64,000 nucleotides of DNA from an uncultured Bacteroides sp. (GTDB lineage: Bacteria; Bacteroidota; Bacteroidia; Bacteroidales; Bacteroidaceae), in NCBI RefSeq assembly GCF_963677945.1, contig NZ_OY782578.1:3563258-3627257 (forward strand), in the 5' to 3' direction. Position 1 is the first letter of the stretch. Every line of letters begins with the position of its first letter. This document shows positions 1-64,000 of this stretch, in pieces. The position numbers and the translations under genes are program-made. The notes below the pieces were generated by a model that saw only the letters and a list, made by a program, of their open reading frames with translations, was not told the origin of the DNA and did no database searches.

Positions 1-1
1 A

Positions 2-2122
2 TCTGCCCAAAGCTTTAATACAGAAAAGAACCATACTCTCCTACCCATATCAAAAGATATTGTGATTAAAAACAATACTCTTTCTATAGAAATGGAACTT
101 CCAATGGGTGACAACATGCTTACCTGGGATGAATTTGATCCTGCTTTATACAAACTGAAAGCAAAAATTGAATGCGGTAAAAACAGTGATGAAAAGGAAG
201 TTCAGTTTGGTATGCGTGATTTTACAATCAAAGGAAAATATTTCTATGTAAACGGCAACAAAACAATGCTTCGCGGAACTGTTGAAAACTGTGATTTTCC
301 TTTAACCGGATATGCTCCTATGCAAGTTGAAGACTGGGAAAGAGTTTTTCGTATTTGCAAGAATTATGGATTAAACCACATGCGTTTTCACTCTTTTTGT
401 CCTCCAAAAGCTGCATTTGAAGCTGCCGACTTAGTTGGATTCTACATTCAACCGGAAGGACCAAGCTGGCCTAACCATGGTCCGAAACTTGGAATGGGAC
501 AACCAATTGATAATTATTTGATGGATGAAACAATTCGCATAGCTAAGGAATATGGCAATTATGCATCATTCTGTATGCTAGCTTGTGGCAATGAACCTGC
601 CGGACGCTGGGTTGCCTGGGTAAGCAAATTTGTTGATTACTGGAAAGAAAAAGATCCACGAAGAGTATACACGGGAGCTTCTGTTGGTGGCAGCTGGCAA
701 TGGCAGCCAAAGAATCAATACCATGTAAAAGCAGGTGCACGTGGACTGGACTGGGCTAGCTCAATGCCGGAATCAATGTCCGACTATCGTGCAAAGATTG
801 ACACAGTTTCTCAACCTTATGTATCTCATGAAACCGGACAATGGTGTGCTTTCCCAGATTTTAATGAAATAAAGAAATACACCGGAGTAAATAAAGCTAA
901 GAACTTTGAAATATTCAAAGATTTGCTGGAAGATGGAAAAATGGGAGATCTGGGACATGAGTTTATGATGGCATCGGGAAAACTACAGGCTTTATGCTAC
1001 AAAAACGAAATAGAAAAGACTCTTCGCACTCCCAACTATGCCGGATTCCAATTATTAGCTTTGAACGATTATTCGGGTCAGGGAACAGCATTAGTTGGTT
1101 TATTGAATGTATTCTTTGAAGAAAAAGGCTATATCAATGCTCCGGAATTCCGTCGTTTCTGCAGTCCTACTGTACCTTTGGCAAGAATTGAAAAGTTTGT
1201 ATACAAGAATAACGAAACTTTCCAGGCAAATATAGAAGTGGCTCATTTTGGAAAGACAGCAATAAAGAATGCAAATACAACTTATAAGATTACAGATGAA
1301 TGGGGAAAAGTACTTGCAAAAGGTACTCTCATCATCAAAGATATTCCGGTAGGTAACTGCTTCAGTCTAGGTTTAGTGAAGTTTCCTCTAGGATCTATTG
1401 AAAAAGCTCAGAAACTAAATCTGGAAGTAGCTATTGAAGGAACCGAAGCAGTGAACGACTGGAATTTCTGGGTATATCCTGAAACCGTTACTCTTGAGAA
1501 AGGATCGGTTTATGTAACTGATTCTGTTGATGCAAAAGCTACTGAAATATTGAAAAACGGTGGAAATGTATTGCTTACAGCTGCCAGAAAAATATCATAC
1601 GGTAAAGATGTACAGCAATATTTCACTCCTGTATTCTGGAACACATCATGGTTTAAAATGCGTCCTCCTCATACAACAGGTATCTTCGTGAACAATTATC
1701 ATCCTCTTTTCAAAAACTTCCCTACCGATTATTATAGTAATCTACAATGGTGGGAACTTCTTAACAGAGCACAGGTTATTCAGTTCACTGATTTCCCTGC
1801 AGATTTCCAACCATTGGTACAAAGCATAGACACTTGGTTTATAAGCCGCAAAATTGGTATGCTTTTCGAAGCCAAAGTTTTGAACGGAAAGCTTATGATG
1901 ACAAGCATGGATATTACTTCCAATCTGGACAAAAGAATTGTTGCCCGTCAGATGAACAAAGCTATTCTGGATTATATGAATTCCGACAACTTCCGTCCAC
2001 AAACTGAAGTTTCACTTGAAACCATTAAAGATCTGTACAAAAAAACAGCAAAGAAGGTAGATACATATACCAAGGATTCACCGGATGAACTAAAACCGAA
2101 AAAAGGAGATAAAGGATTATAA
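2..2122 (+). CDS. Glycoside hydrolase family 2 protein (5' end outside window)
   Basis: Retaining beta-glycosidase of the GH2 clan, probably periplasmic and acting on a side chain of a pectic polysaccharide. The frame stays open to the first bases of the window, so the gene is truncated by the edge; a GTG at 62 could be mistaken for a start. The visible part carries the end of the beta-sandwich region, then a TIM barrel with the acid/base in CGNEP (Glu codon 593-595) and a candidate nucleophile in SHETGQW (Glu codon 830-832). The last 250 or so residues resemble the extra C-terminal domains of Bacteroides GH2 enzymes. It is followed after 24 bases by a CE12 esterase and heads or continues a five-gene operon. 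Family assignment is good; the sugar specificity (galactoside, glucuronide or other) cannot be read. Confidence 0.85.
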   Translation, partial: SAQSFNTEKNHTLLPISKDIVIKNNTLSIEMELPMGDNMLTWDEFDPALYKLKAKIECGKNSDEKEVQFGMRDFTIKGKYFYVNGNKTMLRGTVENCDFPLTGYAPMQVEDWERVFRICKNYGLNHMRFHSFCPPKAAFEAADLVGFYIQPEGPSWPNHGPKLGMGQPIDNYLMDETIRIAKEYGNYASFCMLACGNEPAGRWVAWVSKFVDYWKEKDPRRVYTGASVGGSWQWQPKNQYHVKAGARGLDWASSMPESMSDYRAKIDTVSQPYVSHETGQWCAFPDFNEIKKYTGVNKAKNFEIFKDLLEDGKMGDLGHEFMMASGKLQALCYKNEIEKTLRTPNYAGFQLLALNDYSGQGTALVGLLNVFFEEKGYINAPEFRRFCSPTVPLARIEKFVYKNNETFQANIEVAHFGKTAIKNANTTYKITDEWGKVLAKGTLIIKDIPVGNCFSLGLVKFPLGSIEKAQKLNLEVAIEGTEAVNDWNFWVYPETVTLEKGSVYVTDSVDAKATEILKNGGNVLLTAARKISYGKDVQQYFTPVFWNTSWFKMRPPHTTGIFVNNYHPLFKNFPTDYYSNLQWWELLNRAQVIQFTDFPADFQPLVQSIDTWFISRKIGMLFEAKVLNGKLMMTSMDITSNLDKRIVARQMNKAILDYMNSDNFRPQTEVSLETIKDLYKKTAKKVDTYTKDSPDELKPKKGDKGL

Positions 2123-2146
2123 TTATAATAGATTAAAAAAAATAAC

Positions 2147-3418
2147 ATGAAACTTAAGTTACTAGCTACCACTTTGCTAATAAGCACTTTTTGTGCAGCA
2201 CAAAAGGTAGAATATAAGTTTGACTTTACACAAGGAAAAGCCCTAAAGGGGTATACCGCAATCACTTCTCAGGATAGATTTTCTGCTGAAAAAGGTTATG
2301 GATATGATTTGCAGTCCTCTTCTGCAGGAGAAAATAAACCGTTCTATTTTTCGGTTCAAGTTCCTGATGGAAATTATAAAGTAACCGTTAAAATAGGTTC
2401 TGCAAATAAAGCCGGAGTAACAACCGTAAGAGGTGAATCGCGTCGTCTTTTCATTGAGAATCTTCTCACTAAAAAAGGCGAAATTATTGAGGAAACTTTT
2501 ATTATCAATAAGCGCAATACTAAAATCAGCGAACACGAGTTTGTAAAGATTAAAGCACGGGAGAAGAAGAAACTTAACTGGGATGATAAACTAACTTTGG
2601 AATTTAATGGTGACGCACCTCTTCTTGAGACACTCACTATTGAAAAAGTAAATAACGTTCCAACTATATTCCTTTGTGGGAACTCTACTGTAGTAGATCA
2701 GGACAATGAACCTTGGGCTAGCTGGGGACAAATGATTCCACGGTTCTTTGACAAACATGTATGCTTTGCCAATTATGCAGAATCAGGCGAATCTGCCAAC
2801 ACATTTATCTCTGCTGGAAGATTAGCTAAAGCTCTTACACAAATGAAAGCCGGTGACTATATATTTATGGAATTTGGTCACAACGATCAGAAGCAGAAAG
2901 GCCCGGGAAAAGGTCCATACCTTTCATTCACATCAAGTCTTCGTACATTTATACAGGAAGCAAAAGCAAGAGGCGCACATCCTGTTCTGGTTACTCCTAC
3001 CCAACGAAGAAGCTTTAATGAAGAAGGTAAAATTATGGATACTCACGGAGAATATCCAAATGCAATGAAGAAATTATCTATTGAAGAAAATATACCATTA
3101 ATTGATCTCAACGCCGCAACACGAACACTTTATGAAACATGGGGAATAGAACCATCTAAAAATGCATTTGTACATTATCCGGCAAACACTTACCCAGGAC
3201 AAACACAACCTTTAGCAGACAACACACACTTTAATCCTTACGGAGCATACGAAATATCCAAATGCATTATCGAAGGAATGAAAACAAACAAACTGGATAT
3301 CGTAAAATATCTAAGAAAAGATTACAAGCCATTCAATCCAAAACAGCCGGATAGTCTTGCTTCTTTTCACTGGAACCAAAGTCCTTTTACTGAAGTTGAG
3401 AAACCAGACGGAAACTAA
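2147..3418 (+). CDS. Rhamnogalacturonan acetylesterase-like protein (CE12, SGNH hydrolase)
   Basis: Predicted to remove acetyl groups from rhamnogalacturonan. A signal peptide ends near residue 18 (cleavage around CAA-Q). Residues about 22-168 form a beta-rich, carbohydrate-binding-like N-terminal domain. Residues about 172-400 are the SGNH hydrolase: block I GNSTVVD with nucleophile Ser180, block II Gly214 in AESGES, block III Asn246 in FGHNDQK, and block V Asp358/His361 in DNTHFN. All four catalytic blocks are intact. At 423 aa it matches the two-domain Bacteroides CE12 proteins. It lies 24 bases after the GH2 gene and 21 before a GH28 gene, so the operon couples deacetylation to backbone cleavage. 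The exact acetyl ester is inferred from family and context. Confidence 0.88.
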   Translation: MKLKLLATTLLISTFCAAQKVEYKFDFTQGKALKGYTAITSQDRFSAEKGYGYDLQSSSAGENKPFYFSVQVPDGNYKVTVKIGSANKAGVTTVRGESRRLFIENLLTKKGEIIEETFIINKRNTKISEHEFVKIKAREKKKLNWDDKLTLEFNGDAPLLETLTIEKVNNVPTIFLCGNSTVVDQDNEPWASWGQMIPRFFDKHVCFANYAESGESANTFISAGRLAKALTQMKAGDYIFMEFGHNDQKQKGPGKGPYLSFTSSLRTFIQEAKARGAHPVLVTPTQRRSFNEEGKIMDTHGEYPNAMKKLSIEENIPLIDLNAATRTLYETWGIEPSKNAFVHYPANTYPGQTQPLADNTHFNPYGAYEISKCIIEGMKTNKLDIVKYLRKDYKPFNPKQPDSLASFHWNQSPFTEVEKPDGN

Positions 3419-3439
3419 AATATAACAACGAAATAAAAT

Positions 3440-4909
3440 ATGAAAAAAAGTTTACTTATATATCTGTTCACAATTTTAACAACCGGATGTGTAGCTCAAA
3501 ATAAAACAATTCCTTCAATTAACTGGACTGGGGAAAAAGTGAAACATAATCTTTCCTGGGCTTCTGATGTAGGAGCAAAAACATTCCCGGCAGGTAAAAC
3601 TTTTAATGTTAAAGATTACCAGGCTATAAACGATGGAAAGACTATGTGCACCAAGCAAATACAAGATGCCATTGATGCCTGCAGTCTGGCTGGCGGAGGA
3701 ACTGTAACCTTTGAACCGGGGAATTATCTGACGGGGGCACTATTTATAAAAAAAGGAGTTAATTTTTGCATCGGAAAAGGGGTTACTTTACTCGCTAGTA
3801 CTAACATTAATGATTATCCTGAATTCAAGACACGCGTTGCCGGCATAGAAATGGTATGGCCATCGGCTGTTATTAATGTAACCGACCAAAAAAACGCTGC
3901 TATTTCAGGGGAAGGCACGCTGGATTGTCAAGGAAAGGTGTTCTGGGATAAATATTGGGAGATGCGCAAGGAATACGAAAAAGAAGGACTCCGCTGGATT
4001 GTAGATTACGACTGCAAACGAGTAAGAGGTATCTTGATTTCAAATAGTTCGGATATCACTCTGCAAGGTATTCATATAATGAGAACCGGATTCTGGGCTG
4101 TTCAGGTATTGTATTCTTCATACTGCACCATCAATGGTGTAAATGTAAACAATAACATTGGTGGTCACGGACCAAGTACCGATGGCCTTGATATTGATTC
4201 TTCGAAAAGGATTCTGATTGAGAATTGTGATATTGACTGTAATGATGATAATATTTGTCTCAAATCGGGAAGAGATGCTGATGGGCTACGCGTAAATCGT
4301 CCTACTGAATATATAGTAGTTCGTAACTGTACTACCCGAAAAGGGGCCGGATTAATAACCTGTGGTAGCGAAACGTCAGGTTCTATAAGAAATATTCTGG
4401 CTTATAACATGAAAGCATGCGGAACTTCATCAGCTCTTCGTATTAAATCGGCAATGAACAGAGGAGGTACTGTAGAGAATATTTATATGACAGATGTTAA
4501 AGCAGATAGTGTAGGCAGTGTCTTAGCAGTCGATTTAAACTGGAATCCGAGCTACAGCTATTCTACCTTGCCTGAGAAATATGTAGGAAAAGAGATTCCC
4601 GAGCATTGGAAAACAATGCTTACTCAAGTAATTCCTGCTGAAAAAGGTTATCCACATTTCAAAAATGTCTATTTTTGGAATGTAAAAGCTAAGAGCTCAA
4701 AACAATTTATTACAGCAATTGGCTGGAATAAAAAGTTAAGGCTAGAAAACTTTTACCTTAACAACATCAAAGCTGATGTTGGCAATGCTGGAAAAATAAC
4801 TTTTACTAATAATTTCAATCTGCGTAATATACGTTTAAAAGTTGCAGATAAAAGTAAAATAGAACTTAAAGAGAATATAAATCTTAAGAGTAATATTCAA
4901 TATGAGTAA
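3440..4909 (+). CDS. Glycoside hydrolase family 28 (polygalacturonase/rhamnogalacturonan hydrolase type)
   Basis: Inverting pectinase fold: a right-handed beta-helix preceded by a signal sequence that may be a lipoprotein signal (Cys17 in TTGC). The GH28 catalytic aspartates are visible as Asp248 in STDGLDID and Asp269/Asp270 in NDDNICLKSG, and the RIK substrate-binding motif is at 334-336. Two departures from textbook polygalacturonases are seen: Ser for Asn in the NTDG motif, and TCGSE (Cys308) where the GHG motif has a catalytic-site His. Such variants are known among Bacteroides GH28 enzymes with exo- or non-homogalacturonan specificity, so activity is likely but endo-polygalacturonase activity is not. 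The 3' end overlaps the next gene by 8 bases, indicating translational coupling. Confidence 0.87.
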   Translation: MKKSLLIYLFTILTTGCVAQNKTIPSINWTGEKVKHNLSWASDVGAKTFPAGKTFNVKDYQAINDGKTMCTKQIQDAIDACSLAGGGTVTFEPGNYLTGALFIKKGVNFCIGKGVTLLASTNINDYPEFKTRVAGIEMVWPSAVINVTDQKNAAISGEGTLDCQGKVFWDKYWEMRKEYEKEGLRWIVDYDCKRVRGILISNSSDITLQGIHIMRTGFWAVQVLYSSYCTINGVNVNNNIGGHGPSTDGLDIDSSKRILIENCDIDCNDDNICLKSGRDADGLRVNRPTEYIVVRNCTTRKGAGLITCGSETSGSIRNILAYNMKACGTSSALRIKSAMNRGGTVENIYMTDVKADSVGSVLAVDLNWNPSYSYSTLPEKYVGKEIPEHWKTMLTQVIPAEKGYPHFKNVYFWNVKAKSSKQFITAIGWNKKLRLENFYLNNIKADVGNAGKITFTNNFNLRNIRLKVADKSKIELKENINLKSNIQYE

Positions 4910-5669
4910 ATTAAGAAAAGTATTTTTTGTATTGCTTACTCTCTTTGCCGGCATTCACGCTTATGCCGGTGGAGAGAGTAAGTTTTCTTATGTACTGAGC
5001 GGTACACAAACAGCACCTCGGATACTGGCATGTAAAACTCCTGAATTTTCTTTTCATTTTCCACAAATGGCGGGAAACTTCAAACTTGGACTTATTGCTG
5101 GCCAGAAAAGTCTTTGGAGTAACGAACTAAAAAGTGTGAAGCTCAAAAAAGAGGAAAACAAGCTGATTTACACTTTGGAAGATAATCTGTTGAAAGATGG
5201 AAAAGTTATTGTCCGTGTTGCCAAACTAACAGATAGCGACGGATTCGTTATGGAAGTTGAAGGACTAAACTTACCAGATGGTATCGATTTGTTCTGGAGT
5301 TTTGGAGGTTGTTATGCAAAAGTGCTTCCCAATAAAGCAGACAGTGATCTTAAACCTGAATATTGTAAAGACAATGTATTCAGTGTAGAAGGTAGCGCAT
5401 TTACTGTTTATTACGATGAAAGTTTGAACCTAAAAGTTGTTCAGGCTGTTGTTCCTGAAAACTCTGATATCAGACTATCTGATGCACATAAGCAGACTTC
5501 CCCACTTGTATTTCATGAATCAGGTAAAAAAACAGATGCTCCTGCCCTAACTGGCACCAGCAAACTGATAAACGGTAAACTCTATTTCTGTTTTTATCTT
5601 CAGAATGCAAAGGCCGATTACAACAGCTTTATGATACCCGAACTATTTAAAAAAGAATTTAAGCTATGA
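4902..5669 (+). CDS. Free-standing DUF4450-like secreted protein
   Basis: A 255-residue exported protein with a signal peptide ending near AYA (residue 22). The rest looks like the beta-rich DUF4450 domain, from features I recall of that family: an early GTQTAPR segment, PEFSFHFPQMAGNFKLGL, and an internal LFWSFGGCY. In most Bacteroides proteins this domain precedes a large glycosidase-like (alpha/alpha)6 region; here the reading frame stops right after it with no such region. The gene overlaps both neighbours (8 bases upstream, 4 bases ATGA downstream) inside a pectinase operon, so it is probably made with the GH28 enzymes. Function unknown; a carbohydrate-binding or accessory role is an inference. 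The family name is from memory and moderately sure. Confidence 0.7.
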   Translation: MSKLRKVFFVLLTLFAGIHAYAGGESKFSYVLSGTQTAPRILACKTPEFSFHFPQMAGNFKLGLIAGQKSLWSNELKSVKLKKEENKLIYTLEDNLLKDGKVIVRVAKLTDSDGFVMEVEGLNLPDGIDLFWSFGGCYAKVLPNKADSDLKPEYCKDNVFSVEGSAFTVYYDESLNLKVVQAVVPENSDIRLSDAHKQTSPLVFHESGKKTDAPALTGTSKLINGKLYFCFYLQNAKADYNSFMIPELFKKEFKL

Positions 5670-7093
5670 AACAGATTAAAATATATTTCCTGTTCGCACT
5701 CTTTATGATAACAGGATCCTTCCAGCTTCAAGCTAAGATTTACAATGTAAAAGATTTCGGTGCTAAAGGAGACGGAAAAACAATTGATTCTCCTTCCATC
5801 AACCAAGCTATAGAGAATGCTTCTAATGAAGGAGGAGGAACGGTATATATACCTTCGGGCGAATATGCCTGCTATTCCATCCGTTTAAAAAGTCATATCA
5901 CTATCTTTCTGGAATCAGGAGCTCGTATCGTTGCAGCTTTCCCAACTAAAGATCAGGGATATGATGTTGCTGAACCAAATGAATTCAACAAATATCAGGA
6001 TTTCGGCCACAGCCATTGGAAAAATTCTCTTATGTGGGGCATCGGACTGGAAGACATCACTATTTGCGGTTCAGGACTTATTTACGGTAAAGGGTTGTCT
6101 CGTGAAGAAAGCCGCCTGCCCGGAGCCGGGAATAAAGCCATCAGTCTGAAAAACTGCAGGAATGTAATTATCAAAGATATTTCCATGTTGCATTGCGGAC
6201 ACTTCGCCTTGCTTGCTACCGGTGTGGATAATCTTAGTGTACTAAACCTGAAAGTAGATACCAACCGAGACGGATTCGATATTGATTGTTGCAAAAACGT
6301 ACGTATCACAGATTGCACAGTAAATTCCCCATGGGATGATGCAATTGTACTGAAAGCTTCTTACGCATTAGGATACTTCAGAGATACAGAAAACGTAACC
6401 ATTACCGGTTGTCTGGTTTCCGGCTTTGATCAGGGAACAGCAATGAACGCTACCTACGAAAGATTTGAGCCACAAGCTCCCGATCATGCTTATGTTTGTG
6501 GAAGAATAAAGCTTGGAACAGAATCAAGCGGCGGATTTAAGAACATTGCAATAGCCAACTGCGTTTTCGACCGTTGCAGAGGTTTGGCTATAGAAACTGT
6601 TGATGGTGGTCATCTTGAAGATATTGTTGTTAGTAATATCACTATGCGGGATATTGTCAATTCTCCAATATTTCTTCGTCTTGGCGGACGAATGAGAAGT
6701 CCTGAAGGAACACCAAAAGGAAGTATGAAAAGAGTGCGAATCAGCAATATAAATGTATATAATGCAGATTCTCAGTATTCATCAATCATAAGTGGAATAC
6801 CTGGAAGCATTATTGAAGATGTAACGCTGAGTGACATACATATCTACCATAAGGGTGGATATACAGCAGAAGATGGAAAGATTGTTCCTCCCGAACAGAT
6901 AAAGGTTTATCCGGATCCGTTAATGTTTGGAACAATACCAGCCAAGGGATTCTACATCCGTCATGCAAAGAATGTAACATTCAACAATATTGATTTCCAC
7001 TACGAAAAACCAGACGGACGACCATTATTTGTGACCGATGATGCAGAGATGATAGAATACAATAGAATTACTGTTGATGGGGTAAAATACTAA
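5666..7093 (+). CDS. Glycoside hydrolase family 28, second copy in the operon
   Basis: Exported pectinase of the beta-helix type with a signal peptide ending at LQA (residue 23). It begins with the pectate-lyase-like IYNVKDFGAKGDGKT motif (25-39). Catalytic aspartates are Asp202 in NRDGFDID and Asp224/Asp225 in PWDDAIVLK; the later RIKLGTESSGG (280-290) completes the site. The sequence is clearly diverged from the GH28 protein two genes upstream, so the two are not a recent duplication and probably cut different linkages. It starts within the stop codon of the DUF4450-like gene (ATGA) and is the last gene of the operon, followed by a strong terminator. Exact substrate not determinable; the rhamnogalacturonan context is given by the CE12 neighbour. 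Confidence 0.87.
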   Translation: MKQIKIYFLFALFMITGSFQLQAKIYNVKDFGAKGDGKTIDSPSINQAIENASNEGGGTVYIPSGEYACYSIRLKSHITIFLESGARIVAAFPTKDQGYDVAEPNEFNKYQDFGHSHWKNSLMWGIGLEDITICGSGLIYGKGLSREESRLPGAGNKAISLKNCRNVIIKDISMLHCGHFALLATGVDNLSVLNLKVDTNRDGFDIDCCKNVRITDCTVNSPWDDAIVLKASYALGYFRDTENVTITGCLVSGFDQGTAMNATYERFEPQAPDHAYVCGRIKLGTESSGGFKNIAIANCVFDRCRGLAIETVDGGHLEDIVVSNITMRDIVNSPIFLRLGGRMRSPEGTPKGSMKRVRISNINVYNADSQYSSIISGIPGSIIEDVTLSDIHIYHKGGYTAEDGKIVPPEQIKVYPDPLMFGTIPAKGFYIRHAKNVTFNNIDFHYEKPDGRPLFVTDDAEMIEYNRITVDGVKY

Positions 7094-7126
7094 TCACAAG
7101 TCTACTTTTCCTTAAAACAGGATTGA

Positions 7127-7170
7127 ATAATCCGGTTAAATAAATTAAGTTGTTTATTTAACCGGATTAT
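7127..7170 (+). terminator. Rho-independent terminator of the pectinase operon
   Basis: A perfect 18-bp inverted repeat (7127-7144 with 7153-7170, core AATCCGGTT) with an 8-base loop, followed by CTTTTTATT. It lies 33 bases after the GH28 stop codon and just before the nadE promoter, insulating the two units. Confidence 0.9.
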
Positions 7171-7182
7171 CTTTTTATTCAC

Positions 7183-7190
7183 TACTTTTG
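7183..7190 (+). promoter_or_regulatory. nadE promoter, Bacteroides -7 element
   Basis: TACTTTTG matches the Bacteroides primary-sigma -7 consensus TAnnTTTG. No convincing TTTG is seen at -33. The position places transcription start near 7197, so the upstream in-frame start at 7188 cannot be used and the ATG at 7221 is the start. Confidence 0.65.
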
Positions 7191-7220
7191 TACTATCAAT
7201 TCAGATTAATAAAGGAAAAA

Positions 7221-9146
7221 ATGAACTACGGATTTGTAAAAGTGGCCGCAGCAGTGCCACCGGTAAAAGTAGCCGATTGCCAGTATAATGCTGAACAAAT
7301 TGAGAAAATGATAAATGAAGCCGAAGAAAAAGGTGTTCAGATTATTGCTTTCCCAGAACTATGTATCACCGGATATACGTGTGCCGACCTGTTTGCACAG
7401 CAACTTCTGCTGGAAAAAGCAGAAATGGGATTGGTACAAGTAATGAATAATACTCGTCAACTTGATATTATTTGTATAGTAGGAATGCCGGTAATAACCA
7501 ATACAATCCTTATAAATGCTGCAGTTGTATTTCAAGGAGGAAAGATTCTTGGTGTGGTTCCAAAAACTTACTTACCCAATTATAAAGAATTCTACGAGCA
7601 ACGCTGGTTCACTTCGGCCAGAGATGTGATTGACAAAACAGTGCGTCTCTGTGGTCAGTTGGTACCTGTTAGTTCAAACTTACTTTTCGATACTCCCGAT
7701 TGTTGTTTTGGTGTAGAGATATGTGAAGACCTGTGGTCTGTAATTCCTCCCAGTTCCAAACTGGCATTAAAGGGTGCAGAGATTCTTATTAATCTTTCTG
7801 CCGATAATGAAGGTATTGCCAAACATAATTACGTTCGGTCACTAATCAGTCAGCAGTCTGCACGCTGCATTGCCGCATATATATTCTCTTCCTGCGGATT
7901 CGGAGAATCAACTACTGATGTGGTGTTTGCCGGCAACGGATTAATATATGAAAACGGGGCTCTGCTTGCAGAATCCAAACGATTCAGTCTGGAAGAACAA
8001 ATGGTTATTTCAGAAATAGATGTGGAACGTTTACGCACAGAAAGACGTATTAACACAACCTTCTCAGCAAATAGTGGTGATTATAAGGATGCAGAAGCAA
8101 TTCACGTTACTACCGAACTAACAAATAGCAGACCTTTAAGTCTTAGCAGGAAAATAGATGCTCTTCCATTTGTACCAACAGGCAGAACTCTGAATGAAAG
8201 ATGCGAAGAAATCTTTGAGATACAGGTTTCCGGTCTGGCTAAACGTATTGTTCACACACATTCAAAAACAGCAGTTTTAGGTATTTCCGGAGGATTGGAT
8301 TCCACGCTAGCATTACTTGTATGCGTAAAGACTTTCGATAAACTGGGACTTTCATGTAAAGGTATCTTAGGAATTACCATGCCTGGATTCGGAACAACCG
8401 ACCGTACTTATAACAATGCTATCAACCTGATGAAAGAATTAGGAGTTAGTATTCGTGAAATAGATATAAAGGCTGCGTGTATTCAACATTTCAAAGACAT
8501 TGATCATGATATAAACGTGCACGATGTTACTTATGAAAACTCACAGGCTAGAGAACGTACACAAATCCTTATGGATGTAGCAAACCAAACAGGCGGTATG
8601 GTTATTGGTACCGGCGATCTTTCGGAACTTGCTTTGGGATGGGCCACCTATAACGGAGATCACATGTCAATGTATGGCGTTAATGTTAGCATACCCAAAA
8701 CGCTGGTTAAACATTTGGTTGACTGGGTAAGCCAAAATGAAGTTGAAGAAGATGCTGCTATAATCCTGACAGATATTGTAGCTACTCCTATTAGCCCGGA
8801 ACTTATACCTGCAGACGAGGATGGAAATATTCTGCAAAAAACAGAAGATTTAGTAGGCCCATACGAGCTTCACGACTTCTTTCTTTATTACACAATGCGT
8901 TTTGGTTTCCGTCCGGCTAAAATATACTATCTGGCAAACATTGCATTTGCAGGATCATATGATAGAGAAACCATCAAGAAATGGCTACACACCTTCTTCC
9001 GCCGTTTCTTTAACCAACAGTTCAAACGTTCGTGCTTACCCGATGGCCCTAAAGTAGGAAGTATCTCTATAAGTCCGCGTGGTGACTGGCGCATGCCAAG
9101 TGACGCAAGTTCGGCTTTATGGCTCAAAGAAATCGAAGAATTGTAA
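7221..9146 (+). CDS. nadE: NAD+ synthetase, glutamine-hydrolysing
   Basis: Cytosolic enzyme that amidates nicotinic acid adenine dinucleotide to NAD+ using ammonia from glutamine. The N-terminal glutaminase domain has the nitrilase-type Glu-Lys-Cys triad: Glu46 in FPELCIT, Lys115 in VPKTYLPN and Cys168 in VEICEDLW. The C-terminal synthetase has the ATP pyrophosphatase P-loop SGGLDS at 356-361. Length (641 aa) is normal for the two-domain form. I start at the ATG at 7221, preceded by AAAGGAAAAA, rather than 33 bases earlier, because the -7 promoter box overlaps the upstream candidate. Monocistronic, between two strong terminators. Confidence 0.96.
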
Positions 9147-9200
9147 TCTGACATTACCTTTGTAAAAATTATCCCAGTGCTCTTAGCTGGGTTAAATATT

Positions 9201-9245
9201 AGTTCGGGAATTGTGAGTTTTATATTCACAATTCCCGAACTTTTT
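9201..9245 (+). terminator. nadE terminator
   Basis: Perfect 16-bp stem (9201-9216 with 9226-9241, AGTTCGGGAATTGTGA) with a 9-base loop, running into a T5 tract at 9241-9245. It lies 54 bases past the nadE stop. Confidence 0.92.
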
Positions 9246-9366
9246 ATATTTTACTATTTTTTGCAATCGTTCTATCTTCTATTTTTCAGGTATAAAAAAA
9301 TATTCTTGTATTTATCATTTATAATAGTTAATATTGCGAATAATTGACCTAAGAATAACAAATCAA

Positions 9367-9960
9367 ATGCATATATACAATTCAGAAAGTGATATCTGGA
9401 AATCTTTTTTATCTGGAAACGAGAAAGCATTTTCTACTCTGTACTATATGTATGCGGATGTTCTATTTTCATACGGCTATAAAATAGTAAATGACAGGGA
9501 AATTGTAAAAGATGCTATTCAGGAGTTATTTATAAAGCTATACAATAACAGAGAGAATCTTAGCGAAACGGAGCATGTTAAGTTCTATCTCTTCAAGGCT
9601 TTGAGAAACAGGCTAATTTCAAAATTAGAATCTCGAACACTTATTTCTTTAGATGCCGATAATGATGATTTACTTTTCGAAATAGAAATAGCTTCAACAG
9701 AAGAAGATGATGATCCTGAAGAGATCTTTTCGGAAGATCAGAAAAAAGAGCTTTCCCGGGCCATGAAGACCTTGACCTCACGACAACGGGAAGCTATTTA
9801 TCTTAGGTATATCCGGGAAATATCTATTGAAGACATCGCTGCTATGTTAAATATGAATTATCAATCAGCACGTAATCTAATTCATCGCTCTATCCAGAAA
9901 TTAAGAAAAGAACTTCTAACTGCAATCTTTATACTACTACATAGTTATTTAAATAGCTGA
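9367..9960 (+). CDS. ECF-type RNA polymerase sigma-70 factor (Bacteroides PUL type)
   Basis: Alternative sigma factor of the extracytoplasmic-function class. Residues about 15-85 are sigma region 2 (AFSTLYYMYADVLFSYGY, then KDAIQELFIKLY), and about 125-180 region 4, the helix-turn-helix (LTSRQREAIYLRY, then SIEDIAAMLNMNYQSARNLI). Length 197 aa is typical. I chose the ATG at 9367; a TTG 33 bases upstream is also in frame but adds no conserved sequence. A SusC with an STN domain and a FecR-type anti-sigma factor lie about 6-10 kb away on the opposite strand, at the far end of the alpha-glucan locus, so this is the likely cognate sigma factor. In most such loci sigma and fecR are adjacent; here the enzyme and transporter genes separate them. 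Confidence 0.9.
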   Translation: MHIYNSESDIWKSFLSGNEKAFSTLYYMYADVLFSYGYKIVNDREIVKDAIQELFIKLYNNRENLSETEHVKFYLFKALRNRLISKLESRTLISLDADNDDLLFEIEIASTEEDDDPEEIFSEDQKKELSRAMKTLTSRQREAIYLRYIREISIEDIAAMLNMNYQSARNLIHRSIQKLRKELLTAIFILLHSYLNS

Positions 9961-10010
9961 TTCAAGCACCAATCTTACCATAAACGTTTTTGTATTCATA
10001 TTTATTGGTG

Positions 10011-10079
10011 AATGGATTTTATTTATTGAGCAATAGTTCTCTGTCCATTGAGGAATAAATAAAATCCATTGGCGAATAA
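10011..10079. repeat. Inverted repeat with two arms of the dispersed TTATTC-CCAATGG element
   Basis: Arms 10011-10025 and 10056-10070 are perfect 15-bp inverted copies (AATGGATTTTATTTA). The right arm extended to 10079, read on the - strand, gives TTATTCGCCAATGGATTTTA, matching the tails of the larger repeats at 32371-32486 and 62520-62637. It sits between the convergent sigma and GH65 genes and could form a hairpin for either transcript, though the 30-base loop and lack of a T tract argue against a normal terminator. Confidence 0.6.
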
Positions 10080-10105
10080 AATTCGCTATATAATCAGGCA
10101 TTCTA

Positions 10106-12136
10106 TTATTTTACAATAAAAGTCTTTTTCTCCAATCCAACACCTTTGATTGTCAATGATTTCCAATGGCCAGGCAATAAACCTTTCTTCTGAACAATAC
10201 CTGCAGGAGTAATCTCTAAACCGCCAAATCCCATCATAACAGTTTGCAGAATTCCTCCTGCTCCAGTAATGAAATAAGGATTAGTTCCTCCTTTAGTTTC
10301 AGCAATTACACGGAAAGGAGGATTCAGATTCGGAACATAAGCATCCTTAAAGAAGTGGTAAGCCTTCTCTTTATCACCTAATCTTGCATAAAGAAGAGAG
10401 AAAATAGCCTGCGTCATTGCCGGAGTATCCTTTTCGGGTACACGCACTTCATAGTATTCTAAATCCTTTTTAATTTGTGACGGTGACTGAATAATTCCCA
10501 ACGGATAAGCAAGTAAGTTCACATCTGCCTGTTTTATACCTTCTCCATTATAAGTTTTATGCTCTTTTGTTACTCCATTTTCAAACGTATGAATCATCAG
10601 ATTTTTTGCGACTTCCAGCCACAGACTCTTGACTTTTTCCTGGAGAATACCAGCTGCATTGGCAGCGACTTCAAGATTTATTTGCGCCACTCCATTTGTA
10701 AATGCATCATTATCCACATTTTCGGCCCATTCATCTGCTGCTACAACATTACGGATTTCATATTTACCCTGCTCGTTCTTCTCTACACGATCCAGCCAAA
10801 AATCTGCTGTAGCTCTGATAATTGGGAATCCCTTTTCTTTTAGCCATTCTTTATCCTTTGTTACCAGATAGTAATTCCATGCAGCCAAAGCCACACATCC
10901 GGAAATATGATGTTCAAATGTTCCGGAAAGAGCCCAGACCGGAGTCTCTTCAAAGCCGGAATCTGAACTTTCCCAAGGATACATAGCTCCACGGAATCCG
11001 TGCTCGAATGCATTCTTCTTAGCAGCCTCCAGTCTATAAAAACGATAATCAACAAAAGAACGGGCCATTTCCGGATGAAGTAATAACAAAGCAGGAAACA
11101 TCCATGTATCTGCATCCCAGAAAATATGTCCGTTATATCCTAAACCCGACAATCCCATCGGAGAAATAGAAAGAGCCGATCCCTCTCTAACAAAAGAATA
11201 GAGATGATACATCATATTGTGAATATCCTGTTGAGCTACCGGATCTCCCTCAATTACAATATCACTTTCCCAAAGTTTATTCCACGCTTCCCGATGCTTA
11301 TTCAACAATCGGTCATTACCTTCCAGGCGAGCAAAGATTGTAAGTCGTTCAACTTCATTCAATGGATCCGGATGATAAGCCGAAGTAATAGTTGAACCCA
11401 CTAGTGAAAAATGATATTTTACACCAGCCTTAAGCTCTTTGGTAAACTTCATGGAATGATTGTTACAATTAGGTGTAGAATGAATTATTTGTGGTTCTTC
11501 TCCCCTTTTTTCCGGAAAAATAAAGGACGATGAAGCACATATATTCAACTTCCCTGTAGGACTATAGGCTGAAGATGTAAGCAAGGCTATACTTACATGT
11601 TTGCGATTAATCTGATTATAGAAATTCTTCGAATCCCGAAAAGCCTCTGGTGTTTCAAGTATATTAGCAGCAGTAATAGTAATATCTTTCAATGGAGTAA
11701 TCGTAACATCCAGCATAGCCGAAAAAGGAAGTTGTCTTATAGCCAGATATGAATATTCAACTTTTGCTTCATCTTTGAACATAAAGGAAGAAGTCTGAAT
11801 TCCCTGTTTCATATCCAGTACTTGTTTAAACTGAATTATGTTATTGCTATTCACGCTATTTCCATTTATAGACAATTGCATATTGAGCATATTGAATCCA
11901 TTCAGAAAGTTACTGACTCTTCCACGTCCATATATATCATAACTACCTGCTAGTATAACATTTGAAACCTTTAATGGCTGTGGAGAAGATACCAATCCAA
12001 GCATACCATTGGCCACAGTAACTCCGTAATAATTATCCGGCTGTATGTTATCTGCTTCAACTATCCATGGATTCTGCCCTTTCACATGCGAAATGCATAG
12101 TATTATAGCACCGATTAAAAAACTTATTCTATTCAT
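10106..12136 (-). CDS. Glycoside hydrolase family 65, secreted alpha-glucosidase (kojibiose hydrolase-like)
   Basis: Predicted periplasmic hydrolase of short alpha-glucosides. A signal peptide runs to about residue 20. The (alpha/alpha)6-barrel contains FWDADTWMFP (339-348), the general acid Glu469 in AADEWAENVDNDAF, and Glu613 in AETKGGTNPY, at the position used as general base in the Flavobacterium johnsoniae GH65 alpha-1,2-glucosidase (recalled). In GH65 phosphorylases that site binds phosphate, so hydrolysis is favoured over phosphorolysis. I start at the ATG at 12136; an upstream in-frame start at 12166 would overlap the GH13 gene and add ten residues before the signal sequence. Last gene of the leftward operon. 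Substrate kojibiose, nigerose or trehalose is inference. Confidence 0.85.
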   Translation of the reverse strand: MNRISFLIGAIILCISHVKGQNPWIVEADNIQPDNYYGVTVANGMLGLVSSPQPLKVSNVILAGSYDIYGRGRVSNFLNGFNMLNMQLSINGNSVNSNNIIQFKQVLDMKQGIQTSSFMFKDEAKVEYSYLAIRQLPFSAMLDVTITPLKDITITAANILETPEAFRDSKNFYNQINRKHVSIALLTSSAYSPTGKLNICASSSFIFPEKRGEEPQIIHSTPNCNNHSMKFTKELKAGVKYHFSLVGSTITSAYHPDPLNEVERLTIFARLEGNDRLLNKHREAWNKLWESDIVIEGDPVAQQDIHNMMYHLYSFVREGSALSISPMGLSGLGYNGHIFWDADTWMFPALLLLHPEMARSFVDYRFYRLEAAKKNAFEHGFRGAMYPWESSDSGFEETPVWALSGTFEHHISGCVALAAWNYYLVTKDKEWLKEKGFPIIRATADFWLDRVEKNEQGKYEIRNVVAADEWAENVDNDAFTNGVAQINLEVAANAAGILQEKVKSLWLEVAKNLMIHTFENGVTKEHKTYNGEGIKQADVNLLAYPLGIIQSPSQIKKDLEYYEVRVPEKDTPAMTQAIFSLLYARLGDKEKAYHFFKDAYVPNLNPPFRVIAETKGGTNPYFITGAGGILQTVMMGFGGLEITPAGIVQKKGLLPGHWKSLTIKGVGLEKKTFIVK

Positions 12137-12143
12137 ATTCAAT

Positions 12144-13832
12144 TTAATATATCTGATAAATTCCATAAGAAAGAGGTTCTGCCAAAATTTTCAATTGTTT
12201 GTTTTTATAATCAATCATTTTGTGTTTTGAACTATTCAAAACTGGAAAAACTTTCTGTACAGTTCTGTCATAATCCAAAGATACAGATACGTCCTTTCCT
12301 GACGGATTAATTACAATTATAAAAGCTTCCTTACCTAATCTGCGTTCATAAATCAACGGATATTGATTCTCTTTAGACTGCAAAAATTTTATTTCACCAC
12401 GATTCCCTAGTGCTGCATATTTACCACGCAATGCAATTAACTCTTTGGTAAATAAAAGAAGTGATGAAGGATTCTTTTTTTCCTGTTCAACAGTAGGTCT
12501 ACTTGCAGAAGAATCCAAAGGCAGATAGAGAGAACTACTACTTCCCGATGAAAATCCGGCATTATCTGAACTATCCCATTGCATAGGAGTACGAGAACCA
12601 GCACGATTTCCTTTCGTCAGCAGACTTCCTTCCTTATTGGGTAATCCATCAATAAAACGCATTCCAATCTCGTCTCCATAATAAACCAGAGGAATACCCG
12701 GCAAAGTAATCAGAAAAGTCATCACAGTTTTTAATTGAGGGACAGTGCTCCTTTCGCCGCAACAAGGACGTTGAAAATCATGGTTGGCAGTAGGTACACA
12801 AATATATCCATCATCCCCTGCAGCACTAAGCTGAGTAGTGAGATTCTTAATAAAGAAATCAGGAGAACCATTTCCCTTAATATCAAAATAGCAAGTATCT
12901 CGCCTGTAGGTCCCTGTTTTATTAAAAAACATCGTATCGTATCCGCTGTTTCTCAAATGAATTATGAAATCCATCATAAATCCAACCTTTATGGCCTGTT
13001 GCGGCTTACCCCACTCTGCAAGAAGTATTCCTTTGGGAAATTTATCCTGGAAATGAGTTCTTATCTCAGCCCAAAGATTTGTTGTTTCTTTTAAATCAGG
13101 ATCTTTTTTAACCAATGAACCGGCCATATCAACTCTGAATCCATCACAGCCCATTTCCATCCAGTAATCCATAATATTCATCAGTTCTTTTCGGGTACTT
13201 TGAGGTCCTTCTGCCGTAACAGGCTCTTCCCAGGGACATTTAGGATCTGGTTGCCCGTATCCGTAATTCAAAGCTGGTTGGCAATCAAAGAAGTTCTTCA
13301 TATAAGTTCCGTTTCTTTCAAACTTGCCAGATACAAACTTTTCCGGTTTAATAGTAGAATCATTTGTCCATATATAACGATCAGAATAAGGATTCTTTTC
13401 ATTCTTCTGAGAAGCCTTGAACCAGGATGATTCAATAGAAGTATGTCCAGCCACTAAATCAAGGCAAACCTTCATTTTACGTTTATGAGCTTCATCAAAC
13501 AGACGTTTCAAATCATTGTTCGTTCCATATCGATGAGCAACTTTGTAGAAATCAATCACATCATATCCTGCATCCTGAAAAGCCGATTCAAAGCATGGAT
13601 TAAGCCAGATAACATTACAACCAAGCCACTTTACATAATCAAGCTTTTCAATAATCCCTTGAATATCCCCTATTCCGTCTCCATTGGTATCTTTAAAGCT
13701 CTGAGGATAAATCTGATAAAACACGGCCGTTTTCATCCATTGAGGAAGAGGTTTAAAACTTGCAGCCTGAACAGTTGCAAAACTGCTTAACAAAAGAAAA
13801 ATACTTATTATCGATTTTGTTCTTCTTATCAT
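12144..13832 (-). CDS. GH13 alpha-glucosidase/alpha-amylase family enzyme, exported
   Basis: Retaining alpha-glucan hydrolase with a signal peptide to about residue 23. The four GH13 regions are visible: region I DLVAGHTS (125-132), region II GFRVDMAG with nucleophile Asp235, region III LLAEWGKP with acid/base Glu273, and region IV TANHDFQ with Asp352. The N-terminal QIYPQSFKDTNGDGIGD is typical of oligo-glucosidases; GDGIGDIQG is the calcium-binding loop of that subgroup. Region I has Gly where most GH13 enzymes have Asn before the His, a subgroup variant. It is separated from GH65 by only 7 bases and lies downstream of susC and susD beyond a hairpin. Likely releases glucose from imported maltooligosaccharides or isomaltooligosaccharides; exact linkage unknown. 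Confidence 0.9.
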   Translation of the reverse strand: MIRRTKSIISIFLLLSSFATVQAASFKPLPQWMKTAVFYQIYPQSFKDTNGDGIGDIQGIIEKLDYVKWLGCNVIWLNPCFESAFQDAGYDVIDFYKVAHRYGTNNDLKRLFDEAHKRKMKVCLDLVAGHTSIESSWFKASQKNEKNPYSDRYIWTNDSTIKPEKFVSGKFERNGTYMKNFFDCQPALNYGYGQPDPKCPWEEPVTAEGPQSTRKELMNIMDYWMEMGCDGFRVDMAGSLVKKDPDLKETTNLWAEIRTHFQDKFPKGILLAEWGKPQQAIKVGFMMDFIIHLRNSGYDTMFFNKTGTYRRDTCYFDIKGNGSPDFFIKNLTTQLSAAGDDGYICVPTANHDFQRPCCGERSTVPQLKTVMTFLITLPGIPLVYYGDEIGMRFIDGLPNKEGSLLTKGNRAGSRTPMQWDSSDNAGFSSGSSSSLYLPLDSSASRPTVEQEKKNPSSLLLFTKELIALRGKYAALGNRGEIKFLQSKENQYPLIYERRLGKEAFIIVINPSGKDVSVSLDYDRTVQKVFPVLNSSKHKMIDYKNKQLKILAEPLSYGIYQIY

Positions 13833-13860
13833 TAGTACACAATTTATAAATAGTTAAGTA

Positions 13861-13899
13861 AAAAAGACCTCATCCTTTTTTACCGAATGAGGCCTTTTT
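13861..13899 (-). terminator. Hairpin/terminator between susD and the GH13 gene
   Basis: A 13-bp stem (13861-13873 with 13887-13899) with one G-T pair and a T6 tract on the - strand. It lies between the end of susD (13918) and the GH13 start (13832), so it would reduce readthrough from susCD into the enzyme genes. Confidence 0.75.
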
Positions 13900-13917
13900 A
13901 TGTGAATGGTTAGGTTA

Positions 13918-15482
13918 TTAGAGAGCTTCGCTATACCCAGGATTCTGAGTCAGTTCCGGATTAGCTTCAAGAGCCGACAATGGAATTGGCAACAGAATTT
14001 TATAAGTAGGTGTTTCTAGTTTCTGATAGCGACTATTGCAATATTTGCCAAAACGGACAAGATCATTACGACGTGAAGGACCATCCCAGTAAAACTCATA
14101 AGCTCTTTCATTCATAAGCTTATCAAGAGAAGTTCCGAAGCTGAGTAAGTCTTCACATTTCGTTTACTTCTTACAGCGTTGATATCATTTACAGCCGTAG
14201 CATCACCCTTACGGAATTTAGCTTCTGCTCTCATCAGATAAACATCTGCAAGACGATAATATTGAAAATCATTTTCACTACTGCTGGCATAAGTTGAAGT
14301 TGGATCGGGCGCATATTTAATAACTCGTGCTCCCTGAGCCTCTGATGAATTCTGAACACTAAATTCTGGTGTAAAAATCAAAGGCAAACCAGTACGGGTT
14401 TTCAAAGCAGTACCATCAGGTCCATATTGCTGTCCTACAAGAATACCCAGATTAAATCCAACCTGACTCTTCAATCTTGAATCCTGATAACGAGGATCTG
14501 TTACATCCCATATACTCAAGAAATCAGGAGTAGTACAACAACCATTCCACATATTCTTAAAGCTACCAAATGTCTGATTATAATGCAAAGTGATATTCAG
14601 CCATGGAATACCGCCAAGTCCCACTGAACTATTAAAAGGAATTGGTAATATTGATTCTGTCTGATCTGAATAAGTTTCGTTCTTTGCAAGATAAAGTTTC
14701 CAGAAATCATCAGCCAAAGTATACTTACCAGAGCCAATAATATCATCACACAAAGAAATGACTTCATCCCATTTTGCAGTACCATCACTGAACGTTGGTG
14801 CAGTACCGGTATATACCTGATAATTGAGGTAAACTTTAGCTAACAACATCTGGGCAGCAGCCTTGGTTACTCGTCCGTAAGGCACATCTCCTTTTTGTTT
14901 CAAAACCGGGATAACATCATTCAGTTCGGCAATCAATCTTTCCAACGCTTTCGGACGATCTAATATCTGTGGAGATTTTGAATAATCCAGTTCCTCATAT
15001 TCTCTGAATGGGAAATGACCAAAGCAATCCATCAGATGATACATGCAAAGAGCTCTTACAAATTTAGCCTCAGCCATATATCCTTTAATTTCATCAGTCT
15101 GTTCCAGTTTTGATAAATATTGCATGGCTATATTACACTTTGTAATACCTAGCATAAAGCTATTCCATGTATTTTTAATGTAACCGTTTTTACTGTCATA
15201 ATCATGTGTAAAAAGAGTACGGTAATCAGCATTATTCCAGTCGGTACCACGAGTAGGAAAAACCATCTCATCGGTTAAACTTTCCATAACCAGCCACACT
15301 CCTGAGCGACTTTGTAAATCTCGCAGGTATGCGTAAGCCGGTGCAATAAGCATCTGTGCATTTTCGCTGTCAGATACAATTGTAGAACCATCCTGTTCAT
15401 TCAAAATTTCCTCTTTCAAGTCTGTACAAGAGGTTGCCATCAACATCAAAGCCGAGGCGAATATTATACTAATTCGTTTCAT
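13918..15482 (-). pseudogene. SusD-family surface glycan-binding lipoprotein, split by a frameshift
   Basis: Outer-membrane lipoprotein that caps the SusC channel and binds glycan. Signal sequence with lipobox ATSC (Cys19), then the SusD TPR scaffold (YAYLRDLQSRSGVWL; KAAAQMLLAKVYLNYQ; YYRLADVYLMRAEAKFRKGD). The main frame ends at about 14112 just after KTYSASELLL. The remaining conserved C-terminus (DKLMNERAYEFYWDG to LTQNPGY) continues in another frame to 13918. The total of 1565 bases is one short of a multiple of three, and one added base near 14124-14137 restores an uninterrupted product of about 521 aa. So it is a one-base deletion, real or a sequencing error; all conserved blocks are otherwise intact and codon use is normal, which suggests a recent event. 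Confidence 0.88.
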
Positions 15483-15502
15483 AATTATTCAATTGATAAA
15501 GG

Positions 15503-18500
15503 TTAGAAATCCATTGTAACACCCAGACTAAAACTTCTTGCCATTGGATAAGTAGTCCACCCAATACCCAAAGAAGGAACACCATTAGATGTATGAGCAG
15601 CATTTACTTCAGGGTCATATCCCGAATAACCGGTAAGTACAAACAGATTATTGGCAGTAGCATATACTCTTAAATTAGAAATCCATTTACTCTTTTTCAT
15701 ATTAAATGTATATCCAAGATTTGCACTGGCCAATCGTAAAAAAGAACCATCCTCTATGTATCGGCTAGAGTAGTCTAATACATTATCTAAAGATTCGGGC
15801 AAAGTAGTTGCATGAACCGTTGTATTGAAACCTTTAGAAAAAAGACTTAACTGATCAATCACATTAGCCAGGTTATTATAAATGTCATTACCAACAACAC
15901 CATTGAAGAATAGGCCCAAATCAAAACGTTTCCATGAGAAACTGGTATTGAAATTGAAAGTAAAATCAGGTTGTGCATTTCCAATGCATTTTTCTACTTT
16001 ATTACCATTTTCATCCAATTCATATAAACTTTTTCCGTTTTCATCAAATCCAAGGAAATTATATCCCCAGAAAGTTCCGATAGGGTAACCGCTTTTGATA
16101 ATCTGAGAAGAAAACCCTGTGATACCAGGTCCACTTGGACTACCTGTCGTGATATAAGACATTGGAAGATCTTTCACTTTGTTTTTAATGGTTGAGAAGT
16201 TACCACCTAAGGTCCAGTTAAAATCTTTATTAGCAAGAAGAACTCCATTAAGTCCTATTTCAAGACCTTTATTTTCAATTTTCATATTCGGTACATTCGA
16301 CCATACTTTTGTTGTTGGAGCTGGTGAAACAGAATAAACTTCCAGCAACACATCTTTTGTTGTTTTAGAAAACACATCAATGGTTCCGCTCAAGCGACCT
16401 TTCAATACAGAAAAATCAACTCCAAGGTCAACTTGTTCAGTCTTCTCCCATTTAAGATTTGGATTAGGCGTACGAGTCAATGTGATACCAGGAACAACTG
16501 TTGATCCACCATTCAGGATAGCGCCACTGGTACTACCTAAAAGCATTTGAGATATCTTATTCGGAATTTCCTGGTTACCAGTAATACCCCAGCTTAATCT
16601 TAGTTTCAGATTCTCGAAAACATTCAGTTTCTTAATAAAATTCTCTTCACTCATTCTCCATGCAAGTGCAGCAGATGGGAAATAACCATATTTATTATTT
16701 TCTCCAAACTTAGTAGAACCATCGGCACGGAAGTTTACTGTAAGCAAATACTTGTCCAGTAATCCATAATTCACACGGCCAAAGAACGACTGAAGTTCAT
16801 TAACTGTAATTCCGGAAGTGCTGGTTACCTGCTTGTTCTTTCCATAAGAAAGATCATACAGATAATCAATATTATCGACAGTAAAGCCGGTTTCAGACAT
16901 ACCATAATAATAGTTGCGGAATTTTTGATAAGAATGTCCTCCTAATAAATTGAAAGAATGCTTCTTTGCCAGATTAAAATTATAGGTCAGATAATTTTCA
17001 ATCAGGAAATTACCAGCTTCAACATTATTTATATCAGCAGTACCGTTATCAGTCAGATAAATCAAGGATTTATCCTGAGTTACTTTGCGTGTAGCCTTTG
17101 TCTGATCTAAAGCCACATTCATTTTGTATTTTAGATCTTTCAAAATAGTCAAAGTTCCGGTTACATTAGCCAGAATACGATCTGTCTGCGTTTTATCATT
17201 AGTAAGATTAAGCATAGCCACCGGGTTACGCACATCTTTACTCTTCTGATAATAAGTACCATCACTATTATATACAGGATAAGTAGGGTTTAACTTTAAT
17301 GCAGAGAGCAAAAGGTCGCCTTCGTAGCCACCAGTTTCACCAATAGGTGCACGTTGGTCAAGGTTTCTACTAGCCATCAAACTCGCTTCAATCAACAAAC
17401 GGTCATTAAATGTTTTCTGACTAGCAGAAAAACGCCCGGTGTACTTTTCCATTCCCGTTCTTTTAATAATACCTTCCTGATCCTGATAACCTAATGAAGC
17501 GCGGTAGTTACCATTTTTACCTCCACCACTTATGGAGAGATTATGGTTAGAAGAAACAGCAGTACGGAAAATCTCATCCTGCCAATTAGTATTCGCTTTG
17601 CCATCTTCAATTGAAGTCAGCCCCTTTTCTGCTGCAAATGCACGAAATTGTGCTGCAGAAAGAACCGGATATTGTTCAGGCAAACTAGATACACTTACGT
17701 ATCCTGAATAAGAAACTTTAGCAGCGCCTTCTTTTCCTTTTTTAGTTGTTACGATAATGACACCATTGGCACCACGAGCACCATAGATAGCAGTAGCTGA
17801 AGCATCTTTAAGTACATCAATAGACTCTATATCATCCGGATTCAGGAAGTTCAAAGGATTTTTCTTACTAGTATCACCAACTCCAGAAATACTAGCTCCA
17901 CTTGGTTGTTGATCATCAGATACATTCAAAGGAACACCATCCACTACATAAAGAGGATCTTGTCCTGAACGGATTGAATTCGATCCACGAACACGAACTG
18001 TTGCACCACCTCCAGGCTCACCACCATTGTTGGTAATATTAACACCAGCAACTCTACCCTGAATCAATTGAGAAGGTGCAGTAACCAACCCCACATTGAA
18101 ATCTTTCGATTTTAGGGTAGACACAGATCCGGTAAGATCATTCTTCTTCACCGTACCGTAACCCACCACTACTACTTCATTCAGGTTTTCAGCCTCACTC
18201 ACCATCTTCACATTCAGCATTTTCTGAGCCTGAAGTTCCATTTTTGTAAATCCGATATAACTAAAAACCAGTCTTGTGTTCTGTCCCGGAACACTTAAAG
18301 TGTATTTACCGTCAATATCAGTAATAGTACCCTGTGATGTACCCTTAACAAGAATACTTACACCAATCAATGGTTCTCCTGTTTCATCGGTTATTTTACC
18401 ATTTACGGTAAAAGCGCCGATTTGTTTCTGACCGTTTTTATTATTCTTATTGAAAACAACAATCTGATGATCGGAAATTTCATAATCAACAGTAGTGCCT

Positions 18501-18811
18501 TTCAATAAACGATCTAATACAGTACGAATAGGTTCATCTTTAGCTTCAACAGAAACTTTCTGATTCAGATTAACCGTTTCACTGTTATAAATAAAAACGA
18601 ACTTACTTTTCTTCTCAATTTCAAGAAAAGCCTCTTTAATAGTCTTGTTCTTTATTGAAATAGTTATGTTGTCACCAAGCGTGACATTAACAGACTCCCT
18701 AGCCTGCACTTTGGCAGTATTTACTACAAGAGAACAGGCAATTAAGCATATTAAAAGTAGATTATTAAAAATAATATGCTTATAATTGCATAAAAAATTA
18801 AGATGTTTCAT
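15503..18811 (-). CDS. SusC-family TonB-dependent outer-membrane transporter with STN signalling domain
   Basis: Imports oligosaccharides across the outer membrane using TonB energy. Order of parts: signal peptide (to about 37), secretin/TonB N-terminal STN domain (about 45-120, IKNKTIKEAFLEIEKKSKF), carboxypeptidase-regulatory-like domain (about 133-210), the LNEVVVVGYGT motif opening the plug (about 213-340), then the 22-strand barrel ending in SLGVTMDF. Length 1102 aa is normal and the frame is intact. The STN domain marks it as a transducer that contacts a FecR-type anti-sigma factor; that gene lies directly upstream. susD follows after 20 bases. Substrate inferred from the downstream GH13 and GH65: alpha-glucooligosaccharides. 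Confidence 0.95.
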   Translation of the reverse strand: MKHLNFLCNYKHIIFNNLLLICLIACSLVVNTAKVQARESVNVTLGDNITISIKNKTIKEAFLEIEKKSKFVFIYNSETVNLNQKVSVEAKDEPIRTVLDRLLKGTTVDYEISDHQIVVFNKNNKNGQKQIGAFTVNGKITDETGEPLIGVSILVKGTSQGTITDIDGKYTLSVPGQNTRLVFSYIGFTKMELQAQKMLNVKMVSEAENLNEVVVVGYGTVKKNDLTGSVSTLKSKDFNVGLVTAPSQLIQGRVAGVNITNNGGEPGGGATVRVRGSNSIRSGQDPLYVVDGVPLNVSDDQQPSGASISGVGDTSKKNPLNFLNPDDIESIDVLKDASATAIYGARGANGVIIVTTKKGKEGAAKVSYSGYVSVSSLPEQYPVLSAAQFRAFAAEKGLTSIEDGKANTNWQDEIFRTAVSSNHNLSISGGGKNGNYRASLGYQDQEGIIKRTGMEKYTGRFSASQKTFNDRLLIEASLMASRNLDQRAPIGETGGYEGDLLLSALKLNPTYPVYNSDGTYYQKSKDVRNPVAMLNLTNDKTQTDRILANVTGTLTILKDLKYKMNVALDQTKATRKVTQDKSLIYLTDNGTADINNVEAGNFLIENYLTYNFNLAKKHSFNLLGGHSYQKFRNYYYGMSETGFTVDNIDYLYDLSYGKNKQVTSTSGITVNELQSFFGRVNYGLLDKYLLTVNFRADGSTKFGENNKYGYFPSAALAWRMSEENFIKKLNVFENLKLRLSWGITGNQEIPNKISQMLLGSTSGAILNGGSTVVPGITLTRTPNPNLKWEKTEQVDLGVDFSVLKGRLSGTIDVFSKTTKDVLLEVYSVSPAPTTKVWSNVPNMKIENKGLEIGLNGVLLANKDFNWTLGGNFSTIKNKVKDLPMSYITTGSPSGPGITGFSSQIIKSGYPIGTFWGYNFLGFDENGKSLYELDENGNKVEKCIGNAQPDFTFNFNTSFSWKRFDLGLFFNGVVGNDIYNNLANVIDQLSLFSKGFNTTVHATTLPESLDNVLDYSSRYIEDGSFLRLASANLGYTFNMKKSKWISNLRVYATANNLFVLTGYSGYDPEVNAAHTSNGVPSLGIGWTTYPMARSFSLGVTMDF

Positions 18812-18864
18812 TCTTAAAAGATTTTGGTTAGTTCAATAATTCCATTATTACAATCAAAGTCCGG

Positions 18865-18899
18865 GCTGAGAGATACCGCGAATATCTCTCAGCTTTTTT
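18865..18899. other. Hairpin between fecR and susC
   Basis: Perfect 11-bp inverted repeat GCTGAGAGATA (18865-18875) and TATCTCTCAGC (18883-18893), with T6 on the + strand at 18894-18899. No gene on the + strand ends here; it is the untranslated gap of a leftward transcript, where the hairpin is followed by CCGGAC, not U. It may mark the 5' boundary of a separately initiated susC transcript or an RNA processing/pausing site. Confidence 0.55.
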
Positions 18900-18928
18900 G
18901 TGTTTTTACTCTTTTCACATAATTAGTT

Positions 18929-20056
18929 TTATTTAGGGTTAACATTCATTTTTATTGTTTTCTTCAGTGTGTCTATCGTAATTTGGTTAGGTGCAATTTT
19001 TTCCAGCATTTTAAGAAGATCATCCAATGGAACGCTTATATCTAATTTTCCAGATACTTTTATCTTACTCATATCCTGTGCATTATAGAATAGGTTCGTA
19101 TCATAATGCTTACACAGCTTTTCAAGAACAACAGATAAAGGTTCTTTATCCAGAACTAATAAATCTTCTTTCCAGCAAATATCATTGTACGGATCAATAT
19201 TATTTAGGGCATTTTTCTTTTCTGATTTATCAAATGTATATTTCTGATTTGGCAGCATAGTAACAGTTTCACCTGAAGACGCTGAAACTTTCACCCGTCC
19301 GCTAACCAGCACAACCGATTGAATATTTCTTTCAGGAAAGGCAGAAACGTTGAACGATGTACCCAACACACTGATATCCATATCCTGAGTTTTCACATTA
19401 AACTGTTTTTGCGGATTCTTCGTAACATCAAGAAAAGCTTCTCCTTCCAGATAAACTTCTCTCGTTTTTTCATTATAAGTAATTGGAAATATCATTTTAG
19501 TATGTTCTCTCACTGTTATAGTAGTCTTATCCGCTAATATTATCCTAGCTTTATTTCCCTGCGGAATAGCTATCTGCAAGAACGGATTTTCCTTAGAATC
19601 AGGAACTGATATATTAAATGAATTACCATCTCTATTTACTATTTTTAGTTGTCCTTTCTCACTATTGCAATAAACTTCGGCTTGCCTGTCCAGTTCAATC
19701 ACCTGTTTGCCTATATAAAGACAAGACGTATGTAATGTCTCAATGTTAATATTTGCTGTAATTTCCTTGTACATATCCGCTTTCCCTACTGTAAGACGGT
19801 ATATTCCCCACCCACCAACAACTAGAATCAGAATAGAGGCAGCAATACTTAGAGTGCGAACAATGAAACGCTGCTTTTTACCTATCGTCTTTCCTGAAAT
19901 ATTCCTCCAAATATGATCTTTCTCCTCAGCTGACAATACACTATCATTCTTCTTAATGAACTGAATGATATCATTCGAAGAAGTTTGTTCAAAACCTCTT
20001 TTTGTTGTACTCCTATTATTTTCTTCTTTTTTATGCATTTTATCCACCTTTAGCAT
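18929..20056 (-). CDS. FecR-family anti-sigma factor
   Basis: Inner-membrane regulator that holds an ECF sigma factor until the TonB-dependent receptor signals. Residues 1-80 are cytoplasmic and sigma-binding, with one transmembrane helix at about 86-106 (LSIAASILILVVGGWGIY). Then comes the periplasmic FecR domain (about 165-285, containing EGEAFLDVTKNPQKQFNVKT) and the C-terminal DUF4974-type region (about 305-375, DKEPLSVVLEKLCKHYDTNLF) that meets the STN domain. A second Met at residue 7 is also possible. It opens the leftward operon ahead of susC. No sigma gene is adjacent; the likely partner is the + strand ECF gene at 9367-9960. Confidence 0.92.
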   Translation of the reverse strand: MLKVDKMHKKEENNRSTTKRGFEQTSSNDIIQFIKKNDSVLSAEEKDHIWRNISGKTIGKKQRFIVRTLSIAASILILVVGGWGIYRLTVGKADMYKEITANINIETLHTSCLYIGKQVIELDRQAEVYCNSEKGQLKIVNRDGNSFNISVPDSKENPFLQIAIPQGNKARIILADKTTITVREHTKMIFPITYNEKTREVYLEGEAFLDVTKNPQKQFNVKTQDMDISVLGTSFNVSAFPERNIQSVVLVSGRVKVSASSGETVTMLPNQKYTFDKSEKKNALNNIDPYNDICWKEDLLVLDKEPLSVVLEKLCKHYDTNLFYNAQDMSKIKVSGKLDISVPLDDLLKMLEKIAPNQITIDTLKKTIKMNVNPK

Positions 20057-20342
20057 GGTTGTTTATTAACTATACACCCCATCTTTTCGCTTGTACTCAA
20101 TTTTAATAGAAAAAAATGCAAAAAAAATATTTAGAGCAAACATCAGCAGGTAAATAATGTTAAAAACAGATCAACACACACACTAAGATTTTTTCAATAA
20201 CGCTTTTTGTTTTTAAGTTTTAAGATTATTCCCAATAAACAAATGCAAGCAATTCATTGTTAAATATTTATTGAGTAAAGTAAATAAATGTTTAATATTC
20301 AATAATCGATTTTATTTGCAAGAATATTTATCAATAAAACTT

Positions 20343-20373
20343 ATTGATGTTTCAAAAATAAAGTATAATTTTG
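20343..20373 (+). promoter_or_regulatory. Promoter of the small membrane protein gene
   Basis: ATTG at 20343-20346 and TAATTTTG at 20366-20373, separated by 19 bases, fit the Bacteroides -33/-7 pair. Transcription would start near 20380, leaving a leader of about 150 bases. The rest of the 470-base gap (20057-20529) is AT-rich, without a recognisable gene. Confidence 0.6.
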
Positions 20374-20529
20374 CAGTCTCTTAGAACTAAAAAGATATTA
20401 ATAATATTTAGAGCGTTATTTACGCTATTATTCTAATTATCAGATTTTATAAGAAACAGAATATATTTTCTCCATGAGTCGCTTTGTTAACGAATCGGGA
20501 ACATTTATGTAAGTAAATAAGTTCAAGAT

Positions 20530-20853
20530 ATGAAATTCATAACAAAATTCTTATTTATACTGAACATCGCCATTTGGATTGTAGGAGGTGCAGCTTGTTG
20601 GGTACTTACAGGAAGTACTCTTGGAAGTGTTATATTGATAGGATTTGTTGTTTTTCTTATTGCCTGGGCTATTAGTGACGAAGCCATCATTGTTTCGTGC
20701 GATGATTTCATGAATCCCGAATGGCGTATTTTCACCAGAAGAATTTCCTGGGCTACCAGTGCTTCACTTATATGTATGGGAATCTTTATATTTGTATGCG
20801 TGGCTATGGATATATTTAACATGAGAGAATTTCTGAATATGAAATCATCTTAG
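20530..20853 (+). CDS. Small three-helix membrane protein, unknown function
   Basis: A 107-residue hydrophobic protein. Likely membrane spans are about 5-27 (FLFILNIAIWIVGGAACWVL), 30-50 (GSVILIGFVVFLIAWAI) and 75-96 (SLICMGIFIFVCVAMDIF), with the charged loop DEAIIVSCDDFMNPEW between spans two and three. It has its own promoter. Its stop codon overlaps the 3' end of hutI on the other strand by four bases, so the two transcripts converge. I recognise no family. Real gene status rests on the promoter, the start position and consistent membrane topology. Confidence 0.65.
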   Translation: MKFITKFLFILNIAIWIVGGAACWVLTGSTLGSVILIGFVVFLIAWAISDEAIIVSCDDFMNPEWRIFTRRISWATSASLICMGIFIFVCVAMDIFNMREFLNMKSS

Positions 20854-22094
20854 GGATGAACGACTCCCCCACCAAGAATCACACAGTCTATCAAATCAGA
20901 AGTATAAGCGTAAGGCAGAAAGTAGATTGATGGGATTTCTTTCGTGATAAGTACATTTGCCTGTTTCCCAACACAGATAGAACCATGGGTATCACTGATA
21001 CCCATTGCATAAGCACTATTAATTGTGGCGGCATTGATTGCCTCTTCAGGAGTTAGCTTCATTTTGATTGTTGCCAATGAAAGAATAAACTTCATGTTAC
21101 CCGATGGCGATGAACCCGGATTATAATCAGAAGCAAGAGCAATAGGTAATCCACTATCTATCATCTTCCGGGCAGGTGCATAGTTCATTCCCAGGAAGAA
21201 GGCCGCACCGGGTAGTAAAGTTGGCATAGTGCTGCTACCTTTCAATGCTTCAATTTCCGCATCACCGGTAAACTCCAGATGATCGACCGACAATGCATTA
21301 TGCTTCACTCCTATTTGTATACCACCAGAAAGAGCCAATTCATTTGCATGTATCTTTGAACGTATACCATATCTGGCACCAGCTTCCATAATGCGTTCTG
21401 TCTCTTCACTAGTAAAGAAGCCCTTATCGCAAAAACAGTCAATAAAATCTGCCAAATCTTCATTTGCTACAGCAGGTATCATTTCGTTCACAATTAAATC
21501 TACGTAATCAGATTGCCTACCTTTATAGGCTGCAGGTACAGCATGAGCACCTAGAAAAGTAGCACGAATGGTAAGAGGCGTGGTTTCACGAAGTTTTTTG
21601 ATAACACGCAGCATCTTAAGTTCATCTTCTGTATTTAGTCCATATCCGCTCTTTATCTCGGCTGCACCGGTTCCCATTCGGATCATCTCATTAACCCGGA
21701 CAAGAGCCTCAGCATAAAGCTGATCTTCAGTTGCCTCGTGCAACTGTTTGGCAGAATTAAGTATGCCACCTCCACGCCGGGCTATTTCCTCGTACGATAG
21801 TCCGTTTATCTTGTCAATAAACTCCTGTTCCCTGCTGCCTGCGTAGACTATATGTGTATGAGAATCGCAGAATACAGGCAACACAATCTTACCGGTTGCA
21901 TCTATAACCTTATCAGCTACGAGATCTGGTGGAAGTGACACCATCTCTCCAAAAGCAGAAATGTGTTCATCTTCCATCAACAAATAAGCATCTTTGATAC
22001 TGGGCAGAAAAGCCATATCTCTGCCGCAAACCATTGAACGTGGAGTGTCTTCCACCTGATATAGTTCACGTATATTTGTTATTAATAGCTTCAT
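20850..22094 (-). CDS. hutI: Imidazolonepropionase
   Basis: Third step of histidine degradation: opens 4-imidazolone-5-propanoate to N-formimino-L-glutamate. Amidohydrolase fold: metal-binding HTH at His79/His81 in CDSHTHIVYAG, then ETAEIKSGYGLN-type substrate loop (GAAEIKSGYGL), HANE in KIHANELALSGG, DHLEF, and the metal-site Asp in LASDYNPGSSPSG. At 414 aa the length is typical. The start overlaps the hutH stop by four bases (ATGA), so translation is coupled. Last gene of the ftcD-hutU-hutH-hutI operon. Confidence 0.96.
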   Translation of the reverse strand: MKLLITNIRELYQVEDTPRSMVCGRDMAFLPSIKDAYLLMEDEHISAFGEMVSLPPDLVADKVIDATGKIVLPVFCDSHTHIVYAGSREQEFIDKINGLSYEEIARRGGGILNSAKQLHEATEDQLYAEALVRVNEMIRMGTGAAEIKSGYGLNTEDELKMLRVIKKLRETTPLTIRATFLGAHAVPAAYKGRQSDYVDLIVNEMIPAVANEDLADFIDCFCDKGFFTSEETERIMEAGARYGIRSKIHANELALSGGIQIGVKHNALSVDHLEFTGDAEIEALKGSSTMPTLLPGAAFFLGMNYAPARKMIDSGLPIALASDYNPGSSPSGNMKFILSLATIKMKLTPEEAINAATINSAYAMGISDTHGSICVGKQANVLITKEIPSIYFLPYAYTSDLIDCVILGGGVVHP

Positions 22095-23590
22095 GCTTTA
22101 AATAGCTTTTCTTGCTTCAGAAAATCCACACTAATCTGAATGTGCGTGTACATCACGCAATCGTTCTCAACAAATGGTACTACCCTACGATATTCAGCAC
22201 ATATATTTTCCAGAAAAGGAGAAGTTTTTAATGGGCGACGGAAATCCAATGCCTGCACAGCATTGTACATTTCAATAGCCAACACACGTTCTGTATTCTC
22301 CATCACTTTATAACATTTAGTAGCCGCATTAGCTCCCATACTCACATGATCTTCCTGACCATTGGACGACTCAATAGAATCGACCGATGCGGGAGTACAT
22401 AACTGCTTACTTTGACTTACAATAGAAGCGGCAGCATACTGAGGAATCATAAATCCACTATTCAATCCGGGATTACCGGCCAGAGAAACCGGAAGCTCCC
22501 GTTTGCCGGCAATAAGCCGGTAGATACGTTGGGAAGATATACTGCCAAGTTCGGCCACACCAATAGCCAGATAATCTAGAGCTACAGCCAAAGGTTCACC
22601 GTGAAAGTTTCCTGCCGAGATAATCAAATCTTCATCGGGAATAATCGTTGGATTATCGGTAGCAGAGTTTATCTCAGTTGTAAACACGCTTTCCACAAAA
22701 GCAATGGTATCCTTGGATGCACCGTGAACCTGTGGAACGCACCGGAAGGAATAAGGATCCTGAACATGTACCTTCTTACGTGAAATAATCTCGCTGCCGT
22801 CAAGCAGTTTCCGAATACGACGAGCCGTTTCAATCTGCCCTTTGTGCGGGCGAATAGCATGAACAGCCGGATGGAAAGGCTCAATACGTCCATCGAAAGC
22901 ATCAATTGAAAGGGCAGCAGTAACATCTGCTACTGCTGATAATCTCTTTGCATTCATAATGCACCAACAGCCGTAAGCTCCCATAAATTGTGTTCCATTC
23001 AGCAAAGCCAGTCCCTCTTTAGATTGCAGAGTGATAGGTTCCCATCCAAACTTCTGGTTTACCACATGAGCAGCCACATCTTTGCCTTTATAATTTACCT
23101 CTCCCAAATTCAGAATAGGCAAACATAAATGAGCAAGCGGTACTAAATCGCCCGATGCTCCTAATGAGCCTTGCTGATAAACAACTGGATAGACACCGTT
23201 ATTATAAAAGTCGACTAACCGTTGCACTGTTTCCAGCTGCACACCCGAATAGCCATAAGAAAGCGATTGAATTTTAAGGATTAGCATCAGCTTCACAATC
23301 TCATTTGGCACACGATCGCCAACACCACAGGCATGAGACATCACCAGATTACGCTGAAGAATGGATAGTTGCTCGCTACTCACACTAATATCGCAAAAAC
23401 ACCCAAAACCTGTAGATACACCATAGATAGGTTCTTCCTGAGTCTTTATTTTATCATCCAAATACCTGCGACATTTTAGAATCAAAGCTTTCGATTCGTC
23501 GGACAATTCCAGCTTATATCCATTCTCTATGATTTGTTGCAGTCTGTCAATTGACAGATGTGCTGTGCTTATTTTATGTATTTTTGCCAT
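22091..23590 (-). CDS. hutH: Histidine ammonia-lyase
   Basis: First step of histidine degradation: removes ammonia from L-histidine to give trans-urocanate. The Ala145-Ser146-Gly147 tripeptide in GSLGASGDLVPLAHL forms the MIO electrophile. Other family marks are YGVSTGFG (57-64) and SSNGQEDHVSMGANAA near the C-terminus. Length 499 aa is normal for HutH. It lies two bases after hutU and overlaps hutI by four. Cytosolic. Confidence 0.97.
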   Translation of the reverse strand: MAKIHKISTAHLSIDRLQQIIENGYKLELSDESKALILKCRRYLDDKIKTQEEPIYGVSTGFGCFCDISVSSEQLSILQRNLVMSHACGVGDRVPNEIVKLMLILKIQSLSYGYSGVQLETVQRLVDFYNNGVYPVVYQQGSLGASGDLVPLAHLCLPILNLGEVNYKGKDVAAHVVNQKFGWEPITLQSKEGLALLNGTQFMGAYGCWCIMNAKRLSAVADVTAALSIDAFDGRIEPFHPAVHAIRPHKGQIETARRIRKLLDGSEIISRKKVHVQDPYSFRCVPQVHGASKDTIAFVESVFTTEINSATDNPTIIPDEDLIISAGNFHGEPLAVALDYLAIGVAELGSISSQRIYRLIAGKRELPVSLAGNPGLNSGFMIPQYAAASIVSQSKQLCTPASVDSIESSNGQEDHVSMGANAATKCYKVMENTERVLAIEMYNAVQALDFRRPLKTSPFLENICAEYRRVVPFVENDCVMYTHIQISVDFLKQEKLFKA

Positions 23591-23592
23591 AA

Positions 23593-25617
23593 CTATTTAT
23601 GTTTTAATGCTGCTTTGATAAGATTCTCATCAGCTATATTAGGTAAAGTAACCACTAGTTGTGGAGTACGTTCCATCTCTCTGCGAATTGCATCCATAGC
23701 TCCCTGATTGCGAGCCCAGCTACGACGGGCCAGTCCATTATTTACATCCCACAAGAGCATGGAGCTGAGACGACGCTCTGCATCAGCGGAGCCATCAATC
23801 ATCATTCCAAAACCACCATTGATAACCTCTCCCCAGCCTACTCCTCCACCGTTGTGAATTGAAACCCACGTTGCACCACGAAAAGAATCACCAATTACAT
23901 TCTGTACTGCCATATCTGCAGTAAATGAAGAACCATCGTAAATATTGGAAGTTTCACGGAAAGGCGAATCAGTACCCGACACATCGTGATGGTCACGTCC
24001 CAGTACTACCGGGGCAGAAATCTCACCATGCCTGATTGCTTCATTGAATGCCCTGGCCACTTCAATACGCCCAATGGAATCAAGATAAAGAATACGTGCT
24101 TGAGAACCAACTACCAAATTATTTTTTCCAGCTTCTTTTATCCAATGGAGGTTATCTTCCAGTTGAGACCTTATATCAGCAGGTGCAGTCTGAAGAATCT
24201 TCTCGAGTACTTCGGCAGCAATCCTGTCAGTTACAGCAAGGTCTTTCGGATCACCCGAGGTACACACCCAACGGAACGGTCCGAAACCATAATCGAAGAA
24301 AAGCGGTCCCATAATATCCTGCACATACGAAGGATAACGGAAAGTACCATCAGCCTTCATTACATCGGCTCCCGCCCGCGATGCTTCAAGCAGAAAGGCA
24401 TTACCATAATCAAAGAAATACATGCCGGCAGCAGTAAGTTTATTGATAGCCGCAGCATGTCGTCGCAATGTACTGCGAACCTTCGCCTGAAACTTATCTG
24501 GCTCTTCGGCCATCATACGGTTAGCCTCATCAAAATCAATGTCTACCGGATAATAACCACCTGCCCAGGGATTATGCAAGGAAGTCTGATCGGAACCAAG
24601 ATCTATATACATCTCTTCCGCAGCCAAGCGCTCCCATAAATCGACCACATTTCCCTGATAAGCAATCGATACCACTTCGTTTGCATCAACCGCCCTGCGA
24701 ATACGCGGCATCAATATATCTAAATCAGTAAACACCTCGTCTACCCAACCTTGTGAATGACGGATAGCCACAGCTTTAGGATTAATTTCGGCAATAACAG
24801 TAACCACTCCGGCAATATTACCGGCCTTCGGTTGTGCACCCGACATTCCCCCTAATCCTGAGGAGACAAACAATACACCTTTTCTGGAAGGATGTTTGGC
24901 ACGTTGCATTCGTTTGGCGTTCAGCACTGTGATGGTTGTACCGTGCACGATACCTTGCGGACCAATGTACATATACGATCCGGCAGTCATCTGTCCGTAT
25001 TGAGACACTCCCAAAGCATTGAACTTTTCCCAATGATCTTTGGATGAGTAATTAGGTATCACCATACCATTGGTTACCACTACTCGCGGGGCATCCTTGT
25101 GAGAAGGAAACAATCCCATCGGATGACCGGAATACATCACCAAAGTCTGCTCATCTGTCATGGTAGCCAAATACTTCATCGTGAGCAGATATTGTGCCCA
25201 GTTCTGAAAAACCGCACCATTGCCGCCATACGTAATCAGCTCGCGCGGATGCTGAGCTACCGCATCATCCAGGTTATTGCTCAACATCAGCATAATAGCT
25301 GCCGCCTGTTTCGACTTATATGGATAATCTTCTATGGGGCGGGCATAAATTTTATAATCGGGACGATAACGATACATGTATATACGACCATACTTAGCCA
25401 GCTCGTCGGCAAATTCAGGAGCCAGTATCGCATGGTGTTTGGCGGGGAAATAGCGAAGTGCATTTTTCAAGGCAAGCTCCTTTTCACTGTCAGTGAGAAT
25501 ATCCTTTCGTTTGGGAGCATGGTTAACACCCGGTTCGTAAGGCTTGGCTTCGGGTAGCATATCAGGGATACCATCCAGAATCAATCGGCGAAATTCCTCT
25601 TTACTGATTTCTTCCAT
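23593..25617 (-). CDS. hutU: Urocanate hydratase
   Basis: Second step of histidine degradation: NAD+-dependent hydration of urocanate to imidazolonepropionate. Recognised by LITYGGNGAVFQNWAQY, MYSGHPMGLFPS, SSGLGGMSGAQPKA and the GRDHHDVSGTDSPFRET block with the later IHNGGGVGWGEVINGGFGMMIDG. At 674 aa it is about 115 residues longer than the well-known proteobacterial enzyme, with the extra sequence at the N-terminus and within the C-terminal part; this long form is usual in Bacteroidota and eukaryotes. Six bases separate it from ftcD, two from hutH. Confidence 0.95.
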   Translation of the reverse strand: MEEISKEEFRRLILDGIPDMLPEAKPYEPGVNHAPKRKDILTDSEKELALKNALRYFPAKHHAILAPEFADELAKYGRIYMYRYRPDYKIYARPIEDYPYKSKQAAAIMLMLSNNLDDAVAQHPRELITYGGNGAVFQNWAQYLLTMKYLATMTDEQTLVMYSGHPMGLFPSHKDAPRVVVTNGMVIPNYSSKDHWEKFNALGVSQYGQMTAGSYMYIGPQGIVHGTTITVLNAKRMQRAKHPSRKGVLFVSSGLGGMSGAQPKAGNIAGVVTVIAEINPKAVAIRHSQGWVDEVFTDLDILMPRIRRAVDANEVVSIAYQGNVVDLWERLAAEEMYIDLGSDQTSLHNPWAGGYYPVDIDFDEANRMMAEEPDKFQAKVRSTLRRHAAAINKLTAAGMYFFDYGNAFLLEASRAGADVMKADGTFRYPSYVQDIMGPLFFDYGFGPFRWVCTSGDPKDLAVTDRIAAEVLEKILQTAPADIRSQLEDNLHWIKEAGKNNLVVGSQARILYLDSIGRIEVARAFNEAIRHGEISAPVVLGRDHHDVSGTDSPFRETSNIYDGSSFTADMAVQNVIGDSFRGATWVSIHNGGGVGWGEVINGGFGMMIDGSADAERRLSSMLLWDVNNGLARRSWARNQGAMDAIRREMERTPQLVVTLPNIADENLIKAALKHK

Positions 25618-25623
25618 ATCTGG

Positions 25624-27318
25624 TTATATTTTACTATTAACAATCTCAAGAATTGCTTCTTCCCTCTCCTGCGCCAGTTTTGCTATAACAGCAGACTCCA
25701 GCAGAATAGGCTCAACCAAATCTCTGTTTTTAATTCCGGCAGCATTAATACGTACATTCAGCCAGGCACCAAGCACAGCAGAGCGAGCAGCCAACGCACC
25801 TACTCCGGCATCCGATACAGAATTAGGATTACCCTCTTTAGCCATCTGTTCCACAATATCGAAAACAGCCAAAGAAGCTTTCATTACTCTGAAAGGTATC
25901 TGAGTAGCATAAAAAGTTGCTTCCTGAATGGCTTTACTCCGAGCAGACTTCTCTTCTTCTGTATTCTTTGGCAGACCAAAAGCAGCCATCACTTTATTAA
26001 AGGAACGGGTATCTTCGTCTACCAGAAAAAGAAGTTCATTAAGCAAAGACTGACCGCGTTCAGCATAATTGGAAAACTCTTCCCAACGAGCATCCCATCC
26101 TGCTTTGTGAGAAGAGAGATTGGCAACCATCGTACACAAAGCAGCACCCAATGCTCCCATGTATGCAGAGATAGAGCCACCGCCTGGAGCAGCCGATTCA
26201 CTAGCTGTTTCGTAAGCAAAATCAGAAACGGACATATCTACCAGCTTATCTTCAGAGTCATCTCCCATCATGTATTCTATCACCTTATCCTTAGCGTCAA
26301 AAGGTTTCAGATCATCAAGCCCCATAGACTTTATGGCAATCTTTATAATCTCCTTTTCTGATATACCCACAGAACGTTGTTGTTTGCGCAGGAAATATTT
26401 GCCCGCATCAATCAGTGTAGACTTTGGTACCAGACCTACAATCTCGGTACCGGTTACCCGTACTCCGCGAGCTGCAGCTTTTGCCACAACCTCTTCAAAA
26501 GCAACATGTAAAGGAGTTACAGATATATTGGTTATATTCATAGACACCTGAGCAATGCCATATTCTTCAATGAACCAGCCGATAGCAGCCGTACTTTTCA
26601 GCGTTCCCGGAATAAATATATCTTCTCCATGTTCATCTTTCATAATTTTCCCTGCAGGAGAATCTCCTTCACGCTTCACACGCCCACGTTCGCGAACATC
26701 GAAAGCAATGGCATTGGCACGACGGGTAGAAGTTGTATTGAGATTGAAATTCACAGCAATCAGAAAATCTCTGGCTCCCACAGCAGTACATCCTGTCTGG
26801 GCAGCACGCTTAGTCCATACCTCACCGCCAAAATCAGGCATTTTATCTGGATCACCAAAACGCGGTTTCAAGCCTTCATACTCGCCTTCGCGGCAAGCAG
26901 CAAGTTTTTTACGTTCAGGGCGAATCGCAGCATACTCATAACAATAGGTAGGTATGCCACCTTCGAGTGCAATTCTTTTTGCAAGCTGTCGGGCATATTC
27001 AGCAGTTTCTTCCATAGTAATGCCAGAGACAGGAACAAGTGGAAGTACATCGGTAGCTCCCATACGAGGATGTTCCCCGTGATGTTTTCTCATATCTATC
27101 ACTTCTGCGGCTTTCACTACACAACGATAAGCTGCTTCCACCACAGCATCAATTTCTCCCACAAAAGTAACAACAGTACGGTTGGTAGCTTTACCAGGGT
27201 CAACATCAAGAAGTTTGATGCCCTCTACCCCTTCTATCACATCGGTAATTTGTTTAATGACAGACATATCACGTCCCTCACTGAAATTGGGTACGCATTC
27301 TACGATTCGTTTTTCCAT
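25624..27318 (-). CDS. ftcD: Bifunctional glutamate formimidoyltransferase/formimidoyltetrahydrofolate cyclodeaminase
   Basis: Moves the formimino group of formiminoglutamate to tetrahydrofolate, then deaminates it to methenyl-THF, feeding the carbon from histidine into one-carbon metabolism. Residues about 1-325 are the formiminotransferase (VECVPNFSEGRD; KHHGEHPRMGATDVLPLVPV). Residues about 355-560 are the cyclodeaminase (SESAAPGGGSISAYMGALGAAL). Both domains are complete and fused as in mammalian FTCD. This gene heads the hut operon. Its promoter box lies about 80 bases upstream. No histidine- or urocanate-responsive HutC-type regulator is present nearby. Confidence 0.95.
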   Translation of the reverse strand: MEKRIVECVPNFSEGRDMSVIKQITDVIEGVEGIKLLDVDPGKATNRTVVTFVGEIDAVVEAAYRCVVKAAEVIDMRKHHGEHPRMGATDVLPLVPVSGITMEETAEYARQLAKRIALEGGIPTYCYEYAAIRPERKKLAACREGEYEGLKPRFGDPDKMPDFGGEVWTKRAAQTGCTAVGARDFLIAVNFNLNTTSTRRANAIAFDVRERGRVKREGDSPAGKIMKDEHGEDIFIPGTLKSTAAIGWFIEEYGIAQVSMNITNISVTPLHVAFEEVVAKAAARGVRVTGTEIVGLVPKSTLIDAGKYFLRKQQRSVGISEKEIIKIAIKSMGLDDLKPFDAKDKVIEYMMGDDSEDKLVDMSVSDFAYETASESAAPGGGSISAYMGALGAALCTMVANLSSHKAGWDARWEEFSNYAERGQSLLNELLFLVDEDTRSFNKVMAAFGLPKNTEEEKSARSKAIQEATFYATQIPFRVMKASLAVFDIVEQMAKEGNPNSVSDAGVGALAARSAVLGAWLNVRINAAGIKNRDLVEPILLESAVIAKLAQEREEAILEIVNSKI

Positions 27319-27399
27319 CTATGTACAAAGAATAAGGTTTATATCTTTTTTGATCTGTAAGATCAATGCCTCTAAAATAGTGTTTTAGTTTGATTAAAG

Positions 27400-27407
27400 C
27401 AAAACTA
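27400..27407 (-). promoter_or_regulatory. hut operon promoter, -7 element
   Basis: TAGTTTTG on the - strand (followed by C) matches TAnnTTTG. It implies a start of transcription near 27393 and a leader of about 75 bases before ftcD. No clear -33 element is seen. Confidence 0.55.
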
Positions 27408-27698
27408 TTTGCATATTTATCAGGAAATAATACAATCAAGGAATTAAGAAATATATTAATTAATTTGGGAAGCCAATATTTATGTCGTACATTTGAACAT
27501 ATAATAATTATCTATCACATTACTACATATCGGTTCGCAAAGAGCTTTTAGACTGCAGAATCATTGGTAATAACCCTTGTAAATTACAACCTGGAGTACC
27601 AATAATTACAGAAACAAAAAAAACCACACATCTACCGATTCTCATTTATATTAATTTTCAACTATAGAGAATTTCTACACATTTTTAAAATAAATATT

Positions 27699-27812
27699 AT
27701 GTCGAAAGAAAAAGAAGGAAAAGAAAAATCCAAGAAAAAAGAAGCCGTAAAAAGCTTGAAAGAAAAAAGAGCTGATAAAGCCCTGAAACGCAAAAATAGA
27801 AGTGACGCTTAA
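27699..27812 (+). CDS. Lysine-rich 37-residue mini-protein
   Basis: A short frame starting ATGTCGAAAGAAAAAGAAGG and ending TAA at 27812. The product is 37 residues, roughly half of them Lys, Arg or Glu, arranged as an amphipathic highly charged helix (KKKEAVKSLKEKRADKALK). It stands alone in a 700-base gap between the hut promoter and the AAA+ gene and has its own terminator 56 bases downstream. Its charge and size recall small basic nucleic-acid-binding or ribosome-associated peptides, but no family is recognised. Being a low-complexity frame it could be fortuitous; the dedicated terminator argues for a real transcript. Confidence 0.55.
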   Translation: MSKEKEGKEKSKKKEAVKSLKEKRADKALKRKNRSDA

Positions 27813-27867
27813 TTTTCTAATTCACATCCATCTATTTAAGATCTTAAAATGTTCCATTTTACATCAG

Positions 27868-27905
27868 CCCTTCTCCAATGTCTATCGACAGTGAGAAGGG
27901 TTTTT
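27868..27905 (+). terminator. Terminator after the mini-protein gene
   Basis: Eight-bp GC-containing stem CCCTTCTC/GAGAAGGG (27868-27875 with 27893-27900), followed by TTTTTGTTTT. Confidence 0.85.
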
Positions 27906-27950
27906 GTTTTAAACCATCAAATTAATAGCTGAATACAGAGCAAAATAACA

Positions 27951-28020
27951 AAAGTGCTAGTTTAATTCAGCACTTTTTATATAGAAACGCTAGTTTAATT
28001 CAGCATTTTATATATATTTG
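27951..28020 (+). promoter_or_regulatory. Promoter with duplicated operator-like element before the AAA+ gene
   Basis: A 17-base word GCTAGTTTAATTCAGCA occurs exactly twice (27956-27972 and 27989-28005), spaced 33 bases, close to three helical turns. The first copy is flanked by the inverted pair AAAGTGCT/AGCACTTT (27951-27958, 27969-27976). The -7 box TATATTTG is at 28013-28020, right after the second copy, which would cover the -33 region. The arrangement suggests a tandem binding site for a regulator. Confidence 0.6.
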
Positions 28021-28035
28021 CAGAAAAAGGATGTT

Positions 28036-29205
28036 ATGGAAAGGTTATATGAACAATTCAGAAGACTCATAGAACGTACAGACACCACCTTTGTGCGTTA
28101 TTTGCATGATCAGGTAATCTGGGATAACCGTTTGACTGCAATTGTTGGAGCTCGTGGAGTTGGAAAAACAACATTATTACTTCAACATATAAAGTTGTAT
28201 AATGATCTTCGGGATACTATTTATATAAATGCCGATGACATCTATTTTTCAGAGAATAAATTATTCGACTTTGCCTCCACCTTTTACAAAAATGGTGGAA
28301 AGCATCTATATATTGATGAGGTACATAAGTACAGTAGCTGGTCAAAAGAACTGAAAATGATGTATGATTACTTCCCCGATATGCAGGTAATATTTACAGG
28401 TTCATCTATTTTGGATATTTATCGTGGAAGTGATGATCTTAGCCGCCGTGCTCTTACATATCATCTGGAGGGAATGTCATTTCGTGAATACCTTAATATT
28501 TCTCTTGAACTACAACTCCCAGCATATAGTTTAGAAGATATAATTGCAAATAAGGTTCAAATGCCTGACATTGAACATCCTCTTCCTCTTTTTAAAGATT
28601 ATCTTGAAAGGGGCTACTATCCTTTTTATAAGGAACCTGATTATTTTGAAAGGTTACGAAACGTTATTGGCCTGACATTGGAAACAGATATACCAACATT
28701 CGCCAATATGAATATATCAACAGCTCGCAAACTGAAACAGCTACTATTTATTATTTCACAAAGCGCTCCCTTCAAACCCAATTTATCAAAGATTGGCGAG
28801 ATGCTTGATGTGCACCGTAATCAAGTTACTGATTTCTTGTTCTATCTAGAGAAGGCTGGTATTATTGCCCAATTAAGAAATGCCACCAAAGGTATTCGTT
28901 TGCTGGGGAAAATTGAGAAAATCTATCTTGGTAACACTAATTTAATTTACGCAATAGGAGAAGGTAATCCCGACATTGGCAATATTCGTGAGACTATATT
29001 CTTCAACCAGATGAAAGTTAGGAATACCATTCTAGCTTCTGACAAGTCCGATTTTAGCATTGCTGATTACACATTTGAAGTAGGAGGAAAAAATAAAACC
29101 AGAAAACAAATTTCTGATATTCAAAATGCTTATGTTGTAAAAGATGATATTGAATTTGGATACATGAGAACTATTCCTTTATGGGCTTTTGGATTTAACT
29201 ACTAG
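28036..29205 (+). CDS. AAA+ ATPase with DUF4143-type C-terminus
   Basis: A 389-residue ATPase of the widespread AAA_14/DUF4143 group, function unsettled. Walker A is GARGVGKT at 38-45; Walker B with catalytic Glu is LYIDEVHKY at 91-99; sensor-like FTGSSILDI follows at about 120. A winged-helix-like segment is suggested by FKPNLSKIGEMLDVHRNQVTDFLFYLEKAGII, and the C-terminus has the restriction-endonuclease-like FEVGGKNKTRKQI found in DUF4143. I start at the ATG at 28036: the upstream in-frame TTG at 28018 lies inside the -7 promoter box. Monocistronic. In other genomes such genes behave as mobile accessory genes and may bind DNA. Confidence 0.85.
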   Translation: MERLYEQFRRLIERTDTTFVRYLHDQVIWDNRLTAIVGARGVGKTTLLLQHIKLYNDLRDTIYINADDIYFSENKLFDFASTFYKNGGKHLYIDEVHKYSSWSKELKMMYDYFPDMQVIFTGSSILDIYRGSDDLSRRALTYHLEGMSFREYLNISLELQLPAYSLEDIIANKVQMPDIEHPLPLFKDYLERGYYPFYKEPDYFERLRNVIGLTLETDIPTFANMNISTARKLKQLLFIISQSAPFKPNLSKIGEMLDVHRNQVTDFLFYLEKAGIIAQLRNATKGIRLLGKIEKIYLGNTNLIYAIGEGNPDIGNIRETIFFNQMKVRNTILASDKSDFSIADYTFEVGGKNKTRKQISDIQNAYVVKDDIEFGYMRTIPLWAFGFNY

Positions 29206-29538
29206 AATTAATATTTTATTCTCATCCATCACCATTTAAGTTTAAATAGTTAATATTCAACTAATTAGAAAATAAAAACCCTCACTCATCCCTCACCCGA
29301 GCAAACATAATCGTCTAATATTCAATTTGTTAATCAGTGACGGATAAAACCGAAACAGCCATCATCTCTCACTTTTTAAGGGCATCCCTCACCTTTTCGG
29401 TAACCATGCAGTGATTTCAAACTTTTGAGACCATTTGAATTTACATCATTTATCCCAAAACGATTAACGACTTTAATCTATATAAATGCATTTTTTAAAC
29501 AAATAGAACAATAGCACTTGTTTGTTTAATATTTTATA
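29206..29538. repeat. Gene-free spacer with CCCTCAC repeats, part 1
   Basis: No gene is visible here. Three CCCTCAC heptamers (29279, 29290, 29386) and near relatives (CATCACC, CTCTCACT) are scattered through it. The same heptamer, mostly as its complement GTGAGGG, recurs downstream of the next gene and at 62.7-63.0 kb, so it is a local repeat family and not ordinary spacer sequence. Confidence 0.5.
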
Positions 29539-29546
29539 TATATTTG
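29539..29546 (+). promoter_or_regulatory. Promoter of the leucine-rich-repeat lipoprotein gene, -7 element
   Basis: TATATTTG matches TAnnTTTG; a CTTG 18 bases upstream (29517-29520) may serve as the -33 element. The leader would be about 75 bases. Confidence 0.55.
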
Positions 29547-29625
29547 TATATAATTATTCAAGTCAATAAATACATATTAGTAGACTATCCTTTTTAACTA
29601 ATAACTTTACATTTATAAAAACACA

Positions 29626-32112
29626 ATGAATCCATTCAAATTAATATTGTTTTATTCCACAATACCATTGATAATACTGTCTGGTTGTAATAGTATAGAA
29701 GATGACAGGCAAATAGAAGTACCTCAAAGAATATTGTCCGATAGCCAAGAATTACTTATAGGAGGAAGTCATAGCTATATAATACCATTCGTGGTTAAGA
29801 ACGGCAAAATATATAAAGTTGAGATGGATAGTTGCAGCTGGTGTAGAATTTTACCAAATAGTGGTAATAAAGACAGTACAGACTTCAAAATAGCTGTCGC
29901 TAAAAATGAATTTTCAGAGGAAAGAACAATCAGATTCACTATTACACAAAAATACAATGGATGGTATTTAACAGAAAGAATGTACGAGCTTACTCAAGGA
30001 GTGGCTGGAAGTTCAGAAAACGGATGGGTGGAAATACAGACTTCAGAAGGAAGTCAACTGGCATCCAAATTAGAAGATTTACCAGCCGGACCCTCTGGTA
30101 TAAAAAGGCTTAGAGTATCAGGACCTCTAGATGATGGCGACTGCAAAGTAATTGAGGAAGCAATGAATTCAATGCCCAAATTGAAGTATCTTGATTTTGA
30201 GAATTCTTTAATTGAAAAGTTTGCTGATAAAACATTTTGTAATAATAGCTCGATTACAGAACTTACACTTCCTCAAAAATTGACATCGATAGGCAAAGCA
30301 TTTTATTTTGATGAGCAATCAAAGAATGTAATCCAGAAAATTAATATTCCGGAAAATTCATCACTAAAATATATTGATGATAGTGCATTTCGCAATTGCC
30401 GTAGATTAACTTATTTTGAAATACCTCAAGATGTAAGTTATATTGGTACGTATGCTTTTTATAATTGTAGTTCTCTTTTTTCTAATATTGTTTTACCTAA
30501 AGGAGCTGGAATAGTAAAACCGTATGCATTTTGTAATTCAGGAATGCGCTTTCCTGAAAACTTTGTTTTTCCTGAATATATTAAAGAGATTGGAGAAAGT
30601 GCCTTTAATAATATTCCTAATTGTGCGTCGTATGTATTATTACCTAAAGAGTTAGCTCGTATAGGAAAGGCAGCTTTCTGTAAATCTGGAATAAATATTA
30701 ATTCAATCCCTACAAATTTGCAAGAAATTCCCGACAGTACATTCTACGGATGCGGTATAAATCAGAATTTAGTAATACCATCAAATATAGAAAAAATAGG
30801 AAATCATGCTTTTCAATATTGTATTTACAAGAGTAATTCTTGGAACCTTACAATAAATGAAGGAGTTAAATATATAGGTGATTATGCTTTTGCACAAAAC
30901 TACTATTTAAAGAATGATATTGTAATACCTGGAAGCACTGAAGTTATAGGTGAGTCTTGTTTTGCTTATTGTGAAAATTTGAATGGTAAGCTTATATTAA
31001 AGGATGGTCTAAAAGTAATAAAGGAAAAGGCATTTTGTGGGCTCAATATTACGGGGAGCTTATATATTCCAAAAACGCTGACAAATATTGAAGCTAATGC
31101 ATTTGCCAACTGTCAGAATATTAATGGGCAATTAGTAATTCCCCCAGCATTGGCAACAATTGGAGAAAAAGCATTCTCCAATTGCTCTAGATTAGAAGGA
31201 CTCGATTTAAGTAATGCTAATAATTTGAGTGATATAGGAATTTCCGCATTCGAAGCATGTAGTGGTATGCAAGGAAACCTGTCACTTCCTCCCAAACTGA
31301 CAAGTATTAAATATGGTACATTTAAAAAAACCTCTTTTAATGGTGAGTTGACTATGACTAACAATGTTAAGTTAATCGGGAAAGAGGCATTTATGCAGAG
31401 TGGATTTAGAAAGATATCCTTATCATCTGCTCTTGAAAAAATAGATGATAAAGCTTTCTACTTTTGCCAAAATCTAAAAGATTTTTCCTTACCATCAAAT
31501 ATAAAGCACATTGGAAATGATTCATTCTGTGGTTGTACGTCTCTTTCCGGGAATCTTGTTTTACCTTCTGAATTAGAGTATTTGGGTGATGGTACATTTA
31601 CTTTTTGCAAATTTACCGGAACACTAAATTTTCCGCCAAAGATAAATAGAATAGGAAATAAAACTTTTGAGGGATGTTATTTTACTGGAGATCTTATTAT
31701 TCCAGATGCAATAGAATACTTAGGAAGTGGGGCATTTAGTTATTGTATAAAATTGGAAGGGAAATTAATAATTGGTAAAGGAATTAAGGAAATAGGAGAT
31801 TACGCTTTTGATCAAACCAATTTTGTGGGAGAAGTTGTAATTCCAGACAATGTAGAATCAATAGGTCAAGGGGCTTTTTCTTATAGTAAATTTACTACAT
31901 TAATTCTTGGAAAAGGACTAAAATCTATTGGTTATGCAGCTTTCTATAGTAACTCTTTACAAACAGTAAAGTCTTATGCTATTACACCACCTGCAACTAT
32001 ATCATATAACTTTCACATTTGCAGTTTTAACTTATATGTTCCTGCCAGTTCTTTAAATCTATATAAAATGGCAGAAGGATGGAAAGAAGTAAGATCAATT
32101 AATGCTTTGTAA
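29626..32112 (+). CDS. BspA-type leucine-rich-repeat surface lipoprotein
   Basis: An 828-residue exported protein with lipobox LSGC (Cys21). Residues about 30-128 form a beta-sandwich resembling the BACON/Ig-like domains of Bacteroides lipoproteins (ILSDSQELLIGGSHSYIIPF to YELTQG). From about 140 to 800 come more than twenty BspA/LRR_5-type repeats with the pattern I-x-x-x-A-F-x-x-C-x-x-L-x-x-x-L-x-L-P, e.g. IGTYAFYNCSSLFSNIVLP. Related proteins (Tannerella BspA) mediate adhesion to host and bacterial surfaces; that role is inferred here. Codon use is strongly AT-biased, and repeat-rich spacers flank the gene on both sides, suggesting an exchangeable accessory cassette. Confidence 0.9.
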   Translation: MNPFKLILFYSTIPLIILSGCNSIEDDRQIEVPQRILSDSQELLIGGSHSYIIPFVVKNGKIYKVEMDSCSWCRILPNSGNKDSTDFKIAVAKNEFSEERTIRFTITQKYNGWYLTERMYELTQGVAGSSENGWVEIQTSEGSQLASKLEDLPAGPSGIKRLRVSGPLDDGDCKVIEEAMNSMPKLKYLDFENSLIEKFADKTFCNNSSITELTLPQKLTSIGKAFYFDEQSKNVIQKINIPENSSLKYIDDSAFRNCRRLTYFEIPQDVSYIGTYAFYNCSSLFSNIVLPKGAGIVKPYAFCNSGMRFPENFVFPEYIKEIGESAFNNIPNCASYVLLPKELARIGKAAFCKSGININSIPTNLQEIPDSTFYGCGINQNLVIPSNIEKIGNHAFQYCIYKSNSWNLTINEGVKYIGDYAFAQNYYLKNDIVIPGSTEVIGESCFAYCENLNGKLILKDGLKVIKEKAFCGLNITGSLYIPKTLTNIEANAFANCQNINGQLVIPPALATIGEKAFSNCSRLEGLDLSNANNLSDIGISAFEACSGMQGNLSLPPKLTSIKYGTFKKTSFNGELTMTNNVKLIGKEAFMQSGFRKISLSSALEKIDDKAFYFCQNLKDFSLPSNIKHIGNDSFCGCTSLSGNLVLPSELEYLGDGTFTFCKFTGTLNFPPKINRIGNKTFEGCYFTGDLIIPDAIEYLGSGAFSYCIKLEGKLIIGKGIKEIGDYAFDQTNFVGEVVIPDNVESIGQGAFSYSKFTTLILGKGLKSIGYAAFYSNSLQTVKSYAITPPATISYNFHICSFNLYVPASSLNLYKMAEGWKEVRSINAL

Positions 32113-32149
32113 CCAATAAAATCAGCCTGAAAAGAACTAAAATTCAATT

Positions 32150-32340
32150 TAAGAGTGAGGGATAGAGCAAAAGGTGAGGGTTGATAACAAAAACACGCTT
32201 ATCCATAACAATCTATACACTTGATATACAAATAAATACAAGAACAATGGTGAGGGATAAGTGAGGGATCTTTCTCTATTTTTGCGCATAAACAACTGTA
32301 CATAAACTACTTAACTAAAAAGTGGTGAGGGATGAAAATA
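32150..32340. repeat. GTGAGGG repeat cluster, part 2
   Basis: Five GTGAGGG heptamers (32155, 32174, 32250, 32261, 32325), four of them in the form GTGAGGGAT, lie in the spacer after the leucine-rich-repeat gene. Orientation is opposite to the cluster before that gene, so the two clusters face each other across it. Confidence 0.6.
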
Positions 32341-32370
32341 AAAAGTTTTTTTTGAAGCTAGAAGAGTAAC

Positions 32371-32486
32371 AAAACTCCCGCCGGCTTTAAAAAAAACGTA
32401 ACCGGATGTTGATCAAACTCCCGCCAGCTTTTAAAAAAAGCTGGCGGGAGTTTTTAGATTATTCACCAATGGTTTTTATTTATTGG
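32371..32486 (+). repeat. Dispersed repeat, copy A, with terminator-like hairpin
   Basis: A 116-bp element with an inverted relative at 62520-62637. The best block, 32396-32432, matches the other copy over 37 bases with two differences. It contains a perfect 18-bp hairpin (32415-32432 with 32436-32453, AAACTCCCGCCAGCTTTT) with a 3-base loop and a following T5, able to stop + strand transcription from the lipoprotein gene. A second diverged half-hairpin (ACTCCCGCCGGCTTT, 32373-32387) precedes it. The tail ATTATTCACCAATGG is also found near 10 kb. Confidence 0.75.
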
Positions 32487-32637
32487 GGGTTGGATTTGAC
32501 CTTTCCTGGAATAGTTTGAATCAGGGAATTAAATATGTGCTATTTAGTTCAGCCGATGATACTATTTATCTATTTAGAATAATAAGGAAAAAATTCATTA
32601 ACAAACTATACCCCCGAATAAAAATAAGCATCAAAAG

Positions 32638-32925
32638 TTAATCTATTGAGTCTAAAAGCAAGTTCTTTATAGTTGAATTCAAAGAATTAAAGACTGCCTT
32701 TTTATCACTTGGTATATCTTCATCTGATATTGAAAAAAATAAAAGATAAGATGTCGGAATATTTAGCACTTCACAAATCCTTGAGATGGTACTTTTCTGA
32801 GGAAATGAAATATTGTTCTCAATATTGCACAATGCATTAACAGATAAATTACATTCCTTAGCCAGATCCTTTTGACTAATTTTTTTTCTTTTTCTTAATG
32901 TTTTTATTGCTATTCCAATATCCAT
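32638..32925 (-). CDS. XRE-family helix-turn-helix regulator
   Basis: A 95-residue Cro/CI-type DNA-binding protein. The helix-turn-helix is at about 4-58 (IAIKTLRKRKKISQKDLAKECNLSVNALCNIENNISFPQKSTISRICEVLNIP). The last 35 residues are not recognisable. Codon use is very AT-rich. It is eleven bases downstream of a small orphan gene with which it probably forms an operon. The 150-base spacer to the dispersed repeat holds nothing else. Likely regulates its own small operon; such regulators often belong to mobile or toxin-antitoxin-like units. Confidence 0.85.
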   Translation of the reverse strand: MDIGIAIKTLRKRKKISQKDLAKECNLSVNALCNIENNISFPQKSTISRICEVLNIPTSYLLFFSISDEDIPSDKKAVFNSLNSTIKNLLLDSID

Positions 32926-32936
32926 AATGAAAATAT

Positions 32937-33122
32937 TTATGAATGAATATCAAATGTATCAAACAGCCCTTTACTTATATTTAATATTTTAAGAACAGTT
33001 TCTATCATCTGTATCCAATCGTTATTTGGTTTAGTTATAATTTCAATCAAACTATTTTTATCATCATCGGTAAGATTACTTGCATTTACCTTTTCGATGA
33101 GTAAAATTTTATTTTCTTTCAT
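32937..33122 (-). CDS. Small orphan protein, unknown function
   Basis: A 61-residue acidic-to-neutral protein (MKENKILLIEKVNASNLTDD...) predicted as two or three helices, with no recognised motif. It starts from an ATG at 33122 and ends 11 bases before the XRE regulator, which suggests co-transcription. Its composition fits a small helical partner protein. Gene status is based on operon spacing and a clean start only; it could be a chance frame in AT-rich DNA. Confidence 0.5.
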   Translation of the reverse strand: MKENKILLIEKVNASNLTDDDKNSLIEIITKPNNDWIQMIETVLKILNISKGLFDTFDIHS

Positions 33123-33183
33123 ATTTGAAACTTTAAAAATTAATGATTAAATTAAAGCTTCTTGAGAAAATATTATATTATTA

Positions 33184-33873
33184 TCATTCTAAAGAAGCTA
33201 TATAAAGTGCTTGAACTTTAGAATTATTGCTATCTTCAGTAACAAAGATATGATATCTATATGATCGGATAATCAGTTTTATTACTTGGATAAAAAAACA
33301 AAATATTTTTTTAATCTTTATTTTTATTCTGTAAAATCGATTGCTAACAATCTTTTTCATAAACTCAGTCCCTTTTTTATAATTGGAGAGCTTAGCTTGT
33401 AGAATTGATTCGCAGTCTTTTTGTGCTATAAAAAAGTTTCCAAGCAGGTCGAATGGGCTATTTATTTTGCTATTTTCTTCTTTTACTTGCTCGAAGAAAG
33501 ACTCTTTAAGTAGTTCCGTATTAATATGAGACCATTGTATAACTCCTTTAACTGGGCTATTCTGTTTTCTAAATCTATTGCAAAAATCGTCAAAATCAAT
33601 AAGTTCAGAGAAACTTAAATTATGTATATTTTTAAGTGAATTAGAAAAATACCTTTGCAAATATTCGACATATTTTTTACTTAGAACATCTAGATGTTTT
33701 TGATTAAGTAGTGTTTGGTATCCATTATCTAGAGTAAAACCGGCATTTTTCAATATCCTTAATACATCTGATGAAGAAATATTCATTACTTTTGAAATCG
33801 AATGAATACTATATACATTTCGGCTTATAATTATTCGATTTAACAATTCTGTCGAAGAAAAAAATGATTCCAT
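33184..33873 (-). CDS. Orphan protein with an IF-2 N-terminal-like helical domain
   Basis: A 229-residue protein of unknown function. Residues about 18-70 (YSIHSISKVMNISSSDVLRI, LKNAGFTLDNGYQTLLNQKH, LDVLSKKYVEYLQ) follow the pattern of the small helical domain repeated at the N-terminus of translation initiation factor IF-2 in Bacteroidota (KVTKELNVG..VEFLKKKGF). That domain can bind nucleic acid. Residues about 195-215 (IKKIFCFFIQVIKLIIR) are basic-hydrophobic and might touch a membrane. Upstream of the small orphan and XRE genes on the same strand. Very AT-rich, as if acquired. Function not assignable. Confidence 0.6.
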   Translation of the reverse strand: MESFFSSTELLNRIIISRNVYSIHSISKVMNISSSDVLRILKNAGFTLDNGYQTLLNQKHLDVLSKKYVEYLQRYFSNSLKNIHNLSFSELIDFDDFCNRFRKQNSPVKGVIQWSHINTELLKESFFEQVKEENSKINSPFDLLGNFFIAQKDCESILQAKLSNYKKGTEFMKKIVSNRFYRIKIKIKKIFCFFIQVIKLIIRSYRYHIFVTEDSNNSKVQALYIASLE

Positions 33874-34049
33874 CTTTTTAATATTTAATTCTTTTGCAAA
33901 TATATATACAAGATTTCACAAATACAAGTATAAATTGTATTTTATTTGATTTTATACATTCAACACATGTATTTTAGGCTTAAATATCTAAATATCACTA
34001 ATTATAAGTTAGAACATTGCAAATAATTTTATAGATATCGGATAAACAA

Positions 34050-34084
34050 ACAATGCGGTAATAAGTAAAATACCTATCACCGCA
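34050..34084 (-). terminator. Terminator at the cstA remnant
   Basis: Inverted AATGCGGT/ACCGCATT arms near 34050-34084, followed on the - strand by GTTTGTTTATCC. The right arm and the next 20 bases are also present after the intact cstA gene (around 35714), where the hairpin partner is missing. Confidence 0.6.
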
Positions 34085-34095
34085 TTATTTAACTC

Positions 34096-34347
34096 CTATC
34101 CATTAGATGGTTTACCACTTTTAATATTGCTATATGAAGCAACCGGTTCCCCAATTAGTCCAATTTCTACAGACGTAAGTTCTTCGTTACTCATGCGGGG
34201 TATTCTTCTCCAATTGACAAAGCTCTCTATATGAACCAAACATACAAGTATGACTAATATACCGAAAATCTGATATTCCTTCAAAAGAGTATATAAAGCA
34301 GGATGCAGAAAATCAAAACGGAGCCAGTTGTCCCAAGTTTGTCCCAA
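34096..34347 (-). pseudogene. Remnant of a second cstA (3' end only)
   Basis: The last 55 codons (34096-34263) encode a peptide identical to the C-terminus of the nearby CstA at 48 of 55 positions (GILVILVCLV-IESFVNW, then RMSNEELTSVEIGLIGEPV). DNA differences are mostly at third positions, so the copy was under selection as protein before truncation. Upstream of that the frame continues about 28 residues without clear CstA similarity. The downstream non-coding bases (ATCACCGCATTATT) match those after the intact gene too. It is a leftover of a tandem paralogue or of a duplication around the TPR-like gene, not a functional gene. Confidence 0.75.
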
Positions 34348-34358
34348 GCTATCCCAAG
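34331..34358. repeat. Three phased TCCCAAG repeats
   Basis: TCCCAAG at 34331, 34342 and 34352, spaced 11 and 10 bases. The array sits between the cstA remnant and the end of the TPR-like gene. It may be simple duplication or a phased protein-binding site. Confidence 0.4.
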
Positions 34359-34417
34359 GTTATCCTTTAGATTGTAGAATAATAAACTAAAATATCTTCA
34401 CTATTGATCTTTATACT

Positions 34418-35677
34418 TTATTCTATTATTATTTGATTATTAAAGAGGGTCTTGAAAACTGCTAGCGATTGTTCATTGATATCTTCGCAACAATCTAACA
34501 TAATGGCATAGAAAATTCGTCCTTCAAATCGGCCTTTACTATCTGTTGCCCTATAATATGAGACCTTATTTTTATTACCATCTGGAATAGTCGCTGGATT
34601 TTCCAAAAGTAGTCCAGGATACATTGGGCTATTTCTTTCAATGCCAATCATATATATGCGACCTCCACCCATATCATTATATATTTCTTTATCTTTTATT
34701 CCGTAAGCAACCATCTTTTCATATTTATCAGAAAATGTTATCTTACTTTTATTTGAGTAATTGGAGGTCAGAGTGTTTATGTAATCATCTAACTTGTCCG
34801 TTAAGTTCGCCGCTTTCATGATTATAGCGATAGTATAACTAATTTCTTTCCCTTTTTTACCCTTAATAGCCGGTGGATTTAAGATAAATGCGCTTTGATT
34901 ATTCTTATAATCATATATTGATAGCCTCCATGTAGAATCAACCAAGACTTTAATACCTAAAGGCCGGGAAGTAAATGCTAATTTATCTCCTTCTGACGAT
35001 GACCATATATCTTCTTTTTTATAAGAGATATTTTTATCTACATCAATGATTCTTTTATGTATCTCCGGTCCAAGCTGTGATTCGAAATGTCCAGGAGTAC
35101 CCAAAATACTTCTCGCTTTGTCCATAGCGTAAATGCAATGTGATGGCATGTTTGTAACAGCTGCAGCCCAAGCATATTCTTCCCAAAAGTCAGCAGGTTG
35201 TTTAGCAGGCAATAATTTTTGTGCTTTTAAAAAATTATCAATGCCTAATGTAGGAACACTGGAAAGCACATAATGAAACCCCAGAAACCAGTAAGTTCTA
35301 TAATCATTGGAATTAATCGCAATGGCCGAATTGTAATTATTTACAGCTAACTGGTAATAATCAGATTCGTCAAGATTATACAGGTAATGTGCAATGTCAC
35401 CTAACAGCATGAAAAGTTCTTCGTTTTTTGTTGAAACAGATGAAAACATGACATAGCTTTCACGAAGGTTCTTTATTAATTCGTTTTTGGATTTGTCATA
35501 GTTCCACTCGTTTGTCCAATGATTAAAGTATTGCTGATTGTCTTTAATATAGTTGAAAGCATTTACTAATCTCCCATCATTACTAATTTTAGAGATCTCA
35601 ATATAGTTCACATTAGAAAATGCATTCATTGCTATTAGCATTCCAATTAAAAGAAATATCGCCTTTCTCATATTCAT
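34418..35677 (-). CDS. Exported TPR-like protein, unknown function
   Basis: A 419-residue protein with a signal peptide to about residue 21 (LIAMNAFS). Residues about 95-195 look like tetratricopeptide helices (YYQLAVNNYNSAIAINSNDYRTYWFLGFHY; DNFLKAQKLLPAK). The C-terminal half (about 215-419) is beta-rich with no recognised motif and ends with a segment (GRFEGRIFYAIMLDCCED) resembling stress-response or amylase-binding-like domains only weakly. It lies between cstA and the cstA remnant on the same strand; the flanking duplicated sequence suggests it was inserted there. Function unknown; likely periplasmic. Confidence 0.7.
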   Translation of the reverse strand: MNMRKAIFLLIGMLIAMNAFSNVNYIEISKISNDGRLVNAFNYIKDNQQYFNHWTNEWNYDKSKNELIKNLRESYVMFSSVSTKNEELFMLLGDIAHYLYNLDESDYYQLAVNNYNSAIAINSNDYRTYWFLGFHYVLSSVPTLGIDNFLKAQKLLPAKQPADFWEEYAWAAAVTNMPSHCIYAMDKARSILGTPGHFESQLGPEIHKRIIDVDKNISYKKEDIWSSSEGDKLAFTSRPLGIKVLVDSTWRLSIYDYKNNQSAFILNPPAIKGKKGKEISYTIAIIMKAANLTDKLDDYINTLTSNYSNKSKITFSDKYEKMVAYGIKDKEIYNDMGGGRIYMIGIERNSPMYPGLLLENPATIPDGNKNKVSYYRATDSKGRFEGRIFYAIMLDCCEDINEQSLAVFKTLFNNQIIIE

Positions 35678-35731
35678 TTATGGTTTGTCTTTCTTATATA
35701 CTTGCTGCACTATCACCGCATTATTAAACTC

Positions 35732-37579
35732 CTATTCTTTAGATGGTTTACCACTTTTAATATTGCTATATGAAACAACCGGTTCCCCAATAAGTCCAAT
35801 CTCAACAGAAGTAAGCTCTTCGTTACTCATGCGAGTTATTTTTTTCCAATTAACAAAGCTCTCAATAAGCACCAGACAAACCAGAATAACTAATATACCG
35901 GAAATAGCAGAAAGTGCATACAAACCTTTTGGTAGATAATTATCAAAAATATTCATCAGTGCCGACGATAAAGTAGTGACCGTAACAAAACACAAAGGAA
36001 TGGCAGTAACCCAAACATACTTATTCTGCTGAGAACGGAGTAAATATGTTGTTCCAATGGCAAATGCAATGATTGCCAGCATCTGATTGGCCGTTCCAAA
36101 GAGAGGCCAGATTGTTGAAATATCGCCTGTGTATAATAAATATCCCCAGAAGAAAGTTATGAGTCCGGAAAAGAAAATGGCATTAAACCAGGCGCGCCCC
36201 TTTGATATATCTCTTGAATTCTGACGGAATAAATCCTGAAGCAGATATCGGCCGATCCTTGTACCTGAATCAATTGTTGTGAGGATAAACAATGCCTCGA
36301 ACATTATACAGAAATGATACCAGTACCCCATCATTGATCTCAACCAGGGAATACTCTCAAATACATAAGTCATTCCCACAGCCAAAGATACCGAACCTCC
36401 GGGTCTACCTGCCAAATCCTCTCCTACTAAAGACGAAAGCTCCGGCAAATCAACAGGAACCATATGCAGTTTAGAAAATACTTCAGGCAGGGAGTTGATA
36501 GCAAAATAATCAGAAGTTGGCAAAACTGTTGCAGCCAGTAAAGCCATGATGGCAACAAACGCTTCTAATAGCATTGCACCAAAACCGATTGGTAATATAT
36601 CTTTTTCGTTTTTAATCAGTTTTGGTGTTGTTCCGGAACTTATCAGTGAATGGAAACCAGACAAAGCACCACAAGCAATTGTTATAAAAAGAAAAGGAAA
36701 TACTTTACCGGGAACAATCGGACCACCTCCATTTACAAATTGTGTAATAGCCGGCATTTTAATATCGGGCTGAATAATAATGATGCCAATAGCCAATGCA
36801 CCGATAACACCAAGTTTCATGTAAGTACTCAAATAGTCTCTGGGTAAGAGTAATAACCAAACGGGCAATGCAGCAGCAAAGAATCCATAAATTGCCAGAA
36901 TTAAAGACATCTGCTTTTGGTCAAAATCCAAATAAGCACCTAAAGCTGAATTTTGAATCACCGGACCAAGAATGACTCCCAGCAGAACTAAAAGTACTCC
37001 TAAGATGGTTCCTTCCCATATTTTATCGGGACGGATATATTTCAAATAGATACCAATAAAAAGTGCAACAGGAATTGTAAAGCCAACCGTGAATGTTCCC
37101 CAAGGTGAGTTTTTCAGAGCATTAACAACGGGAATACCTAAACCGGCCATTGATACAATTAAAATAGCTATTACAGCAATGGAGGCTATAAAACCTAATC
37201 TGTCGCCAACTAAGTCTCTTGCAATTTCAGCAATTGACTTTCCTCTATAACGAACAGAAGCTGTAAGAATTACCATATCGTGAACAGCTCCGGCAAATAA
37301 AGAACCGATAAGTATCCATAAAACACCGGGAAGAAATCCATATTGAGCTGCGAGTACCGGACCAATTAATGGACCTGCTCCGGCTATTGCCGCAAAATGA
37401 TGTCCCATTAATACAACTTTGTTTGTTGGCACATAATCGTGCCCATCATTGAGAGTTTCAGAAGGAACAAGATTGTTTTTATTCAGCATTAAAACTTTAT
37501 ACGCCATGAATCTGCCGTAGACACCATAGCCTATAACAAGGAATAATGCGGCAATAATTACAATTACAATAGAATTCAT
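35732..37579 (-). CDS. cstA: Carbon starvation protein CstA (peptide/pyruvate-type permease)
   Basis: Inner-membrane transporter of 615 residues with about 16 spans, related to E. coli CstA and BtsT, which import peptides or pyruvate under carbon limitation. Family signatures include the N-terminal GYGVYGRFMAYKV, DGHDYVPTNKVVLMGHHFAAIAGAGPLIGPVLAAQYGFLPG, and the LFGTANQMLAIIA block near the C-terminus. Complete at both ends. The last 55 codons are duplicated at 34096-34263. No two-component BtsS/BtsR-like regulator is adjacent. Substrate is inferred. Confidence 0.93.
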   Translation of the reverse strand: MNSIVIVIIAALFLVIGYGVYGRFMAYKVLMLNKNNLVPSETLNDGHDYVPTNKVVLMGHHFAAIAGAGPLIGPVLAAQYGFLPGVLWILIGSLFAGAVHDMVILTASVRYRGKSIAEIARDLVGDRLGFIASIAVIAILIVSMAGLGIPVVNALKNSPWGTFTVGFTIPVALFIGIYLKYIRPDKIWEGTILGVLLVLLGVILGPVIQNSALGAYLDFDQKQMSLILAIYGFFAAALPVWLLLLPRDYLSTYMKLGVIGALAIGIIIIQPDIKMPAITQFVNGGGPIVPGKVFPFLFITIACGALSGFHSLISSGTTPKLIKNEKDILPIGFGAMLLEAFVAIMALLAATVLPTSDYFAINSLPEVFSKLHMVPVDLPELSSLVGEDLAGRPGGSVSLAVGMTYVFESIPWLRSMMGYWYHFCIMFEALFILTTIDSGTRIGRYLLQDLFRQNSRDISKGRAWFNAIFFSGLITFFWGYLLYTGDISTIWPLFGTANQMLAIIAFAIGTTYLLRSQQNKYVWVTAIPLCFVTVTTLSSALMNIFDNYLPKGLYALSAISGILVILVCLVLIESFVNWKKITRMSNEELTSVEIGLIGEPVVSYSNIKSGKPSKE

Positions 37580-37722
37580 AATAATTAGATAACGGTTAAA
37601 TTTATAATCGATTATAATATTAATAATCTGTAAGGTATAACACTTTTACTTTGGACACCAAAAATAATTCTTCTTTTTCAGAATGCAAAGAAAATTATGG
37701 ATTATACTCAGAATCAGAAAAC

Positions 37723-37757
37723 AAATAAGGCTATCAGATATCCTGATAGCCTTATTT
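37723..37757 (-). terminator. Terminator of the cation transporter gene
   Basis: Perfect 15-bp inverted repeat AAATAAGGCTATCAG (37723-37737 with 37743-37757) with a 5-base loop; on the - strand it is followed by GTTTTCTG. It lies 28 bases after the transporter's stop codon. Confidence 0.85.
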
Positions 37758-37784
37758 TATCATTTATATTTACCCTTCATTGGT

Positions 37785-38414
37785 TCAATGACAGCAACAT
37801 TCCTTTCCCTCTGCTTTTTCAAAAGCTTCTTTCCCCTCGGATAAAGAGAAATATATTAAACCTGCAGTACCAATAACATCGGCGTAGGCAAAGCCCGTTA
37901 ATTCATAGATTAAACTTGATAAAAGCAAAACAACCGACATATATACACACACCTTTGTACAATTACTATCAGCAATAATTGGGTCTGAGCCTAATTTTTC
38001 CCCAATCGTTTTTTTGGCATACATTAGCCATATCATTGTCAATATAGATATAGAAGACACTATCACTCCCCAAAGTGTAGTCTCTGGTTTATGTCCATTT
38101 ATCAGGTTCATAATAATACCAGCCAATAGACCGACTGATAAGATATAAAAAGCGAATCCTGTAATTTTCAAGGCTGTTTTTTCAAAAGAACTCTTATTGC
38201 TTTCCGGATTTTGTTTTATGCGCAATATCATTACAGCTATACCAATGCCTGACATTACTTCTATAAAACTATCCACACCAAAACCAAATAACGCCAATGT
38301 TTCATCCTCGTATCCAAAAAACATGGAAACCAGACCTTCAATCACATTATAGAATATTGTAAATAAACTTAGTAGCCAAGCTTTTTGATAGAGTTTTTGT
38401 TCAGAGTTTGTCAT
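37785..38414 (-). CDS. Cation transporter, CDF-like with C-terminal Cys cluster
   Basis: A 209-residue membrane protein with about six spans, related to cation-diffusion-facilitator membrane domains but lacking their cytoplasmic C-terminal domain. Asp48 in LFGFGVDSFIEV and the ADSNCTKVCVY segment occupy positions of the usual CDF metal-site helices; the second motif has Asn/Cys where HxxxD is normal, implying a different metal preference. The tail ends in ECCCH, a likely metal-binding patch. Directly downstream of a Fur-family regulator, and the palindrome at 38499-38513 overlaps its promoter, so expression is probably metal-controlled. The metal cannot be read from sequence. Confidence 0.8.
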   Translation of the reverse strand: MTNSEQKLYQKAWLLSLFTIFYNVIEGLVSMFFGYEDETLALFGFGVDSFIEVMSGIGIAVMILRIKQNPESNKSSFEKTALKITGFAFYILSVGLLAGIIMNLINGHKPETTLWGVIVSSISILTMIWLMYAKKTIGEKLGSDPIIADSNCTKVCVYMSVVLLLSSLIYELTGFAYADVIGTAGLIYFSLSEGKEAFEKAEGKECCCH

Positions 38415-38477
38415 CTTACTTCTATTTAGAATTTATACTTATTTTGTTATGTATACAAATTAATCATTTGTACTCTA

Positions 38478-38513
38478 CAAAGATAAGTTATATAGATGTG
38501 CAACAGTGTTGCA
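38478..38513 (-). promoter_or_regulatory. Promoter and Fur-type palindromic operator of the cation transporter
   Basis: The palindrome TGCAACAGTGTTGCA (38499-38513; arms TGCAAC/GTTGCA) directly follows the fur-like stop codon. Fifteen bases further on the - strand is the -7 box TATCTTTG (38478-38485). The palindrome therefore covers the -33 region, a repressor-like placement. The binding protein is most likely the Fur homologue next door. Confidence 0.7.
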
Positions 38514-38927
38514 TTATTTATGGCAATGTGGACAAACTCCTTTAATTACAAAATTAGCCGTTTCAAAGACAAAATTATCGGGAAGCTGAAAAGAAGGAAT
38601 AGGTATATCTTTCAGGCAGAAAGTCCGTCCACATTTTGTGCATAAGAAATGAAGATGCAAATCTTTCAGTTCGCAAGTGCAATCTTTTTCGCATAAAGCA
38701 TACTTTACAGCGCCTGTACCATCATCTATTTTGTGTATTAAGCTATTTTCAACAAAAGTATTTAATGTGCGAAACAGTGTTGTTCTTTCTACTTTATCAA
38801 ACTTTTGCTCAAGATCGTATAAACTAACAGCATCTGATTGTAATAGTAACTCTTTAAGAACCAAAATACGCATAGCTGTAGGCTTAATATTTTTATCAGC
38901 TAATATTTTTTCTGCTTCATTATCCAT
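38514..38927 (-). CDS. Fur-family metal-responsive transcriptional repressor
   Basis: A 137-residue regulator. The winged helix covers about 10-75 (TAMRILVLKELLLQSDAVSLYDLEQKFDKVERTTLFRTLNTFVENSLIHKI). The structural zinc site is visible as CTKC (Cys96, Cys99) and CPHC (Cys132, Cys135), and the sensing region has His91/His93 in LHLHF. The sequence CEKDCTCELKDLH adds three cysteines not found in classical Fur, closer to Zur/PerR-like members. It precedes the cation transporter by about 100 bases and probably controls it through the palindrome. Whether it senses zinc, iron or manganese is not determined. Confidence 0.9.
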   Translation of the reverse strand: MDNEAEKILADKNIKPTAMRILVLKELLLQSDAVSLYDLEQKFDKVERTTLFRTLNTFVENSLIHKIDDGTGAVKYALCEKDCTCELKDLHLHFLCTKCGRTFCLKDIPIPSFQLPDNFVFETANFVIKGVCPHCHK

Positions 38928-39045
38928 TTTACATTTTCAATTAAAAATCTCTATTCACAACCATTTGTTATTTCAGCTTCAAATATACTAAATCAAGTTT
39001 CATATAAAACTGCTGAATGGTTCTTTTATTTGCTTCTGCCAAAAT

Positions 39046-39537
39046 TTAAATATTCAAAGCCTTATTTTCTTCTTTAATTCTTACTGACAACAAAATTGCA
39101 TTAAATAGAGTAAAAATGACCGCAGTAAAATACAAATCAAAAATTAAAGGTATAACAGCTATTTCAATAATCACAATCATATAATTAGGATGTTTAAAAT
39201 ACCTGTACACCCCTTTTTTTATTAATGCATAATTGGGGATGCGATATATTTTTGTGTTCCAAAATTTACCCAACAATAAAATGACCCAGATCTTAAATGC
39301 AAGAAGTATAAAATATAGAATGAGTAAAAAAGAGCTGTAAAACACAGTTCGTTTCATTGAATACTCAATTATCAACGAAATGATAAATAAAACATGAAGT
39401 GCTACTATATACAGATAATGTTTTTGTCCATATTCAATTGCACCATTTTCTAATAACCATTTTTCATTCCGCTTGGATAGAATTAATTCTCCAATTCGTA
39501 ATATAATTAAGAATGATATAAAAAGGGGGAAAGCCAT
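39046..39537 (-). CDS. ICMT-family membrane methyltransferase (alkylpyrone O-methyltransferase-like)
   Basis: A 163-residue integral membrane protein with four or five spans. The C-terminal IKKGVYRYFKHPNYMIVIIEIAVIPLIF is the isoprenylcysteine carboxyl methyltransferase signature (RHPxY with following Glu). Such small proteins next to type III polyketide synthases, e.g. YpbQ/BpsB beside BpsA in Bacillus subtilis, methylate alkylpyrones. Here it begins one base after the polyketide synthase ends, so the two form a bicistronic unit. Methyl transfer from S-adenosylmethionine to a pyrone or resorcinol hydroxyl is the likely reaction; the product is unknown. Confidence 0.82.
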   Translation of the reverse strand: MAFPLFISFLIILRIGELILSKRNEKWLLENGAIEYGQKHYLYIVALHVLFIISLIIEYSMKRTVFYSSFLLILYFILLAFKIWVILLLGKFWNTKIYRIPNYALIKKGVYRYFKHPNYMIVIIEIAVIPLIFDLYFTAVIFTLFNAILLSVRIKEENKALNI

Positions 39538-39538
39538 A

Positions 39539-40603
39539 TTACATTTTATTCATTTGAAGCAAAACCATCTCACACGAAAAGCCAGGCCCCATTGAGGACA
39601 TCAATCCATAACCATTCTCAAAGCCTTGAGTAAGAAACCTCTCCAGCACATATAAAACTGTGGGACTGGACATATTGCCATTCTCAGTCATCACCTCTCT
39701 TGTATTTTTAAGAAAATCGCCCTCTACCGATAAAGCTTCTTCATAAGCATCTATGACTTTTTTACCACCTGGATGAAATATAAAATTCTTTATATCTGAA
39801 ATTTTTAAATGATTTTTATCTAAGAATGAAGTGATGTCGTTATTTACATTTTTTGCAATAATAGATGGAATGTCTGATGAAAACAAAACTTTAAATCCTT
39901 CATCAACAAAATTCCATCCCATTACATCAAGTGAATCAAAATACAACTTACTTTGACTAGCCAGAAATGTTATTTCATTTTTGGTATTGTTTACATAATT
40001 ATCTCCAACAATCAAACAGGCAGCTATACCATCAGAAAATAAACTTGTACCAATAAAGTTACTCATACTAAAATCATTGCGTAAAAAAGTCAATGAACAC
40101 AACTCTACAGCTACAAGTAAAACCACTGCTTCTGGATTTGCTTTAGCCAAAACACTTGCTTTTGAGTAACCGGCAACTCCTCCTCCACAACCTAAACCAA
40201 AAATAGCCATACGATTGATGTTTTTGTTCAATCTCATTTTATTAATGATAAGCGCATCTAAGCTTGGTGTAGAAAGTCCGGTTGATGAAATAAGAATTAT
40301 ATCAGTTATATCATCCTTATTAATTTGTGCAATAGAAACACACTCCTCTATTGCTTTGACTGAATATTCAAGAGATATCTTTATATATTCTGCATTCTGA
40401 TCCTGAAAAGTATGTAGGTTTGAATAGTAATCCAGTGATTTGCAGAAATTTCTTGTTACTATTTCTGTATTGTCAAATACACTCAGCATACTTTCAACTT
40501 GCGGAAAAGAAGGTGCAAAAAAATTTTTGGCATATTTCTTCACTTCCTTCTGATCTGTTTTGAAAGGAAAATCAATTTTCGATATAGCTGCTAATGAAGG
40601 CAT
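39539..40603 (-). CDS. Type III polyketide synthase (chalcone/stilbene synthase family)
   Basis: Homodimeric thiolase-fold enzyme that extends acyl-CoA with malonyl-CoA and cyclises the product. The full catalytic triad is present: Cys139 in FGLGCGGGVAGY, His277 in FIFHPGGKKV and Asn310 in ENGNMSSPTV. The C-terminal GYGLMSSMGPGFSCEMVLLQ is the family's GxGPG loop. Length 354 aa is normal. With the ICMT-family neighbour it resembles bacterial alkylpyrone/alkylresorcinol clusters, which make methylated membrane-active phenolic or pyrone lipids. Type III synthases are uncommon in gut-type Bacteroidota. The upstream 240-base spacer holds no other gene. Confidence 0.93.
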   Translation of the reverse strand: MPSLAAISKIDFPFKTDQKEVKKYAKNFFAPSFPQVESMLSVFDNTEIVTRNFCKSLDYYSNLHTFQDQNAEYIKISLEYSVKAIEECVSIAQINKDDITDIILISSTGLSTPSLDALIINKMRLNKNINRMAIFGLGCGGGVAGYSKASVLAKANPEAVVLLVAVELCSLTFLRNDFSMSNFIGTSLFSDGIAACLIVGDNYVNNTKNEITFLASQSKLYFDSLDVMGWNFVDEGFKVLFSSDIPSIIAKNVNNDITSFLDKNHLKISDIKNFIFHPGGKKVIDAYEEALSVEGDFLKNTREVMTENGNMSSPTVLYVLERFLTQGFENGYGLMSSMGPGFSCEMVLLQMNKM

Positions 40604-40786
40604 AGTATCAAAATTAAGAATGTCATATTTATTTTATCTATTAAAAACTTGCACAGACGCAAAGTTCCTGAGATACAATATAATTAACATCCTTATTTTA
40701 AATATGTTCAGTGTATCACTCAGTCTAGTTTTTGAAATAAGATTTTTTATGTAAATAATTTACAGAAGTCAATAACAATTCAAGAA

Positions 40787-40835
40787 ATAAAGATTTTACC
40801 TCATAGATACAAGATATATTAGGTAAAATCTTTAT
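40787..40835 (-). terminator. his operon terminator
   Basis: Perfect 15-bp stem ATAAAGATTTTACCT (40787-40801) with its complement (40821-40835) and a 19-base loop, 12 bases past the hisB stop. On the - strand it is followed by TTCTTGAATTG, a weak T tract. Confidence 0.7.
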
Positions 40836-40846
40836 CCAAAAATCTA

Positions 40847-41968
40847 CTAGAGCATTCCTTTAGTTGAAGGTAGCTCATAATGATATATATCCCTCTTCAC
40901 CGCCATTTTAAGCGCACGCGCCAAGGCTTTAAAGATTCCTTCAATTTTATGATGCTCGTTCTGCCCTTCTGCTTTAATGTTCAGATTCATTTTAGCGGCA
41001 TCACTCAATGATTTAAAGAAATGCAAGAACATTTCGGTAGGCATCTCTCCTATCTTTTCGCGATTAAATTCAGCATCCCAAACCAACCAGGGACGGCCTC
41101 CAAAGTCGAGTGCTACCTGGCACAGGCAATCGTCCATAGGAAGACAGTAACCGTATCTTTCAATGCCACGTTTGTTTCCCAATGCCTGGTAGATGCAATC
41201 GCCCAAAGCAATAGCTGTATCTTCAATAGTATGATGTTCATCTACTTCAAGATCACCTTTTACTTTGATCGATAAATCCATTCCGGAATGCTTTCCTATC
41301 TGCTCGAGCATGTGATCAAAGAATCCTAAACCGGTAGAGATATCGCACGCGCCTGTTCCGTCGAGATTCAGCTTTACAAAGATATCTGTTTCTTTGGTGG
41401 TGCGTTGTACTTGTGCTGTACGTTCGCCAGCAAAAAGGAACTCGGTTACACGATCCCAATCAGCTGTTGCCAATGCGCATACATCTTCCAGTCCTTTACG
41501 TTTCAGTTCATCTGTTGAATCTTGCATAAAGATAGCCTTGCATCCCAGATTCTTTGCCAACAGTACATCGGTAATGCGATCGCCAATCACAAAACTTCCT
41601 GCAATATCATAAGCACCTTCTTTCAGGTATTTGCCCATCATTCCAATTCCGGGTTTGCGGTTTGGACTCTTTTCTTCGGGCATACTTGGATCTATCAGAA
41701 TATCATCGAAAGCGATTCCTTCATTCTCAAAAGCTTTCAACATCTTATTATGAGCCGGCCAGAATGTCTCTTCTGGAAAAGAATCAGTACCCAATCCGTC
41801 CTGATTAGTTACCATTACAAACTCAAAATCAAGCTTGCTGCGTATAAAGCCAAGATTCTTAAATACCTTCGGATAAAACTCTAATTTCTCGAGAGAATCG
41901 AGTTGAAAATCAATAGGTGGTTCAATAACCAATGTACCGTCTCTATCTATAAATAATACTTTCTTCAT
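40847..41968 (-). CDS. hisB: Bifunctional histidinol-phosphatase/imidazoleglycerol-phosphate dehydratase
   Basis: Catalyses steps 7 and 9 of histidine synthesis. Residues about 1-165 are the HAD phosphatase (nucleophile motif FIDRDGTLV at 6-14; VIGDRITDV as motif with the second Asp). Residues about 180-373 are the dehydratase, with manganese ligands in [26 protein letters not shown] and the C-terminal [11 protein letters not shown]. The fused form is the enteric type and also occurs in Bacteroides. Seven bases after hisC. Last gene of the hisGDCB operon; the other his genes (H, A, F, I) are not in this window. Confidence 0.96.
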
Positions 41969-41975
41969 GCCACTC

Positions 41976-43013
41976 CTATTTATATTGCTTCAATGCTTCC
42001 AGCAACTGATTATTTTCCTCGCGGGTTCCTACCGTTACACGCAAGCAATCTTTGCAAAGCGTTATTGAAGTACGGTTACGAACGATAATGCCTTTTGCTA
42101 CAAGATAATTATAAATAGCCTTGGCGTCTGACACCTTAGCCAGGAAGAAATTTGCATCCGAAGGATATATCTTTTCGGTACAAGCTAATGCAGCAAATTC
42201 TTTTTCAAGGTGAGCACGTTCTTCAATCAATGTTTTCACCCAAGTCTCTACCTGAGAATAATCTTTCAACATATTCATAGCTTGCTGCTGAGTAAGAAGA
42301 TTCACATTATACGGGTATTTTATCTTATTAAGAATATCAATAATCTCTTTCGAAGCAAAAGCCATGCCTAAACGAATGGCTGCACAACCGTATGCTTTTG
42401 AGAATGTTTGAAGAATAATCAGGTTAGGATATTTATCCAGTTGCGACAGATATGATGGTCTGTCAGAGAAATCATTATATGCTTCATCAAGAATAACCAA
42501 ACCTTCGAATTCGTTGATTACATTTTCAATTTCACTTTGCAACAAATCATTACCTGTTGGGTTGTTTGGTGAGCAGAGAAATATAAGTTTGGTTCTTTCG
42601 TCTGTAGCTGCCAATAACTTATCTGCCGAAAACTGATAACTTTCATCCAGTAATACATTGCGGTAATCTACATTGTTCACATCCGCACAAACCTTATACA
42701 TTCCATAAGTAGGATCGATGGCAACCACATTGTCTTTTTCTGGTTCACAAAAAGCTCTGTAAACAAGATCTATTGCCTCATCACTACCATTTCCAAGAAA
42801 TATATTTCCAGATTTTACTCCTTTTATGGGAGCTAGTAATTCTTTCAAATCTCTTTGCAATGGGTCCGGATAACGGTTAAACGGATTGTTATATGGATTT
42901 TCATTTGCATCAAGAAAGACTGTTGCTTCTGCTCCTTTATATTCATCGCGAGCCGAAGAATAGGGTTTCAAATCCCAAATATTCGGACGGGTTAATTCTT
43001 TTAATGCTTTCAT
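41976..43013 (-). CDS. hisC: Histidinol-phosphate aminotransferase
   Basis: PLP enzyme that transfers the amino group from glutamate to imidazole acetol phosphate. Fold type I marks: [10 protein letters not shown] (cofactor phosphate binding), [16 protein letters not shown], and the Schiff-base Lys in [15 protein letters not shown]. Length 345 aa is typical. Seven bases from hisD and from hisB, matching spacing throughout the operon. Confidence 0.96.
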
Positions 43014-43020
43014 CGTTTCT

Positions 43021-44304
43021 TTATTTTAAACTGTTAAGCCTTACTGTCACCGCATTCTTGTGAGCATCGAGTTGCTCATTGGCTGCCATTACTTCAATAG
43101 CCGGACCAATAGTTTGAATGCCCTGACTGGTAATTTCCTGGAAAGTGATTTTACGGATAAAACTATCTAGGCTTACTCCACTGTATGCTTTTGCATATCC
43201 GTTGGTTGGAAGGGTGTGGTTAGTACCCGAAGCATAATCGCCAGCACTTTCAGGAGTTAGTGATCCAAGGAATACAGAACCGGCATTTGTAATCTGTTCG
43301 GCAACTTCCATGTAGTTAACCGTTTCAATAATCAGGTGCTCAGGTGCATATTCATTGGTCATCGATATGGCTTCATCCATATCCTTAACCAAAATCAGCT
43401 TGCTGTTATCCAATGATTTTGCAGCAATTTCTTTTCTTGGCAATTGCGCTAGTTGAGATTCGACTTCGGCACAAACTTTCTCAATAAGTTCTTCGGAGGT
43501 AGTAATAAGCACTGCCTGACTATCTATTCCATGCTCTGCCTGAGATAATAAATCCGCTGCCACAAAAGCTGGATTGGCTGATTGATCAGCCAACACTTCT
43601 ACTTCAGAAGGACCAGCTGGCATATCAATAGCTACATCACGCAAAGAAACTAGTTGTTTGGCTGCTGTAACATATTGATTACCCGGACCAAAGATTTTAT
43701 AAACCTTTGGCACAGATTCCGTACCATAAGCCATTGCTCCTATCGCTTGTACTCCACCGGCCTTAAATATCTTATTTACTCCGGCCAGATTAGCGGCAAA
43801 CAATATAGCAGGATGCACTTTACCTTCACGGTTCGGAGGGGTGCAAAGTACTATTTCCTTGCATCCGGCAATACGTGCAGGAGTTGCAAGCATCAGCACG
43901 GTTGAGAACAAAGGGGCTGTTCCGCCCGGAACATATAGTCCCACTTTCTCAATACCTACTGCTTTCTGCCAGCAAACTACACCCGGACGTGTTTCAACTT
44001 TCTTTCCGGTAAAACATTGTGCCGAGTGAAAAGTTTCTATATTTTCTTTTGCAAGTATGATAGCTGCTTTCAGATCGTCACTGATCAGACTTTCGGCTTC
44101 TTTGATTTCATCAGCACTCACAGCCAGACTAGCAAGCTGTACCTTGTCGAAGGTGACTTCGCATTCAAGCACCGCTTTATCTCCTTCAGCCTTTACACGA
44201 TTAAGAATGCCTTTTACTGTATCGTTCAGACTTTCAGTATTGAGTGCAGGGCGTTTCAGGATTTCTTTCCAGTCCTCTTTTCCCGGATATTTAATTATTT
44301 TCAT
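43021..44304 (-). CDS. hisD: Histidinol dehydrogenase
   Basis: Last two steps of histidine synthesis: oxidation of L-histidinol to L-histidine with two NAD+. Recognised by [34 protein letters not shown], the zinc-ligand and catalytic region [14 protein letters not shown] and APEHLI, and GTNHTLPT. Length 427 aa is normal. Second gene of hisGDCB. Confidence 0.96.
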
Positions 44305-44311
44305 AGACTTA

Positions 44312-45163
44312 TTAAATAATCATCTTTTCAATAGGTAATACAAGAATACCTTCAGCTCCAAGAGCTTTTAGCTTACCAATAATTTCCCAGAAGCGTTTTT
44401 CTTCAAGAACTGTGTGAACTGAACACCAGTCTTCCTGAGCAAGAGGCATAACAGTAGGGCTCTTCATTCCCGGAAGAACTTCTATAATATCTTTCAACTT
44501 ATCTTTTGGTGCGTTCATCAACACATATTTCTTATCTTCAGCAGTTTTAACAGCATCCATACGGAACAAAAGTTCATCGAGAACTTCTTTGTTTTCTGCC
44601 GACATTTCCTTATTACCAATCAGTAAAGCTTCCGATTTCATCACCACTTCCACTTCCTTCAGACGATTACTGATTAAAGTAGAACCAGAGCTTACTATAT
44701 CAAAAATAGCATCTGCCAATCCAATACCCGGAGCAATTTCCACAGATCCATTAATTACATGGATTTCGGTTTTAATACCGTTAGCTTTCATAAAGTTCTT
44801 CAAAATAACCGGATAAGAAGTAGCGATCTTCTTTCCTTCAAACCATGATAATCCCGGATATTCAATATCTTTAGGCATAGCTAAGGAAAGACGACATTTG
44901 CTAAAACCTAATCTCTTAACGATTTCTGCATCCTCATCCTTCTCTACGAATTCATTTTCGCCAACAATACCTAAGTCGGCTACTCCTGTAGCAACAGCCT
45001 GAGGAATATCATCATCACGAAGGTACAATACCTCAACAGGAAAATTAGTAGACTGAACAAGAAGTGATCTCTTGTGAGAACTTAATTTAATGTCTGATTC
45101 TTCGAAAAGAGCCATTGTTTCTTCGAACAAACGCCCTTTGGATTGTACGGCAATTCTTAGCAT
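44312..45163 (-). CDS. hisG: ATP phosphoribosyltransferase (long form)
   Basis: First committed step of histidine synthesis: joins ATP and PRPP. The catalytic core has AVQSKGRLFEETMALFEES, DLGIVGENEF, and the PRPP loop EIAPGIGLADAIFDIVSSGSTL. The C-terminal 80 residues (ADKKYVLMNAPKDKLKDIIEVLPGMKSPTV) are the ACT-like regulatory domain for feedback inhibition by histidine, so this is the long hexameric HisG, not HisG-short with HisZ. First structural gene after the attenuator. Confidence 0.96.
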   Translation of the reverse strand: MLRIAVQSKGRLFEETMALFEESDIKLSSHKRSLLVQSTNFPVEVLYLRDDDIPQAVATGVADLGIVGENEFVEKDEDAEIVKRLGFSKCRLSLAMPKDIEYPGLSWFEGKKIATSYPVILKNFMKANGIKTEIHVINGSVEIAPGIGLADAIFDIVSSGSTLISNRLKEVEVVMKSEALLIGNKEMSAENKEVLDELLFRMDAVKTAEDKKYVLMNAPKDKLKDIIEVLPGMKSPTVMPLAQEDWCSVHTVLEEKRFWEIIGKLKALGAEGILVLPIEKMII

Positions 45164-45195
45164 AAGTTTATTTTGTTTAAAATGATTTATTTAAG

Positions 45196-45264
45196 AATAA
45201 AAAAAGGCTCACCAAAACGGTAAGCCTTTCTAATTTCATATATACATAATCTATACGCCCACCG
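45196..45264 (-). promoter_or_regulatory. his operon transcription attenuator
   Basis: Terminator: stem AAAGGCTTACC/GGTGAGCCTTT (45219-45229 with 45203-45213) then T7. Antiterminator: CGGTGGGC (45257-45264) can pair fully, with two G-U pairs, with GCTTACCG (45218-45225), the left arm of the terminator. A competing upstream pairing joins TATACG just before the His codons (45294-45299) with CGTATA (45252-45257). A ribosome stalled on the His codons would block the upstream pairing, free CGGTGGGC and prevent termination, the classical 1:2/2:3/3:4 scheme. Confidence 0.85.
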
Positions 45265-45265
45265 A

Positions 45266-45313
45266 CTATTCGTTAGGATAATGATGATGATGACGTATAA
45301 CTGTATTGATCAT
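45266..45313 (-). CDS. hisL: Histidine operon leader peptide
   Basis: A 15-codon frame, ATG at 45313 to TAG at 45268-45266, encoding MINTVIRHHHHYPNE with four consecutive His codons (CAT). It lies about 15 bases after the inferred transcription start and just before the alternative RNA structures and the terminator. Ribosome stalling at the His run when charged tRNA-His is scarce would allow readthrough into hisG. Too short for normal gene finding. Confidence 0.88.
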   Translation of the reverse strand: MINTVIRHHHHYPNE

Positions 45314-45335
45314 ATTGTTTTTTTGTTTTATGCGA

Positions 45336-45367
45336 CAAATGTAAAGCTATCTATTTAGATTTCCAAA
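45336..45367 (-). promoter_or_regulatory. his operon promoter
   Basis: TTTG at 45367-45364, a 20-base spacer, and TACATTTG at 45343-45336 (read on the - strand) form a near-ideal Bacteroides -33/-7 pair. Transcription would begin about 45328, fifteen bases before the leader ATG. Confidence 0.8.
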
Positions 45368-45393
45368 TAATTATCACAAAAAGATGTTTAAGA

Positions 45394-45888
45394 CTAACAA
45401 TTTAATGGATTTACATCATCTTCCTCTACTTCACAGCCCAGAAATAGCATCTCTTCACGCAGTTTCTCCTTAGAAAAAGTAAAGTAGGTGCATACTGACT
45501 TTGTGCAAAGTTCGCCTGCTTCATTATACAGCCGTCCCTCGACCACAACAATGTTGCGTTTAACTTCCTGAATACTTGCCCGTAAGGTTAAACAAGAGTC
45601 GTTTGTGCTAACCGACTTCATGTACCGTGTTTGCATATTAGTAGTAACGCCGGTAGTTTGAAGTTTACGAAGTACAGCCCATGCGCAGATTTCGTCCATT
45701 AAAACCGCCTGAATGCCACCATGAAGAGTATTTGTCCATCCCTGAAACTGAGGCTGTGGTTTCCAAAAGCTGACAACTTCATCGCCATCTTCATAGAAAT
45801 CCATCTTCACACCACTTTCATTGCTCTTACAACACCCAAAACAATTATATCCTTCTTTTTTATTCCAGGGGTTAATTATCTTTTTCAT
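45394..45888 (-). CDS. PaaI/hotdog-fold thioesterase-like protein
   Basis: A 164-residue hotdog-fold protein, probably an acyl-CoA thioesterase. The core motif GWTNTLHGGIQAVLMDEICAWAV (about 51-73) has the HGG-x(5)-DE catalytic signature of the PaaI/4HBT group. An N-terminal Cys cluster (CFGCCKSNESG, residues 16-26) is an odd extra feature seen in Bacteroides members. Seventeen bases after dsbD, so co-transcribed with it. Substrate unknown. Confidence 0.83.
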   Translation of the reverse strand: MKKIINPWNKKEGYNCFGCCKSNESGVKMDFYEDGDEVVSFWKPQPQFQGWTNTLHGGIQAVLMDEICAWAVLRKLQTTGVTTNMQTRYMKSVSTNDSCLTLRASIQEVKRNIVVVEGRLYNEAGELCTKSVCTYFTFSKEKLREEMLFLGCEVEEDDVNPLNC

Positions 45889-45905
45889 CTTAAATAGAAT
45901 ACATT

Positions 45906-47933
45906 TTATTTTTTGTAATTGTCGAGACCTTTCTGCAGGAATTCTACATACTTGTCAATATCTTCATCGTAAGCATACGATTTATTAAGCGGTTTACCTT
46001 CATTATCCAGTAATACGTAGAAAGGTTGCGCATTAGAACCAAACTTTATTCTTTGCAGATAACTCCACTTATCACCAATTGTTCTCAATGTTCTTTCTGT
46101 TCCATTCTCTGTTATAGTAATCGGTGCAGGAAGAGGTTTCTTATCATCTACATACAAAGAGATCAATACATAGTCATTCTCAATAATACTGCTCACTTTA
46201 GGATCAATCCATACAGCAAGTTCCATCTTACGACAGTTTACACATCCATATCCGGTAAAGTCGATCATAACCGGTTTACCCTGCTGCCTTGCATATTCCA
46301 TACCTGCATCATAATCATCAAACTTGGCATGTACTTCTTTTGTATACAGATTAAAATCCTGAGTTTTCATTGGAGGAGCGAAAGCACTAACTGCTTTTAA
46401 TGGTGCACCCCACAATCCAGGAATCATATATACAGCAAAAGCCAAAGAAACCAAAGCTATAAAAAACGCAGGTACAGAAGTTTTTGTATCTTCATCATCA
46501 TGCGGAAAGCGAATCTTACCCAATAAGTATAATCCCAATAATGCAAAGATTACAATCCACAAAGCAAGGAATGTCTCCCGATCAAGTAATCTCCAACCAT
46601 AAGCAAGATCGGCTACAGAGAAGAATTTCAGTGCAAAGGCTAGTTCAAGGAACCCAAGAACTACTTTAACCTGATTCATCCAACCACCTGAACGAGGCAT
46701 TGACTTCAACCATGATGGGAACAGTGCAAAGAGAGTGAAAGGTAATGCCAATGCTATAGCAAAACCAAGCATTCCAATTGCAGGGGCAACAATACTACCG
46801 GATGTAGAGACTTGTACCAGTAAAAATCCAATGATGGGACCTGTACAGGAGAACGAAACAAGTGTCAACGTAAATGCCATTAAGAAGATACTAAGCAGTC
46901 CACTAGTGCTCTCGGCTTTACTATCCACTTTCGTACTCCAGGAAGATGGAAGTGTAATCTCGAATGCTCCAAAGAACGAAGCCGCGAAGACAACCAGCAT
47001 CAGGAAGAACAGGATATTAAATATAGCATTTGTAGACAAGGCATTCAATGCACTTGCTCCAAAAATCAGCGTAACAGCAAGCCCCAAGATCAGATAGATT
47101 ACCACGATGGAAACTCCATATAATATGGCATCCTTTATTCCTTTTTTCTTGTCTTTAGCACGTTTCAGGAAAAAACTTACTGTCATAGGAATAATTGGCC
47201 ACACACACGGAGTGAACAAAGCAAGCAAGCCACCCAGAAATCCGGTCACAAAAATATAAATCCAGGAGAGGTTCTTGTGATCTGTAGACCCTCCGAAACT
47301 TTGCAGTTCACTAATTACCGGTTTCCAGTAATCAGATTTAGCAACTGTATCAGTAGACGCAACAGAATCTGTCTTTGCAATAGCCAAAGTATCAACAGCC
47401 AAAGCTGTAACAGGTTCTTCTTTTACATCTTTTGAAGATGTTTCTGCATCTTTTGCAGCTTCAGCAACTGCTTTTGCACTACCCTTACCTTGAAAATTAA
47501 AAGGAACTTCGGTAGGAGGCAAGCAACTTTCATCATCGCATGCACCATACTCCAGATAACCCTTAATTTTATAATTACTGCCTGTTATTTTTATTTTTTG
47601 GGAGAAAGTAGCACTGTGTTCAAAATAGCGCAATTTCATCTCAAAAACTTTATCAAACTTCTCTATTTCTTTGCTAAGAGGAGTAAGTTTTCCTATCAGC
47701 TTTGCTCCTTCTATTTTTTCTACATTAAACGTTGCCGATATAGGCCCTCCAGAAGGAAGATTTACTGAGTAAACATGCCAACCTTTATCAATAGATGCCG
47801 TAAACCGGATTTCAGCTTCAGTCTCGCTGATGGTTTTTAGCTCTGTTTTAAAGCTAACCGGATCTTGAATCTGAGCAGAAATATTGCTTGCTAATAATAA
47901 TAGCAAGAAAAATATTAATTGTATTTTCTTCAT
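45906..47933 (-). CDS. dsbD: DsbD-type thiol:disulfide interchange protein
   Basis: Carries reducing equivalents from cytoplasmic thioredoxin to periplasmic substrates. Signal peptide to residue 20; N-terminal periplasmic DsbD-alpha-like beta domain (about 22-150); a low-complexity Ala/Ser/Thr linker (about 155-205); eight membrane spans (about 225-520) with the redox Cys in FTPCVWPIIPM and SFSCTGPIIG; C-terminal thioredoxin domain with CVNC (GYGCVNCRKMELAVW). All three modules are present and the length of 675 aa is normal for Bacteroides. First of a probable pair with the hotdog gene. Confidence 0.92.
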   Translation of the reverse strand: MKKIQLIFFLLLLLASNISAQIQDPVSFKTELKTISETEAEIRFTASIDKGWHVYSVNLPSGGPISATFNVEKIEGAKLIGKLTPLSKEIEKFDKVFEMKLRYFEHSATFSQKIKITGSNYKIKGYLEYGACDDESCLPPTEVPFNFQGKGSAKAVAEAAKDAETSSKDVKEEPVTALAVDTLAIAKTDSVASTDTVAKSDYWKPVISELQSFGGSTDHKNLSWIYIFVTGFLGGLLALFTPCVWPIIPMTVSFFLKRAKDKKKGIKDAILYGVSIVVIYLILGLAVTLIFGASALNALSTNAIFNILFFLMLVVFAASFFGAFEITLPSSWSTKVDSKAESTSGLLSIFLMAFTLTLVSFSCTGPIIGFLLVQVSTSGSIVAPAIGMLGFAIALALPFTLFALFPSWLKSMPRSGGWMNQVKVVLGFLELAFALKFFSVADLAYGWRLLDRETFLALWIVIFALLGLYLLGKIRFPHDDEDTKTSVPAFFIALVSLAFAVYMIPGLWGAPLKAVSAFAPPMKTQDFNLYTKEVHAKFDDYDAGMEYARQQGKPVMIDFTGYGCVNCRKMELAVWIDPKVSSIIENDYVLISLYVDDKKPLPAPITITENGTERTLRTIGDKWSYLQRIKFGSNAQPFYVLLDNEGKPLNKSYAYDEDIDKYVEFLQKGLDNYKK

Positions 47934-47954
47934 TCTAATAAAATAAGTTCATGA

Positions 47955-48254
47955 CTAAAATTCATAGTCTACACATGCACGGCTTTCTTTAACATCAGCC
48001 AATATCTTTCCAGCTGCAACGTGTAAAGGATGTTTTGCATAGTAACTTACGTCTTCCAATGAATCAAATTCACTATTCAACGCAATATCATAAATTTCAG
48101 CCGGATTCATATTAAATTTCACTTCAATTTTACGGATTACATCAATATCTTTAGGTAAAGCTTCTATAGCGTTTTTAAATGCATTCATTACTTCAAGTTT
48201 TGCACTCTCTGATTCCATTTTTTTTAATTGGAATAATACAATGTGTCGTACCAT
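47955..48254 (-). CDS. Dabb-domain (stress-responsive A/B barrel) protein
   Basis: A 99-residue single-domain dimeric alpha/beta barrel. The start MVRHIVLFQLK and the His/Asp-containing DVSYYAKHPLHVAA segment are the Dabb signature. Proteins of this family are small cytosolic enzymes or stress proteins of mostly unknown role. It lies 21 bases before dsbD and has its own promoter, so it heads a three-gene unit Dabb-dsbD-hotdog. Confidence 0.85.
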   Translation of the reverse strand: MVRHIVLFQLKKMESESAKLEVMNAFKNAIEALPKDIDVIRKIEVKFNMNPAEIYDIALNSEFDSLEDVSYYAKHPLHVAAGKILADVKESRACVDYEF

Positions 48255-48266
48255 ACTTTGTTTTAT

Positions 48267-48298
48267 TAATTAATTTATTCTATTTTTGTATATAAATT
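48267..48298 (+). promoter_or_regulatory. udk promoter
   Basis: TTTG at 48267-48270, a 20-base spacer and TATTTTTG at 48291-48298 match the Bacteroides consensus. Transcription would start near 48305. Confidence 0.7.
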
Positions 48299-48318
48299 CA
48301 ATTATAATGAATTCTTAG

Positions 48319-48326
48319 CAAAAGTA
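48319..48326 (-). promoter_or_regulatory. Promoter of the Dabb-dsbD unit, -7 element
   Basis: TACTTTTG followed by C on the - strand, 65 bases upstream of the Dabb start. It overlaps the leader of the divergent udk transcript. Confidence 0.55.
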
Positions 48327-48357
48327 AGTTATTTGTTTTAAAAATCAATATTAAACC

Positions 48358-48975
48358 ATGTTAATAATAGGTATAGCTGGTGGAACAGGTTCCGGCAAAA
48401 CAACTGTTGTTCGTAAGATTTTTGATAGTCTTCCAAAAGATGAAGTAGTCTTACTACCTCAGGACTCTTACTACAAAGACAGTAGCAACGTCCCTGTAGA
48501 AAAAAGACAATTTATCAACTTCGACCATCCGGATTCTTTTGAATGGGATTTGCTATCAAAGCATATTCAGTTACTAAAAAAAGGAGAAAGTATAGAACAA
48601 CCAACTTACTCTTACCTGACTTGTACCCGTCAGCCGGAAACAATTCACATTGAGCCTCGGGATGTTATTATTGTAGAAGGGATTCTGGCATTAAGCGACA
48701 AGAAGTTACGAGATTTAATGGACCTAAAAGTGTTTGTTGATGCTGACCCCGATGAGCGACTTATACGTGTGATAAACCGCGATATTGTAGAACGTGGACG
48801 TACAGCTGAAATGGTAATGGAAAGATATACTCGTGTTTTAAAGCCTATGCATCAGCAATTTATTGAACCAACAAAAAGATATGCCGACTTAATTATTCCT
48901 CAAGGTGGAAACAATCAGGTTGCTATTGATATATTGACCATGTTTATCGAAAAAAATCTCGATCTGGAAAAATAG
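48358..48975 (+). CDS. udk: Uridine kinase
   Basis: Phosphorylates uridine and cytidine in pyrimidine salvage. P-loop GGTGSGKTT at 8-16, substrate-binding DSYYKD (37-42) and NFDHPDSFEWDLL (52-64), then EGILALSD and RVINRDIVERGRTAE. Length 205 aa is normal. Twelve bases before the lytic transglycosylase gene; the two probably form an operon. Confidence 0.96.
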   Translation: MLIIGIAGGTGSGKTTVVRKIFDSLPKDEVVLLPQDSYYKDSSNVPVEKRQFINFDHPDSFEWDLLSKHIQLLKKGESIEQPTYSYLTCTRQPETIHIEPRDVIIVEGILALSDKKLRDLMDLKVFVDADPDERLIRVINRDIVERGRTAEMVMERYTRVLKPMHQQFIEPTKRYADLIIPQGGNNQVAIDILTMFIEKNLDLEK

Positions 48976-48987
48976 AGAACAAAACAT

Positions 48988-50367
48988 ATGCGTAAAATAC
49001 TACTTTTATTCCTGATAACCATGTCGTTACTTGCCTGTAAGAATACACAGACAGGCCAGAAAGAGAAGAGCGTTTACGATCTTCCTCAAATAAAAGATAG
49101 TGGTGAACTGGTAGTTCTAACTCTTTACAGTTCTACCTCTTACTTTATTTACCGAGGACAAGAGATGGGATATCAATACGAACTAAGTGAACAATTTGCG
49201 CGCTCGCTTGGATTAAAGTTACGAGTTGAGGTAGCTAAAAATATTCCCGAACTGGTTCATAAATTGAAAAAGGGCGAAGGAGACATGATTGCCTACAATT
49301 TACCTGTAACAAAAACAATGAAAGACAGTCTGACTTATTGCGGACTAGAAGTTATTACTCATCAGATAGTGGTTCAACAAAATAAATCTAAATCTGAGCT
49401 TCTGACAGATGTTACTCAACTGATTGGAAAAGATGTTTATGTAAAACCAGGAAAATACTATGATCGCTTAGTCAATCTCGACAAGGAATTAGGTGGTGGA
49501 ATCAAAATTCATAAGGTGGAAAGCGACAGCATTTCTGTAGAAGACTTGATAACCCAGGTTGCTGAAGGTAAAATTCAATATACGGTGTGTGATGATGATC
49601 TGGCCAAATTAAATGCAACTTACTATCCCAATATCAATATTAAACTATCTGTTAGTTTTGACCAACGTGCATCATGGGCAGTTAGACAAGAATGCACACA
49701 ACTTGCTAAAGCTGCTAACGAATGGTATAAAAACAATATTACTTCTCCAGATTATACTGCCAGTACAAAACGATATTTTGAATTACTGAAAACAACAGTC
49801 CACTCTCCTATTCTATCCATCAAACACGGTAAAATATCTCTTTATGACAAATTTTTCAAGAAGTACTCAAAAGAAATAAACTGGGATTGGCAGCTCCTTG
49901 CTTCACTTGCTTATAATGAATCGAACTTTGACCCCAAAGCTGTGTCCTGGGCTGGAGCAAGAGGATTAATGCAACTGATGCCTACTACTGCGAGAGCCAT
50001 GGGATTGTCATCAGGAGAAGAAGAAAATCCTGAATTAAGCATAAAGGCTGCCGTTAAATATATAGCCTCTATCAACAAAAGCTTTAGCATGATACCTGAT
50101 AAAAAAGAAAGGCGAAATTTTATTTTAGCTGCTTATAATGCAGGATTAGGACATATTTATGATGCCATGGCACTGGCTGACAAATATGGAAAAAATAAGT
50201 TGGTATGGTATAACAATGTGGAGCACTTTATTCTTTTAAAAAGTAACGAAGAATATTTCACTGATCCTGTATGTAAAAATGGCTATTTTCGTGGAAGAGA
50301 AACATTTAATTTTGTTCGTGATATAAATTCCCGCTATCAAGTATATAAGAAAAAAATAAAACATTAA
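48988..50367 (+). CDS. mltF: MltF-like membrane-bound lytic transglycosylase lipoprotein
   Basis: Periplasmic peptidoglycan-cleaving lipoprotein. Lipobox LLAC (Cys17). Residues about 35-265 form an amino-acid-binding-protein-like module (SBP_bac_3: SGELVVLTLYSSTSYFIY), and about 285-430 the SLT lysozyme-like domain with catalytic Glu in YNESNFDPKAVSWAGARGLMQLMPTTA. This two-domain order is that of E. coli MltF. Length 459 aa is typical. It follows udk by 12 bases and is closed by a strong terminator. Confidence 0.92.
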   Translation: MRKILLLFLITMSLLACKNTQTGQKEKSVYDLPQIKDSGELVVLTLYSSTSYFIYRGQEMGYQYELSEQFARSLGLKLRVEVAKNIPELVHKLKKGEGDMIAYNLPVTKTMKDSLTYCGLEVITHQIVVQQNKSKSELLTDVTQLIGKDVYVKPGKYYDRLVNLDKELGGGIKIHKVESDSISVEDLITQVAEGKIQYTVCDDDLAKLNATYYPNINIKLSVSFDQRASWAVRQECTQLAKAANEWYKNNITSPDYTASTKRYFELLKTTVHSPILSIKHGKISLYDKFFKKYSKEINWDWQLLASLAYNESNFDPKAVSWAGARGLMQLMPTTARAMGLSSGEEENPELSIKAAVKYIASINKSFSMIPDKKERRNFILAAYNAGLGHIYDAMALADKYGKNKLVWYNNVEHFILLKSNEEYFTDPVCKNGYFRGRETFNFVRDINSRYQVYKKKIKH

Positions 50368-50376
50368 TCTCATAAA

Positions 50377-50407
50377 AAAAGGATAATCTATCTCAGATTA
50401 TCCTTTT
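50377..50407 (+). terminator. Terminator of udk-mltF
   Basis: Perfect 13-bp stem AAAAGGATAATCT (50377-50389 with 50395-50407), 5-base loop, ten bases after the mltF stop; followed by CGCTTGTTT. Confidence 0.85.
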
Positions 50408-50470
50408 CGCTTGTTTAAATTTGTTAGATCTGTTAGAATTGTTTATGTAAGAGAGTCTAGTATTTCATTT

Positions 50471-51553
50471 TTATAAACAGCCAAAAATAAATTCCTGCAT
50501 TTCTGTGAAGTGACTTTCAATACTTTGAAGTAATTTAAACTGAGCTTTTGAGCGCACTAAATTATGCTCCGGATATTGAATTTTATAATATGTATCTCCA
50601 TTAATATAATCTGAAAGAAAACGGACTAATTGCATATAAGGAAATAAAGCTGCTGCGTATGGAAGGTTCTCTATTTCAACAGAAAGAAGGAATGAACGAG
50701 CTGATTCTAAATATCCTTTTGTGAATGCCTTAAAAATTTCCATATTAAAGTTCACATTCTCAAGATTCTTATCGTCTTCGTCACCAGTGTTTGCAGCTGA
50801 ACGAAGAAAATCTCCATAATCAGAAAAGATAAAGCTCGGCATAACTGTATCTAAATCAATCACACAAAGTACTTTTCCATCCTGATCAAACATCATGTTG
50901 TTTACTTTGGTATCGCAATGACAAACCCTTTTAGGCAGTTTGCCTTCTCTATACCAACGTTCAGCTTTACACATCTCATTAGCACGTATTTCTATTTCGT
51001 CAATCAAGTATTGAACTTCCGACAAACGACCAACTGCATTCTTTTCAATTGCCTCATGAAGTTGCTTCAAACGGAATTCCATATTATGAAAATCTGGAAT
51101 CGTTTCACCAAGTTTATCTGGAATATCAGCAAGCATTGACTGAAAATTACCGAAAGCGATACCCGCTGTATACGAATTTGCAGCATCAACATTTTCACGA
51201 GTTATAGCATTGGCAATAAAAATTGTTACCCTCCAATAACTATTACCATCAAAGTAATAAAGCTTATCATCTTTAGCAGAAACTAGTGTAATAACCTTAC
51301 GATCCAAATCTGTTTCATTTGCCTGTTCCAGTTTTTTTCGGATATATGATGTTACTATAAAAATGTTCCTCTGCAACATTTCAACATCCTGAAATATTGC
51401 ATGATTGATTCTTTGAAGAACATAGTCTGGATGTCTTTCTCCGATTGTTTCTATTTTATATGAATCGTTTATCAGGCCATTTCCTAGTGGAAGTATCTGA
51501 TGTATATCTCCATCAATTTTAAAGTGAGTAGCTATTTCAAGCAAGTTCTTCAT
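50471..51553 (-). CDS. APH-fold sugar kinase (N-acetylhexosamine 1-kinase-like)
   Basis: Kinase of the aminoglycoside-phosphotransferase fold. The catalytic loop HCDTKVNNMMFD (HxDxxxxN) and metal-binding VIDLDT (DxD) are intact. The N-terminal GLINDSYKIE glycine-rich strand binds ATP. In Bacteroides and Bifidobacterium, close relatives phosphorylate N-acetylhexosamines (NahK), though they are often mislabelled as desulfatases. I start at the ATG at 51553 (360 aa); the GTG at 51586 lies in the promoter box. Monocistronic, no glycan genes adjacent, so the substrate is only inferred. Confidence 0.8.
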   Translation of the reverse strand: MKNLLEIATHFKIDGDIHQILPLGNGLINDSYKIETIGERHPDYVLQRINHAIFQDVEMLQRNIFIVTSYIRKKLEQANETDLDRKVITLVSAKDDKLYYFDGNSYWRVTIFIANAITRENVDAANSYTAGIAFGNFQSMLADIPDKLGETIPDFHNMEFRLKQLHEAIEKNAVGRLSEVQYLIDEIEIRANEMCKAERWYREGKLPKRVCHCDTKVNNMMFDQDGKVLCVIDLDTVMPSFIFSDYGDFLRSAANTGDEDDKNLENVNFNMEIFKAFTKGYLESARSFLLSVEIENLPYAAALFPYMQLVRFLSDYINGDTYYKIQYPEHNLVRSKAQFKLLQSIESHFTEMQEFIFGCL

Positions 51554-51585
51554 TGTATTATTAAATATATTATATAAACATAGCA

Positions 51586-51593
51586 CAAATATA
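51586..51593 (-). promoter_or_regulatory. Promoter of the APH-fold kinase gene, -7 element
   Basis: TATATTTG on the - strand. It overlaps the first in-frame start codon (GTG, 51586), which fixes the true start at 51553 with a leader of about 25 bases. Confidence 0.6.
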
Positions 51594-51653
51594 TATATTA
51601 TTTTATTAATATAAGTATCTAAAGTAATATTTATGATTATATTTAATAAATAA

Positions 51654-51702
51654 AGAGGGATATTATTCTATTTATAAAAACAAAATAGAATAATATCCCT
51701 CT
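51654..51702 (-). terminator. Terminator of the smpB-metH-ogt operon
   Basis: Perfect 20-bp stem (51654-51673 with 51683-51702, outer AGAGGGATATTATTC) with a 9-base loop, about 90 bases past the ogt stop; on the - strand followed by TTATTTATT. Confidence 0.8.
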
Positions 51703-51792
51703 AAATAATATTATAAAGATAAGATTTACTTAAAAATCAATATTTTATATAACAAAGGCAATCCCCTTACAATCGAATATATAAATAACTAT

Positions 51793-52254
51793 CTAAAACC
51801 GGTCAATACCTTCGAGTTTAAGCAATATCGTTTTAATATCTAATCCACCTGCATAACCTCCCAAAGTACCATTGGCTGCAATCACTCTGTGACATGGAAT
51901 AATTATCGCAATTGGATTTCGTCCATTCGCAGTCCCCACAGCCCGGCAAGCTTTAGGGTTTTCCACTCGTTCTGCAAGCTGTTTATAGCTGATAGTTTGT
52001 CCATAAGGAATAGTTTGCAAAGCTTTCCATACAGAGCACTGAAAAGTTGTACCTTCAGGAGCTAAAGGCAAAGTAAAATCTTTCCTGTTTCCAGAGAAAT
52101 ATTCATCAAGCTGACGAATACACTCATTCATTACTGCCGGAATATTCTCAGAAGAAGTCTTGGCAGATTCTTTAAATAATAACTGAGTAATGTGGCTTTC
52201 TGTAGATTTAATCTCAAGAATACCTACCGGAGACGAATAATAAACAATACTCAT
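51793..52254 (-). CDS. ogt: Methylated-DNA--protein-cysteine methyltransferase
   Basis: Suicide DNA-repair protein that takes O6-methyl from guanine. The acceptor Cys is in IIIPCHRVIAANG near residue 119, and the Arg-finger helix is in SVWKALQTIPYGQTISYKQLAERV. Length 153 aa fits the single-domain Ogt type without the Ada N-terminus. Twenty-one bases after metH, so probably the last gene of that operon. Confidence 0.94.
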   Translation of the reverse strand: MSIVYYSSPVGILEIKSTESHITQLLFKESAKTSSENIPAVMNECIRQLDEYFSGNRKDFTLPLAPEGTTFQCSVWKALQTIPYGQTISYKQLAERVENPKACRAVGTANGRNPIAIIIPCHRVIAANGTLGGYAGGLDIKTILLKLEGIDRF

Positions 52255-52275
52255 AATAATATTTTGTTCTATTAA

Positions 52276-55017
52276 TTAAAACAAATTCAATTTATTTTTT
52301 TGTGCATCTTCAATAGAAACAGTATCGACCTTCTTATCTGCATTTTTCAGACGAAGAGATTCATATTCTTTATTGAGTTCTGCTGCAAATTTTTCTTTTG
52401 CTTCAGGATTAAGCAAACGTGAAGCTACTGTTGCATTTTGAGCGGCATCTTTCATATGAGCCACAATACCACTGTAAACAGGAGCTATTTTAATTGCTGT
52501 ATGTAACTTAGAAGTAGTTGCACCACCAATCATCAAAGGTATATCCAAGCCGGCTTTCTGCAACTCAGAAGCCACATGAACCATTTCTTCCAATGAAGGT
52601 GTTATCAAACCACTTAATCCAATAAAATCTGGTTTTTCTTCTATTGCACGCTGAACTATCGTTTCAGTAGGAACCATTACACCCAAATCAATAACCTCAA
52701 AATTATTACATGCCATAACCACAGATACAATATTCTTTCCGATGTCATGAACATCACCTTTTACTGTAGCAATAAGCATCTTGCCGGCAGAAGTAGATCC
52801 GTCAGTCTTTTCAGCTTCAATCAATGGTTGAAGAATAGCAACAGCCTTTTTCATGGTACGTGCAGTTTTCACCACCTGAGGCAAGAACATTTTACCAGCT
52901 CCAAAAAGTTCACCTACAATATTCATACCCTCCATTAACGGCCCTTCAATAATATCAACAGCCTTATTGTAAAGTGGAATAATTTCGGCGAGATCTTCTT
53001 CCAGATATTCGCCTATTCCTTTTACCAAAGCATATTTTAATCTTTCGGTTACATTCTCATCTCGCCATGCATCACGCTTAACGGCTGTTTGAGTATCATC
53101 CTTTGAAGCTTTTAAACTTTCTGCTGTTTCAATTAGAATTTCTGCTGCATCAGGGCGTCGGTTAAGAACCACATCTTCAATCTTCACAAGTAAATCAGGA
53201 TCTATATCAGTGTACATCACCGCTGTTGCAGGGTTAACAATACCCATATCCATACCTTGCTGAATAGCATGATAAAGAAATACGGCATGCATAGCTTCAC
53301 GGATAAAATTATTTCCTCTGAAAGAGAAAGAAAGATTACTTACCCCCCCACTTATATGAGCACCCGGAAGATTCTTCTTTATCCATGCTGTAGCATTAAT
53401 AAAATCTACAGCATAATTGTTATGCTCTTCCATACCGGTAGCAATAGCCAAAACATTGGGATCGAAAATTATATCATGAGGATTAAACTTAACTTTGTCC
53501 ACCAACAGTCTATATGCGCGTTCGCAAACTTCAATTTTACGGGCACATGTATCAGCCTGTCCTTTCTCATCAAAAGCCATTACTACAACTGCCGCACCAT
53601 ATTTTTTTACAGTTCGTGCATGTTCAAGAAAGACTTCTTCTCCTTCTTTCAGTGAAATAGAATTAACAATAGATTTTCCTTGCAAACATTTAAGTCCGGC
53701 AATAATAACTTCCCATTTTGAGGAATCTATCATTACAGGTACGCGAGATATTTCCGGTTCAGAAGCTATCAGATTAAGAAAGGTAGTCATTTCCTCTTTT
53801 GCTTCCAGCAACCCTTCATCCATGTTTACGTCAATAATTAAAGCACCATCTTCCACTTGCCCTCGAGCAATAGTAAGAGCTTCATCATATTTCTTTTCCT
53901 GAATAAGTCGAAGAAATTTACGTGAACCGGCCACATTACATCTTTCACCTACATTCACAAAATTAATTTCCGGTTTCACTTCCAGCAATTCCAATCCGGA
54001 GAGCCACATACAATCCGGATGTGCTTGTGGTTTATGCGGAGTTTGACCTTGAATTAAAGCAACGTATTCAGCAATATATTCATTGGTTGTGCCGCAACAT
54101 CCACCAATAATATTGATTAATTTCTCATCAATATATTCTTTAACCTGAGTAGCCATTTCAGCCGGAGTCTGATCATATTTACCCAAACTATTAGGAAGAC
54201 CGGCATTAGGATATGCACTTATATAATAAGGAGCACGAGCTGCTAAGCCTTCAAGAAAAGGTTTTAGCTGTTTTGCTCCAAAAGAACAATTCAACCCGAC
54301 AGAGAAAATTGGTGCATGTTGAATAGAAGCCAGAAAAGCATCCAGAGTCTGTCCGGAAAGAGTTCGTCCACTAATATCTGCTACTGTAACAGAAAGCATG
54401 ATTGGTAGTTGTACTCCTTTAACTTCCATAGCAGTTTCGGCTGCAAAAATTGCAGCTTTAGCATTCAGTGTATCAAAGATTGTCTCTATCAAAAGAGCAT
54501 CTACTCCTCCATCTATCAGAGCCTCCATTTGTTCCTGATATGCTGCAGCCAATTCATCATACGACAAGGCACGAAAAGCCGGATTATTTACATCCGGAGA
54601 CATCGAACAAGTCTTGTTAGTAGGACCAACAGATCCTGCTACAAATCTAGGCTTATCAGGATTTATTCGGGTATATTCATCTGCAATTTCACGGGCTATT
54701 TTAACAGCAGCAAGATTTATTTCACGCACAAAATCCTGTACATGGTAATCGGCCATAGAAACAGTTGTAGAACTAAACGTATTTGTTTCAATGATATCAG
54801 CACCAGCTTCCAGGTACTTACTATGTATATCACGGATAACATCCGGACGAGTAAGGCATAACAAATCATTATTACCTTTCATCTGACCAGGGATATTCGC
54901 AAAGCGTTCATTACGAAAATCCTCTTCTCTCAAATTATACTGCTGAATCATTGTACCCATAGCTCCATCCAATATAAGGATGCGCTCGGAAACTAACTGT
55001 TGAATGGTTGGTTTCAT
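52276..55017 (-). CDS. metH: Cobalamin-dependent methionine synthase, lacking the activation domain
   Basis: Transfers methyl from methyl-THF via cobalamin to homocysteine. Domain order: homocysteine/zinc domain (about 1-320, with GGCCGTT), pterin domain (about 340-605, [15 protein letters not shown]), cobalamin cap (about 645-740), B12 domain with the cobalt-ligand His757 in GDVHDIGKN (about 745-880). The protein stops at 913 residues; the about 330-residue AdoMet-dependent reactivation domain of E. coli MetH is absent, as usual in Bacteroides, where it is a separate protein or replaced. No such gene is seen here. Thirty-six bases after the gate protein gene. Confidence 0.95.
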
Positions 55018-55053
55018 TATATATAATTTATTTTTAAGCTGTTCAGGTTTTAT

Positions 55054-56001
55054 TTAAACAGCATTAGAATGCAACTTGTTTATAAACACGTAATTTTTCA
55101 ATCGGAAACACCACACTACTACAAAAGCAAATCCCATACGGGTTAGTACTATCCACCAAAAACCGATGCCTAATGCTACAAATAAAAGTGTATCCTCCAA
55201 CAAAGAATGAGATATGGCTAAGTGATGATTAAGCACATTTACGTCATTTCTGGAAAGCATACCATTATCTATTTGCTCTATCATTATTGCACCACCATAA
55301 GCCAAACCTACTACATTGCCCACAATCCATAAAAAAGAAGCCTTTTCCGGCATTCCGAAGAATTTCATAAACGGACGTAATGGACGAGATATGGTGTCAA
55401 ATAAGTTATACTCCTCTAATAATTTTTGCAATATCATTAATACAGAAACAATAAACAAAATTGTGATAATCAAAGTAACAGATGTATTAAACCATGCACT
55501 GAGAACTTCACCTACAGAAGAAAACACTTCTGGTTGAGTAACAACCTCAAAACGAACAGTAGAAGCTGGCATTATCTTATTCAAAACAAAAGCCACCACA
55601 ATAGACATCAGAATGCGAAGAGTTGTCATCCACCAAAAAGACGAACCGGTTTTCTTCTGAACAGCACTTTCCACTAGCAGATTATGTGAGAGAAGACACA
55701 TAAGCGTAAGGATTGTAGCTTCTCTTAATGTGATAGTCAGAGATGTCATTACAGCTATGGAAGCATACAACGGCAAGAAAATACTAGTCAGGAAAACAAT
55801 AGCAGTTTCACCCGGCAGCCCTATCAGATTGAATAATGGGTTAAGGAACTCCGCAAAATAGCTTAAAGCTCCGGAATATTGCAAAAAGCGGACAAAAAGC
55901 GATACTGGGAGTATTATCTTCAATAACCACAGACTTATTTTACCAGCTTTTGGTAGTGCATCTTTAACGCATTTCAGCAAACGTTTAGGGAAGTCTCTCA
56001 T
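55054..56001 (-). CDS. Nucleoside-recognition (Gate) domain membrane protein
   Basis: A 315-residue membrane protein with about eight spans and two Gate-domain halves (LLKIILPVSLFVRFLQYSGAL; FMKFFGMPEKASFLWIVGNVVGLAYGGAIM), related to spore-maturation SpmA/SpmB and nucleoside-gate proteins. In Bacteroidota its function is unknown; transport of a small solute is assumed. Two bases after smpB and 36 before metH, so co-transcribed with them. The start is placed at the first Met after the smpB stop. Confidence 0.8.
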   Translation of the reverse strand: MRDFPKRLLKCVKDALPKAGKISLWLLKIILPVSLFVRFLQYSGALSYFAEFLNPLFNLIGLPGETAIVFLTSIFLPLYASIAVMTSLTITLREATILTLMCLLSHNLLVESAVQKKTGSSFWWMTTLRILMSIVVAFVLNKIMPASTVRFEVVTQPEVFSSVGEVLSAWFNTSVTLIITILFIVSVLMILQKLLEEYNLFDTISRPLRPFMKFFGMPEKASFLWIVGNVVGLAYGGAIMIEQIDNGMLSRNDVNVLNHHLAISHSLLEDTLLFVALGIGFWWIVLTRMGFAFVVVWCFRLKNYVFINKLHSNAV

Positions 56002-56003
56002 TC

Positions 56004-56456
56004 TTACTTTTTAAACATTCTGTCCATATCGCGTTTATCATCTTTTTCTCTTAGTGACTGACGCTTATCATATTGTTTCTTTCCTTTTGCCAAAGCTATC
56101 ACAACTTTAGCCAATCCTTTTTCATTTATAAACATCCGAAGAGGAACAATCGTAAAACCAGTTTCTTTTGTTGCTCTATCCAGTTTTTTTAATTCTTTGC
56201 TATTTAGTAATAACTTACGATCACGTCGGGCGACATGATTATTATAGGAACCATAAAAATATTCAGCAATATGCATATTCTTTACCCAAAGTTCCTGACG
56301 GGCAAAAAAACAAAAGGTATCTACCAGACTGGCCTTACCCAGACGGATAGATTTAATTTCTGTACCAGTAAGTACTATACCGGCAGTAAATGTATCCACT
56401 ATTTCATAGTCGAAAGTGGCACGCTTATTTTTTATATTTACGGGAGCTTGTTTCAT
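56004..56456 (-). CDS. smpB: SsrA-binding protein SmpB
   Basis: Delivers tmRNA to stalled ribosomes for trans-translation. Beta-barrel core with [39 protein letters not shown] and the C-terminal basic tail [24 protein letters not shown] that inserts into the mRNA channel. Length 150 aa is normal. Four bases after the Yip1-like gene. The ssrA gene itself is not in the window. Confidence 0.96.
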
Positions 56457-56460
56457 ATAA

Positions 56461-57048
56461 TCAGTTTAGTACAACAGTCAGTTTATTAAAAATGAGTTCT
56501 ATAATAATAGGGCAAAAAATTATCACTAAAGAAGAAAAAATAGAAAACCATGTACTTTTGTTCTCACTCATCTTTAGCAACACCCTTGCACCTTCCCAAA
56601 TGATATAAATGATATAAAACTGAAAAATCAATTTAAGAATTAAAAAAGCAGGAACAATCTCTACTATAATTTTCAAGATAAAAGGAACAACCATTGCATA
56701 TCCTACAATTTGTTCTGCTCTTGCTAAATCACAATCTACACGAAACATACTGCGAGCCATTTTGCTAACAGTCTTAGCTGCAAGAAAATATCCAGCAAAA
56801 AAAGCAACGAAAACTCCACAACATCTGGTCATGGCTAATTGAAAAAGTTGATTTCTGGTAAGGTCTTCACTTCCTATGTTATACAAAAACACACTAGCAA
56901 AAACAGCCATACCACATAAACCAATCATAGGATAAACAAAGGTAGCCAAGCCCTTTCGTTTATCCTCTTCTAAACTAATTTCCTCCCATGCCTTGGCAGG
57001 GGAGGAAATCAATAACATAACTTTTTTAAACAAATTATTATAATTCAA
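56461..57048 (-). CDS. Yip1-family membrane protein
   Basis: A 195-residue protein with about five membrane spans. The N-terminal [14 protein letters not shown] is the Yip1-family start seen in many Bacteroides proteins, and the central [15 protein letters not shown] and [22 protein letters not shown] are spans. Role unknown. Three bases after the NigD-like gene and four before smpB; part of the same operon. Confidence 0.75.
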
Positions 57049-57051
57049 ATC

Positions 57052-57744
57052 TTAATACATATATTTACATCTCGCATTACCCACGAGTGTTCCGTTAATC
57101 CCTTTAGCTGAGACTTTAACCCAAATTGAATCATTCTTAGGTTGAATCTCAATATTTGATGGCAGTTTAAAACTAAAAGGTATCTGACTCACCTGATAAC
57201 CAGAATTATCATCAGAGCCACCATTTGTATAATTTAATGCAACATAAAGTGTATCATTTCCCACTCTCTGAGTATACATATCAAAACTCACGTTAGTTCC
57301 AGTTTTATATGGGAAAGAAAGAAATACTGTGGCATAGCTATTAGCTATATAATAACCATCAAGACTAGTTATGCTGTAGCTTTTCTTTAAAGTATCCGGT
57401 TTCTGGTTAAAATTTTTAGTAATAATCAGATTTCCCGTAACAAAAGATACTGTATAGTTAGTTTTACCAGTCTGCAAAGTTTCACCTGTTGCCAATTTAT
57501 AATATCCTGCAATTCTTGTAGGATAAGTACCATCCGTATATTTAATTGCAGAAGGATTACTCAATGTTAATGTCAAACCATCATCTGTATACACAGCAAC
57601 TCCTCCAAAAGTAGACTGTACAACAGTTCCATATTTAAAAAGGTCCCATGATGATGATGAATCATCACCACCATCTATACAAGATGTTAAAGATACACTT
57701 ACCAATAAAATTAAGGTAACAAAAAACGTTTTCATTTCTTTCAT
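57052..57744 (-). CDS. NigD-like lipoprotein
   Basis: An exported beta-rich lipoprotein of about 230 residues. The signal peptide has lipobox LTSC (KTFFVTLILLVSVSLTSCID), followed by an Asp/Ser-rich spacer and two beta domains, resembling the NigD family of Bacteroides, whose function is unknown. A longer upstream frame (to 57885) is open, but the signal sequence shows that translation begins at 57744 or the Met at 57735; I prefer 57744 with its AGCTTTGATT leader. It is separated by 124 bases from the preceding gene. Confidence 0.7.
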   Translation of the reverse strand: MKEMKTFFVTLILLVSVSLTSCIDGGDDSSSSWDLFKYGTVVQSTFGGVAVYTDDGLTLTLSNPSAIKYTDGTYPTRIAGYYKLATGETLQTGKTNYTVSFVTGNLIITKNFNQKPDTLKKSYSITSLDGYYIANSYATVFLSFPYKTGTNVSFDMYTQRVGNDTLYVALNYTNGGSDDNSGYQVSQIPFSFKLPSNIEIQPKNDSIWVKVSAKGINGTLVGNARCKYMY

Positions 57745-57868
57745 AATCAAAGCTCTTAATATGTGTTTTATTAATATATGTGCTAGAAACCTTAGACAAA
57801 GAGAAATGCACATCTTCTTCCTCTTCATTTTTGAAATAAACGAACTAAAAGCTTTATTACTGCATATA

Positions 57869-58375
57869 TCACACAATATTCGCAAATTCTTCTAAATGCT
57901 CATCAATATACTCTGCTACAATAGAAGTTATTTCTTCCTCATTTTCAAGGAATTCCTCTTCAAGATCATCAAACTCTTCATATTGTTCATACATAGCCAT
58001 AAAATCGTCTTCACTTCTCTCCTTTTCAAGATCTTCCTTATGAGCATCGTATATTTTCTTTGCTTTATAAATCAACTTAGAAAAATCTTCAGCACCAAAC
58101 AATCTCATTGATTTGGCAAACGGATTATCGAATATATATCCTCCATATCCATTTTGAATAAGTTGCACAAAGCCTCCTTCCATCACTTCTTCTCTAAAAA
58201 AATGATAAGCCAATACCGAGTGTTGAACCCCATTGAGCAGCCTCATTTTTTCAGCATTTAGATTTCCACCTAGAATTTCTAAATACTTATCGGTAAACAC
58301 TTTGATAAATTCATCCATTCCAAGTGATGCAGCTTCTTTTAGAGCTGAATCTGAAATTTCAATTGTTGTAGGCAT
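57869..58375 (-). CDS. DMP19/DUF4375-like cytosolic protein
   Basis: A 168-residue acidic protein. The segment LNGVQHSVLAYHFFREEVMEGGFVQLIQNGYGGYIFDNPF (about 47-86) is the DUF4375/DMP19 signature seen in neisserial DMP19, a DNA-mimic protein; a DNA-mimic role here is only a possibility. The C-terminus is very acidic and helical (about 118-168, many Glu/Asp). First gene of the leftward operon. The 350-base gap upstream belongs to the oppositely oriented NifU-like promoter region and holds no other gene. Confidence 0.75.
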   Translation of the reverse strand: MPTTIEISDSALKEAASLGMDEFIKVFTDKYLEILGGNLNAEKMRLLNGVQHSVLAYHFFREEVMEGGFVQLIQNGYGGYIFDNPFAKSMRLFGAEDFSKLIYKAKKIYDAHKEDLEKERSEDDFMAMYEQYEEFDDLEEEFLENEEEITSIVAEYIDEHLEEFANIV

Positions 58376-58629
58376 ATATTTAAGTTTATAAAAGCTGTCA
58401 AAGATACATATTCTTAAGAAAATAATCCAAGAAAATAGATTAAAATATATTTTTCATCGATATCTGGCTTCAATGATTATAATCTCAGAATTTATAAAAA
58501 TTGTGCTATAAAATATAGCCTGATTTCATTATTGAGCTCTCTATAGATACAAATGTAACCTCCACATTACAAAAGCTTAAAGAATCTAATTTATTTATTC
58601 TAAATTCACAAAAAAGTAATTATTCAGAC

Positions 58630-58660
58630 CTTGCTAAAAAGAATAAAAAAACTAACTTTG
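58630..58660 (+). promoter_or_regulatory. Promoter of the NifU-like/GGGtGRT operon
   Basis: CTTG at 58630-58633, a 19-base spacer and TAACTTTG (then C) at 58653-58660, a near-consensus strong Bacteroides promoter. The leader is about 55 bases. Confidence 0.8.
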
Positions 58661-58722
58661 CGGTCGATTTGAAAAAAATCGAGGTTACGAGTTTTTTATT
58701 TAATACGTAAAAAAGAGCTAAT

Positions 58723-59424
58723 ATGACTTATTCACACGAAGTAGAACACATGTGTGTTGTACAGAAAGGTCCTAATCACGGACCAGCTCCCATACCAGAA
58801 GAAGGCAAATGGGTAAAATCAAAAGAAATTGTAGACATCTCAGGTTTAACACATGGTATTGGTTGGTGTGCTCCACAACAAGGTGCTTGTAAATTAACCC
58901 TTAACGTTAAACAAGGTGTTATTCAAGAAGCTTTAATTGAAACAATCGGTTGTTCTGGTATGACTCACTCTGCAGCTATGGCAGCAGAAATTCTTCCTGG
59001 AAAAACAATCCTTGAAGCTTTGAACACTGACCTTGTATGTGATGCTATCAACACAGCAATGCGTGAACTTTTCCTTCAAATTGTTTATGGACGTACTCAA
59101 TCAGCTTTCTCAGAAGGTGGTTTGATTATCGGTGCAGGTCTTGAAGATTTAGGTAAAGGTCTTCGTAGTCAGGTAGGTACTCTTTACGGAACTTTAGCAA
59201 AAGGTCCTCGTTACCTCGAAATGGCAGAAGGTTACATCAAGACTATCGCTCTTGATAAGAACGATGAGATTTGCGGATACGAATTCGTTCACATGGGTAA
59301 ATTCATGGACGAAATCAAAAAGGGTACTGATGCTAACGAAGCTTTGAAGAAAGTAACCAGCACTTACGGACGCTTCACTGAAGAACAGGGAGCTGTTAAA
59401 CACATTGATCCACGTCACGAATAA
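58723..59424 (+). CDS. NifU/IscU-like iron-sulfur cluster scaffold protein
   Basis: A 233-residue protein resembling the cysteine scaffold fold of NifU/IscU. Cysteines lie in GWCAPQQGACKLTL (about 49-57), TIGCSGMTHSAA (about 84) and LVCDAINTAMRELF (about 106), comparable with the three ligand cysteines of IscU. The N-terminal 40 and C-terminal 90 residues are extra. It is always found beside a GGGtGRT protein in anaerobes (recalled), as here: the next gene begins 19 bases later. Codon choice is strongly biased to GGT, GCT, AAC, CGT, unlike most neighbours, implying high expression. The client of the cluster is unknown. Confidence 0.85.
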   Translation: MTYSHEVEHMCVVQKGPNHGPAPIPEEGKWVKSKEIVDISGLTHGIGWCAPQQGACKLTLNVKQGVIQEALIETIGCSGMTHSAAMAAEILPGKTILEALNTDLVCDAINTAMRELFLQIVYGRTQSAFSEGGLIIGAGLEDLGKGLRSQVGTLYGTLAKGPRYLEMAEGYIKTIALDKNDEICGYEFVHMGKFMDEIKKGTDANEALKKVTSTYGRFTEEQGAVKHIDPRHE

Positions 59425-59427
59425 TAT

Positions 59428-59434
59428 AAGGAGG
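59428..59434 (+). promoter_or_regulatory. Perfect Shine-Dalgarno sequence before the GGGtGRT gene
   Basis: AAGGAGG nine bases before the ATG at 59444. It fixes this start over the earlier in-frame TTG (59405), which lies inside the preceding gene. Such strong ribosome sites are rare in this window. Confidence 0.85.
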
Positions 59435-59443
59435 AAAGAAACT

Positions 59444-60454
59444 ATGATTAGAGAAGTAAAATTTGAAAGTCAAGACCGTCGTATCAAAGGCATCATTGAA
59501 GCTTTGAACGCTAACGGCATCAAAGACATTGAAGAAGCTAACGCAATTTGCGATGCTGCGGGAATTGATCCTTATATAACTTGTGAAGAAACTCAACCTA
59601 TCTGTTTTGAAAATGCAAAATGGGCTTACGTTGTAGGTGCTGCTATCGCTATCAAAAAAGGTTGTAAAAATGCTGCTGAAGCTGCTGAAGCTATCGGTAT
59701 CGGTTTGCAGGCTTTCTGTATCCCAGGTTCTGTAGCTGACGACCGTAAGGTTGGTATCGGTCACGGTAACCTTGCTGCTATGTTGCTTCGTGAAGAAACT
59801 AAATGTTTCGCATTCCTTGCTGGTCACGAATCATTCGCAGCTGCTGAAGGCGCAATCAAAATTGCTGCTAAAGCAGACAAAGTACGTAAAGAGCCATTAC
59901 GTTGTATCTTGAACGGTCTTGGAAAAGACGCTGCTCAGATCATTTCACGTATCAATGGATTTACATATGTTCAAACTCAGTTTGACTACTATACAGGTGA
60001 ATTGAATGTAGTTCGCGAAATCGCTTATTCTGATGGTCCTCGTGCAAAAGTAAAATGCTACGGTGCTGATGATGTTCGCGAAGGTGTAGCTATTATGTGG
60101 AAAGAAGGTGTAGATGTATCAATCACTGGTAACTCTACTAACCCAACTCGTTTCCAACACCCAGTTGCAGGTACATACAAGAAAGAACGTGTATTAGCTG
60201 GTAAACCATATTTCTCAGTAGCTTCTGGTGGTGGTACAGGTCGTACACTTCACCCAGACAACATGGCTGCAGGTCCTGCTTCTTATGGTATGACAGATAC
60301 TATGGGTCGTATGCACTCTGACGCTCAGTTCGCTGGTTCTTCATCAGTTCCTGCTCACGTAGAAATGATGGGATTCTTAGGAATTGGTAACAACCCAATG
60401 GTAGGTGTTACTGTTGCTGTAGCTGTTGATATCGCTACTGCTTCGGCTAAGTAA
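59444..60454 (+). CDS. GGGtGRT family protein
   Basis: A 336-residue protein named for its motif SGGGTGRTLHPDNMA (about 264-278). Other visible landmarks: a Cys-containing CEETQPICFENAKWAYVVGAAIAI, LQAFCIPGSVADDRKVGIGHGNLAAMLL, and a C-terminus rich in Ala/Gly (VGVTVAVAVDIATASAK). No catalytic family is known to me; annotation pipelines use the motif name. It is translated from a strong ribosome site after the NifU-like scaffold and is heavily codon-biased, so the pair is likely an abundant iron-sulfur-related complex. Closed by a strong terminator. Confidence 0.88.
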   Translation: MIREVKFESQDRRIKGIIEALNANGIKDIEEANAICDAAGIDPYITCEETQPICFENAKWAYVVGAAIAIKKGCKNAAEAAEAIGIGLQAFCIPGSVADDRKVGIGHGNLAAMLLREETKCFAFLAGHESFAAAEGAIKIAAKADKVRKEPLRCILNGLGKDAAQIISRINGFTYVQTQFDYYTGELNVVREIAYSDGPRAKVKCYGADDVREGVAIMWKEGVDVSITGNSTNPTRFQHPVAGTYKKERVLAGKPYFSVASGGGTGRTLHPDNMAAGPASYGMTDTMGRMHSDAQFAGSSSVPAHVEMMGFLGIGNNPMVGVTVAVAVDIATASAK

Positions 60455-60475
60455 TTTAAGCTAATCAACTATATT

Positions 60476-60510
60476 AAGATCCCCGTAAATCATTGATTTA
60501 TGGGGATCTT
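60476..60510 (+). terminator. Terminator after the GGGtGRT gene
   Basis: Fifteen-bp stem AAGATCCCCGTAAAT (60476-60490) with 60496-60510, one G-U pair, 5-base loop, then TTATATCC. Confidence 0.9.
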
Positions 60511-60701
60511 TTATATCCACACAGTTCGTTGAATGATTGTCTTTTTCGTTTGCATTAGTTTAGACAATTAAGGATATTATTCAATTACATTTGCTTGTTT
60601 TAGCAGTAATATTTGCTTCAAAAATAAAACCAAAACTCTTAAATATAGAATGATATAAAACAGCCAAAAAAGCTCTTTCTCGAGTAATTTTTGCAGCCAT
60701 A

Positions 60702-61410
60702 ATGCAGCCTTTTGTAAAACAGATAAAAAGAAAAGAGATTGAACTCCTTAAGAAAGGTTTTATCATCACTGCCAACCTTTTAAAGGATGCCTATCTTGAT
60801 AAGGTAGAAAGTCTCAACGAGAAACCTCTATTTAATGTGTTCAGCCAGCATAACGAAGAACAAAAAGTTATGATAGGCAAAGGGGGTTCTAAGGCTACTT
60901 ATTGGATTTCTGAATACACAGTCAGATTGTTAAAGGAGTTTATCCAACAAAAATACAAGAGAGAAGATTTATACTTGCGTGAACTTAATTTGAACTTTAT
61001 TCAATCCTTTCATGTCTTTTTAAAGAATGATAAGGGAATGGTTCAAAACTCATCTACTAAGCACTTAAAGTTATTGAAGAAGATAGCCAATAATGCTGTT
61101 TCGAACTCTTATACGAGTTATAACCCTTTTAATCCTTATAAAATAGAACGAGAACCTGTAGAAATCGATTTTTAGAATGAAGAAGAACCGAGAAAGGTTA
61201 TCAACTTTGATAATCCACTACCCCGACTAGAAAAAGCTAGAGATATGTTCTTGTTTGGATGTTTCACCGGGTTTGCTTACATTGACATCAAAACGCTTAC
61301 AAAAAGAAAATTTTGAAAAGGATAAGCACGAACGAATCTGGATTAAGAAGTGCAGAACCAAGACAGGGATTCTTTCAAGAGTACCTCTCCTACCAAAAAA
61401 ACAAGAGTAA
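60702..61410 (+). pseudogene. Decayed tyrosine-recombinase (integrase) gene
   Basis: Residues 1-157 read as the SAM-like N-terminal arm of a Bacteroides phage-type integrase (KATYWISEYTVRLLKEFIQQKYKREDLYLRELNLNFIQSFHVFLKN and the following helices), ending in a TAG at 61173. The same frame then continues as RLEKARDMFLFGCFTGFAYIDIKTLTK, the start of the catalytic domain. Another frame takes over near 61310 with HERIWIKKCRTKTGI and VPLLPKKQE, ending at 61408-61410. The later catalytic Arg-His-Arg-Tyr parts are not found. So the gene has a stop, a frameshift and a missing 3' half: a remnant of an integrated element. Confidence 0.85.
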
Positions 61411-61496
61411 CTATCAAATAACGTTACCTATTTATCAGATTTCAAATTATCCACATCATTTGCCTAAAGAGAATATATTGATTTAGCAATAAAAAA

Positions 61497-61533
61497 ACAA
61501 TAGGTCTGAACTTTTACAAATTCAGCCTATTGT
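61497..61533 (-). terminator. Terminator of the secreted-protein gene
   Basis: ACAATAGG-CTGAA arms (61497-61510 with 61521-61533, one bulged base), followed on the - strand by T7. About 35 bases beyond the gene's stop. Confidence 0.75.
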
Positions 61534-61566
61534 AATATTTTTAAAATCAAAGTATATTAGACACTA

Positions 61567-61983
61567 CTAATCAATAAAATCCAAATTAAATTTTAAACGA
61601 ATAATTTTCTTGTCAGTTGTTCCTGACTTCGGTGCAAAATAGATTTCTCCGGGAAGAGGTCCGGCATGCCCCATATCTTCATATGCCAGAAACGCATGTG
61701 AACGCAAAAAAGTAAATGTAATCAACCTTGAGATAGGGGAAGCATTAGAACTTGCTATTGGGCATAAGCAAGATGTTATGTAATAATTATTAGGAAAAAG
61801 AGTGCTAATATCAACTGTCACACTCACTTCTGATACATCTTTTGGAAATATTACTGATTTTTCAATACTACCAATAACATTTACTTGGTCGATACCATCA
61901 GAATAAACTAAAGAATTAAAACTTTGTGCTTGAATACTAGAAACACAAAACCCTAAAAATAATGTGAATAATAATTTTTTCAT
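61567..61983 (-). CDS. Small secreted protein, unknown function
   Basis: A 138-residue exported protein with signal peptide MKKLLFTLFLGFCVSSIQAQ (Met at 61983). The rest is predicted beta-rich, with GSIEKSVIFPKDVSEVSVTVDIS and a C-terminal IIRLKFNLDFID. An upstream frame continues to 62034 but the signal sequence fixes the start. It has its own promoter box at 62009-62016 and a terminator. No family recognised. The two cysteines (CLCP) may pair. Confidence 0.65.
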   Translation of the reverse strand: MKKLLFTLFLGFCVSSIQAQSFNSLVYSDGIDQVNVIGSIEKSVIFPKDVSEVSVTVDISTLFPNNYYITSCLCPIASSNASPISRLITFTFLRSHAFLAYEDMGHAGPLPGEIYFAPKSGTTDKKIIRLKFNLDFID

Positions 61984-62008
61984 ATACTTAAGATTTAAAT
62001 TAATATTA

Positions 62009-62016
62009 CAAATATA
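62009..62016 (-). promoter_or_regulatory. Promoter -7 element of the small secreted protein gene
   Basis: TATATTTG on the - strand, leader of about 20 bases to the ATG at 61983. Confidence 0.5.
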
Positions 62017-62034
62017 TATATTACACGCATGCAC

Positions 62035-62519
62035 TAAAGTTAAAATATAATAATATTATGAAATTACAATAAATTACACCTAATATAATATTCATTTATA
62101 AAGACCTAATGTATAAAAGCTAATATTTGAAAAAAATATAATTTATAATAATAAACACAAAACTTATATCCTATAAAATAAAAAAGTTTACTCATATCCC
62201 ATTCAATAGAATAATTGATCATCAACTATTTTTTGCAATTTAGTTGAAAGGACATGTTATTACAATTCCTTAAAATATTATTAATATAAGTCACTACTTT
62301 CCGATTAAGAAAAAGATAATATCTCTGTAGCCTCTTATTAATAGGACTTATGAGCGTTTTTATTTTCGATTTGGGATTATAACATTGCGAACCAGAACAA
62401 ATCCATTCGCAAGCTACGAATGAAGAAAAAAGTATTTGTACAACTTATGTCATTTATAACAGAATACGAACTAAAGAAATGTATTGATAGATATCAATAT
62501 TACCGAATAAATTCATTCT
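62035..62519. other. AT-rich gene-free spacer
   Basis: About 480 bases without a supportable gene; only short chance frames. It begins the gene-poor repeat-rich stretch behind the decayed integrase. Confidence 0.5.
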
Positions 62520-62637
62520 CCAATAAGTTAAATCCATTGTCGAATAATTGAAAAACATCCCGCCAGGTTTTTGAAAAAGCTGGCGGGACTTTGACCAACA
62601 TCCGGTTACGTTTCAAAAAAAGCAGGCGAGATGTTTT
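62520..62637 (-). repeat. Dispersed repeat, copy B (inverted relative to copy A)
   Basis: Read on the - strand it aligns end to end with copy A at 32371-32486. The core ACGTAACCGGATGTTG is identical, with TCAAA and CCCGCCAGCTTTT close behind. Its hairpin CCCGCCAG...CTGGCGGG is imperfect. The tail TTATTCGACAATGG corresponds to ATTATTCACCAATGG in copy A and to the element at 10.0 kb. Confidence 0.75.
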
Positions 62638-62689
62638 TGCATTGTACTTTTACGCTATCTTACAGAAAAATGAAAATCATCCATCACTC

Positions 62690-63000
62690 CATCACTTTTT
62701 CCTGTAATATATTTAAATACAGTATATTATTTGGTGATGGTAGCATTTAGAACACTCACAAAACCATCACTTTTTGGGGCATCCCTCACCATTCGAGCTA
62801 TTTTTATTCAAAAACGATCAAACTCAACCTATATTATTGCTCAAGACGTATTAAGCCTGAAATTTGCAGATTGTGCTCAAAAAGGTGATGGTTCATGCCT
62901 TTTGGTGATGGTTTGGTGAGGGTAGAAATCAATCCATCACCGGGTAATCACTTATTATTTAGCTTGTTAATCAAAAAAGTGAGGGAGTGAGGGTTGAAAC
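62690..63000. repeat. GTGAGGG/GTGATGG repeat cluster, part 3
   Basis: GTGAGGG or its complement at 62783, 62916, 62979 and 62987, plus several GGTGATGG and CCATCAC words. Frames of 60-70 codons that cross this stretch are made of the repeats and are not believable genes. Confidence 0.6.
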
Positions 63001-63040
63001 TATTTTTTATATTACAGAAAAAGATGATCTACTATTTAGA

Positions 63041-63178
63041 AGATTTAGTGATAGGAATGATAGGGAAAATACATATTTTGACACTTTTATAGCAAAGGGG
63101 CACTCTATAGGATGCCCCTGCCCCCCATATAGAGAGTTCAAAATAGTGATAATTGCTATCACTCCTATCACTAAATCT
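63041..63178. repeat. Long inverted repeat with 22-bp arms
   Basis: Arms AGATTTAGTGATAGGAATGATA (63041-63062) and 63157-63178 are inverted copies with one difference, enclosing 94 bases that contain a GC-rich inner palindrome-like GGGGCAC...GCCCCTGCCCCCC. It could extrude as a cruciform or mark element ends. Confidence 0.6.
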
Positions 63179-63190
63179 TATAATATAAAA

Positions 63191-63230
63191 AAACAGACTT
63201 GAAACTTTAGATAAAGTCTCAAGTCTGTTT
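63191..63230 (-). terminator. Terminator of the Cys-rich secreted protein gene
   Basis: Arms AAACAGACTTGA (63191) and 63213-63230 form an 18-bp stem with one mismatch; on the - strand followed by T7. It lies 36 bases after the gene's stop. Confidence 0.8.
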
Positions 63231-63265
63231 AACTGGAATGACCAGACAGTTATATGTAGATCAAA

Positions 63266-63580
63266 CTACTTCTTAGCAACGCGATCTTTTGTATTCACTT
63301 TGCTTTTAGAATCACTCATCTTCTTTTTCTGATTCAAAGAATATCCGGAGCCATCACACTTATTAGCTTTCTTTGCAGGATCAGATTCATTAAAGCTAGC
63401 TTTCTTACAAGTTTTTTGCTCGCAATTATCACAAACACCATTCTGGTTGTTATCAGTAAAACATCCTCTTTTTCTTACTGTAACATTTGATTTAGCCTGA
63501 GCGGTCTGAGCATTCTGAGCAAATGTATCTGCCAAACTAACAACTGCGAATAGCATACAAAAAAATAAAACTCTTTTCAT
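63266..63580 (-). CDS. Small secreted protein with EF-hand-like calcium loop
   Basis: A 104-residue exported protein (Met at 63580, signal peptide to about residue 21, FAQ). The middle has FTDNNQNGVCDNCEQKTC: D-N-N-Q-N-G-V-C-D follows the calcium-binding loop pattern of EF-hand/dockerin-like repeats, interleaved with cysteines (four within about 16 residues). The C-terminus is Lys/Ser-rich and unstructured (KKKMSDSKSKVNTKDRVAKK). Possibly a metal- or calcium-binding periplasmic peptide. Own promoter and terminator; function unknown. Confidence 0.75.
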   Translation of the reverse strand: MKRVLFFCMLFAVVSLADTFAQNAQTAQAKSNVTVRKRGCFTDNNQNGVCDNCEQKTCKKASFNESDPAKKANKCDGSGYSLNQKKKMSDSKSKVNTKDRVAKK

Positions 63581-63617
63581 AAAATATAAATTTATAGAAT
63601 CATTTAATATCAGACTG

Positions 63618-63625
63618 CAAATATA
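63618..63625 (-). promoter_or_regulatory. Promoter -7 element of the Cys-rich protein gene
   Basis: TATATTTG followed by C on the - strand; leader of about 30 bases to the ATG at 63580. Confidence 0.55.
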
Positions 63626-63750
63626 GTGAACAAACAACTAACCATTATATAAAGAATAGAACTTGTTTAAAACTATTTTGCATATAAAAGCGTTATTTAT
63701 TAAATCGTTGATAATAGTATTAAAGTGCTTTTAATTTAATACAAAGTGAT

Positions 63751-64000
63751 ATGAAACATTATATTTCTGGAATTAAGTGCATTTTATTTGTCTTCACAAT
63801 AATATTCCCAGCGGGTTGCTCCAAAAGCGAAATGAAATCAAGCAAAGAACGTGTCCTGACAAAAACTGACGACACAACATTATCCTATATTTTATCCCCT
63901 CCTGATAATAAAGGGAATTATTCAGTCGAGGAAGCTTTATACAATAGAAGATCACGCAGGGATTTTCAGGATAAAGAAATTTCCGAGAAGCAATTATCAC
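63751..64000 (+). CDS. Nitroreductase/SagB-type dehydrogenase lipoprotein (3' end outside window)
   Basis: Open frame from ATG at 63751 to the window edge, 83 codons visible. Signal sequence with lipobox PAGC (Cys23). Then a short linker and LSYILSPPDNKGNYSVEEALYNRRSRRDFQDKEISEKQLS, the N-terminal FMN-binding segment of SagB/ThcOx-type nitroreductases (RRSxRxF). Secreted members of this family are common in Bacteroides. Flavin-dependent reduction or oxidation is expected; substrate unknown. The shorter frame on the opposite strand here is not a gene. Confidence 0.8.
   Translation, partial: MKHYISGIKCILFVFTIIFPAGCSKSEMKSSKERVLTKTDDTTLSYILSPPDNKGNYSVEEALYNRRSRRDFQDKEISEKQLS

Follow-up and report, generated by a model that had tools for sequence, protein, structure and literature searches.

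The 64,000-nucleotide stretch of Bacteroides DNA analysed here (the window) contains, in this order, hisB, a gene for a type III polyketide synthase (PKS), a gene for an ICMT-type membrane methyltransferase (MT), a gene of the Fur family and a cation transporter gene (Table 1). A complete Cys-His-Asn type III PKS with an MT gene one base behind it had been proposed in the original prediction, and both points were confirmed: the two ORFs are intact on the minus strand, the MT gene lying 3' of the PKS gene with a single base between the PKS stop and the MT start. Membership of the PKS in the type III (chalcone synthase) superfamily was indicated by the catalytic triad and gatekeeper Phe, by the Pfam domains Chal_sti_synt_C (E 2.9e-18) and Chal_sti_synt_N (E 1.1e-17), which scored 66.8 and 64.6 bits against a cut-off of 27, and by the fold. 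The triad and gatekeeper were assigned by chalcone synthase numbering, and C139, H277, N310 and F189 are unchanged in all 102 aligned rows. Residue counts and the PKS tree (102 rows, 100 of them differing) were made without L073 and L117 (PKS frame of at most 300 aa), L201 (broken) and L204 (a piece at a contig edge).

Table 1. Positions of the genes and sequence features discussed.
Feature	Sequence	Position	Strand	Remarks
Type III PKS	window	39539-40603	minus	354 aa; C139/H277/N310, gatekeeper F189, W230
ICMT-type membrane MT, BpsB-like	window	39046-39537	minus	163 aa; Pfam ICMT
Hairpin between hisB and PKS	window	40785-40837	minus	z -2.75; equalled by 2 of 200 shuffles
Apparent insert	window	38928-40836	n/a	117 nt that do not align take its place in sister G873 (L206 1384-1500)
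Apparent insert, bounds against G003 (L153)	window	38936-40843		
cstA end, two copies	window	35710-35905 and 34074-34269	minus	196 nt, 88% identity
Further PF00195 match	genome of the window	C1:2661744-2662196		29.2 bits, cut-off 27
Bacterioferritin-like gene 5' of PKS	L052	8757-9233		
Bacterioferritin-like gene 5' of PKS	L056	6334-6810		
Bacterioferritin-like gene 5' of PKS	L057	6611-7087		
Bacterioferritin-like gene 5' of PKS	L074	6394-6855		
Bacterioferritin-like gene 5' of PKS	L075	7417-7893		
FAD/NAD oxidoreductase gene 3' of MT	L053	182-850		
FAD/NAD oxidoreductase gene 3' of MT	L056	3966-4637		
PKS copy split over two frames	L201 (G899)	7600-9162		adjoins an intact-looking MT
Fragment matching the hisB end	L207 (G930)	2638-2767		79%; past the cation transporter gene

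The top structure-solved relative of the PKS in a sequence search was Mycobacterium tuberculosis Pks11 (4jao, E 1.1e-57), which was also the fold nearest to its AlphaFold model (mean pLDDT 92.3; TM 0.94). Both proteins have the CSLT and MGW motifs, and C169 and T172 of the window PKS lie within a stretch, VELCSLT, that recurs in Pks11; they differ in that their identity is only 33%. The PKS scored 169.3 bits against the DpgA family (NCBIfam NF042429), below its equivalog cut-off of 425. The further PF00195 match in the genome is presumably a FabH-like gene and not a second PKS.

Classification of the second protein as an ICMT-type MT stood (PF04140, E 1.5e-24, 86.6 bits against a cut-off of 24), but the RHPxY motif attributed to it reads KHPNY here, with HPNY (residues 116-119) unchanged across 16 aligned rows. 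A score of 25.5 bits against NF040696 (protein-S-isoprenylcysteine O-methyltransferase; cut-off 160) ruled out an isoprenylcysteine methyltransferase equivalog. Its AlphaFold model (mean pLDDT 92.7) was nearest to Ma-ICMT (4a2n, E 0.043) and eukaryotic ICMT (5v7p, E 0.066), with a probability of 1.00 and weak E-values.

The hairpin upstream of the PKS gene is possibly a terminator, in which case the two genes would form their own transcription unit. It was absent from a terminator scan, which takes loops of 3-8 nt only, and is none of the four terminator-like sites found between 38400 and 41100 (0.8 expected). Sigma-70-like sites in that interval were at chance level (14 found, 15.2 expected), TANNTTTG occurred 99 times in the window against 85 expected (7 of 100 shuffles had as many), and a common promoter motif was discarded after inspection by eye of 16 aligned upstream stretches, which have no shared block.

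Pairing of the PKS and MT genes and their distribution

The MT gene was found directly 3' of the PKS gene in 19 of the 20 loci of one set of relatives (the miss being L070) and, by tblastn, in 77 of the 80 loci of another (misses L120, L121 and L142), which comprised the best 80 of at least 574 relatives, that is, the nearest ones and no fair draw. Clustering of neighbouring ORFs recovered the MT of L121, so that both tests pooled gave 78 of these best 80; the two sets overlap in at least two loci (L053=L072 and L061=L096). Starting from the MT, 31 of the 34 strong matches in 395 genomes of the phylum (at least 156 bits, the next match having 86.8) are preceded on their own strand, at a distance of less than 400 nt, by a type III PKS, in a tally of 34 MT and 33 PKS places, which indicated that the arrangement is no accident. 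The exceptions were G188, where the MT match begins 227 nt from the contig start and there is no listed PKS match, and G334 and G342, where the PKS matches are located away from the MT match. PKS and MT distances were also correlated (Pearson 0.86, Spearman 0.75, 89 rows; none of 2000 permutations as high). At the level of sequence comparison, these results showed the PKS and the MT to be strictly paired and inherited together.

Likening this layout to BpsA/BpsB of Bacillus proved justified. An ICMT-type MT gene lies immediately 3' of the PKS gene on the same strand, a PKS-then-methyltransferase order shared with the B. subtilis operon, which Nakano (2009) reportedly described as making alkylpyrones; many Bacillota are among the PKS relatives listed, and Bacillus relatives retain the triad and an ICMT-type MT. 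By eye, the Bacillus locus L149 reads xpt-like (xanthine phosphoribosyltransferase), permease, PKS, MT and dynamin-like, presumably the order around bpsA-bpsB in B. subtilis. The comparison was made with other Bacillus and Bacillota relatives and by synteny. The B. subtilis system differs in phylum and in neighbours, and the window PKS is about 40-47% identical to the Bacillaceae relatives compared. Among the matches listed, Mucilaginibacter loci have the same cassette with 60-65% PKS identity, but they form their own 26-row clade and have their own neighbourhood; to our knowledge, they have no known product. Extracts of one study report T3PKS predictions in all of its Mucilaginibacter species (PMC9843747).

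Matches to the PKS at E <= 1e-10 were present in 179 of 395 genomes of the phylum and in 15 of 393 of the order, four of the latter being close-type at 75% identity or more (G000, which is the genome of the window, G040, G560 and G561) and the other 11 at 28-33%. At E <= 1e-20, 8 of 158 genus genomes had a match, the window counted, and two of these eight copies are incomplete or broken (a 123-residue piece in G895 and the broken copy in G899, which reflects either decay or an assembly error). The expectation that type III PKSs are unusual in Bacteroides-like genomes was thus upheld for the genus and the order and unsupported at phylum level; T3PKS clusters are described, in extracts of PMC9100364 and PMC7440613, as a class often met in Bacteroidetes and Flavobacteriaceae. 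In the phylum sample, a strong MT match adjoins the PKS in just 31 of the 179 PKS-bearing genomes, and the others, mostly with more distant PKSs, would have other partners or none.

The hisB-fur site and the probable mobility of the pair

Three sister genomes have the Fur and cation transporter genes directly after hisB, with the pair absent from the site. G873 and G930, whose Fur and HisB are 99% and 98% identical to those of the window and which are not among the eight PKS-bearing genus genomes, have a hisB-fur gap of 126 nt against 1.9 kb in the window, where the PKS-MT pair fills it. In G003 (HisB 97%) fur and the transporter gene follow about 19 nt past the hisB stop, and the PKS gene (89% identity) lies about 0.9 Mb from this site, adjoining a bacterioferritin-like gene. 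Since hisB directly precedes fur and the transporter gene in all three sisters, the pair looks to have been inserted between two unrelated genes and the link to Fur appears coincidental. Insertion was favoured over loss by parsimony, loss in the sisters being possible in principle.

The possible metal link suggested earlier from the Fur and cation transporter genes did not survive these comparisons. Besides the sister sites, in the sequence examined none of the 100 further PKS neighbourhoods contained a homologue of Fur, the transporter, CstA or HisB (0 of 20 at E <= 1e-4 and 0 of 80 at E <= 1e-3, these being the best 80 of at least 574), and of the five genus genomes that matched Fur as well as the PKS (G000, G886, G852, G003 and G895) only that of the window has them adjacent; in G886 the Fur match (74% identical) lies about 1.4 Mb from the PKS. 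A metal link through Fur/CDF was rejected on these three grounds.

The copy nearest to the window PKS is that of G886 (94% identity), located near dnaJ, and in G852, G896 and G031 the PKS gene adjoins a SusC-like gene, so that its surroundings, viewed by eye, differ among the genus genomes inspected. PKS identity does not track HisB identity (G040, HisB 60% and PKS 77%; G031, 80% and 70%; G560, 77% and 76%), and G322 has a PKS of 78% identity yet no HisB match at E <= 1e-20. The G+C content of the PKS gene (0.328) is the second lowest among the 28 long ORFs of the window, which is no proof of foreign origin because the native-looking neighbour fur is as low (0.326). In the window, the hisB-fur interval has no mobile-element genes. 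Carriage by plasmids or phages was discarded: 162 of 72,556 plasmid records matched, with identities under 60% throughout (42% at best), and among 50,697 phage records the sole two matches, at 25%, were to Streptomyces phage ZL12. The PKS tree splits the copies of the window, G886, G003 and G852 from those of G031 and G896; despite this split, several acquisitions within the genus were not retained as an explanation, as a single clade was not rejected by the AU test (p 0.164). We consider that the pair has most likely moved horizontally.

A recently arrived cassette could also be without function in its host, silent or decaying, as its patchy occurrence (8 of 158 genomes, with the copies of G899 and G895 broken or partial) and varied surroundings would allow. 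The window copy is nevertheless intact, highly similar to that of G886 and has retained its catalytic residues, and we regard such a state as improbable.

The hisB-end fragment of G930, past the cation transporter gene, looks like a copy made by recombination. In the window, the end of cstA is duplicated, the second copy lying on the far side of the gene at 34418-35677, in and past a small ORF (34096-34347).

Predicted product of the pair

Taken together, the pair is quite probably a two-gene cassette of BpsA-BpsB type that has moved horizontally, with an O-methylated alkylpyrone and/or alkylresorcinol as predicted product. By analogy with the family, a long-chain fatty acyl thioester would be loaded onto C139 of the PKS and extended with two or three malonyl units; the chain would then cyclise, mainly through lactonisation, which gives a 4-hydroxy-6-alkyl-2-pyrone; a part may instead close in an aldol reaction, which gives an alkylresorcinol. 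Finally, the membrane MT would use SAM to O-methylate the ring hydroxyl, yielding the methyl ether of the lipid. Known systems offer examples of such products. Extracts of PMC5686519 report C15 alkylpyrones, methylated and unmethylated, from wild type B. subtilis, and triketide pyrones with small amounts of alkylresorcinols upon overexpression of bpsA-bpsB; Pks11 is described as using C16 or C18 starters to form methylated alkylpyrones (extracts of PMC6274091).

The choice between both ring types was examined through W230, which aligns with a Trp of Pks11. According to extracts of PMC6274091, PMC5916927 and PMC9927152, replacement of Trp281 by Gly turned the resorcinol former ArsB into a pyrone former, and the Pks11 Trp is equated with Trp281; equivalence of W230 to this position was established through the Pks11 alignment and this statement on Pks11. 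On this basis W230 would point to a resorcinol. All 102 aligned rows share it, however, those of Bacillus too; 39 rows fall outside the Bacteroidota-side group, many of these being from Bacillota. Since it is invariant there as well, and the pyrones predominate among the products of the B. subtilis pair, W230 does not discriminate and was dismissed as a product predictor. ArsB/ArsC of Azotobacter resemble the window PKS in their long-chain type III PKS chemistry, and ArsB also in this Trp (extracts of PMC6274091). The window pair differs from the ars system in having no adjoining fatty acid synthase partner. The ars operon is not known to include a methyltransferase.

Alternatively, the pair could belong to a quinone pathway of the SrsABC/PkqABC type, in which an alkylresorcinol formed by the PKS is methylated by the MT and then turned by a flavin enzyme into an alkylquinone electron carrier. 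Streptomyces SrsABC and Mycobacterium PkqABC likewise combine a PKS and a methyltransferase, and the Trp at the ArsB 281 position, present as W230, has been tied to resorcinol-forming quinone operons (extracts of PMC9927152). Two relatives, L053 (=L072) and L056, moreover have a FAD/NAD oxidoreductase gene 3' of the MT. The third gene that characterizes those operons in extracts of PMC9927152, for a hydroxylase or oxidoreductase, is however missing beside the window pair. The next gene there is of the Fur family. Six matches to FAD_binding_3, the family to which SrsC presumably belongs, were found in the genome of the window, all within the first 36 of 349 model positions, and the L056 oxidoreductase matches NAD-binding and FAD_binding_8 domains and, weakly, ferric reductase, but no hydroxylase. 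A quinone pathway thus seems very improbable. Because W230 is uninformative, no hydroxylase adjoins the pair and the FAD_binding_3 matches are partial, a methylated alkylpyrone is favoured as the predicted product, an alkylresorcinol being possible. The two oxidoreductases (223/224 aa) are 62% identical, their domains having been read from L056, and L053 also has an FMN-reductase gene 5' of the pair.

By analogy, the product may serve this organism as a signal or a membrane lipid. The gene kind is already known from the Bacillus pair, so the novelty is modest and lies in an unusual host; our literature search found no product of such a PKS-MT pair in Bacteroides. Genomes of relatives that have or lack the pair, together with the mapped pair-free sister site, provide a clean test of the role of one small lipid pathway.

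Bacterioferritin-like neighbours in related loci

A weaker lead concerns iron. In 5 of 19 copies of the 21-row clade that includes the window PKS, the gene at position -1 of the PKS encodes a bacterioferritin-like protein (ferritin family, PF00210), and the five loci are spread over three branches. The clade has 20 distinct copies, window included; L083, which has only 330 nt of upstream sequence, was set aside, leaving 19. The cassette could accordingly belong with iron storage, its product shielding membranes under oxygen or iron stress. Against this, 14 of the 19 copies have no such neighbour, the genome of the window has no bacterioferritin match at E <= 1e-10, and among the 105 loci searched the 100 besides these five have none at E <= 1e-8. 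Hairpins seen by eye between both genes in L052, L056 and L075, three of the five loci, suggested separate transcripts, and bacterioferritin and PKS identities were weakly correlated (r 0.56, p 0.09, 10 pairs). An iron- or oxygen-linked lipid is therefore unlikely. Equally doubtful is a broader scenario in which the cassette travels in Bacteroidota, sometimes with bacterioferritin, as an accessory module whose O-methylated alkylpyrone or resorcinol lipid would help anaerobes against oxygen and iron stress, the window copy having been separated from its iron partner. The neighbour nonetheless supplies a concrete condition, iron or oxygen, under which to probe the pair. The gap between the bacterioferritin-like gene and the PKS gene is 98-104 nt in four of the loci and 16 nt in the fifth.
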